From Spirochaetales bacterium (lineage in GTDB: Bacteria; Spirochaetota; Spirochaetia; Treponematales; Treponemataceae), in contig QKAR01000122.1 in NCBI GenBank assembly GCA_003246335.1, forward strand, positions 1 through 33,344: 33,344 nt of DNA, read 5' to 3'. A program made the position numbers and the translations under genes. The notes below the pieces were generated by a model that was not told the DNA's origin, made no database searches, and worked only from the letters and a program-made list of their open reading frames with translations. Shown here piece by piece: positions 1-33,344 of the stretch; position 1 is the first letter of the stretch; the number at the start of each line of letters is the position of its first letter.

Positions 1-1
1 A

Positions 2-604
2 TTTGATGAAAAAACAGGCAGAATTATCGGGTGAGATGCTGGAGGAAAATCCGCAACACAGCAAAGTTTGATAGAAATCGCCAAGAACAACGAATGGCAG
101 TTCCGATCTCAGGCCTTTGTTTATCCTGCTCTTGAAATTCTCAGTACGGAGCATCATCCTTCGTATCGGGAAATTATACCTTTATTGAACGCGAGTCCCT
201 TTGTTCCCCCTGATCGAATTTATACCTTCTGCAAGGCCATTGGGGCAGGTTTTGATTTTGATTTTCAGATTTTCTGTTCATTAATAATTCCTCAACTAGA
301 AAATTCGCTAAGATATATTTTGGAGCAATTGGGTGAGCGCCCATACAAGATCGAAGAGAATCATAAAGAAAGTGTTCTCTTGCTGGACAGTCTATTAGAC
401 AATAAAGTCCTCCAGCAATATCTCGGTGAATCAATGATATTTGAACTCAAAGGACATCTTTGTTTTGAAGGCTTTGGATATAATTTGAGAAATGATTTTG
501 CCCATGGACTTCTTTCGGACGATGAGTATACAACTTATGCCATAGTCGATTTGTTTTGGTTGGTTTTGCGCTTATGCATTCAGCCGGAAGAAATACAAAG
601 GTGA
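2..604 (+). pseudogene. DUF4209-domain protein, C-terminal part, in-frame stop
   Basis: The frame is open from the window edge as FDEKTGRIIG, hits TGA at 32-34, then continues unbroken to 604. Residues after the stop match the C-terminal DUF4209 region as I know it: VPPDR, IPQLENSLRYIL, and the signature NLRNDFAHGLL near the end. The short stretch before the stop also reads like family sequence, so one base change (for example CGA to TGA) is the simplest explanation. A shorter protein could start at TTG 68, which overlaps the stop of a frame-3 reading (3-71), but there is no good ribosome site. The family's function is unknown; it is common in accessory and defence-rich DNA. The 3' end runs into the convergent antitoxin-like gene. 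Confidence 0.6.
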
Positions 605-784
605 CAACGACCAGTTGCCCGTCTTTCTCGTCCGTTCCTTGAACCGTGCAAGAAGCTCCTGCCCGGAAAGTCCCTGGGCGACGAGATCGGTCACAATTTT
701 CTCGGAGAAGTCCGAGCTCTCATTGCGGCGCGGACTGATATAGATTCCTCCATCCTGAAGAATCGCTTCGGCACCTTGTGACAT
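572..784 (-). CDS. Small antitoxin-like protein, probably with replaced C-terminus
   Basis: This 70-residue leftward protein starts at ATG 784 behind a strong ribosome site (AAAGGAG, about 6 bases away), which argues it is or was expressed. The core, roughly residues 20-55 with FSEKIVTDLVAQGLSGQELL followed by ARFKER, resembles the C-terminal half of small antitoxins of the AbrB/VapB-associated type, where a LSGEELL-FKER stretch recurs. The normal continuation after FKER is lost near position 620. The last 15 or so residues (GNWSLSPLYFF) are read through the opposite strand of the DUF4209 gene end, so the two appear fused tail to tail at a recombination junction. No toxin gene is adjacent. 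The function call rests on motif resemblance only. Confidence 0.5.
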   Translation of the reverse strand: MSQGAEAILQDGGIYISPRRNESSDFSEKIVTDLVAQGLSGQELLARFKERTRKTGNWSLSPLYFFRLNA

Positions 785-807
785 AGTTATCTCCTTTCGC
801 TTCCGAA

Positions 808-836
808 GGCATAACGAGGAAACAAGGAAAAGTCAA
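808..836 (-). promoter_or_regulatory. Candidate promoter of the antitoxin-like gene
   Basis: On the minus strand TTGACT (complement of 831-836) lies 17 bases before TATGCC (complement of 808-813), upstream of the AAAGGAG ribosome site and ATG 784. The -35 box is good and the -10 box weak. The rest of 785-948 shows no other clear feature except the AAGGAG ribosome site of the gene at 949. Confidence 0.3.
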
Positions 837-948
837 ACTCTGCCTTAACATAGAATTACTTCAGGTGTTTTCATGCGCAACACGAAGAATTGGGTAAATT
901 TTCCTTCCAAATCCCTTGCTACCATAGCATCCGGAAGGAGAAAAACCC

Positions 949-1728
949 GTGTATATATATGGCTCCGAATGCACCCTTACCCTTGTCCGAAACGCAGAAC
1001 TGACCGCCATACCCTATACCCTTGAAACGATCCGCGAAGAACGGGAAGAAACTCCACTCGACCCGTTAGTCGGCTACATGATGCCGCTCGTCAACGTCCC
1101 TTGCGGCAGCGGCGAGCCGAAGGTGCTTGGCTGCACGGTTACCCGCGTGTGCGGAACGTCTCTCGTTCCGCTTGCTGCCCTCCTCGTCGACGGCTATCTC
1201 AAACCCTTCATGCTCTACCTCAACAGAATCGTCGAAAAACGCATCTATCGGAACCTCCTCCTTTCGGGCTGGGAAGTACGCGCCGACCGCGACGAGGCAG
1301 TCTATGTACGAATCGACATGGAAGGCCGGGAAGCGGCCGATTGGGATTACACGACCCCCGACATTCCCTGGGCGCAGAATGAGACTCTGCACTTTTACGA
1401 CGGCGACATCGTTCTTGACGGAATCGCCTCGGACAACATCTACCGCTTTTCCCTGACCCGCCTGTATGGTGACGCGATCTCGACCGTACTCCAGATTCAT
1501 TATCCGTTGAAGGACGGCGATGCCCTCAATAATATCCAGAAGTTCAGCGCCGTGACGCTGACACTCGGCAAGCGGCTCCGCTTTACCCTGACAGGCCTCG
1601 CCCTTCTGACCTTTCACGCCAACACCGACAACGCCGAGGAAATCCTCGTCGTCAGGCGGTTCCGCGTTGACAGTGACTGCATGATCGAAGTTTGCAATGA
1701 CAAAGGTGAATGGGTGACGCCTGCATGA
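949..1728 (+). CDS. Phage structural protein, probably tail component
   Basis: The 259-residue protein starts at GTG 949, behind AAGGAG about 8 bases upstream. I do not recognise a named family. It is rich in beta-type, alternating hydrophobic sequence, has no membrane segment or signal peptide, and contains repeated aromatic motifs (WDYTTPDIPW, FSLTRLYGD). It is the first gene of the rightward run, directly upstream of a baseplate-like protein with an overlapping stop and start. That position and composition suit a tail tube or distal tail protein. The structural role is inferred from context. Confidence 0.5.
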   Translation: MYIYGSECTLTLVRNAELTAIPYTLETIREEREETPLDPLVGYMMPLVNVPCGSGEPKVLGCTVTRVCGTSLVPLAALLVDGYLKPFMLYLNRIVEKRIYRNLLLSGWEVRADRDEAVYVRIDMEGREAADWDYTTPDIPWAQNETLHFYDGDIVLDGIASDNIYRFSLTRLYGDAISTVLQIHYPLKDGDALNNIQKFSAVTLTLGKRLRFTLTGLALLTFHANTDNAEEILVVRRFRVDSDCMIEVCNDKGEWVTPA

Positions 1729-3263
1729 AGTTCTACACGGTGGAAGACCGGCTCTCGGAGGCGATACACGAGGGCCGCACGAAGGTACGTGTCCGGGCCG
1801 CCTTCGACTTTACCGGAACCGGAGAATACGTCGCTATCCCCGAAACGGACATACTCGAGCTAACCGTAACGAGCTTGAAAGAAAAGACCGGCGGGACGAT
1901 CACACAAGGGACGCTCATTCTTGATAATACGACCGGCTCGTACTGTCCGCGTTTCTTCGACGCATACCGTCCTGCTTATAACAAATACAACGGACTCAAG
2001 CAAGCCGATGGACTTGGCAACCTCCGGCCCGATCGCATGGTGCAACTCTCGTACACGACCGGGAACGACATTCCCTTCGTGAAGCGATTTCTCTTGTACG
2101 TCGACGACAACGGATTCCAGCAGACGGCTACCGGCTACACGGGTCGAGTTTGCACCGTCGCTCTTGTCGATCTTGCTGAAAGGCTCAAGCAGACTGACAA
2201 ACAGAAGGACTGGACAAGTCCCGAGATAATCGTCCATTCGAGAATCTGCGACAAGGAATTTCCTGATTCGTCTATCGTTCATCGCATTGCCGCGCGAGCA
2301 GATCTTACCTCTGACGACGTTGACTGCTCGACGGTAACCGAATACCTCCCCTATGTGAAACTGACGCGCTCAGTATGGGCTGAGCTTTCTGATCTCGCGA
2401 CGGTATATAACGCGCACCTAGAAACAGCCCTCGAAAAACCGCTCGTCTTCGTGAACACCGAAGACGAGATTCAATACGTTTTTGATAATTCAAACGTAAA
2501 CCATATCCGGATGCACGATCTCCGCGACCAGTACCGCAACACCTTGCGCCTCCGCTGGACGCGTTATCGCGAGTTTTCCGGCATTGAGCTTTGGCGTTAT
2601 ACCGATCCACCGGTGATCTATACCGGGACGCTGACTCCCACCTATCCCTTTGTCGCCGAGGGAGAGAACCGGGATATCGAGAAAGCAGGATATGAAGCCC
2701 GGTATACCGTACAGCCGAACGACGGAAAGACACTCTCAGTCGTCTATGCGGAGAACGTAGATACGCAAGGAATCTTTACCGCGAATATCATTACTTCGGG
2801 ACCTGCCCTCCGGGTAACCGCGTATGACGTGACCACACTGCGCGATCGGGCGAGTATTCGTCTTGAAGCCGCCACCGACACCGTGCTGCTAAGGGCCGCG
2901 ATCAAGGGCGACGCAATAGCGGGAGAAACAAGCTTTTCGCATTACATCGATGATCCGGCAGAAGTGGCGATAAACGGAACCGTCGCCGAGAACATCACGA
3001 CACCCTACCTGTCGGAAACGCTCCGTGATGGTATTCCCTATTACCAGACGTACGCGGCGCGCCTTCTCTCGAAACTCAAACGAGCCCGGAAAGGTTTCTT
3101 CCTGAAAACGAACCGAGGGATCTTCCATGCTCGCGTCGGTGCGCCGGTGAGGATCAACATGGCTGACGGACTGATATCTGAGCGTTCCGAGATCGTGCAA
3201 ATGGAACTGCGATACAAGATGAAAGAGGCCTTCGTTGCCTCGTTCTTTCTTGAGGAGGAATGA
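1725..3263 (+). CDS. Large phage tail/baseplate protein
   Basis: This protein of about 512 residues is translationally coupled to the preceding gene: its ATG at 1725 overlaps the TGA at 1726-1728. ATG 1710 is a possible alternative with a nearby AAAGG. The N-terminal part (MKFYTVEDRLSEAIHEG, then a beta-rich region with a conserved-looking LDNTTGSYCPRF stretch) and the C-terminal part (RARKGFFLKTNRGIFHARVG, then ISERSEIVQMELRY) look like siphophage tail-associated hub or baseplate proteins that attach between tail tube and fibres. No enzymatic motif is seen. It precedes the lysis cassette, as late tail genes often do. The exact role is not identified. Confidence 0.5.
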   Translation: MKFYTVEDRLSEAIHEGRTKVRVRAAFDFTGTGEYVAIPETDILELTVTSLKEKTGGTITQGTLILDNTTGSYCPRFFDAYRPAYNKYNGLKQADGLGNLRPDRMVQLSYTTGNDIPFVKRFLLYVDDNGFQQTATGYTGRVCTVALVDLAERLKQTDKQKDWTSPEIIVHSRICDKEFPDSSIVHRIAARADLTSDDVDCSTVTEYLPYVKLTRSVWAELSDLATVYNAHLETALEKPLVFVNTEDEIQYVFDNSNVNHIRMHDLRDQYRNTLRLRWTRYREFSGIELWRYTDPPVIYTGTLTPTYPFVAEGENRDIEKAGYEARYTVQPNDGKTLSVVYAENVDTQGIFTANIITSGPALRVTAYDVTTLRDRASIRLEAATDTVLLRAAIKGDAIAGETSFSHYIDDPAEVAINGTVAENITTPYLSETLRDGIPYYQTYAARLLSKLKRARKGFFLKTNRGIFHARVGAPVRINMADGLISERSEIVQMELRYKMKEAFVASFFLEEE

Positions 3264-3264
3264 C

Positions 3265-3576
3265 GTGAACGAAGAAGACCGGAAGTTGCTTGCCGATGCG
3301 GTGGGAGTTATGAACGATCTCCGCGCGGACATGCGGGAATTTCGCGGCGAGATGAAAGAATTTAAACACCAATCGCTCGTGCGGATTACCGCGCTCGAGA
3401 GTGACCAGGTGGAATGCCAGAAGAACCCTACCGTCTGTGCGACCGCCCGGCTGCTCGAGAATCATCTACAGGGACACAAGGGCGGGAAAGGACTCGCGGT
3501 CTCGATCTGGGCCGTGTGTGTTTCGACCGTCATGTGCGTCTTTACGCTCGTTATGGCGTTCGTAAAAAGGAGCTAG
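3265..3576 (+). CDS. XhlA-like holin-associated membrane protein
   Basis: The start is GTG 3265, two bases after the previous stop and 5-6 bases after GAGGAGG. The 103-residue protein has an N-terminal heptad-like helix (roughly residues 1-45), a middle with three Cys residues, and one C-terminal membrane helix (about 78-98, VSIWAVCVSTVMCVFTLVMAF) ending in basic VKRS. This is the layout of hemolysin XhlA-type phage lysis proteins, which pair with a holin and endolysin. The endolysin gene follows after seven bases. The call rests on architecture and position. Confidence 0.55.
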   Translation: MNEEDRKLLADAVGVMNDLRADMREFRGEMKEFKHQSLVRITALESDQVECQKNPTVCATARLLENHLQGHKGGKGLAVSIWAVCVSTVMCVFTLVMAFVKRS

Positions 3577-3583
3577 CAAAGAA

Positions 3584-4153
3584 ATGATCAACTGGAAAAA
3601 GATATTCGAGGTGGAAGCGGAGCAGTTCGGGAAAATGACCGAACAGGAAAAGTTCATCTATTTTCTGCTACTCCAATATCGCTCACCGTACCTCTGGGGA
3701 AAGGAACTTCCCGACGGTGCCGATTGTTCCGGCTCCGTGTGCCTCGCCCTCGCGGCGGCAACCGGGAAGATTGTAAGGACAACCGCAGATGAACTCTACC
3801 GGAAGTTCTTTACGGTGAAAAATCCGGGCGTGACCGACATTCAGGCCGTGTTCTTCATCGCGCAGTATGACAGGCCTCATGGCGATCGAGTCCTTCGGAC
3901 GGGAGAGGTCGGGCATGTTACGGGAGTGATTGCCGAAGGAGTCGTGATGAACGTCGTCGAGCCGAAGGGAGACATCAGGCTCGTTTCTTCGCTCCGGAAT
4001 TCCTACGCACTTCGGGGCTTTGACATGGCGATCCGGGGACTCGACCGCAAGGCGTTCGTGGCGGCGGCGGACGCCGGAACGACACTCTTCGGACTCGATA
4101 CCGAGTTTGCCGAGTACATCGAGACCGGGAAGGAGAAGGCAGAAATATGGTAA
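3584..4153 (+). CDS. NlpC/P60-family endolysin
   Basis: The 189-residue protein starts at ATG 3584, with GGAG about 10 bases upstream. It carries the NlpC/P60 catalytic layout: YRSPYLWGKELPDGADCSGSV with the nucleophile Cys in DCSGS (about residue 49), and a downstream GHVTGVI whose His (about residue 112) would be the second catalytic residue. The family cuts peptide stems of peptidoglycan. There is no signal peptide, so export would depend on the neighbouring holin-like protein, as for classical endolysins. About 60 residues follow the catalytic domain and may serve in binding or regulation. It is the best-supported lysis gene of the cassette. Confidence 0.8.
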   Translation: MINWKKIFEVEAEQFGKMTEQEKFIYFLLLQYRSPYLWGKELPDGADCSGSVCLALAAATGKIVRTTADELYRKFFTVKNPGVTDIQAVFFIAQYDRPHGDRVLRTGEVGHVTGVIAEGVVMNVVEPKGDIRLVSSLRNSYALRGFDMAIRGLDRKAFVAAADAGTTLFGLDTEFAEYIETGKEKAEIW

Positions 4154-4416
4154 GCGAAAACGGAGAAGAGACCGGGTACAAGGAAGTGTGCGACTACAGC
4201 TTCCAGGAACATCTTGTAATCCTGGGGAAGCGCCTTCTCGCACTTCCATCCAAGATGATCGGCTTCAAGCCGTTCTGCCTGTACCTTGCGACCTGGCTCC
4301 TCGTGTCGGGCAAGATTGGCGAATGGGTGTGGTTCGCGGTGATGGTCTCGGTGCTGTTCGGCATCGTGGGGCTGAAGGTGCTCGCGCAGATGAGGGGCGG
4401 AGGAACGGTGGAATGA
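4147..4416 (+). CDS. Holin-like two-helix membrane protein
   Basis: ATG 4147 overlaps the end of the endolysin gene (stop 4151-4153) and has AAGGAG upstream inside it. The 89-residue product has a charged N-terminus, two likely membrane helices (about residues 41-53, FCLYLATWLLVSG, and 58-78, EWVWFAVMVSVLFGIVGLKVL) and a short C-terminal tail. Size, two-helix layout and position directly after an endolysin gene fit a holin, which would form the lesion that releases the enzyme. No specific holin family is recognised. Confidence 0.5.
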   Translation: MVSENGEETGYKEVCDYSFQEHLVILGKRLLALPSKMIGFKPFCLYLATWLLVSGKIGEWVWFAVMVSVLFGIVGLKVLAQMRGGGTVE

Positions 4417-4712
4417 ACAAGGTCAAAACATTTTTTATCTGGCTGGCGCGGGGACTGGTTGGAATTCTCCTCGCGGTCTTTACGGTTCTTCTGGTAAGGG
4501 AAAGGAAAGCCAATGATTTTGAAACGGTCGCGGAAGGCGAACGGCAGAAAGCCGAGGATGCTGTGCACGCTACTCCTCCTCGCACAGTTGCAGAGCGGTA
4601 CGATGGTGTGGGCGACTCCATTGAGTCAGGAAGAAATCGATTCGCTTCTCGGGTCAAGAACAGAGTTCTCGCGGCAGGAGGTCGCAGAATTGATGAGCAA
4701 CATACTGAGTGA
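4413..4712 (+). CDS. Single-helix membrane protein, possible inner-membrane spanin-like
   Basis: ATG 4413 overlaps the previous TGA (ATGA). The 99-residue product has an N-terminal membrane helix (about residues 6-27, FFIWLARGLVGILLAVFTVLLV) followed by a charged stretch (ERKANDFETVAEGERQKAE) that could form a helix, then a basic tail. An N-terminal anchor with a periplasmic helical body matches inner-membrane spanins (Rz-like), which act last in phage lysis of two-membrane cells. The last 200 bases overlap, in another frame, the gene starting at 4513, as Rz1 is embedded in Rz. No sequence identity to known spanins is claimed. Confidence 0.5.
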   Translation: MNKVKTFFIWLARGLVGILLAVFTVLLVRERKANDFETVAEGERQKAEDAVHATPPRTVAERYDGVGDSIESGRNRFASRVKNRVLAAGGRRIDEQHTE

Positions 4713-4926
4713 TGCTGACGAAGAGATCGAGCGAACGGCACAGGAAGCCGTACGAGAGGTTGCCGCGCAAGACGCAGGCGAGATTACCTTTCAGAAAAGC
4801 CTTGCCGAAAGTTGGAAAAATGAGGCTGCGCGTATCGACGGAGAGCGTGCCGTGTGGCGTACCTGTACGGTAGTCGAGGCGATCGTGATCCTTGGCGGGA
4901 TATTGCTTTTCGGGGTGACGAGATAA
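4513..4926 (+). CDS. Overlapping membrane protein with FliM-like motif
   Basis: The ATG at 4513 follows AAGGAAAG and lies inside the preceding gene, in another frame. Read from there, the 137-residue protein has a signal-like start: basic residues to about 15, hydrophobic LCTLLLLAQL, then VWA-TP as a possible cleavage site. A charged helical middle and a C-terminal membrane helix (about 118-135, VVEAIVILGGILLFGV) follow. There is no lipobox, so it is not a classical Rz1 lipoprotein. Residues 37-46, LSQEEIDSLL, closely resemble the N-terminal CheY-binding motif of the flagellar switch protein FliM. A shorter form from ATG 4612 (MVWATPLSQ...) would place that motif at a cytoplasmic N-terminus on a tail-anchored protein, though its ribosome site is weak. 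Confidence 0.55.
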   Translation: MILKRSRKANGRKPRMLCTLLLLAQLQSGTMVWATPLSQEEIDSLLGSRTEFSRQEVAELMSNILSDADEEIERTAQEAVREVAAQDAGEITFQKSLAESWKNEAARIDGERAVWRTCTVVEAIVILGGILLFGVTR

Positions 4927-4935
4927 GGAGAAAAG

Positions 4936-5493
4936 GTGAGATCGAAATACAGAATAAAGGGAACCGTCCGGGTGTGCGTGATCGCGCCCGATGGTTCTGT
5001 GAAGCGGCATGAACCCGGCTGGCTCAGGCGGCTTCTTGGACTTCCAGGAAAGCCAATGGTGTCCGCCCATCACAATACGATTACCCGGCAGGGCGAGGGC
5101 CTCATTACCGACCTTCTCCTCGGAACGCCGACGCAAACCAAGATTACCGGAGGCGTCGGGTATATGCAGATCGGAACCGGCTGGACGGGGAACAGCCCGA
5201 AGACGAATACACGGTGCAACACGCCGCTTATGTACAACTCGATGAAGGTTGTCGACGCAGGATATCCGGTCACTACCGCAGCCTTCGGCTTGACGGGCGA
5301 TAACATCTTGCGCTATCGGGCAAGTTATCCAGCAGGCAGTATGGCGGCTGCGGGTATCAATGAGGCGTGCCTTCTTAACGGAAACACGGCTGCGGCCATA
5401 TCTCTCGCATATGCACAGATCACTCCTGCCGTCACCGTCGGCTCGCTCGACAGCCTGCAGATCGACTGGGAAGTTACGTTCACGGGTTCTTGA
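4936..5493 (+). CDS. Phage tail-fibre-type protein
   Basis: The 185-residue protein starts at GTG 4936 behind AAGGAG. A basic N-terminal part (residues 1-40) is followed by HHNTITRQGEGLITDLLLG, then GVGYMQIGTGWTGNSPKTNT and LMYNSMKVVDAGYP. The pattern of a stretch that announces an N- or L-terminal free end, an I-G-TG run and alternating small residues is common in tail fibre or tail tip proteins of siphophages. No enzymatic motif is present. It overlaps the next gene by one base (TGATG). The structural role is inferred from pattern and position. Confidence 0.45.
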   Translation: MRSKYRIKGTVRVCVIAPDGSVKRHEPGWLRRLLGLPGKPMVSAHHNTITRQGEGLITDLLLGTPTQTKITGGVGYMQIGTGWTGNSPKTNTRCNTPLMYNSMKVVDAGYPVTTAAFGLTGDNILRYRASYPAGSMAAAGINEACLLNGNTAAAISLAYAQITPAVTVGSLDSLQIDWEVTFTGS

Positions 5494-6965
5494 TGAGCGT
5501 ATTTACCCAGGACCGATCCTCATACTTTCTTGACCAGTCGGTACGGGATTCGCCGTGCCGGGTTCATCTCGCCGGGAAAGAAACGCTTTTCTCGCTCTCA
5601 AAATGGGGCGGAGAGGCAGCCCTCAGTTTTGCGCCCGGCGGAGATCATGAGGGGAAAATCGAGATAGTAAGGAATGAACTCCTTCTCAAGCCATCGGCGA
5701 CACCGAAGGCTCACCATGTTTTCCGGAAGCTCGACGGAGACCGATTCGAGTATGACGTGATTCTTCTGAAGGAACCGGAGAGTAACGTCATCGAGATTGA
5801 TCTCGACTTCCCCGACGGGATCGAGTTCTATCGGCAACCAACCCTTGAGGAAGTGACGCGTCATCATGTTGCGTGCGCGCCGGAAGTGATCGAAAGCTAT
5901 GCGGTGTACTGGAAGGAAGCGAACAACCAGTACAAGACCGGGAAGTTCTGCCATATCTACCGGCCCTTGATTTACGATGCCCGCGGCCGGAAGGTCTGGG
6001 GACGGCTCGACCTTTCCGGGAAGCGGATGACTATCACGATACCGGACGGGTGGCTCGCGGACGCGGCGTATCCGGTCGTGGTTGACCCGATTATCGGGAC
6101 TCAGACAGTCGGAGCAAACAAGCAAATAGTGTGGTGGGCGGGAGAGGACCCTGATGATTTCTATCTTGAACTCATGATGGCGGTAACGAAGTTCATGACG
6201 AGTTCAACGCCTATTCAGGGGTTCTGCCGTGCATACCTCTATTCATACCTGAGCGGTGACTACGAAGCACAGCCGGTAGTGTATTCCGATTCCGGAGGGA
6301 AGCCATTCCAACGAGAAACGCAGCAGGAAACGGTGGTGAGCTGCAGCGTCGCGACGCCGGGTTGGGTACAATCGTCGTTCATCGCGTTCCCTGGCATTCA
6401 AGCCTACACGCCGTTCTGGTTCGGCTTCAATACGCCGGGAATATTCTACACCTACTTTGATTACGCGAGCACGATGTACCGGATGTGGACCGAGAACATG
6501 GCAGGACCTCCGGCAACATTTACGGATTCTTTTAATCAGTCCTGGAACGTGAAGATGAGCGCGTACTTTGAATTCGCATTGCCTCAGGCGTATCAGCGAA
6601 AAGTATTACTTTCGGTCGGGACAACTGCGAGCAGTCCGAGTAATTGCATGAATATGAGAAGGCTATGTTCTGACGTAATGCTGAGTGTTGAAAATCATGG
6701 AATCATTGGGAATTTTCTCAGGATTTGTTCATCAATGTCTGAATTGCAGGATGTTTTCAGCTTTTCGGTAGCGTTCGTTCGCCGGTGTGCGTCGAACATC
6801 GCTGGCGTTCTGAATATTGCTCGGCGGCTTTCGGTGTCCCGGAGGGTCGCAAGCTCGTTCATTGCCTTTGAACTGCTCAAGCGACGTCTTTGTCTGATGA
6901 AAGACGAAGTGATAATCGTCTCGCGCATAACGAGGGAGATCGAGTTCAAAGGGTATCTCGTATGA
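5493..6965 (+). CDS. Large phage tail/fibre protein
   Basis: ATG 5493 overlaps the previous stop (TGATG). The 490-residue product has a beta-rich N-terminal half that ends in TITIPDGWLADAAYPVVVDP, a phrase frequent in phage and surface proteins that precede a receptor-binding part. The middle is aromatic-rich. The C-terminal 120 residues change character to Cys- and Arg-rich sequence with repeated short motifs (MRRLCSDVMLSVEN, FVRRCASNIAGVLNIARRLSV), which could be a trimer-forming or repeat tip. It is probably a tail fibre or appendage. No family is named with certainty. Confidence 0.45.
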   Translation: MSVFTQDRSSYFLDQSVRDSPCRVHLAGKETLFSLSKWGGEAALSFAPGGDHEGKIEIVRNELLLKPSATPKAHHVFRKLDGDRFEYDVILLKEPESNVIEIDLDFPDGIEFYRQPTLEEVTRHHVACAPEVIESYAVYWKEANNQYKTGKFCHIYRPLIYDARGRKVWGRLDLSGKRMTITIPDGWLADAAYPVVVDPIIGTQTVGANKQIVWWAGEDPDDFYLELMMAVTKFMTSSTPIQGFCRAYLYSYLSGDYEAQPVVYSDSGGKPFQRETQQETVVSCSVATPGWVQSSFIAFPGIQAYTPFWFGFNTPGIFYTYFDYASTMYRMWTENMAGPPATFTDSFNQSWNVKMSAYFEFALPQAYQRKVLLSVGTTASSPSNCMNMRRLCSDVMLSVENHGIIGNFLRICSSMSELQDVFSFSVAFVRRCASNIAGVLNIARRLSVSRRVASSFIAFELLKRRLCLMKDEVIIVSRITREIEFKGYLV

Positions 6966-7252
6966 CGAACATCTTTGTCGGTCAGTCGGCCCTTCGAATT
7001 TCAGTGCGGACTGGGACGGCGCTTGCCGATGTCGCTACGTGTGAAATGCGGTTCGAGAAGCCGGACGGCACACGCGGAATATGGACTGCGTTCGTAAGCA
7101 ACGCCGATCGGGGCGTTGTCTCGTACGACGTGACGGGGGGTGAAATCGATCAGGCGGGTTGGTGGCGCTTCTGGGTGTTCGTGACCTTCGTTGACGAGCG
7201 GTCAGCCTTCGGGGATGCGGTGAAGGTGTTCGTGCGAGAGGAAGGACGGTGA
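6962..7252 (+). CDS. Small phage protein, baseplate/Ig-like domain
   Basis: ATG 6962 overlaps the previous TGA (ATGA). The 96-residue product begins MTNIFVGQSALRISV, then has CEMRFEKPDGTRGIWTAFV, GVVSYDVTGGEIDQAGWWRF and ends in KVFVREE. The KPDGT-W-A pattern and alternating strands resemble short immunoglobulin-like phage domains near fibres, as in the N-terminal domain of BppU-type baseplate proteins. A helper or chaperone for the preceding fibre is another possibility. A longer reading from 6890 would sit inside the fibre gene and is less likely. Confidence 0.45.
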   Translation: MTNIFVGQSALRISVRTGTALADVATCEMRFEKPDGTRGIWTAFVSNADRGVVSYDVTGGEIDQAGWWRFWVFVTFVDERSAFGDAVKVFVREEGR

Positions 7253-7551
7253 CTTGTCGAAAACGACGGCGGAATCCGTACAGCTGGCAAATCAGGAGGC
7301 TTCTCGACTTTGCACAATATGAGCTGCAGGAATCGCAGTTCTATGAAATGTGTTACGAGAAGACTGCCAGAAAAATACCGATGAAGGTTCTGTCTGTGAT
7401 GATTTTTTTCCTCAAGGAACACTATCGGAGAAAACCCGGCTCTCTGGTGACTCTCTACCGGTCAGCGCACTCGGATGAATCGGTGTGTACCGACTTCGAG
7501 AAGCGGTACGAGAAATATTATGCGGCGCTACAAGAAAGGGGGTTCTTGTGA
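7249..7551 (+). CDS. Small phage protein of unknown function
   Basis: GTG 7249 overlaps the previous stop (GTGA). The 100-residue product is basic at its start (TCRKRRRNPYSWQIRR) and appears mostly helical, with charged and aromatic residues and no membrane segment. I do not recognise it. It is sandwiched by four-base overlaps between a tail-type gene and the helicase gene, so it belongs to the same transcript. A DNA-binding or helicase-associated role is possible from its charge but unsupported. Confidence 0.5.
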   Translation: MTCRKRRRNPYSWQIRRLLDFAQYELQESQFYEMCYEKTARKIPMKVLSVMIFFLKEHYRRKPGSLVTLYRSAHSDESVCTDFEKRYEKYYAALQERGFL

Positions 7552-8957
7552 GTGAAGAGGATCGAGAACTCGATGTTCAGTACGACGCGCTTCAGCTCAA
7601 GCTGGATGACCTTATTGCCGGGAAGGAGCAGTTTACCGACCTTACCAACGCGGAACTCTTCGTGAAGGCGTATTGCGACCGGATACGATATTGCATGGCC
7701 TGGAAGAAATGGTTGATCTGGGACGGGAATGCCTGGCGGCCGGACGATTGCGGGGAGATATTCGCGCTCTGTAAAGATTTCCTTCGTGGACTGTTCCTGC
7801 AGGTTGCGACGGTGAGCGATCACAAACGAGCGGTTGATATGGCGTCACATGTGGTGAAGTCGGAGTCGTTGCGGAGGAGGCAGGCTCTCGTTGAGACCGC
7901 ATCGTTCGAGCGACGGGTGAGGATTTCGCCGAAGGACGTTGATCAGGAACCGTTTCTGTTGAACGTCCTTAACGGGACGCTTGATCTTCGGTCCGGGGAG
8001 CTGTTCCCGCCGATGAAAGAAAAGTACATAACCAAATGCGCGTCGGTGACGTTCAACCGCGAGGCTGCCTGTCACACCTGGAATAACTTTCTCATGAGGA
8101 TTATGGACGGTAATGCCGGTCTGATTTATTTTTTGCAGAAAGCCGTCGGCTGGGCATTGACGGGTGACATGAGCGAGCAGGTAATGTTCATTCTGTACGG
8201 TTCGGGAGCCAACGGTAAGAGTACGTTTCTGAACGCGATCATGGATATTCTCGGTGAGTACGCAATGTCGACTCAGACAGAAACCTTTATGCGGAAAAAC
8301 GGAAACGTCATGTCGAACGATATAGCTCGTCTACGCGGGGCGCGGTTCGTGACGACGGTGGAAGCAGAGGAAGGGCGGCGACTCAGTGAGCCATTGATCA
8401 AGCAGGTTACGGGACAGGACGTCCTGACCGCGCGATTCCTGTACGGAGAGTATTTCGATTTCCTTCCGACGTTCAAGATATTCATGGCGACAAACCACAA
8501 GCCGGTAATCCGGGGAAACGATCTCGGTATCTGGCGGAGAATAAAACTCATACCTTTCACGGTGACCATTCCCTACGAGGAGCGTGATCCCGACCTGATG
8601 AAAAAGCTGCAAGCCGAAAAGGAAGGCATTCTCAACTGGATTCTTGAAGGATGCCTTCGATGGCAGAGGGAACGGCTCGGGGAACCGGATGAGGTAAAAC
8701 TCGCGACGGAAGAATATCAGGAAGAGATGGATCTTATCGGCTCATTTATTGGCGAATGCTGCATACTGGATGCGTCCGGGTATCTTCGGGTAACGTCAAA
8801 TGATCTCTACCGGGAGTACCTCGCCTGGTGCGAGAAGAACTCTGAGCGACCGTATGCGCAGCGTATATTCGCGATGCACCTGCAAAACAAGGGAATACAA
8901 AAGGAACGCACGAAGAAAGCTCGCGGATGGGTTGGAATCGCATTACGGAATGAATAA
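7548..8957 (+). CDS. P4-family phage/plasmid helicase (D5-like SF3 ATPase)
   Basis: GTG 7548 overlaps the previous stop (GTGA) and follows AAAGGGGG. Residues 25-75 (LTNAELFVKAYCDRIRYC, then KWLIWDGNAW) match the D5_N-type domain. The superfamily 3 ATPase follows, with Walker A GSGANGKST (about residue 218), acidic VEAEEGRRL, and the sensor-like FKIFMATNHKPVIRGNDLGIWRR. The C-terminal 90 residues (VTSNDLYREYLAWC) match the DNA-binding end of P4-type proteins. It would unwind phage DNA at the origin as a hexamer. At about 469 residues it lacks room for the N-terminal primase domain of full-length P4 alpha-type proteins. It lies at the end of a late-gene run and directly left of GGTGAC iterons. 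Confidence 0.88.
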   Translation: MSEEDRELDVQYDALQLKLDDLIAGKEQFTDLTNAELFVKAYCDRIRYCMAWKKWLIWDGNAWRPDDCGEIFALCKDFLRGLFLQVATVSDHKRAVDMASHVVKSESLRRRQALVETASFERRVRISPKDVDQEPFLLNVLNGTLDLRSGELFPPMKEKYITKCASVTFNREAACHTWNNFLMRIMDGNAGLIYFLQKAVGWALTGDMSEQVMFILYGSGANGKSTFLNAIMDILGEYAMSTQTETFMRKNGNVMSNDIARLRGARFVTTVEAEEGRRLSEPLIKQVTGQDVLTARFLYGEYFDFLPTFKIFMATNHKPVIRGNDLGIWRRIKLIPFTVTIPYEERDPDLMKKLQAEKEGILNWILEGCLRWQRERLGEPDEVKLATEEYQEEMDLIGSFIGECCILDASGYLRVTSNDLYREYLAWCEKNSERPYAQRIFAMHLQNKGIQKERTKKARGWVGIALRNE

Positions 8958-8997
8958 CCGATAACGTCGAACAAACACTACCAGCATTCACAGGGAA

Positions 8998-9024
8998 ACC
9001 GGCAAAGATCCTTGCCGGTTTTTT
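8998..9024 (+). terminator. Rho-independent terminator after the helicase gene
   Basis: ACCGGCAA (8998-9005) pairs perfectly with TTGCCGGT (9012-9019) around a six-base loop and runs into a T tract with six consecutive T. It sits 40 bases after the stop of the last gene in the rightward run and should end that transcript. Confidence 0.85.
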
Positions 9025-9051
9025 GTTTTCCCCCATGCTCCCCTTTCATCG

Positions 9052-9276
9052 GGTGACGGAAAAGGTGACACATGCGGTGACGGCAAATACAGACCAGAAA
9101 GATTAGCGCGGGCTAACGAATACCGATACAGACAAATGCACACAAACCGGAAGAGATATTATATGAGTGTTATTTATAGTTTTTTATGGTGACACATAAG
9201 ACCTATAAAAAAAAGAATATAAGAGAAGAAATCGGTTGTTTGTTTTTTTGGTGTCATCGGCGATTTTTCCGTCACC
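9052..9276. other. Candidate phage replication origin (GGTGAC iterons plus AT-rich DNA)
   Basis: GGTGAC occurs at 9052, 9064 and 9076, exactly 12 bases apart, with units alternating GGTGACGG and GGTGACACAT. It recurs at 9188 (again GGTGACACAT) and as an inverted copy at 9271 (GTCACC), with a GGTGTC variant at 9250. Between them, about 9155-9250, the DNA is very AT-rich, suitable for opening. The P4-type helicase gene ends 95 bases to the left. From memory, the P4 alpha protein binds iterons of the form GGTGAACA, which is close. The origin function is inferred. Confidence 0.5.
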
Positions 9277-9351
9277 GGAAAAGCAAGTAAAAGCGAGTGG
9301 CTGCGCGCGCTCCCCGATAAATATTTCTGGAAGCTAAAAAAGTTTTGAATC

Positions 9352-9372
9352 CCCGCCCGCGTAGCGGGCGGG
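9352..9372. repeat. Perfect GC-rich hairpin
   Basis: CCCGCCCGC, a GTA loop and GCGGGCGGG form a perfect nine-pair stem. AAGCTAA (9331-9337) and TTAGCTT (9402-9408) can pair around it, as can ATTTCTG (9323-9329) with CAGAAAT (9386-9392). There is no T run, so it is not a simple terminator. It may be the 5' end of the structured region. Confidence 0.55.
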
Positions 9373-9463
9373 CTCAGCGTGTAATCAGAAATTTCACGAT
9401 ATTAGCTTTCAGAACGGAATCATCAGAGGAGCGGCCTGGAGGCAACCTTTCGATTCCGCATTA

Positions 9464-9533
9464 CCGACCGGTCTGCGGACGGCGGTTCGGAAGGACGATA
9501 GTCCTGGAGAACCGCTGGACGCTGTCCGGTCGG
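9464..9533 (+). other. Long hairpin with symmetric GGA/GGA internal loop
   Basis: CCGACCGG (9464-9471) pairs with CCGGTCGG (9526-9533). Further in, GCGGTTC pairs with GAACCGC, then a symmetric GGA/GGA internal loop, then AGGAC pairs with GTCCT around a GATA loop. The part between the outer helices has several more possible pairs. This reads like a folded RNA arm rather than coding sequence. Confidence 0.5.
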
Positions 9534-9718
9534 TTGGCGATAAACCGTTGCCGGAAGGTCGCGTGCTGACAGTACGGAGATAGGTCGCGGAATCGGTTCA
9601 AGGCAGAAGGCGTCGAGGAATAGGCGTTTACGATGCGTTTGAGCAACCTCAGAAGAAAGCATGAAGAGCAAACACGAAGAGTCTTCTTGACGGTTGAGCT
9701 TATCGCCTGGAATCAACT

Positions 9719-9880
9719 GCTCTAAAAAGTGCCGGGCAAGTGCAACGCGCCGGAGCCCCTAAGAGGCCCCCCCTCTCCCCAAGTTCAATAGCGGTACCTT
9801 ATCGTAGGGTATGCGGGGGGTGAGGGGTTTGGGGAGAGGGGGGCCGGCAGGGGCGGAGGGAACCCGGCGCTTTTTGGAGC
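9719..9880 (+). other. 162-base nested hairpin
   Basis: Three nested helices form one structure: 9719-9736 with 9863-9880 (18 pairs), 9755-9760 with 9849-9854 (6 pairs), and 9765-9782 with 9829-9845 (17 pairs, one bulged C). The two departures from Watson-Crick pairing in the outer helix (9723/9876 and 9730/9869) are U-G in plus-strand RNA but A-C in minus-strand RNA. A plus-strand RNA fold is therefore favoured over a DNA cruciform or minus transcript. Confidence 0.6.
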
Positions 9881-10500
9881 CACGGATTACCAGCAGACAG
9901 TTGCACGAAAAATGGGAACTGAGCTTTCAGTGACGGCAGGTTGCGTACTGACGGTTTGCCGGAAATGTGACGAGAAGCGAATGAGCAAACAGTTTTAAAA
10001 GCGGTGCCATGAAAACGCGGTTAAGGTGCCCTTGTACGGAGAGCGGGAAAGCGCGGAACGAGGGACCGGGAGCACGAGGCCAGGAGGGCCGAAGTGCGGA
10101 GGGACCGAGTGAAGGTGAGGAGCGCAAGGATGCGCGACGAACTGGTTTGAGCCAGGAACTGACGGTATGCGTGAGATGCGCCATGTGGCGGGTGATGCTG
10201 CCGGTGACGATAGATTTCTTGGGAACAAAAATAATTTGACGAACGAAGGAACGAGGAAGAGAGGAGCATTCCCGGACGGAGGGACTGCAAGGACCGACGG
10301 GAGGGTGTGCGACGAGCGACCGAGTGACGGAGAGAGACAAGTTGTTTTTGTTGTCTTAGGAGAGAGAACTACGGAAGCGGTGGGCGTGAAATGCAGCAGG
10401 AGGAACATTGCAGAATTGGGCGAGGTAGAGTCCTGGGAACAATACCGCGTCGTGAACGGAGGAGCGAGCTTACGAGCGACGGAGAGAACGATGCGGTATT

Positions 10501-10790
10501 GTTGACCCTTATTCTGAAACACCTGTTGTGCAAGGCGAATCAATGTCATTATTGCGGGCATTTTCTGCATCAAAAGGTTTTGTGCAGAGGCATGCGTTTT
10601 GACCGGACAGGTTACATTCTGTATCGTAATAGTTCATAAGGAACCTCCTTATGCGTTGAATATACATAAAACTGCTGCTACTGGATAGTAAAAAGTAACA
10701 TAAGGCTAACAAGTTAAGGCATGAGTTAAGGCAAAAACCTGCCAAGCGTAAACAAATAGAAGTAACTGCATAGAATACAAACCAAGCAAA
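10501..10790. other. Gene-free stretch before the attachment site
   Basis: No gene is seen. It holds a hairpin at 10565-10587 (CTGCA with TGCAG, plus CAAA with TTTG), a perfect eight-pair hairpin at 10635-10653 (CATAAGGA, ACC, TCCTTATG), and the AGTTAAGGCA repeats listed separately. It is more AT-rich than the preceding region, as is usual for DNA around phage attachment sites. Confidence 0.5.
10712..10733. repeat. Tandem AGTTAAGGCA repeats, possible integrase arm sites
   Basis: AGTTAAGGCA occurs at 10712-10721 and 10724-10733, 12 bases apart. A shorter TAAGGC copy is at 10701-10706. They lie about 130 bases left of the attachment core, where tyrosine integrases bind arm-type sites. No integrase gene is in view, so the role is inferred. 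Confidence 0.35.
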
Positions 10791-10819
10791 TTGCTTGCTG
10801 ACGGGTTTTGTGTTATACT
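10783..10819 (+). promoter_or_regulatory. Strong promoter with palindromic operator facing the attachment site
   Basis: TTGCTT (10791-10796), a 17-base spacer and TATACT (10814-10819) make a good housekeeping-type promoter. A 15-base palindrome, CAAGCAA-A-TTGCTTG (10783-10797), overlaps the -35 box and could be an operator. In the integrated state transcription would run through the tRNA half straight into the terminator at 10895-10944. In an excised circle it would run across the attachment site into the other end of the element. Confidence 0.55.
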
Positions 10820-10858
10820 CTTTTGTATAGCTTTGCTTGCTTATGTATGGGGCTTTGC

Positions 10859-10900
10859 CTCATAATCCGTCGGTCCCTGGTTCAAGTCCAGGTGGGCCCA
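10859..10900 (+). other. Attachment site: 3' half of a tRNA with CAT anticodon
   Basis: The canonical 3' half of a tRNA is complete: anticodon loop CTCATAA (10859-10865, anticodon CAT), 3' anticodon-stem strand TCCGT, five-base variable loop, T arm CCTGG-TTCAAGT-CCAGG (10876-10892), acceptor strand TGGGCCC and discriminator A (10900). CCA is not encoded. The 5' half is missing: no GGGCCCA acceptor strand, no D arm, and the bases before the loop (TTTGC) do not pair with TCCGT. This is what integration into the 3' part of a tRNA-Met (or Ile-CAT) gene leaves at the far end of an element. Confidence 0.8.
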
Positions 10901-10944
10901 AAATAGAAAAGCCGTCCTTCGGGGCGGCTTTTCTATTTTGGGCC
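10895..10944 (+). terminator. Very strong hairpin terminator overlapping the tRNA end
   Basis: The arms 10895-10917 and 10922-10944 pair over 23 positions (one G-T) around a TTCG tetraloop. The lower five pairs use bases of the tRNA acceptor strand (GGCCC). The A-rich left arm and T-rich right arm make it potentially bidirectional. It is probably the original terminator of the disrupted tRNA gene. Confidence 0.85.
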
Positions 10945-11060
10945 GTAGATAAAAGAAAATCGCGAAGCGATTATTACCGCGGAATCAACCCTCCCAAACG
11001 GCTAATTCTCAGAGTTATAGGATCTCCTCAAAACGCCCCCGCACTGCTATAATCACGCCC

Positions 11061-11224
11061 ATGTTCGAACAATCCTTCAAAAATATCGACGATATATTGC
11101 ATAAAGACGCGGGCTGCTCGAATTGAAATATGACTCTGTCCCTGAGGCTGCGGTAATACTCGGCGGGGTTGAGATTATCCGGGAATTGTTTACGAATTTT
11201 CAGAAAGCGTTATACGGAGCGGCA
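11061..11224 (+). pseudogene. Scar of a type I restriction-modification locus (hsdM start, possible hsdR end)
   Basis: ATG 11061 opens MFEQSFKNIDDILHKDAGCS, the characteristic N-terminus of HsdM methylase subunits, but a TGA follows at 11124-11126. In a different frame from about 11108 the sequence reads RGLLELKYDSVPEAAVILGG, then IIRELFTNFQKALYGAA, then TAG at 11222-11224. That ending resembles C-termini of restriction subunits (HsdR), though less certainly than the hsdM match. A deletion that joined the first 20 codons of hsdM to the end of the operon explains both. Nothing here is likely to be functional. Confidence 0.55.
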
Positions 11225-11236
11225 TAGGAGTTACTC

Positions 11237-11398
11237 ATGAGGAATTCCGAATTCATTGTATTGCTTGCCCCTACGTATATTGCTCTCGGTTATCCCAACG
11301 AAATGCACTCCGCGGGAAATACACAAATGACCTTGAGATTCCGGCCATCGGCAATATCAAACTTTTCAGTCGGTACTTTCCGTCATGGTGTAAAATAA
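11237..11398 (+). CDS. Possible small protein of unknown function
   Basis: ATG 11237 has a good AGGAG six bases upstream and opens a 53-residue frame (MRNSEFIVLLAPTYIALG...). The sequence resembles nothing I know and may be part of the restriction-locus scar. No other feature is seen between the terminator at 10944 and the gene at 11406 except a small hairpin at 10958-10972 (AATCGC, GAA, GCGATT). Confidence 0.2.
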   Translation: MRNSEFIVLLAPTYIALGYPNEMHSAGNTQMTLRFRPSAISNFSVGTFRHGVK

Positions 11399-11405
11399 GA
11401 AAATC

Positions 11406-12146
11406 ATGAGCGCTTATTTTTTCGCGAGCCTGTTCGTCGTCGTCATCGCCGGTTTCTTCCAGGGATTAACCAGTTTTGGGTTCGCGCTCATCGCGATGCC
11501 CCTGCTCTCGAGGATAATGACGATGCGGGAGGCCGTGCCCCTCGTCGTTATCTTAAGCTTGGTGACGAATCTTCTCGTCCTGAAAGACTGCCATAAACGG
11601 ATACAGCTAAAAAAAGTATGGAAGCTCATCGTCGCGAGCGTCGTCGCGGCCCCTCTCGGCGCGTATTCGTTAGTCTACGTGGAGGGCGACTATCTCAAGG
11701 TTTTCGCGGGTCTCGTCGTCGTCGCGGTCGCCGGCCTTCTCCTTTCCGGAAAAAAGTTTCCGATCAAGAACGAGAAAATCGCGTATTATCCCGTTGGGTT
11801 TCTCAGCGGTTTCCTGAACGGTAGCATTTCGATGAGCGGTCCGCCCATCGCGCTGTTCCTATCGAATCAAGGTATCGATAAAAATGAATTCCGGGCAAAC
11901 ATCGCGTTTTACGCCGTGTTCCTCAATGTTTTCACCATAGCGTCTTTCGCATACGGCGGGCTCATCACGGGTAAGGTCGTGTCGCAAACGGCACTCTACG
12001 CGGCGAGCATGGCTATCGGCGTTTACGTCGGAATACGCGCGATTCGCTCGCTCGACGAGTCGCTGTTCAGGAAAATCGCCCTCGCGCTCATTCTCGTTTC
12101 GGGAACGGTCACGCTCGTCGCCGCGGCGTTGCGCCTCGCGAAATAA
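11406..12146 (+). CDS. TauE/SafE-family membrane transporter
   Basis: The 246-residue, very hydrophobic protein has about seven to eight membrane helices. It begins with the family's N-terminal repeat (FQGLTSFGFALIAMPLL, residues 19-35) and has the matching second repeat (FLSGFLNGSISMSGPPIALFLS, residues about 132-153). The glycine-rich pair of repeats is the hallmark of TauE/SafE permeases, proposed exporters of sulfite, sulfonates or related organic anions. The substrate cannot be told from sequence. A TAAAAT hexamer lies nine bases before the ATG and there is no ribosome site, so the start may be leaderless or coupled to something lost upstream. Confidence 0.85.
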   Translation: MSAYFFASLFVVVIAGFFQGLTSFGFALIAMPLLSRIMTMREAVPLVVILSLVTNLLVLKDCHKRIQLKKVWKLIVASVVAAPLGAYSLVYVEGDYLKVFAGLVVVAVAGLLLSGKKFPIKNEKIAYYPVGFLSGFLNGSISMSGPPIALFLSNQGIDKNEFRANIAFYAVFLNVFTIASFAYGGLITGKVVSQTALYAASMAIGVYVGIRAIRSLDESLFRKIALALILVSGTVTLVAAALRLAK

Positions 12147-12191
12147 GCGACGGGATTCCCGGCGGCCTTGCGCGTTCGGAACGGCGTGCCG

Positions 12192-12197
12192 TATACT
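12192..12197 (+). promoter_or_regulatory. -10 element almost abutting ATG 12204
   Basis: TATACT lies six bases before ATG 12204. The usual initiation distance would put the first transcribed base at or near the A of the ATG, and no ribosome site is present, so a leaderless mRNA is likely. The -35 region is unclear (TTGCGC at 12166 is 20 bases away). Confidence 0.4.
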
Positions 12198-12203
12198 TTT
12201 CGC

Positions 12204-12677
12204 ATGAACGACTTACTGGCGGAACTTTTGCGGCAGGAAGAGGAACTTCGGTTCGATTCCTTCAACGAGGACGACGCGTGGGAACTTGGAGCGCTGTTCG
12301 TCGGGCGCGCAAAAGAGGAGCGGCTGACGGTATCCATCGATATCTCGACGAAAGACAAGGTCCTGTTCCATTACAGCTTCCGGGGGACGAATCCCGACAA
12401 CGACGAGTGGATTCGACGAAAGCGGAACCTCGTGAATCGGTTTGGGCACAGCTCGTATTATTTCGGGCAAAAACTGAAGGCCGACGGCGCGACGCTCGAA
12501 GGCAGGTATTACGTTTCCGAGGCCGAATACGCGGCGCACGGAGGCTGCTTTCCGCTCGCGATCAAAAACGTCGGCGCGATCGGGACGATCACCGTGTCCG
12601 GTCTCGCCCAGGCAGACGACCACGAGTTCGCGACGCGCGTCGTCCGGGAATTCATCCAAGCGAAAGCGGCAAGGTAA
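12204..12677 (+). CDS. UPF0303-family (GlcG/HbpS-like) protein
   Basis: The 157-residue soluble protein starts at ATG 12204; a TTG 12168 start would add residues that fit nothing. It opens LLRQEEELRFDSFNEDDAWELG and contains FHYSFRGTNPDNDEWIRRKRN and a C-terminal IGTITVSGLAQADDHEFATRVV, which together are the UPF0303 pattern. That family shares a fold with GlcG/HbpS heme- or small-ligand-binding proteins. The biochemical role is not established. It is followed after ten bases by the Gfo/Idh/MocA oxidoreductase, so the two are probably co-transcribed. Confidence 0.8.
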   Translation: MNDLLAELLRQEEELRFDSFNEDDAWELGALFVGRAKEERLTVSIDISTKDKVLFHYSFRGTNPDNDEWIRRKRNLVNRFGHSSYYFGQKLKADGATLEGRYYVSEAEYAAHGGCFPLAIKNVGAIGTITVSGLAQADDHEFATRVVREFIQAKAAR

Positions 12678-12687
12678 GGAGTCTGAA

Positions 12688-13860
12688 ATGAGTTTGAATC
12701 CGGTGATAGGGACGCTCGGCAGAAGGCTGAGAATCGCGGTAATCGGCGGCGGAGAGGGCTCGTTCATCGGTCCCATGCACCGGCTCGCCGCGCGCCTCGA
12801 CGACCGCTACGAGATCGTGACGGGAGTGCTGTCGTCGAAAAGCGACAAGGCCGAGCGCGCGGCGCTTGAGATGGGGTTCGCGAGCGACCGCGTCTACGCG
12901 ACGGTCGCCGAAATGCTCGCGAGGGAAAAAGCGAGGCCGGACGGAATCGACGTCGTCGACATTATGACGCCGAACGACACGCATTTCGAGTACGCGATGG
13001 CCGCGCTCGACGCGGGGTTCGACGTCATCTGCGATAAGCCAATGACGAACACGCTCGAGCAAGCCGAGGCGCTCTACGATAAGGTGAGGCAAACCGGGCT
13101 CGTGTTCTGCCTCACGCACAACTACACCGGATACCCGATGGTCCGTCAGGCCAAGGCGATGGTCGCGAACGGCGAAATTGGCGACGTGCGGCTCGCGCAA
13201 ATCGAATATGTGCAGGGCGGCCGCGCCGTCGAGGAGCCGATCGATGCCGCGAAACCCCGCTCGTGGAAATACGACCCGAAAAAAGGGGGGCCGTCCCTAG
13301 TTATGGGAGACATCGGGACGCACGCGCATAACCTGATTCGGTTCGTCACCGGGCTCGAGGTTTCCGAGGTTTCCGCGGAAGTCGGTCACGTCGTTCCGGG
13401 ACGCGAAGTCGACGATTTCGCCGGCGCTCTCCTTCGGATGTCGAACGGGGCGCGCGGCTGCTTTTGGGTCACCCAGGCGGCGGCCGGCGTCGAGAATAGC
13501 CTGAAGTTCCGCGTCAGCGGATCGAGGGGCTCGCTCGAATGGCTGCAGGAAATTCCGCAGCGGCTCGACTTTAAGCCGCTCGGCGCGAGCGCGGAAGTCC
13601 GGACGCCGAACGGGCCGGGCACGCTTCCGCTCGCCAAGCGATCAAGCAGGATCGTCGCGGGTCATCCCGAAGGATTTCCGTCCGGTTTCGCGAACATTTT
13701 CTCCGACGCGGCGGAGGCGATCGCGGCGCGGCGCTCCGGCAAGACGCCCGACCCGCTCGCCCTTCATTTTCCGAACGCGCTGGACGGGCTCATGGGCGTG
13801 CGTTTCGTCTCGAAGGTGATTGAGTCTTCCCGCGCGAATGGCGCTTGGGTAAAGTGCTAA
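12688..13860 (+). CDS. Gfo/Idh/MocA-family oxidoreductase
   Basis: The 390-residue protein starts at ATG 12688 behind AAGGAG. The N-terminal Rossmann domain has RIAVIGGGEGSFIG (nucleotide binding, about residues 12-25) and the active-site CDKPMTN motif, with the Lys equivalent to the EKP lysine (about residue 115). The substrate domain includes GDIGTHAHNLIRF, whose His residues are in the usual catalytic position. The family oxidises or reduces sugars and inositols with NAD(P)(H). The closest relatives, as I recall them, act on sugar-like substrates in carbohydrate catabolic operons. The substrate is unknown. Confidence 0.88.
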   Translation: MSLNPVIGTLGRRLRIAVIGGGEGSFIGPMHRLAARLDDRYEIVTGVLSSKSDKAERAALEMGFASDRVYATVAEMLAREKARPDGIDVVDIMTPNDTHFEYAMAALDAGFDVICDKPMTNTLEQAEALYDKVRQTGLVFCLTHNYTGYPMVRQAKAMVANGEIGDVRLAQIEYVQGGRAVEEPIDAAKPRSWKYDPKKGGPSLVMGDIGTHAHNLIRFVTGLEVSEVSAEVGHVVPGREVDDFAGALLRMSNGARGCFWVTQAAAGVENSLKFRVSGSRGSLEWLQEIPQRLDFKPLGASAEVRTPNGPGTLPLAKRSSRIVAGHPEGFPSGFANIFSDAAEAIAARRSGKTPDPLALHFPNALDGLMGVRFVSKVIESSRANGAWVKC

Positions 13861-13921
13861 GGACTTCGGGCGGAACCGCGATAAAAGACCGTCGCGCGGA
13901 TTGCGGGCGGGACCGCGCCGA

Positions 13922-14800
13922 TTAGAGCGAGAACGCCTTTGAGTTTGACGCGGAAGCGACGAGTTCGACGAGCGCGGGATGAAACGGCAGGGCGCAGGTG
14001 ACGAAATAAAAGCCGGGAACCTCAGCCGAGGCGCGGACGGACTCGACCCGCCCCCGAACGTAGAAATTATAGCGCTCGTGCACGAACCGAAACGCCTTTT
14101 CCATCCCCGCGACGAAATCACCCTCGCACGCGTCGACGAAAAACTCCCCGGAATTGGGTGAAAGCGACACTATTTTCGCCTTTTTCGTCTCGCCATCCGG
14201 CATGCGCACGATTGCGTGGGGATCGAGCTTCGGCAGCGAAAGTTTCGCGACCGGGGCGCGAGGCCAGGCGTCATTCACGCTTTTTTGGTAACGCTCAAGG
14301 AGAAAATCCTCGTCCATGACGAGACCCGCGAAGAGTTCTTTCCAAGCAGCGGGAGGCGTCTTAAACGCCATCGTGAAAATGCAGAGGTTTTCGTTCTGCG
14401 AAAGCGGCTCGATCGAAACGATTCGGGTGTTTATCCTGATGAGGAGCGGGTCGGCGTTGGGGTTGTGCTGAAATCGCTTGCGCAGGAAGAGTCGGGAGGG
14501 GGCGAGGATGAATTTCTCGAAATGCTTTTGCTCCTTAGGCGAGAGAACGAGCAAAAACCTGCCTTCCTCGGCCGATAGGCTCGCGGGTACCGCGTACATC
14601 CCGAAGTCCTCGATCTTGATTTCTGCGCCGTCGCGAAAAAGCCCTATTTTATAGAGGTAATATTGATCGATCGAAACGCATCGCGGGCGCGGCGCCACAT
14701 CCCCGGCATCCCCTGAATCGACGGCCGCGGGAGAGGTTGCCTCTTGTCCCGGGACGGGCTCGCTCGCGCTTTTCGCCTTGTCATCTGCTCCGTTCGCCAT
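13922..14800 (-). CDS. PilZ-like protein with N-terminal extension
   Basis: This 292-residue leftward protein starts with a low-complexity Ala/Ser/Pro-rich tail (to about residue 40). A region of about 150 residues follows (VSIDQYYLYKIGLFRDGAEI, then FLLVLSPKEQKHFEKF), then a C-terminal PilZ-like barrel (HAIVRMPDGETKKAKIVSLS, then FYFVTCALPFHP). This layout matches PilZ-type proteins of spirochaetes, and is one reason to suspect that lineage. The c-di-GMP signature is poor: no clear RxxxR, and S-x-S-P-N-S-G instead of D/N-x-S-x-x-G, so ligand binding is doubtful. TATACT (complement of 14811-14816) lies ten bases before the ATG with no ribosome site. Confidence 0.6.
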   Translation of the reverse strand: MANGADDKAKSASEPVPGQEATSPAAVDSGDAGDVAPRPRCVSIDQYYLYKIGLFRDGAEIKIEDFGMYAVPASLSAEEGRFLLVLSPKEQKHFEKFILAPSRLFLRKRFQHNPNADPLLIRINTRIVSIEPLSQNENLCIFTMAFKTPPAAWKELFAGLVMDEDFLLERYQKSVNDAWPRAPVAKLSLPKLDPHAIVRMPDGETKKAKIVSLSPNSGEFFVDACEGDFVAGMEKAFRFVHERYNFYVRGRVESVRASAEVPGFYFVTCALPFHPALVELVASASNSKAFSL

Positions 14801-14948
14801 ATTATCCAGGAGTATATACCGAGGGCGGGTTCCTTTGCACCCCCAGGCGCAAAAAGGGGAAGCTTAGCTCCCGGGAGCCACTCCGTCAGTCTTTATTCAA
14901 ACCAAAAAAAAGCGTATACTCCAGAGCCTAAAGAAAGGCCGCATATCC
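14801..14948. promoter_or_regulatory. Divergent promoter region with 12-base palindrome
   Basis: It serves the leftward PilZ-like gene (TATACT as complement of 14811-14816) and the rightward kinase gene (TATACT at 14915-14920, weak TTTATT at 14892-14897, 17 bases apart). A perfect palindrome GCTCCCGGGAGC at 14867-14878 lies between the two and could be an operator. Confidence 0.45.
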
Positions 14949-15878
14949 ATGAAAAAGACCTTAGTCATCGGTTCAACGACCCTCGACGTCATCATTACCG
15001 TACCGTCGCTTCCCTCGAGAAAAGACGACGTTAATATCCAATCGCAAACCGTCGTGCTCGGGGGCTGCGCGTATAACGTCCAGACGATCCTTCGGCTCGC
15101 CGAGCTTCCCCACGTGCTTTGCTCCCCGGTGGGGAGCGGCCTGTACGGCGACTACGTCTTCAAGGAGCTTACCGCGCTGAACATTCGGCCCTTTATTCGG
15201 ATTGAGGGGGAAGACAACGGATGCTGCTACTGCTACGTTGAGCCGGACGGAGAGCGGACTTTTATCGCCTATCACGGAGTGGAGTATACCTTCGATCCGA
15301 GATGGATGGACGGCATAGCGGCCGACGATATCGACAGCGTGTACGTTTGCGGCCTCGAGATCGAGGAACGGACGGGAAACGAGATAATCGCGTACCTGAA
15401 AGCGCTTTCCTCGAACGGCTCAGGACCCGCGCCCGTCATTTATTTCGGAGTCGGGCCCCGGATCGCGAGCATCGAAAAAAAACGCATGCAGGAAATATTC
15501 GCCTTGCGGCCGGTCGTTCACCTTAATAAGGAAGAGCTCTTGGCGTACACGGGACGGGACACGCTTGAGGATGGCGCCAAGGGGCTTTTTGGGGAAACCG
15601 GCAACACGATTATCGTGACCGACGGGGCCGACGGCTCGTATTATTTCGACGATACGGGCCTTCACCACGTGCCGTCGGTACCGGTCGCCGTCGTCGACAC
15701 GATAGGCGCGGGAGACTCGCACATGGGAGCCATAATCGCCAGCCGAAAGCTCGGCGCGTCGTTCCTCGAATCGCTGCGCTTCGCGAACAAGGTCTCGGCA
15801 GAAGTAGTCGCGATAAAGGGCGCGGCGATCACCCCGGAAATTTTCCGGCGCGTTCCCCCGCCGACCGTCGAGGCGTAA
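14949..15878 (+). CDS. PfkB-family carbohydrate kinase
   Basis: The 309-residue protein starts at ATG 14949 with AAAGG about 12 bases upstream. It has the PfkB N-terminal motif (VVLGGCAYNV, about residues 36-45) and the C-terminal signature DTIGAGDSHMGAI (about residues 250-262), with the catalytic Asp in GAGD. IIVTDGADGSYYF is the ATP-side strand. The family phosphorylates ribose, fructose, nucleosides and similar substrates. The substrate cannot be assigned. It stands alone between the PilZ-like and cyclase genes. Confidence 0.88.
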   Translation: MKKTLVIGSTTLDVIITVPSLPSRKDDVNIQSQTVVLGGCAYNVQTILRLAELPHVLCSPVGSGLYGDYVFKELTALNIRPFIRIEGEDNGCCYCYVEPDGERTFIAYHGVEYTFDPRWMDGIAADDIDSVYVCGLEIEERTGNEIIAYLKALSSNGSGPAPVIYFGVGPRIASIEKKRMQEIFALRPVVHLNKEELLAYTGRDTLEDGAKGLFGETGNTIIVTDGADGSYYFDDTGLHHVPSVPVAVVDTIGAGDSHMGAIIASRKLGASFLESLRFANKVSAEVVAIKGAAITPEIFRRVPPPTVEA

Positions 15879-15897
15879 GCGGACGGCGCCGAACTTC

Positions 15898-17859
15898 CTA
15901 AATCGCCGGCAGGAACTCCGGCTCGCTTTCCTCGCGCCGACCCTCGACCGACCAGGCGCGTAGCGGCTCCTTTTTCCCCTTAACCTTTTCGCCCGAGTGC
16001 TTGGTCATGAGGTATTGATCGACGTACCTGAGGCTGTCGCGCGTCTGCTGCGAAATCAGGATCGAGGTACCCAGCGTCTTATTCAGCGACTCAAGCCTGC
16101 TCGCGGTATTCACGGTATCGGAAATGACGCTCGTGTCCATGCGAAGGTTCTCGCCGATTGTCCCGAGCATGAGGTCGCCCGTGTGAATGCCGACGCCGAA
16201 GCGAATGTCGGTAGCGCTCCCCGGCGCGTGCAGGCGGTTAAATTCCGCGAGACGGCCCTGCATGTCGATCGCCGCGGCCACCGCGTTATCGGGATCGCCG
16301 GGAAAGAGGGCCATGAACCCGTCCCCGAGGTACTTATCGATGAAGCCTCCATGGGCCCGCACGACCGGCCCGAACTGCTCGAGGAATCGGTTGATGAAAC
16401 GAAAATTCTCGGCCGGGCTCATCAACTCCGAAAGCTCGGTAAAGTTCCGTATGTCGAGGAAGAAGACGGACATCCGCTGCTCGATGTAATCGCCTAACTC
16501 GATATCGACGACGCTCCGCTTGCCGAGAAACTCGAGCATCTCCCGGGGGATAAAGCGCTCAAGCGATCTGTTTAGGGTTTGCAAGTCGTGCAAATACCGC
16601 TCGACCGTCGTGAAGAGGTTGGCGAACCGCCGCGAGAGGAAAAAACTCTGGGAGAACGTAAAGGCGAACATTCCGTACGAGGTGAGATACGCGCTCTGGA
16701 TGATTCGATTCGATAGGAGCACGTCGTTCAAGGCGGTAAGAAAAAGAATGACGATGCCGACGGCGATCACCAGCGCGCCTTCCCGCCGATGCAGTAAGGC
16801 CCTGACGTTCGCGTATACGATGTAGAGGCCGGCGATGACGACGAAATACTCAAAATACGGCAGGAAGCGCTCCGCGTAAAAAGACGGCAGAAAAATTCGG
16901 ATGCCCGCCCACAGAAGGCAAACGGCGATCGACGCGCGGACCGCGGGGATCGGAACCTCGCTCGGGAATATTTCCCGAAAAAACAAAAAGAAAAGCGCGA
17001 CGCACATGTGCACCGACAAGTGCTCGACGACGCAGGCGAGTCGCCAGCCGGCCAGGGAATGGGAGAATACGACGGCCAGCAACCGCTCGCCCATCATGAG
17101 GTTTCGCGCGGCCATCAGGATGCAGATAACGGCGAAAAGCAGAACAGCGCGGTCCTTTCGGCGAAGCAGGTACAGGGCAAAATGATAAAGTCCCATGAAC
17201 AGGATGGCGCCGGTTATCAGGGATGTCGTCACCGAGGAAAAAAGCCTCTTATTGTTAATCGCGCGAAGCGTTCCCACGTATGGGGGAACCCACGTGCCGG
17301 TCATCGGGAGCGCGTGGTTCGAGACCCGCATGACGACGAGAACTTTCCCGTCGCGCGGGGCCGTGAACGGCGCGATCTCGACGCCCTTGAGAGGAATCTC
17401 GTCCGAGGCGAGCGGCGACACGCGGCCGACGGATACGGGAGTATCGTCGTCGACGGAAATCTCGCACGCGGACTCTCCATCCTGCAGTCGAAGGGCCCAC
17501 GCGGAACGTCCGGGCGGAAGCGTTAGCTCAAGCGCGAGCGTGCCCGAGGTAACGAGGCGAGACGCATCGTCAAAAAGCCCGAGTTCAGACCATTTTCCCG
17601 GTACCGCCTGATACGAGGACTCGCCCGAAGAAAGCCGGTCGCGAACCTCGGCGGCGTCGAGCAATTCGCCGCCCCAAAAATGCCATGCGCCGTCAAGGCG
17701 AACGACGGTTCCGCTGTCCAGGGGCACGGAGGATATATCGGCCTTTCCGCGAATTACGACATCCCGAATTTCCGCGGCGCGAAAAGAGCATGAACTCAAG
17801 AGGCAGAGCGACGAGAGGCAAAGCGACGCGAAGGATAGACGACTTAGTTTAAATGACAT
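15898..17859 (-). CDS. 7TM-DISM sensor with class III nucleotide cyclase domain
   Basis: This 653-residue leftward protein starts at ATG 17859 behind GAGAGG. It begins with a lipoprotein-type signal (LCLLSSC, Cys about residue 23) and a periplasmic carbohydrate-binding-like domain to about residue 190. Seven membrane helices follow (about 210-400), then a short coiled linker (LHDLQTLNRSLERFIP) and a class III cyclase domain (about 455-640). The cyclase keeps both metal Asp residues (FFLDIRNFTEL and YLGDGFMALFPG) and the GVGIHTGD and DTVNTASRLES motifs. It would make cAMP or cGMP in response to an external ligand. Confidence 0.88.
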   Translation of the reverse strand: MSFKLSRLSFASLCLSSLCLLSSCSFRAAEIRDVVIRGKADISSVPLDSGTVVRLDGAWHFWGGELLDAAEVRDRLSSGESSYQAVPGKWSELGLFDDASRLVTSGTLALELTLPPGRSAWALRLQDGESACEISVDDDTPVSVGRVSPLASDEIPLKGVEIAPFTAPRDGKVLVVMRVSNHALPMTGTWVPPYVGTLRAINNKRLFSSVTTSLITGAILFMGLYHFALYLLRRKDRAVLLFAVICILMAARNLMMGERLLAVVFSHSLAGWRLACVVEHLSVHMCVALFFLFFREIFPSEVPIPAVRASIAVCLLWAGIRIFLPSFYAERFLPYFEYFVVIAGLYIVYANVRALLHRREGALVIAVGIVILFLTALNDVLLSNRIIQSAYLTSYGMFAFTFSQSFFLSRRFANLFTTVERYLHDLQTLNRSLERFIPREMLEFLGKRSVVDIELGDYIEQRMSVFFLDIRNFTELSELMSPAENFRFINRFLEQFGPVVRAHGGFIDKYLGDGFMALFPGDPDNAVAAAIDMQGRLAEFNRLHAPGSATDIRFGVGIHTGDLMLGTIGENLRMDTSVISDTVNTASRLESLNKTLGTSILISQQTRDSLRYVDQYLMTKHSGEKVKGKKEPLRAWSVEGRREESEPEFLPAI

Positions 17860-17933
17860 TGCCTCTCAAGCTTAGGGTAAAAATCGCGCGCAAGCAAGGG
17901 GATAATACCGGAATGAGCGCGGACAGCGAGCGT

Positions 17934-19379
17934 TTATCCCGTGACGGGCATTTCGAAGCTGACGCGGAGTCCCCCATCGGGACGATTATCCGCCCAAATG
18001 ACGCCGCCGCTCGCCTCGACGATCTGCTTGCAAATGGCAAGCCCCAAGCCGCGTCCGCCCGAGTCCCGGTTGCGGGACGGATCGAGGCGGTAAAAGCGCT
18101 CAAATATTTTTTCGAGCTCACCCTCCGGAATGCCCGGCCCCCGATCGAGCACGGAAACGCGAACGGTCGGTTTTCCGTCCCGCCACGCTCGCTCGCAAAC
18201 CGTCTCGACGTCCTTTCCCTCGGTGGCGTACTTGAGCGCGTTGGCCAGCAAATTCCGGATTACCTGCCGAAGGCGATCGCGATCCGCCCACGACAGCGCG
18301 GTTTCCGCGTCGCGGGAGGAAAATCTCAAGGAGAGGGCTTTCTCGACGAATAGCGGCCGGTATTTCTCAATCGTCTCAGCGACTATTTCAGCCACGCTCA
18401 CCGAGGAGTTCCGCAAGGGCACCGTCCCCATCTCCAAATCGCTGATGTTGCGCAAGTCTCCGATTAAGTCGCTCAAGAGGCGCGTCTCCTCCAAGAGGCT
18501 CGCCACGCGATCCCGGTCGGGAACGTAAATGCCCGCCTGGATCATCTCGAGGTTTCCCTGTATCACGCTGACGGGAGTGCGAAGCTCATGGGCGATATCC
18601 GCGAAGAGGTTTTTTCTCGCGGCCTCGGCGCGCTCGAGCTTCTCGGCGAGATTGTTGAAGTTTATCGCGAGGTGCCGCGTTTCGCCCGTCCCGGAAATCG
18701 CGGCCCGCGCGCCAGACTCTCCCGAGGCGAGCCGCTGAACCGTCATGTCCAATTCCTTAACGGGACGGGTGAAACGGTACGCGAAATAATTCCCGAGGAG
18801 AAAGGCGAAAAAGGCGCCAAGGACGATGGCTATGCCGATGGAGGCGGTCAACGAGGCGAGAAATTCCCGCTGCTGGGGATCGTAATTCATCCTGAGCATT
18901 GATTTGAAAAAAACGTATCCCACGATCTTTCCGCCCGCGGTGATCGGAACGCCGTCCTCGGGGCGAAACTTCGACGGCGCCGAGCCCTTCGCGTCGGTCG
19001 CGACCGCGGGATACGACTGCGTCCCGTCAACGTCGGTGATGACGAGCGGGAACTGATTCCCTCCGTGCTCCTCCGCATGAAAATTTTCCCGAGCTTCCCC
19101 TTCGGAACCTTTCCCGGACTCAGGTCGCGGCGGCAGGACGCCCCGAAGAAAAAGGCCCATGTCGCCGACAGATGCGAGGCTACCCTCTTTTTCGTACAGC
19201 GTCGCGAGATTCGACGCTATCGTCTGAGCCAGGGATATATCGCTTTGCTGGACGAGGTGGTCGAAGTTTCTCCGCGACAAGAACGCGACGCCGCCGTACG
19301 TAATGAGGCTGCTGAGGAGAACTACGAGAGTCAGGCCAACGATGAGGTCGCGGCGCATGGTTCCGCGTGATTCTTTCAT
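17934..19379 (-). CDS. Membrane sensor histidine kinase
   Basis: The 481-residue kinase starts at ATG 19379, overlapping the response regulator's stop (ATGA). It has membrane helix one (about residues 11-33), a periplasmic domain of about 140 residues, helix two (about 175-198) and a HAMP linker. The HisKA domain has FADIAHELRTPVSV (His in HELRTP), followed by the ATPase domain with N (LANALKYA), G1 (DRGPGIPEG), F (FERFYR) and G2 (GGRGLGLAI) boxes. It is of the BaeS/ResE/PhoR type. It phosphorylates the OmpR-type regulator encoded immediately upstream. The periplasmic domain is not recognised, so the stimulus is unknown. Confidence 0.92.
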   Translation of the reverse strand: MKESRGTMRRDLIVGLTLVVLLSSLITYGGVAFLSRRNFDHLVQQSDISLAQTIASNLATLYEKEGSLASVGDMGLFLRGVLPPRPESGKGSEGEARENFHAEEHGGNQFPLVITDVDGTQSYPAVATDAKGSAPSKFRPEDGVPITAGGKIVGYVFFKSMLRMNYDPQQREFLASLTASIGIAIVLGAFFAFLLGNYFAYRFTRPVKELDMTVQRLASGESGARAAISGTGETRHLAINFNNLAEKLERAEAARKNLFADIAHELRTPVSVIQGNLEMIQAGIYVPDRDRVASLLEETRLLSDLIGDLRNISDLEMGTVPLRNSSVSVAEIVAETIEKYRPLFVEKALSLRFSSRDAETALSWADRDRLRQVIRNLLANALKYATEGKDVETVCERAWRDGKPTVRVSVLDRGPGIPEGELEKIFERFYRLDPSRNRDSGGRGLGLAICKQIVEASGGVIWADNRPDGGLRVSFEMPVTG

Positions 19380-20068
19380 GGGCGCTCCGCCATTTTGTAG
19401 CCGGCGCCCCAAACGGTTAGGAGGAAGCGGGGGTTCGCCGGATCGTCCTCGAGCGCCTTGCGGATATTTTTCACGTGAACGTCGACGGTGCGCTCGTATC
19501 CCTCGTAATCGTAGCCGCTGATTTTCTCTATGAGTTCCCGCCGGGAATAGACTTTTCCGGGGTTGGACAAAAGCAAGCGGAGTATCTCGAACTGCGCCGA
19601 CGTCAGGGTGATTTCGCGCCCGCCCCGCTCGACACGGCGGCGCGCCGGGTCAAGGATAAGGTCGGCGAGGGTCAGGACCTCGTTTTCGCCGACCGCCGCG
19701 TCGCTCGCGGCGAAGCGCCTCAGCACGGCGCGGACCCGAGCCCCGAGCTCGCGAATGCTAAATGGTTTCGTCAGGTAATCGTCGGCGCCGATTTCGAGGC
19801 CGAGGAGCTTATCGGCCTCGGAGTCGCGGGCGGTCAGCATGATAATCGGGACGCCGCCCTCGAGCCGTATCCGTCGGGCGACCTCGATACCGTCGACGCC
19901 CGGCAGCATGACGTCGAGGACGATGAGGTCCGGAGCCTGCCGCTTGTACGCATCAAGCGCTTCCTGCCCGGTAAACGCCTGGGTTAGCCCGTAGCCGAGC
20001 GAGGAAAGATAGTCCTTCACTAAATCGTTGATTTTCCGTTCGTCTTCGACCACGAGAATCCGCTGCAT
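19376..20068 (-). CDS. OmpR-family response regulator
   Basis: The 230-residue protein has a receiver domain (VVEDERKINDLV, phosphorylated Asp in LIVLDVMLPGVDG at about residue 51, Thr in MLTARDS, Lys in DDYLTKPFS). Its winged-helix DNA-binding domain ends in RTVDVHVKNIRKALEDDP, then RFLLTVWGAGYKM. It overlaps the kinase gene by four bases and begins 12 bases after the Fe-S membrane protein gene. A redox or respiratory role is suggested by that neighbour. Confidence 0.94.
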   Translation of the reverse strand: MQRILVVEDERKINDLVKDYLSSLGYGLTQAFTGQEALDAYKRQAPDLIVLDVMLPGVDGIEVARRIRLEGGVPIIMLTARDSEADKLLGLEIGADDYLTKPFSIRELGARVRAVLRRFAASDAAVGENEVLTLADLILDPARRRVERGGREITLTSAQFEILRLLLSNPGKVYSRRELIEKISGYDYEGYERTVDVHVKNIRKALEDDPANPRFLLTVWGAGYKMAERP

Positions 20069-20080
20069 TTTTTCCCCGCT

Positions 20081-21160
20081 TTACGCCCGCTCCGCCTGGC
20101 TCAGGCACAATCCGCAAGCCACGCACGACGCGCACCCGCCGATGCTAACCCGCGCGCCCGACGTCGAAGCGCCGGACGCGCCCTGAATCGCCTGGGGAGT
20201 TCCCGCGTCTTGCCCAGAGCCGCCACGATAGCCGCCGTTTCCGTCCCCGCCGCGACCATGGTTACCGTCCCGAGCGGGCATCGCCTTAACCGCGAAAAAC
20301 ACGGTACCCGCGAAAGCCGCCGCCGCCGCGAAAGGGATAACCGCGGGCGGCACGGCGATCGGACCCGTTTTCATCGCGAGCGCGCCGGAGACCGGGCAGG
20401 CGGCGACGCATTCCCGACATCCGATGCAGTCCGCGTCGTTCACGCTTTTCTTGGCCGCGACGTCGATGCCCATGGGGCACGCCTTCGTGCATTTGCCGCA
20501 GCCGACGCACGAATGCGCGTCCCGGCGAATTTTCGACGGACTCGCCTTGGAGAGTATAGCGTACCAGGCGCCCGCTGGGCAAAGGTACGCGCAGAACCCC
20601 CTGCCAAAGAAAAACGAAAAGGCTAAAATCGCGAAAAGGAAAAGAACCGCGAAAGGAAGCCGTTGCCAAATCGAGGCGAGGCCGCCGCGGGAGAAAAGGC
20701 TCATCATCGCGATGAACGGGTCGCCCGGGAGCATCCAATGGGCGGTAGTCAGCGTCGCTCCGACGAGGAACGCGCCGAGCGTCAGGTATTTTGCCCATTT
20801 CAATAGGCGGTCTGCCTTCCTCGGCAACCGAAGGCCTTTCATTTTTTTCGGAAGGACGAAGCGGCCAACGCGGGAGATAAGCTCCTGCAAGGCGCCGAGC
20901 GGGCAGATATAGCCGCAGTACGCCCGGCGAAAGACGATCGAGACCACGGACATGACGAGGAAAATCACCACCATTCCCGAGAATAGGCCCGCGACGCTAA
21001 AGCCGCTGTGAAAGAGATTCGCGAAGAAAATCTCGAACCCGCCGATCGGGCAGATCGCGTGCTCGGAAATTACGTTCGCGAAAAATAAAAAAAACGCCGC
21101 GCTCGCCGCGAGAATTCCCCAGCGAACGACTCGCGCCGCTCGAATCTGTTTATCACCCAT
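20081..21160 (-). CDS. NapH/CcoG-type membrane 4Fe-4S ferredoxin protein
   Basis: The start is ATG 21160; a TTG at 21190 would add 10 residues without support. Five or so membrane helices carry the paired motifs of this family (RAYCGYICPLGAL at about residue 84, GRGFCAYLCPAGAW at about 190). A two-cluster ferredoxin domain follows (CVGCGKCTKACPMG, then CIGCRECVAACPVS). After another hydrophobic stretch comes a Gly/Ser-rich linker and a C-terminal CASCVACGLC cluster, which I do not know as usual for the family. It would pass electrons at the cytoplasmic membrane, partner unknown. The two-component genes follow in the same direction. Confidence 0.85.
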   Translation of the reverse strand: MGDKQIRAARVVRWGILAASAAFFLFFANVISEHAICPIGGFEIFFANLFHSGFSVAGLFSGMVVIFLVMSVVSIVFRRAYCGYICPLGALQELISRVGRFVLPKKMKGLRLPRKADRLLKWAKYLTLGAFLVGATLTTAHWMLPGDPFIAMMSLFSRGGLASIWQRLPFAVLFLFAILAFSFFFGRGFCAYLCPAGAWYAILSKASPSKIRRDAHSCVGCGKCTKACPMGIDVAAKKSVNDADCIGCRECVAACPVSGALAMKTGPIAVPPAVIPFAAAAAFAGTVFFAVKAMPARDGNHGRGGDGNGGYRGGSGQDAGTPQAIQGASGASTSGARVSIGGCASCVACGLCLSQAERA

Positions 21161-21244
21161 AGTTTCCCCCAAAAAAGAATTGATGGGCAAAACCTACCGC
21201 GAGAGTGTGAAGAAACTATGAATCAGTTTTGTCGAATGTGTGGA

Positions 21245-21667
21245 TTACGCGCCGGTTTTATTTTTACCGGAAATGTACGAGGCCCATTCATGGTCGGATT
21301 TCGCGATATGGGCGAGAAGCCACGAGCCGAGGAATCGATAGAGCTGATAGCCGTCGTCGGGATTCCCGTCTCCGAGGGCCTTAACTTGGGACGCGACGCG
21401 GGCGATGAACCCGTCATGCTCTTTTTTATGGCCTTCGTACCGGGGAAAGGAATTACGCCTCATCAACGCCTCCTCTTCGGAGAAATGATACTGGGTATAG
21501 TCGGTAAGGCGCTTTAAATCCTTCGAGATGGAGAGAGAGTAGCTTTCTTTCGGGCCCGTGACGCACGAATACACGTCATCGATGATCGAGATGAGCTTCT
21601 TGTGCTGCAAATCGACGTCCTCGAAACCGGTACTGAGAGAATCTTCCCATTTGAATAGGTTCAGCAT
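21245..21667 (-). CDS. Bacteriohemerythrin
   Basis: The 140-residue protein has the full di-iron ligand set of hemerythrins: FEDVDLQHKKLI, then YTQYHFSEEEALM, then YEGHKKEHDGF, then LLAHIAKSDHEWASYI. It binds oxygen reversibly, storing, buffering or sensing it, and is common in motile anaerobes and microaerophiles. TATAGA (complement of 21677-21682) lies nine bases before the ATG with no ribosome site, so it may be leaderless. It precedes the Fe-S membrane protein by 84 bases. Confidence 0.93.
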   Translation of the reverse strand: MLNLFKWEDSLSTGFEDVDLQHKKLISIIDDVYSCVTGPKESYSLSISKDLKRLTDYTQYHFSEEEALMRRNSFPRYEGHKKEHDGFIARVASQVKALGDGNPDDGYQLYRFLGSWLLAHIAKSDHEWASYISGKNKTGA

Positions 21668-21700
21668 GATCGTAAGTCTATACCGACCATGCCGAATCCT

Positions 21701-22204
21701 TCAAGCGATTTCGGCGAACGTCGAGCCGAGATTCTTGATGAATAGCCGATGCATGATGTCCGTCCCGAGGATGCCGGGCGCGGCGCAACAGGCGGCGTGA
21801 ACGACGACCGCGTAACCGAGGTCGAACGCCGCCCTCGTCGAGGTGTCCACGCACATGTTCGTCATCGCGCCCGCGACGTGGAGCTTTCCCACGCCGAGGG
21901 ACGAAAGGTACTCATGCAAGCCCGTTTCCCGAAACGAGTTCGGGTAATGCTTCACGAAAACCGCTTCGCCGTCTTTCGGCGAGACCGTCGGATGGATCTC
22001 CGCGCCCGCGGTATCTGGCCTAAAAAAACTCGCGCCGGGCCGGAGGCTGACGTGCCGCACGTGGATCACGGGCTTCGCGGCTTGCCGAAACTCGTCGGCG
22101 AGGGCGGCCGCTTTTTTCGCCGCCTTCGCCATGCCTTTGAGGGGATGCGCCCCTCCGGGAAAATAGTCGTTTTGAATGTCGATCAGGATAAGAGCCTCGT
22201 TCAC
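21701..22204 (-). CDS. Isochorismatase-family cysteine hydrolase
   Basis: The start GTG 22204 follows AAGGAG and gives the canonical opening MNEALILIDIQNDYFPGG, with the catalytic Asp in DIQNDYF. The 167-residue protein has the KHYPNSF lysine region and the family's AGAMTNMCVDTSTR motif with the nucleophile Cys (about residue 116). Relatives hydrolyse nicotinamide, isochorismate, biuret or similar amides and ethers. The substrate is not assignable. It is divergent from a GlxA-type regulator, a common pairing that suggests regulation by it. Confidence 0.85.
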   Translation of the reverse strand: MNEALILIDIQNDYFPGGAHPLKGMAKAAKKAAALADEFRQAAKPVIHVRHVSLRPGASFFRPDTAGAEIHPTVSPKDGEAVFVKHYPNSFRETGLHEYLSSLGVGKLHVAGAMTNMCVDTSTRAAFDLGYAVVVHAACCAAPGILGTDIMHRLFIKNLGSTFAEIA

Positions 22205-22303
22205 GTTTTCAGTCTCCTTTTCCCCCATGATGACGGAAAGCATAACGTCTCCGCAATTGTCGCGATGGACATAGTTTATGCAAAATGCGACAATCACGCC
22301 ACC
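22205..22303. promoter_or_regulatory. Divergent promoter region with inverted repeat
   Basis: ATTGTCGC (22256-22263) and GCGACAAT (22287-22294) are a perfect inverted pair with centres 31 bases apart, about three helical turns. That suits a dimeric AraC-type regulator controlling both its own gene and the hydrolase gene. No clear -10/-35 pair is assigned. Confidence 0.45.
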
Positions 22304-23251
22304 ATGGGCGAGACAAGCGCGAAAAAAAACCAAGCGGCGACGGTTGCCATCCTCCAGATGCCCGAAAGCTACCTTTCGGCGGTGTACGGGATTAAGGACT
22401 TGCTCGACGACGCCGAGTCGAGAAGCGAGGGAAGCTTCGTCGCGCGCGTGATAGGGTCGGAAGAGTTCGCCCGGGCGAGAAGGCGCTACGACGTCGTGAT
22501 CGTCCCTCCGCTTCGGATGCCCGGAGAGTCAAAGTCGATCGGACAAGCCATCGACTGGCGCGTCGTTTCCGCGCTCCGCCGCGCGGCGGAGCGCGGAAGC
22601 CTCGTGTGCTCCGTATGCGCCGGGGCTTTTTACCTCTGCGCGGCGGGCATAGCGGACGGGGGCCGCGTCACGACGCATTGGCGGCTCGCGCAAGCCCTCG
22701 CGGACTCGTTTCCCTCGGTAACGGTTCTCCGGGAAAAAATACTGATCGACGGAGTGAACTACGTCACGGCCGGCGGCATCACGAGCTACCAGGATTTATG
22801 CCTGCACCTCATCAAGCGCCGCGCGGGAACCGAGGTTGCCCTCGCGACCGCCGGAACATTCCTGATAAACCCGGAGGATCGCACGCAGCTCCAGTACGTC
22901 TCTCTCGCCCTGAGCGACGGCGACGGAAACGGAGAGGTGTCGAAGGCGATGGATTTTATCAAGCGGGAATTCAGGACCCCGATCGGGCTGTCTGAGATCG
23001 CCGCTCACTGCGGGATAACGGTTCGGACCCTGCTCCGGAGATTCAGGGACAGCGCGGCGGGTTCGCCGGGAGAAATCCTTCAGTCCGTGCGCATGGCCCA
23101 CGCGAAAAAAATCCTGCAATCGGGCACGGTCTCGGCCAAGGCGGCGGCGACCGAGGCGGGGTATCGGGACCTCGCTGCCTTTTCGCGCGCGTTCAAGAAA
23201 TTCGCCGGGGTCACCCCGGGAGAATACGGTCGGCGTTTCCGTCCGCGCTAG
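22304..23251 (+). CDS. GlxA-type transcriptional regulator (DJ-1/PfpI plus AraC domains)
   Basis: I chose ATG 22304 (315 residues); ATG 22265 is in frame and would add 13. The DJ-1/PfpI-like N-terminal domain has the nucleophile-elbow region LVCSVCAGAFYLCAAGI and the typical GGRVTTHWR. The AraC DNA-binding domain (about residues 215-312) has two helix-turn-helix units: IGLSEIAAHCGITVRTLLRRF and VSAKAAATEAGYRDLAAFSR, ending in FAGVTPGEY. It probably controls the divergent hydrolase gene. Confidence 0.9.
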   Translation: MGETSAKKNQAATVAILQMPESYLSAVYGIKDLLDDAESRSEGSFVARVIGSEEFARARRRYDVVIVPPLRMPGESKSIGQAIDWRVVSALRRAAERGSLVCSVCAGAFYLCAAGIADGGRVTTHWRLAQALADSFPSVTVLREKILIDGVNYVTAGGITSYQDLCLHLIKRRAGTEVALATAGTFLINPEDRTQLQYVSLALSDGDGNGEVSKAMDFIKREFRTPIGLSEIAAHCGITVRTLLRRFRDSAAGSPGEILQSVRMAHAKKILQSGTVSAKAAATEAGYRDLAAFSRAFKKFAGVTPGEYGRRFRPR

Positions 23252-23257
23252 GGTAAA

Positions 23258-25390
23258 CTAAGGGGCCACCGCGTCGGTCCCGCAAAACGTCCCTTCGGGG
23301 GGAAAATCGCTCACGGGAACGGGGCGGCCGAACAAATAGCCTTGATAGCTCATTTCGGCGCGCGTCGACAAGAACTCGACCTGTTGCCGCGACTCGACTC
23401 CCTCGGCGACCACCGACAGGCTCATTTTCCCCGCGACGGCGAGAATGCTCTCGACGAGGGCGGCGTCGTTCGGGTCGGTAGGCGCGTCCTGCACGAAGGA
23501 CTTATCGATCTTTAGCTCGCTTAAGGGGAATCGCTTGAGATACGCAAGCGACGAATAACCGGTCCCGAAATCGTCGATCGAGAACACGAACCCCGCGTCG
23601 GCGAGCCGAGTCATCTTCTCGACGATCGCGTTCGAGTCCCCGAGAAAAAGACCCTCGGTTATTTCGAGCGTTACGCTCGCCGGCCGCACTCCCATCGAGG
23701 AAAAAAGCTCGATGACCCAGGCGTCGAAACTTTTCTTCTTAAAATGCCGAGGGCTCACGTTCACGGAAATGGTGAAATCCGCGCGGTTTCTGAACGGCCC
23801 GGCCATGAGAGCGCACGCCTCGGTCAAAACCCATTCGCCGATGCGAACGATGAGGTCGGATTCCTCGGCAACGGATATGAACGCGCCGGGGGCGAGAAGT
23901 CCCCGCACGGGGTGATTCCAGCGAATCAAAGCCTCGGCCCCGACGATCTTCCCGTCCGCGCGAACCTGCGGCTGAAGGAATAGGGCGAATTGATTGCGCC
24001 CGATCGCGTCGGCCAGCTCCCGTTCCGTGCGATATCTCTCGACGGCGGCCATGCCCATCTCCCGCTCGAAAAACGCGCATTGATTTCCGCCGTTCGACTT
24101 CGCGCGGTGCAGGGCGGTATCCGCCCGGCGATACACGTCCATCGGGGAATCCTGGTCGGTGTCGGGAAAGAGCGTTATCCCGATGCTCGCCGTCAGGGTA
24201 TGCGACTCCCCTTCCACGACGAAAGGCTCGGCGAGCAGGCCGCGAATCCGCTCCGCGGCGCTTAGGGCGTCCATCACCGATCGCTCGTCGATCGCCCCGT
24301 CGGTCGGGCACACGAGCGCGAATTCATCCGCCGCGACGCGCCCCACGAAGTCGACGTCGCGCAGGTGCTCGCGAAGGCGCTGACCGACGGAGGCGAGCAC
24401 GGCGTCGCCGACGTTAGTGCCCCGGGCCTCGTTCACCATCTTGAATCGATCCAAGTTCAGGAGCATGAACGCGTCGGCGGCCTCGTACGTTTTAAGGAAA
24501 GAAAGTCCTTCCGCGAGCCGATCGATGACTTGCCGGCGGTTCGGGAGTCCGGTGATCGGGTCGAACAGAGAAACGTGCCGCAGCTTTTCTTCCGCCTGAA
24601 AGCGCGCCGTGACGTCCTCGTGGATGACGACGACGCTCAAGAGCTCGCCGCGCTCGAATATCGGGAAGGCGCTCACGTCGAAAATCCGCGACTCGAGTGA
24701 TCGCTCGTTTTTGTCCACGCTCGCGCTCAGCCGATACGAAAAGCCGTATTCGCGGCAGGCCGTGCCGAAGAATGCGGGTGAAACGATGGCGGAAAAACCC
24801 GTCGATACGAAAGGCTCGCCCTTAAGTATGTCGATCGTCCGGATGTCGAACCGCTCGTCCGCGTCCCACATCCGCAAGAACGAGGGATTCGCGTTCGTGG
24901 CGCGGCCCACCGAGTCGACCACGAGAATCCCGATGGGCGCCTGGTCGAAAAAGCCGAGGAACAGGGCCTCGCTCGCGCCGAGCGCCGCCCTGGTTTGGCG
25001 CAGCATGATTTCGTTGTGAATTTCCGCGCGCACGCGCCTGACCGTCTCGGCCAAATGGTCGAGAAAGACGGAATCCTTTACCACGTAATCCCGCGCGCCG
25101 AGCTTCATCATCCTGACCGCGAGACCCTCGTCGCCGCGCCCGGTGGAAAGAATGAAGGGCGGAACGCTCAACTCGGAATTGATAGCCTTTTCAAGCAATT
25201 CCTGCCCGTTCATGTCAGGAAGCCCATAATCGAGAATCAGTAGGAACGGCGGGTCATCGCGGACGATCGAAAGGACCTCGCTTCCGGTCGAGGCGCGGGA
25301 GACGGACCAGCCGTCCTCGATCAGCTCAGAGGAAACGAGCTCATAAATGCCTTCATCGTCTTCAGCGATCAGAACCCTTTCCCCGGACAT
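23258..25390 (-). CDS. REC-PAS-GGDEF-EAL c-di-GMP phosphodiesterase
   Basis: The order in this 710-residue protein is: receiver (phosphorylated Asp in LLILDYGLPDMNG, about residue 55), PAS (about 140-265), GGDEF (about 280-440) and EAL (about 450-700). The cyclase signature is degenerate, GRAADEF in place of GGDEF, so synthesis is unlikely. The phosphodiesterase keeps its active-site motifs (EALIRWNHP, SVNVSPRHF, EITEGL, DDFGTGYSSLAYL, KIDKSFV). It should break down c-di-GMP under control of the receiver. It begins ten bases after a stand-alone receiver gene, last of a leftward operon. Confidence 0.92.
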   Translation of the reverse strand: MSGERVLIAEDDEGIYELVSSELIEDGWSVSRASTGSEVLSIVRDDPPFLLILDYGLPDMNGQELLEKAINSELSVPPFILSTGRGDEGLAVRMMKLGARDYVVKDSVFLDHLAETVRRVRAEIHNEIMLRQTRAALGASEALFLGFFDQAPIGILVVDSVGRATNANPSFLRMWDADERFDIRTIDILKGEPFVSTGFSAIVSPAFFGTACREYGFSYRLSASVDKNERSLESRIFDVSAFPIFERGELLSVVVIHEDVTARFQAEEKLRHVSLFDPITGLPNRRQVIDRLAEGLSFLKTYEAADAFMLLNLDRFKMVNEARGTNVGDAVLASVGQRLREHLRDVDFVGRVAADEFALVCPTDGAIDERSVMDALSAAERIRGLLAEPFVVEGESHTLTASIGITLFPDTDQDSPMDVYRRADTALHRAKSNGGNQCAFFEREMGMAAVERYRTERELADAIGRNQFALFLQPQVRADGKIVGAEALIRWNHPVRGLLAPGAFISVAEESDLIVRIGEWVLTEACALMAGPFRNRADFTISVNVSPRHFKKKSFDAWVIELFSSMGVRPASVTLEITEGLFLGDSNAIVEKMTRLADAGFVFSIDDFGTGYSSLAYLKRFPLSELKIDKSFVQDAPTDPNDAALVESILAVAGKMSLSVVAEGVESRQQVEFLSTRAEMSYQGYLFGRPVPVSDFPPEGTFCGTDAVAP

Positions 25391-25400
25391 GTGTCACCCC

Positions 25401-25829
25401 TCACGTCTTGATGATTTGCAAAAAAAGGCCAAGCCGACGCAGCGTCTGCATAAAAAGGGAAAAATCGATCGGCTTCGCGATATAGACGTTACAGCCTAAT
25501 CGGTAGCAACGCTCGATTTCGCGCGGATCGTCCGTCGTCGTAAGCATGATGACGGGCATATCCCGCAAAGACTGATCGGCCTTAATCCTGCTCAGCGTCT
25601 CGATGCCGTCAAGGCGGGGCATGTTGATATCGAGGAGGAGCAGATGGTCCCGAATGCGAACGCCGGAAGCATCGCTCTTGAGCGGCTCAAGATATTCAAG
25701 AAGCTCTAGCCCGTCCGCGAAACGAAGGATGCGATTGTGGATGCCCGAGTCGCGGAGCCCGTCCACGATGAGTTCCGCGTGCCCCGGATCGTCCTCGGTG
25801 ACGAGAATGACGATATCGCTGCCGATCAT
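25401..25829 (-). CDS. Stand-alone response regulator (receiver only)
   Basis: ATG 25829 overlaps the kinase stop (ATGA) and follows GGAGGGAGG. The 142-residue single receiver has paired acidic residues (VTEDDPGHAELI), phosphorylated Asp in LLLLDINMPRLDG (about residue 67), MLTTTDD and the conserved Lys in VYIAKPIDF. The YRLGCNVYIAKP end is typical of Rcp1-like partners of cytoplasmic kinases. It may shuttle phosphate between the kinase and the REC-PAS-GGDEF-EAL protein downstream. Confidence 0.92.
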   Translation of the reverse strand: MIGSDIVILVTEDDPGHAELIVDGLRDSGIHNRILRFADGLELLEYLEPLKSDASGVRIRDHLLLLDINMPRLDGIETLSRIKADQSLRDMPVIMLTTTDDPREIERCYRLGCNVYIAKPIDFSLFMQTLRRLGLFLQIIKT

Positions 25830-26728
25830 GAGCCTCCCTCCGCCGTTTCGGCGGGAATGTCGATCGAGAATACCGAGCCCACTCCCTCGACCGATTCGAG
25901 CGCTACGGAGCCGGAATGTTTCTCGGCGACGCGCTTGACGATACTGAGTCCGATGCCGTCGCCGGGGATGTCCCCGCCGCCGCCGACCCGAAAGAACACG
26001 TCCCAAACACGGTCAAGATGCCGTTCCGCGATCCCTATCCCGTTATCCTTCACCGAATATCGGCACACGTCGCCCGAACGGCTCCCCGAAATGGTTATGA
26101 CCGGGGCGCGGTCGGGAGAACGATACTTAAGCGCGTTCCCGACGAGATTCCCGAAAGCGCGGGAAAGAAGATCCGCGTCGCCGCGGCACGGAGGAAGGGG
26201 GCCGATCTCGACTTTCGCGCCGAGCTCCTCGATCTCAAACGATTTCGCCCCGACGACGGAAGAGACGAGCGCGTTCATGTCGAGCGCGCGAATCGTCATG
26301 ACGACGCGGCCCGTGCGCGAGATGTCGAGGATGCCGTTCAAGAGCCGGTCCATTTTCGCCGTATTCGAGACGATGAACCCGATCGTATGGGGAACTTTCT
26401 CGCGGATGACGGCGAGCGCCGCGTCGCGGCGGGCCCCGTTCACGGCGTCGAGGTCCATCGCCTCAAGCTCCTTTTCGATCTCGCTGGCGTGCTTGGCGAA
26501 ACGGGCGCTGAAGCCCTGGATGTTCACGAGCGGGGAGCGGAGGTCGTGGGAGGCGACGTACAGATACCGCTCCAACTCTGCGTTTTTCCGCTCGACGACG
26601 GACTTCGCTTCCTCAAGTTCCTTGATACGGCGCTGAAGCTCGGGGTAATAGCTTTTTCGCAGGGATTTCTCCCCAAGCCCGATGATTTTTTGCCGAAGGT
26701 CGTCCTGGGACTCAGAGGGCGCGCTCAT
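25826..26728 (-). CDS. Cytoplasmic sensor histidine kinase
   Basis: The 300-residue kinase has no membrane helix. A coiled coil (about residues 27-55, LQRRIKELEEAKSVVERKNAEL) leads into HisKA with YVASHDLRSPLVNIQGF, then an ATPase domain with AFGNLVGNALKYRS, KDNGIGI and GDGIGLSIV. It lacks its own input domain, so it may sense through the coiled coil or a partner. The start at 26728 overlaps the end of the alcohol dehydrogenase gene by 17 bases and the stop overlaps the receiver gene by four, so translation is coupled. Confidence 0.92.
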   Translation of the reverse strand: MSAPSESQDDLRQKIIGLGEKSLRKSYYPELQRRIKELEEAKSVVERKNAELERYLYVASHDLRSPLVNIQGFSARFAKHASEIEKELEAMDLDAVNGARRDAALAVIREKVPHTIGFIVSNTAKMDRLLNGILDISRTGRVVMTIRALDMNALVSSVVGAKSFEIEELGAKVEIGPLPPCRGDADLLSRAFGNLVGNALKYRSPDRAPVITISGSRSGDVCRYSVKDNGIGIAERHLDRVWDVFFRVGGGGDIPGDGIGLSIVKRVAEKHSGSVALESVEGVGSVFSIDIPAETAEGGS

Positions 26729-27863
26729 AAAGATTCCCGATGATAGATTCGTCCACAGGGCGGGGATTCGTGACGGCGCAGGGATCGGCGGCCGCGTTTT
26801 TCGCCAACGCGGGGATAACCGCGCGGCTAACCCCGCGCGAGGAGAGACCGCTTTTAATTTCGAGGGTCGCCAAAAGCCGGGACACCCAGTCGACTATGGC
26901 CGCGGCCCCGTCGCCCGAGCCGAACGCCCCGGCTTCGATGCCCAAGGCCCGCCCAATTTCCGCGAATTTACCCGGCGCGTACGCGTAATTTTCCGCGATT
27001 GCCGAGTTGAGCAAAATCGCGTTGCATTCCCCGTGGGGCAAATCGAGCAGGCCACCGAGGCTATGCGCCATGGCGTGCACGACGCCGAGACTCGCGTTCG
27101 AGAAGGCCATGCCGGCTTCCATGCTCGCGTACATCATGGCGCCGCGCGCCTCCTCGTCGGAGCCGTCGCGAACCGCAGCCGCGAGATTTTTCGCGATAGT
27201 CCTGATCGCCTCGAACGCGTGAAGGTCGGTCAGCGGCGAGCTTGCCGTCGAGACGCACGCCTCTATCGCGTGCACGAGGGCGTCGACGCCGGTGCACGCC
27301 GTCAGGTAGGGGTTCATCGTCATCGTAGACTCGGGATCGACGAGGGCGACGTCGGGCACGGCGGTTTTGCTGATAATGGCGAATTTAAGCCGGCGAGAGG
27401 AGTCGTTCACGATCGCGAATTGGGAAATATCGGCGGAAGTCCCCGCGGTGGTCGGAACGCAAATGAGCGGCGGGCCGGGGCTCTCGACGTTATCGATCCC
27501 CTCAAAATCGGAAACTTTCCCGCCGTTCACGGCGAGAATGCCGATGGCTTTCGCGCAGTCCATCGGGCTCCCGCCCCCGATGGCGACGATCACGTCGCAT
27601 TCCCGCTCAAGGTAGAGCGCGCAGCCGTCCGCAACCTGAGAATCGCGCGGATTGGCGGATACGGCCGAATATACGACGGGAGAGAGGCCCGAGGCGCGAA
27701 GGGAGGCGACCGCCTCATCCACTAAACCGGTAGCGATGACTCCGGGGTCGGTCACGATGAGGGGCTTGGATGAGCCGAAGTTCACCGCATACCGATCGCA
27801 AAGCGCGCGAGCGCCGGTTCCGAACACGACTTCAGGCACGACGAATTTCCGCAGTTCCATCAT
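26712..27863 (-). CDS. Iron-containing alcohol dehydrogenase
   Basis: The start is one of two adjacent ATGs (27863 or 27860). The protein of about 383 residues opens ELRKFVVPEVVFGTGA as in the group III family. It has AIGGGSPMDCAKAIG for NAD(P) binding, and metal-binding Asp/His residues in TGVDALVHAIEACVS, VVHAMAHSLGG and LPHGECNAILL. It interconverts alcohols and aldehydes or ketones in fermentation. The exact substrate is not known. Its co-transcription with a signalling operon is unusual. Confidence 0.92.
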   Translation of the reverse strand: MMELRKFVVPEVVFGTGARALCDRYAVNFGSSKPLIVTDPGVIATGLVDEAVASLRASGLSPVVYSAVSANPRDSQVADGCALYLERECDVIVAIGGGSPMDCAKAIGILAVNGGKVSDFEGIDNVESPGPPLICVPTTAGTSADISQFAIVNDSSRRLKFAIISKTAVPDVALVDPESTMTMNPYLTACTGVDALVHAIEACVSTASSPLTDLHAFEAIRTIAKNLAAAVRDGSDEEARGAMMYASMEAGMAFSNASLGVVHAMAHSLGGLLDLPHGECNAILLNSAIAENYAYAPGKFAEIGRALGIEAGAFGSGDGAAAIVDWVSRLLATLEIKSGLSSRGVSRAVIPALAKNAAADPCAVTNPRPVDESIIGNLYERAL

Positions 27864-27926
27864 ACCCAAAAGTGTAATGCAAAAACTCGCCTCAGGGCAA
27901 AACAATTCGCGGACGAACGCCTAAAA

Positions 27927-27955
27927 TTGTAAAACGGCATCCCATCCCCTATACT
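27927..27955 (+). promoter_or_regulatory. Promoter of the sensor-GGDEF gene
   Basis: TTGTAA (27927-27932), 17 bases, then TATACT (27950-27955), 26 bases before ATG 27982. A GGGAG at 27961-27965 and GGGGG just before the ATG could serve as ribosome sites. The leftward alcohol dehydrogenase operon starts from the same 118-base gap. Confidence 0.6.
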
Positions 27956-27981
27956 TTTGACCGGGAGATAATGGGGGTTCT

Positions 27982-29616
27982 ATGCGCAAGCCGGTAAAAA
28001 CGGGAATGATGTTTCTCTGCATCCTTTTTTGGGGATACATTCCATCTTTCGCCGCCGAAACCTCGATAAACGCGCTCGTTATCGATTCGTATTCGCCCTC
28101 GGTACCCTGGACATTGGAGTTCAACCGAGGTTTACAGGAAGCGAACGAGCTTCACGGCGGCAACATCCAGTACTTCATCGAGTATATGGACAGTTCCCGC
28201 ATTCAAAGTGCCGTAAGCGACGAACAATGGGTCGCGTACCTACGGAATAAATACGCGAATACGAGTTTTCAGATGATTCTCGGCGACTCGAATTTCGCGA
28301 GCGACTTTATACGGAGAAACCGCGATTATTTCGGCCGAGAGATTCCGATCGTCTATTACAGCAATCGACCCATCGAAGGGGCGAACGACAACGAAAAGCT
28401 CCTGACCGCGGACATACAAGCGTCCGTCGCCGAGACCATCGGCCTCGCGCTCGCCCAAAACCCCCAAGCGCGGAATATATATCTCGTTCGGGGATACAAA
28501 TACGACGACGAGCAAATCGTCGCGTACATCCAGGAGACGGTTAAAAAAAAACCAAATTTACGGCTCTCGATTATATACGCCCAGAACCTGCCGAGCCTGC
28601 TCGCCGAGGTTAGGCGAGTGCCCAAGGACTCGGTATTGCTCTATTCGCTCGTCATGTGGGATGGGGACGGCAACACCCATATTCCCCGGGACGTTCTCGC
28701 CAAGATAACGCGCATCGCGCCGGTTCCCGCCTATACTTTCTGGATTTCGCTTTTGGGGAGCGGAACCGTCGGTGGAGACGTGATAGACGCGAAACTGATC
28801 GCCCGGCAAATGGTCGACGCGGGCATGGAATATCGGGAAAAACGGGCCTATTCGGCGAACTACCCCTGCTCGGCGATCATGCTCGACTGGAAAGCGATGG
28901 AGAAACATAGCATACGCATGGATCGCGCGCCGAAGGGCGCGGTCGTGATAAATCGGCGGGAGTCGCTGTGGGCGGCGTACAAGACCGAACTGCTGGCGCT
29001 GGCGGCCGCGCTCGCTTTTCTTCTATTCATTGTCATCTTCATTTGGGATCGAAGGGTGCATAAGCTCAATCGCCGACTAAAGGAGCTCAACGCGGAAGTC
29101 ATGCGGGCGAAAGAACTCGCGGAAAGCGAGGCGAGAACCGACGCGCTGACCGGCCTCAGCAACCGAAGGGACTTTTTCGAAAAGGGAAAGCAGATATGCA
29201 GCGAAATCAAGCGGCTCCAACGCCCTATGTCCCTTTTGATGCTCGACATCGACAACTTCAAGTCGGTGAACGACAAATACGGGCACGAGGCGGGGGACGT
29301 CGTGATAAAGAATCTCGCGAAAATCATTACCGAGGAAAAAAGGGAAGCCGACGTCGCGGTTCGTTTCGGCGGTGAGGAATTCGTCGTGGTCGCCCCATTC
29401 ACGGACGAGGGGGGCGCGCTCCTGCTCGCGGAACGGATTAGGGAAAAGGCCGAGCGGAGCGTGACGAGCTACGGGGAACGGGAGATACGCTTCACCGTGA
29501 GCGTCGGCGTCTTTTCCGCGATACCCAACGAATGCAGTCTCGACTACGGCCTTAAAAACGCCGACGACGCCATGTACCGCGCTAAAAAGCAGGGGAAAAA
29601 CCGGGTATGCGCGTGA
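27982..29616 (+). CDS. Diguanylate cyclase with periplasmic binding-protein-like sensor
   Basis: The 544-residue protein has a signal or anchor helix (about residues 7-24, ending SFAAE). A periplasmic domain follows to about 330, of the type related to ABC transporter substrate-binding proteins (INALVIDSYSPSVPWT, then QNPQARNIYLVRG). Then come one membrane helix (about 335-355), a coiled linker and a GGDEF domain (about 385-544). The active site is intact (RFGGEEFVVVAP) and metal-binding DIDNFKSVND is present. No RxxD inhibitory site is obvious before the signature. It should make c-di-GMP in response to a small external ligand. It is followed after 13 bases by an HD-GYP gene. Confidence 0.9.
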   Translation: MRKPVKTGMMFLCILFWGYIPSFAAETSINALVIDSYSPSVPWTLEFNRGLQEANELHGGNIQYFIEYMDSSRIQSAVSDEQWVAYLRNKYANTSFQMILGDSNFASDFIRRNRDYFGREIPIVYYSNRPIEGANDNEKLLTADIQASVAETIGLALAQNPQARNIYLVRGYKYDDEQIVAYIQETVKKKPNLRLSIIYAQNLPSLLAEVRRVPKDSVLLYSLVMWDGDGNTHIPRDVLAKITRIAPVPAYTFWISLLGSGTVGGDVIDAKLIARQMVDAGMEYREKRAYSANYPCSAIMLDWKAMEKHSIRMDRAPKGAVVINRRESLWAAYKTELLALAAALAFLLFIVIFIWDRRVHKLNRRLKELNAEVMRAKELAESEARTDALTGLSNRRDFFEKGKQICSEIKRLQRPMSLLMLDIDNFKSVNDKYGHEAGDVVIKNLAKIITEEKREADVAVRFGGEEFVVVAPFTDEGGALLLAERIREKAERSVTSYGEREIRFTVSVGVFSAIPNECSLDYGLKNADDAMYRAKKQGKNRVCA

Positions 29617-29629
29617 CGGGACTCCGGCG

Positions 29630-30847
29630 ATGAAAAGCGAATTCGATTGGAGTGTTGACGCCGACCGAACCGAATATCGGTTCTCCCTCATCATCTTCAG
29701 GATCATACTCGGGGCCTTCGTTTTCGCCATCGCGGTCGTCCATATCGTTCAGCGCGCCGAGGGGCTTCCAATAACCCGGGATCTCGCCGTTTACGCGTCC
29801 CTCGCGATTGGCTTACTCGCCGGGATCGAGCTCACGAAACGCGGGCTCAAGGCGGGGCCGCTCCTGTTTTGCGCGGAGCTCTATCTCATTTTGGCGTACA
29901 TCGATTTTTTCAGCGTTAGGAATTTCAACTTCGACGCCGAGGCGCCGGTCTTTTACCTGATGGCCGTCGCCACCGTCATTTTTTTCCTACCCGCCCCGTT
30001 TAACGTAGCGATCAGCGCGGTCTTCGTCGCGACATTCGTTTTCAGGATTGTCGCCGTGTCGAAATTGCATTTCACGGAAAATTACCTTCTGATCGTCATA
30101 TCGGTGCTTTCCGTTTCGCTCATGATTACGGTGAGGCTGTGGATCGCCCGCATGGTCAAGCACAAACTGCGCTCGCTCCGGGAGCTCAATTCCGTGACGA
30201 CGGAAATTCTCGGGAAAATAGTCGAGCTGCGGGACGGCGGAACCTCGAATCACCTGAATCGCGTTAGCGTCATCGTGGAGGAAATCATCGACGGGCTGAG
30301 GGGGAAACCCGAGTACGGGTCGCTCATGGAGGAAACCTACATCGAGAACGTGAAGCTCGCCGCTATGCTGCACGACATCGGGAAGATCGGCATACCGGAT
30401 AAAATTCTCCTCAAGCCGGGTAAGCTCAGCGAGGATGAGTTCGAGGTCATGAAACGCCACGCGATCATCGGGTTCGACCTTTTGCACGAGGCGAAGAACA
30501 AAGTCCAAAGCAAGGAATTCTTCGAGCTCGTGATCGACGTCATCCGGTACCATCACGAAAGGTGGGACGGATCGGGCTATCCCGATCGACTCCGCCGCGA
30601 CGACATTCCCATCGCGGCGAGGGTAATGGCAGTCGCGGACGTATACGACGCGCTCATATCCGACCGGCCGTACAAAAACGCGATTTCGCACGAGGAGGCC
30701 GTCCTTATCATACGGGATGGCTCGGGAACGACGTTCGACCCGGAAGTGGTCGAGATTTTCCTCGCGCGGCAAGGCAGGATCCGGGAGAGGATGGGCGACT
30801 CGCCCGATCGGGCAGACGGCCCGGACGAGTCACCCCCACGCGGCTAA
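29630..30847 (+). CDS. Membrane-anchored HD-GYP c-di-GMP phosphodiesterase
   Basis: The 405-residue protein has about six membrane helices in its first 180 residues, then a helical linker and an HD-GYP domain (about 190-385). That domain has AAMLHDIGKIGIPD with the HD pair, the KRHAIIGFDLL His, YHHERWDGSGYPD with the GYP signature, and VADVYDALISDRPY. The family hydrolyses c-di-GMP to pGpG or GMP. It shares a promoter with the preceding cyclase gene, pairing synthesis and breakdown. The acidic, proline-rich tail is unremarkable. Its stop overlaps that of the convergent gene by four bases. Confidence 0.9.
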   Translation: MKSEFDWSVDADRTEYRFSLIIFRIILGAFVFAIAVVHIVQRAEGLPITRDLAVYASLAIGLLAGIELTKRGLKAGPLLFCAELYLILAYIDFFSVRNFNFDAEAPVFYLMAVATVIFFLPAPFNVAISAVFVATFVFRIVAVSKLHFTENYLLIVISVLSVSLMITVRLWIARMVKHKLRSLRELNSVTTEILGKIVELRDGGTSNHLNRVSVIVEEIIDGLRGKPEYGSLMEETYIENVKLAAMLHDIGKIGIPDKILLKPGKLSEDEFEVMKRHAIIGFDLLHEAKNKVQSKEFFELVIDVIRYHHERWDGSGYPDRLRRDDIPIAARVMAVADVYDALISDRPYKNAISHEEAVLIIRDGSGTTFDPEVVEIFLARQGRIRERMGDSPDRADGPDESPPRG

Positions 30848-31470
30848 AACTGCCACGTCCCGTACTCGAACGGGGCGACCTCGGGCCTCGATTCGTCGGA
30901 TTTCTCTTTTTCGCAGTAGTCGAGATATTCTTGATGGATTTTCTTGATGTCGGCGTCTTCCAGCGCCGGGATGACGCGGCTCGCCTCGGTCAAAAAGTGC
31001 TTTTCGTCCTTCCCCATGCTTCGCCCCTTGACGGTGTGCATGTCGTAGGCGTAATCGGGAACCTGGGCCCCGCGACCATGTGAAAATTCCTTGATTACCC
31101 GATTTTTGATATTGTCGCTGCTCCGCTCTTTTTTTTGCCGGCACAGGAAACGTATCGCGTGAATGAAAAAAAGAGGTCGGTCGCCGTCGGCGTACGGGAA
31201 TTCCTTGCGGATATTGTTGAGCGTATACACGAGCTCGGGCGCCTCGACGTTGCCAAAGCCGATATCCTCCACAGAAATCGCGAGGAGGCGTCGCCACAGC
31301 TTGTCCTCGAATTGCTCGCTCGTGACGTACATCTCGTAGGCGGCGCACAGGGCGTTGTGCTCGAGGCCGCGTCGAATGGATTTCTGCAGCATCGATATAA
31401 TCTCATCCCCGTGAATGCCGTTTCTCGTCACGATGTTCGCCCACGGGTCGTATGACATGAACTGTCCCAT
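30844..31470 (-). CDS. Stand-alone RarA/MgsA C-terminal-domain protein
   Basis: ATG 31470 follows AAGGAG. The 208-residue protein lacks any ATPase domain but matches the C-terminal (MgsA_C-type) part of RarA/MgsA: IHGDEIISMLQKSIRRGLEHNAL, then WRRLLAISVEDIGFGN, then FFIHAIRFLC and a HFLTEASRVIP end. In RarA this part drives tetramer formation and single-strand-binding interactions. What the free domain does is unknown to me. It lies 12 bases downstream of an ABC permease gene, so it is probably the last gene of that operon, which is odd for a repair-type domain. Confidence 0.75.
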   Translation of the reverse strand: MGQFMSYDPWANIVTRNGIHGDEIISMLQKSIRRGLEHNALCAAYEMYVTSEQFEDKLWRRLLAISVEDIGFGNVEAPELVYTLNNIRKEFPYADGDRPLFFIHAIRFLCRQKKERSSDNIKNRVIKEFSHGRGAQVPDYAYDMHTVKGRSMGKDEKHFLTEASRVIPALEDADIKKIHQEYLDYCEKEKSDESRPEVAPFEYGTWQF

Positions 31471-31482
31471 AAATTTTTCTCC

Positions 31483-32295
31483 TTATCCCTTTATGCCGGA
31501 GCTCTTCATCCCTTCCACGAAATACCTTTGGGTGAAAATGAACAGCGCGATGACCGGCACGATCGCCATGCACGCGCCCGCCATTTGCACCGGGATATTC
31601 ACGCCGCCGCGCGTGGAAAAGTACTGAAGGGCCGGCGTTATTAATTGCCTGCTCGTCGTCTTGATGAATAGATACGGATCGAGGAAATCGTTCCATATAA
31701 AAATGAACCCGAAAAGGATCGACGTCGCGATGATCTCCTGCGATAGCGGGACGAACACGTGCCGGATTATCTGAAGGTGGTTCGCCCCGTCGATGAACGC
31801 GGCTTCTTGGTAATCTTTCGGGACCGCCTTAAAGAACTCCAGTATCAGCACGAGGTAAAACACCTCGCTTACCTCGGGAAGCACGATGACCCAGACGCTG
31901 TCCAGAAGATGGATGTTCTTGAAATAGAGATACCGCCCGACCATCGTCGCCTCGGCCGGGATCATGTAGGCCGAGAGAAAAACGATGAGGAGCGCGGCCT
32001 TAAACCGAAACTCGAGGCGGGCGAACGCGTACGCGGCGGGCAACGTCACTAAGAGCCGAAGAACCGTCGTTATCACGATCGTCAGAACCGTGTTCAGGTA
32101 CCAATTGCCGAAATTCGGGTCGGTCAGGACGATCGCGTAATTATCGAGGATCGGCCGTACCGGCGCGAAGACGCTGCGGTACGCGTCGCCTTGGCTGCGA
32201 AACGACACGACGATCATGAGGAGAAACGGTAAAACGTTTATCAAGCCGAACGCCCACAGAAAGGCGGGGCGAAGCCATTCTTTTTTACCGATCAT
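31483..32295 (-). CDS. Sugar ABC transporter permease (MalG type)
   Basis: The 270-residue permease has six membrane helices and the conserved cytoplasmic loop EAAFIDGANHLQIIRHVFVP (about residues 181-200) that contacts the ATPase. It is typical of carbohydrate uptake (CUT1) inner-membrane subunits. The start overlaps the end of the first permease gene by 11 bases. No ATPase gene is in the operon here; CUT1 systems often share a MsmK/UgpC-type ATPase encoded elsewhere. The substrate is not known. Confidence 0.93.
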   Translation of the reverse strand: MIGKKEWLRPAFLWAFGLINVLPFLLMIVVSFRSQGDAYRSVFAPVRPILDNYAIVLTDPNFGNWYLNTVLTIVITTVLRLLVTLPAAYAFARLEFRFKAALLIVFLSAYMIPAEATMVGRYLYFKNIHLLDSVWVIVLPEVSEVFYLVLILEFFKAVPKDYQEAAFIDGANHLQIIRHVFVPLSQEIIATSILFGFIFIWNDFLDPYLFIKTTSRQLITPALQYFSTRGGVNIPVQMAGACMAIVPVIALFIFTQRYFVEGMKSSGIKG

Positions 32296-33194
32296 ACAGC
32301 CCGTCCCAATGCCCCTGGAGCTTGCGGAAAAGCACGGTCACGACGGCGATGAACGCGGTGAGCAGCAGGGCCTCTGCCGCCGCGTAGCTAAACTTGTAAT
32401 ACTTAAAGGCGTCCTGAAAAATCTGGAACGTCGTGACGTAACTCGAGTTTCCGGGCCCCCCGTTCGTGAGCGCGACGACCATGGTGTAGTTCTTGAACGA
32501 ATTGATCGTGTTGATCATGAGCAAGAAAACGCACGTGGGTATGAGCAGGGGAAACGTCACGCGGGAAAAAATTTGAATGCGGCCGGCGCCCTCGATGCGC
32601 GCGTATTCGTAGAGCTCGGGCGATATGCTCGGCAGAGCCGCCAGTATCGTGATGACGCTGAACGCGAGCGTGACCCAAATATTTATCGCCGCGACGGATG
32701 GCAAGGCCAAACGAACGCTTTGTAGCCATTCGGGCAGGCGACCTGAGGGAATCCCGACGGAATGAAGGAACGCGTTAACGGGGCCGTCGAAGGGGTTCAA
32801 TATGAATTTCCACACAAGGCCGACGGCTATTATGTTGGACACGTACGGAAGGTAATAGATCGTGCGAACGATCTCGACCCCGGAAAATTTCTTGTTTAAG
32901 AAAACGGCGAGGGCGATCGCGAGGACCATGGTTCCGCCGACGTACAGGGCGGTGAACTCGAGAGAGTTCGCGAACGATGACCAAAAGTTCTCGTCCTTGA
33001 GAACGGCCGCGACGTTTTTTAATCCGACGAAGTGGGTCTGCGACAGTTTCTTGATCGAGTTTCGGTCGAGGAAACTCGACGTACAGGCCGTAAAGCATTG
33101 GGTAAAGCTTGAAAAGAGAGAAGAAGAGAGCGAACGGCAATATGAAGAGAAATGCCGTCTTCTGGTCGCTGCGTTTCGATCGGTGGCGTTTCAT
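32285..33194 (-). pseudogene. Sugar ABC transporter permease (MalF type), one-base frameshift
   Basis: ATG 33194 opens MKRHRSKRSDQKTAFLFILP and a first membrane helix ending MLYGLYV, then the frame changes. Dropping one base near 33077 restores FLDRNSIKKL, then HFVGLKNVAAVLKDENFWSS and FANSLEFTALYVGG, exactly the expected family sequence, and joins the long frame that ends at 32285. That part has six helices and the EAA-type loop EYARIEGAGRIQIFSRVTFP. Everything else is intact, so this is a very recent mutation, a phase-variation event or a sequencing error. If real, the transporter lacks a working subunit. A start at ATG 32929 would lose two helices. Confidence 0.85.
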
Positions 33195-33211
33195 CGTGCC
33201 CCCAAATACAT

Positions 33212-33236
33212 CCGCGACCGCGTCATGCGGCCGCGG
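33212..33236 (-). other. Intercistronic mRNA hairpin
   Basis: In the leftward transcript CCGCG-G-CCGC pairs with GCGG-T-CGCGG around ATGAC, ten pairs with one G-U. The same site is an A-C mismatch in the other strand, so it fits RNA of the operon. It lies between the binding-protein gene and the first permease gene, where such hairpins often stabilise the upstream message or reduce downstream expression. Confidence 0.5.
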
Positions 33237-33249
33237 ACAGGCGTTGTTC

Positions 33250-33344
33250 TTATTGCGCTGCCTTTATTGCGGCATTCGTCTTCGCGACGATATTTTTTAC
33301 CGTCGTCGACAAATCCTGATTTCCGTAGCAGTACAATTCAGCCT
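33250..33344 (-). CDS. Extracellular sugar-binding protein, C-terminal end (partial)
   Basis: The last 31 residues of a leftward gene that continues beyond the window: AELYCYGNQDLSTTVKNIVA, then KTNAAIKAAQ and TAA at 33250-33252. The pattern of small helix, D-x-x-T-x-x-x-N and a short polar end fits C-termini of CUT1 binding proteins. Position directly before two CUT1 permease genes supports this strongly. The ligand is unknown. Confidence 0.65.
   Translation of the reverse strand, partial: AELYCYGNQDLSTTVKNIVAKTNAAIKAAQ

Follow-up and report, generated by a model that had tools for sequence, protein, structure and literature searches.

To our knowledge, few giant phage RNAs have been described. 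Two of them assemble into RNA cages, GOLLD as a 14-mer and ROOL as an 8-mer. GOLLD is a giant structured RNA of phages and prophages that is often found near tRNAs; many members are over 800 nt long, the 3′ region is conserved and the 5′ region variable, its level rises during lysis and its function is unknown (PMC12286853). One GOLLD was reported to be dispensable for phage production (PMC7567579). According to PMC12286853, ROOL is a large structured phage or prophage RNA with no known protein partner and of unknown function, both GOLLD and ROOL form cages made of RNA only, and OLE, a large ornate bacterial RNA, forms a dimer with long coaxial helices. Finally, phage ICP1 produces a non-coding RNA of ~800 nt from a gene-free stretch of ~1 kb (PMC7567579). 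Here, we describe a locus in a spirochaete prophage that very probably encodes, at positions 9330 to 10510 of the plus strand, a giant non-coding RNA with an elaborate structure, whose class is new and absent from Rfam; its transcription is inferred.

The window analysed is one whole contig of 33,344 nucleotides (G000:C73) from a Spirochaetales bacterium, and it begins within a prophage. Positions ~1 to 7250 carry tail and lysis-type genes, most of them without family matches. The first-pass annotation had placed a possible giant RNA at 9322 to 10500, between a phage helicase and a tRNA attachment site. The helicase is indeed there, as a phage primase-helicase of the P4/D5 type with 490 amino acids and D5_N and DUF5906 domains (7485 to 8957, plus strand; Pfam D5_N, 4.9e-25; PHROGs phrog_1829, DNA primase, 8.6e-131), and in the majority of homologous loci, the RNA is preceded by a primase of this type. 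Between the primase and the RNA, direct reading of the sequence revealed an inverted repeat resembling an intrinsic terminator (AAACCGGCAA-6-TTGCCGGTTT, followed by a T-rich stretch; 8996 to 9029, plus strand), which was missing from the output of a simple scan. Next to it, a conserved box, CCCCCATGCTCCCC (CCCCCRTGCYCCC in relatives; 9030 to 9043, plus strand), opens an origin-like unit and is identical or very similar in L024, G357, G124, G369, G214, G156, L055 and L120. The origin-like stretch itself (9052 to 9280, plus strand; also read directly from the sequence) has GGTGACR repeats at 9052, 9064 and 9076, that is, with a spacing of 12 bases, a fourth copy at 9188, the inverse GTCACC near 9271 and an AT-rich stretch in between. 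It is conserved in part in G8a and G5 and is inferred from its sequence to be a putative replication origin. A second conserved box, GCGCGCGCTCCCCG (9303 to 9316, plus strand), lies directly 5′ of the RNA and is identical or very similar in L024, G5, G124, G369, G174, G156, L055 and L120. A strong sigma-70 promoter was not found; the closest match directly ahead of the RNA is 9/12.

At the other end of the locus lies half a tRNA-Met gene, its 3′ part (10859 to 10900, plus strand; 42 nt that are 88% identical to tRNA-Met genes of phages), which is the prophage attachment site. Thus, the tRNA attachment site of the first-pass annotation exists as a half gene, but no complete tRNA is present. Directly behind it lies a near-perfect inverted repeat with arms of ~23 bp (10895 to 10944, no strand assigned), which was aligned as a hairpin in a relaxed Rfam search; the microRNA family name it received there is a chance match. 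A blastn search of GenBank phages gave matches to the tRNA half and to the adjoining palindrome, but to nothing else. No other copy of the attachment sequence was found in the assembly; the contig begins inside the prophage. A tRNA-like 3′ half is also located downstream of the RNA in G369, G156 and the copy on contig C155 of the window's own genome, the locus in G001 has a match to the attachment sequence of the window, and an integrase gene directly follows the second RNA copy of G008 (L019).

The conserved unit between these ends extends from ~9330 to 10510 on the plus strand (~1,180 bases, ends approximate), and the coordinates first proposed were therefore correct to ~10 bases. The plus-strand hairpins claimed for it are far above chance: positions 9322 to 10321 fold with -414 kcal/mol, compared to -349 ± 7 kcal/mol for dinucleotide shuffles (z = -9.3), and when 7500 to 12299 was scanned in windows of 300 nt, the z-scores that were strongly negative concentrated at ~9000 to 11100, i.e., in the RNA and the palindromic attachment end. 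The claim that the region contains no credible gene also held. Indels broke the reading frame in 10 of 10 cases versus L024 and in 22 of 22 versus G8a, and the open stretches are not common to homologues. Since indels nearly always break the frame, no protein is conserved in 9330 to 10510, and the suggested check for a conserved reading frame across the region found none among the homologues compared. Long open antisense frames do exist, because a purine-rich plus strand has few stop codons when read in reverse. They would fit decayed coding DNA or functionless low-complexity sequence, but this explanation can practically be dismissed: it is refuted by the covariation described below, and the frame-breaking indels and the conservation over two families contradict it as well.

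The plus strand is favoured as the working strand. A consensus fold of six homologues gave 203 pairs and -136.7 kcal/mol for the plus strand, versus 145 pairs and -83.0 kcal/mol for the minus strand, and the preference is evident in the 3′ part, where 10200 to 10499 had a z-score of -7.3 on the plus strand and of -0.1 on the minus strand. In some members from the other family, the z-score of the minus strand is equal to or better than that of the plus strand. As a strand test, the ratio of G-U to A-C cells was rejected, since column-shuffled alignments yielded an identical ratio. These data bear on the question of whether the locus is a DNA-level element, such as an origin, a replication terminus or a site of packaging or recombination, with palindromes that function at the level of DNA. 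Such a function would suit a site between a primase, iteron-like repeats and an attachment site, and would also suit the several long GC-rich palindromes and the good folding of both strands in parts of the locus. We nevertheless consider it improbable, because the consensus fold prefers one strand, 10200 to 10499 folds well only as the plus strand, and the purine loops that are invariant on one strand and the tandem GA layout are typical of RNA.

The giant structured RNA proposed in the first-pass annotation is supported by covariation in homologues, for which column-shuffled alignments served as controls. In the consensus fold, 93% of the cells were paired and 34 of the 203 pairs covaried on both sides; column-shuffled alignments gave 126 pairs, with 14.2 ± 3.5 covarying on both sides, and -62.1 ± 5.7 kcal/mol. 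Trimmed alignments were used for the domains, as G8b had been misplaced in a MAFFT alignment (A2); only six to eight homologues were usable per domain, and the 5′ third is less certainly aligned. Two-sided covariation was found for 24 of 54 pairs in the core, 11 of 34 in domain IV and 7 of 17 in domain V. The observed measures were reached by 0 to 1 of 500 shuffles, with the exception of one core measure (31 of 500). When the partners were shifted by 1 to 3 columns, only 24 to 61% of the cells paired, compared to 92 to 96% without a shift. The structures were chosen on the alignments that were tested, which gives them an advantage against the slid controls in the proportion of paired cells; the covariation measures carry more weight.

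At the 5′ end, the first element is the hairpin CCCGCCCGCGTAGCGGGCGGG (9352 to 9372, plus strand; alignment A1 and consensus fold), whose pairing is retained in relatives despite a different sequence. It is followed by a long-range helix (9431 to 9562, plus strand; consensus fold), in which GCGGCCU-GGA-GGCAAC (9431 to 9446) pairs with GUUGCC-GGA-AGGUCGC (9547 to 9562). This helix encloses an inner arm (9465 to 9534), and covarying versions of it are present in G5 and G8a in the alignment. The core domain (9719 to 9880, plus strand; alignment A7) consists of an outer helix of 18 bp, a small hairpin, an inner helix of a C-rich and a G-rich strand and a conserved CGGUACCUUA apex. Its two-sided covariation was reached by 0 of 500 shuffles, and the outer helix retains its pairing with a largely different sequence in G5, G8b and G265. 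Domain III (10060 to 10148, plus strand) comprises a GA-looped hairpin (10060 to 10110) and a GGUGAGGAGC...GCGACGAAC hairpin; it rests on the consensus fold and on alignment A10, which has 11 members, including other genera and the other family.

The 3′ part of the RNA contains two copies of one module. Domain IV (10218 to 10356, plus strand; alignment A5, 91.9% paired) has an AU-rich stem followed by a GA ladder with tandem GA/GA 2x2 loops, and domain V (10432 to 10507, plus strand; alignment A6, 96.1% paired) is the 3′-terminal copy of this module, with a 7x7 loop, GAACGGA/GGAGAGA. They are internal duplicates, as a covariance model of domain V (R2) matches domain IV with an E value of 1e-10. 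Each begins with UGGGAACAA, which is followed by the closure of the stem, a purine-rich loop and then steps of 1 to 2 bp alternating with 2x2 loops. The GA-rich internal loops noted in the first-pass annotation are real and nearly invariant: almost all sequences have GA/GA in the 2x2 loops, while covariation is seen in several of the intervening steps, and the 7x7 purine loop of domain V is almost invariant. A search for the 7x7 loop motif with pairing constraints in ~2 Mb of DNA (both strands, redundant) found ten places and none in shuffled DNA; one of the ten is in viral contig L120, where the sequences of the helices are different. Tandem G-A loops of this type should adopt sheared pairing and thereby extend the helix, which would make the GA-ladder arm a rigid rod. 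Solo hairpins with the GA motif (GAACGGAGGAGCG...GCGACGGAGUGA) were seen in L111 (397 to 437) and L112 (6522 to 6561), in the latter between ordinary genes; the rest of the RNA is apparently missing there.

Homologues of the RNA were found by different approaches. Using blastn over relatives, copies were detected in G008 (two), G001, G005, G009 and contig C155 of the window's own genome; a pattern search derived from the core led to viral contig L024, in which the copy is full length, and nhmmer gave full-length matches in L024 and L018. Two of the carriers are Spirochaetales metagenome genomes. Among 394 genomes of the order, 15 were matched by a covariance model of the core (R1); they include members of a second family and of two other genera from the family of the window. 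Viral contig L120 was matched as well. The weakest matches of R1, below ~45 bits, are less certain when taken alone. Overall, the homologues come from the window's own genus, from additional genera, from a second family and from two viral contigs, and a tRNA 3′ half often lies beside them. In a sample of the whole phylum, R1 found no members beyond those known from the order. A further 23 viral contigs (L029 to L051) that came up in DNA pattern scans with shorter motifs were identified as chance matches by nhmmer. In homologues from several genera and from the second family, the order is the same, i.e., primase, boxes, RNA and attachment end. Downstream of viral relatives of the primase (~40 to 50% identity), there was mostly coding DNA and no core match; the exceptions are L120, which has a core match, and possibly L055, which is gene free and hairpin rich in this place but has no core match. 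The carriers of this RNA class are tailed phages and prophages of spirochaetes.

Some loci deviate from this arrangement or carry additional genes. In G009 the RNA is cut and homology ends before domain V; the sequence after this point (L023, 577 to 8604) carries a gene for a P-type ATPase and, around an integrase, two AbiEi/AbiEii-like toxin-antitoxin pairs, these names being deduced from the sequence. The start of an AbiEi-like gene, named on the same basis, follows the RNA in L024 (12550 to 12701), and proteins resembling PAS-HD-GYP and DUF72 proteins are encoded between primase and RNA in that contig (8207 to 10798). Near the RNA of G008 (L018, 8376 to 11858), there is a cargo-like PAS-HD-GYP regulator together with hemerythrin-like and flavodiiron-like proteins, the latter two assigned by sequence alone. 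The second copy in the window's own genome (L021, 3225 to 3539 and 4011 to 4949) lies beside an integrase-like fragment, and the RNA has been kept there although the prophage seems to have decayed. In L055, a repetitive stretch (10200 to 11450) with repeated-peptide open frames on both strands lies downstream of the RNA-like gene-free region, and TD-2 RNAs, an sRNA family of Rfam, are present in viral contigs with a related primase (L054, 1088 to 1183 and 1558 to 1654; L065, 1780 to 1896). In several assemblies, the sequence breaks off at the C/G-rich core or close to it (L022, 1; L023, 1; L103, 6297 to 6454; L105, 6303 to 6468), and thus, draft genomes probably underestimate how common the RNA is.

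The RNA lies between a replication unit, which is made up of the primase and the origin-like repeats, and the attachment end. One possible reading is a role in cis, as a primer, as an antisense-type control or as a long leader or 3′ UTR that regulates replication at the adjacent origin-like repeats or the expression of neighbouring phage genes. In L024, the CCCCCRTGC box and the RNA remain together although cargo genes separate the RNA from the primase, and the remnant in G008 (L018) retains part of the origin-like unit and the RNA without a primase nearby. Because box and RNA stay together without an adjacent primase, a role in cis replication is the main rival. However, a length of 1.2 kb, duplicated domains and a sealed 3′ end far exceed what is usual for cis regulators, there is no gene between the RNA and the attachment site in the window, and a terminator-like repeat stands between primase and RNA. 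Taken together, we regard a function in cis as unlikely, though it has to be kept in mind.

The reading that we favour, although tentatively and without claiming even odds for it, is a trans-acting structural or scaffold RNA, as GOLLD and ROOL are thought to be. This reading is by analogy, because size class, genomic setting and elaborate architecture are shared with GOLLD and ROOL; direct support for a scaffold is lacking. By inference, the RNA is transcribed rightward from the origin-like stretch. Its fold has a 5′ part held by the long-range helix, a core arm rich in GC and a duplicated pair of purine GA-ladder arms, of which the second seals the 3′ end. It may then act in trans in phage growth, either alone, as a homo-multimer, or together with a protein. 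That it would assemble without protein into a defined cage, ring or bundle by way of long rigid arms, in which Watson-Crick pairs alternate with tandem sheared G-A pairs, is more doubtful still and has no direct support. If it does, the GA ladder would be a recurrent building block of a new kind, and no other class of self-assembling phage RNAs would be as large.

The shared traits raise the question of whether the RNA is a very divergent GOLLD or ROOL, as the first-pass annotation had considered alongside a new class. Size class, phage location, a nearby tRNA sequence and elaborate structure would be in line with this, but the models of ROOL (RF03087) and GOLLD (RF02032) match neither the window nor the 14 carrier genomes. 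The proposed search with Rfam covariance models was run on the window and matched neither GOLLD nor ROOL nor any other family over the RNA. At the gathering score, no family covered the RNA in the window or in homologous loci, and at E ≤ 5, there was no credible match on 8900 to 11000; the matches at relaxed thresholds were mostly of eukaryotic microRNA type, besides other chance matches to palindromes. A group II intron was matched neither at the gathering score on the window nor, by any group II family, at E ≤ 5 on 8900 to 11000, and RF01998, a group II intron family, matched solely on other contigs. In the 14 carrier genomes, RF03087 gave no match at E ≤ 1, and RF02032 gave one chance match elsewhere in G089, with 12.8 bits versus a cut-off of 150. 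The control genomes were silent with both models, so that the sensitivity of the GOLLD run was not demonstrated and the negative result depends above all on scanning the locus with Rfam. That the RNA belongs to GOLLD or ROOL was not borne out and is very improbable, and as no Rfam, ROOL or GOLLD model matches, we prefer the new class. A search of the literature, restricted to openly licensed papers, found no description of such an RNA.

The new class is based on observations, namely a conserved covarying structure, a strand preference, the lack of coding and a recurrent gene neighbourhood. If spirochaete phages indeed carry a third class, larger than GOLLD and ROOL, unrelated to them and linked to the replication and attachment end, this would mean that giant RNAs have evolved in phages repeatedly. 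The recurrent neighbourhood is a handle on function and the GA ladder a clear structural target; moreover, the identifier of L120 resembles that of an isolate genome, and therefore, expression may be directly testable there.

The RNA is non-coding, longer than 500 nt and of elaborate covarying structure, and thus meets the criteria for a giant ornate phage RNA. It also shares with GOLLD the trait of being encoded by a phage or prophage, often near tRNAs (here the primase and the tRNA-Met half), but this is a shared property and not diagnostic. OLE, in contrast, occurs in Gram-positive extremophilic or anaerobic species (PMC9723947) and is not a phage RNA, and the locus described here has no Rfam match to it. 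The ICP1 RNA is located at the start of the lysis cluster of a phage without tRNAs; the two were not compared in sequence. GOLLD is alike in size class, phage setting and elaborate structure but has no sequence in common with our RNA, and as far as PMC12286853 was consulted, it describes neither GA-ladder modules nor a C/G core for GOLLD. The RNA described here, with ~1.2 kb, adjoins a primase and a tRNA-derived attachment site instead of a tRNA array, and compared to ROOL, it is about twice as long and resides in phages of spirochaetes.
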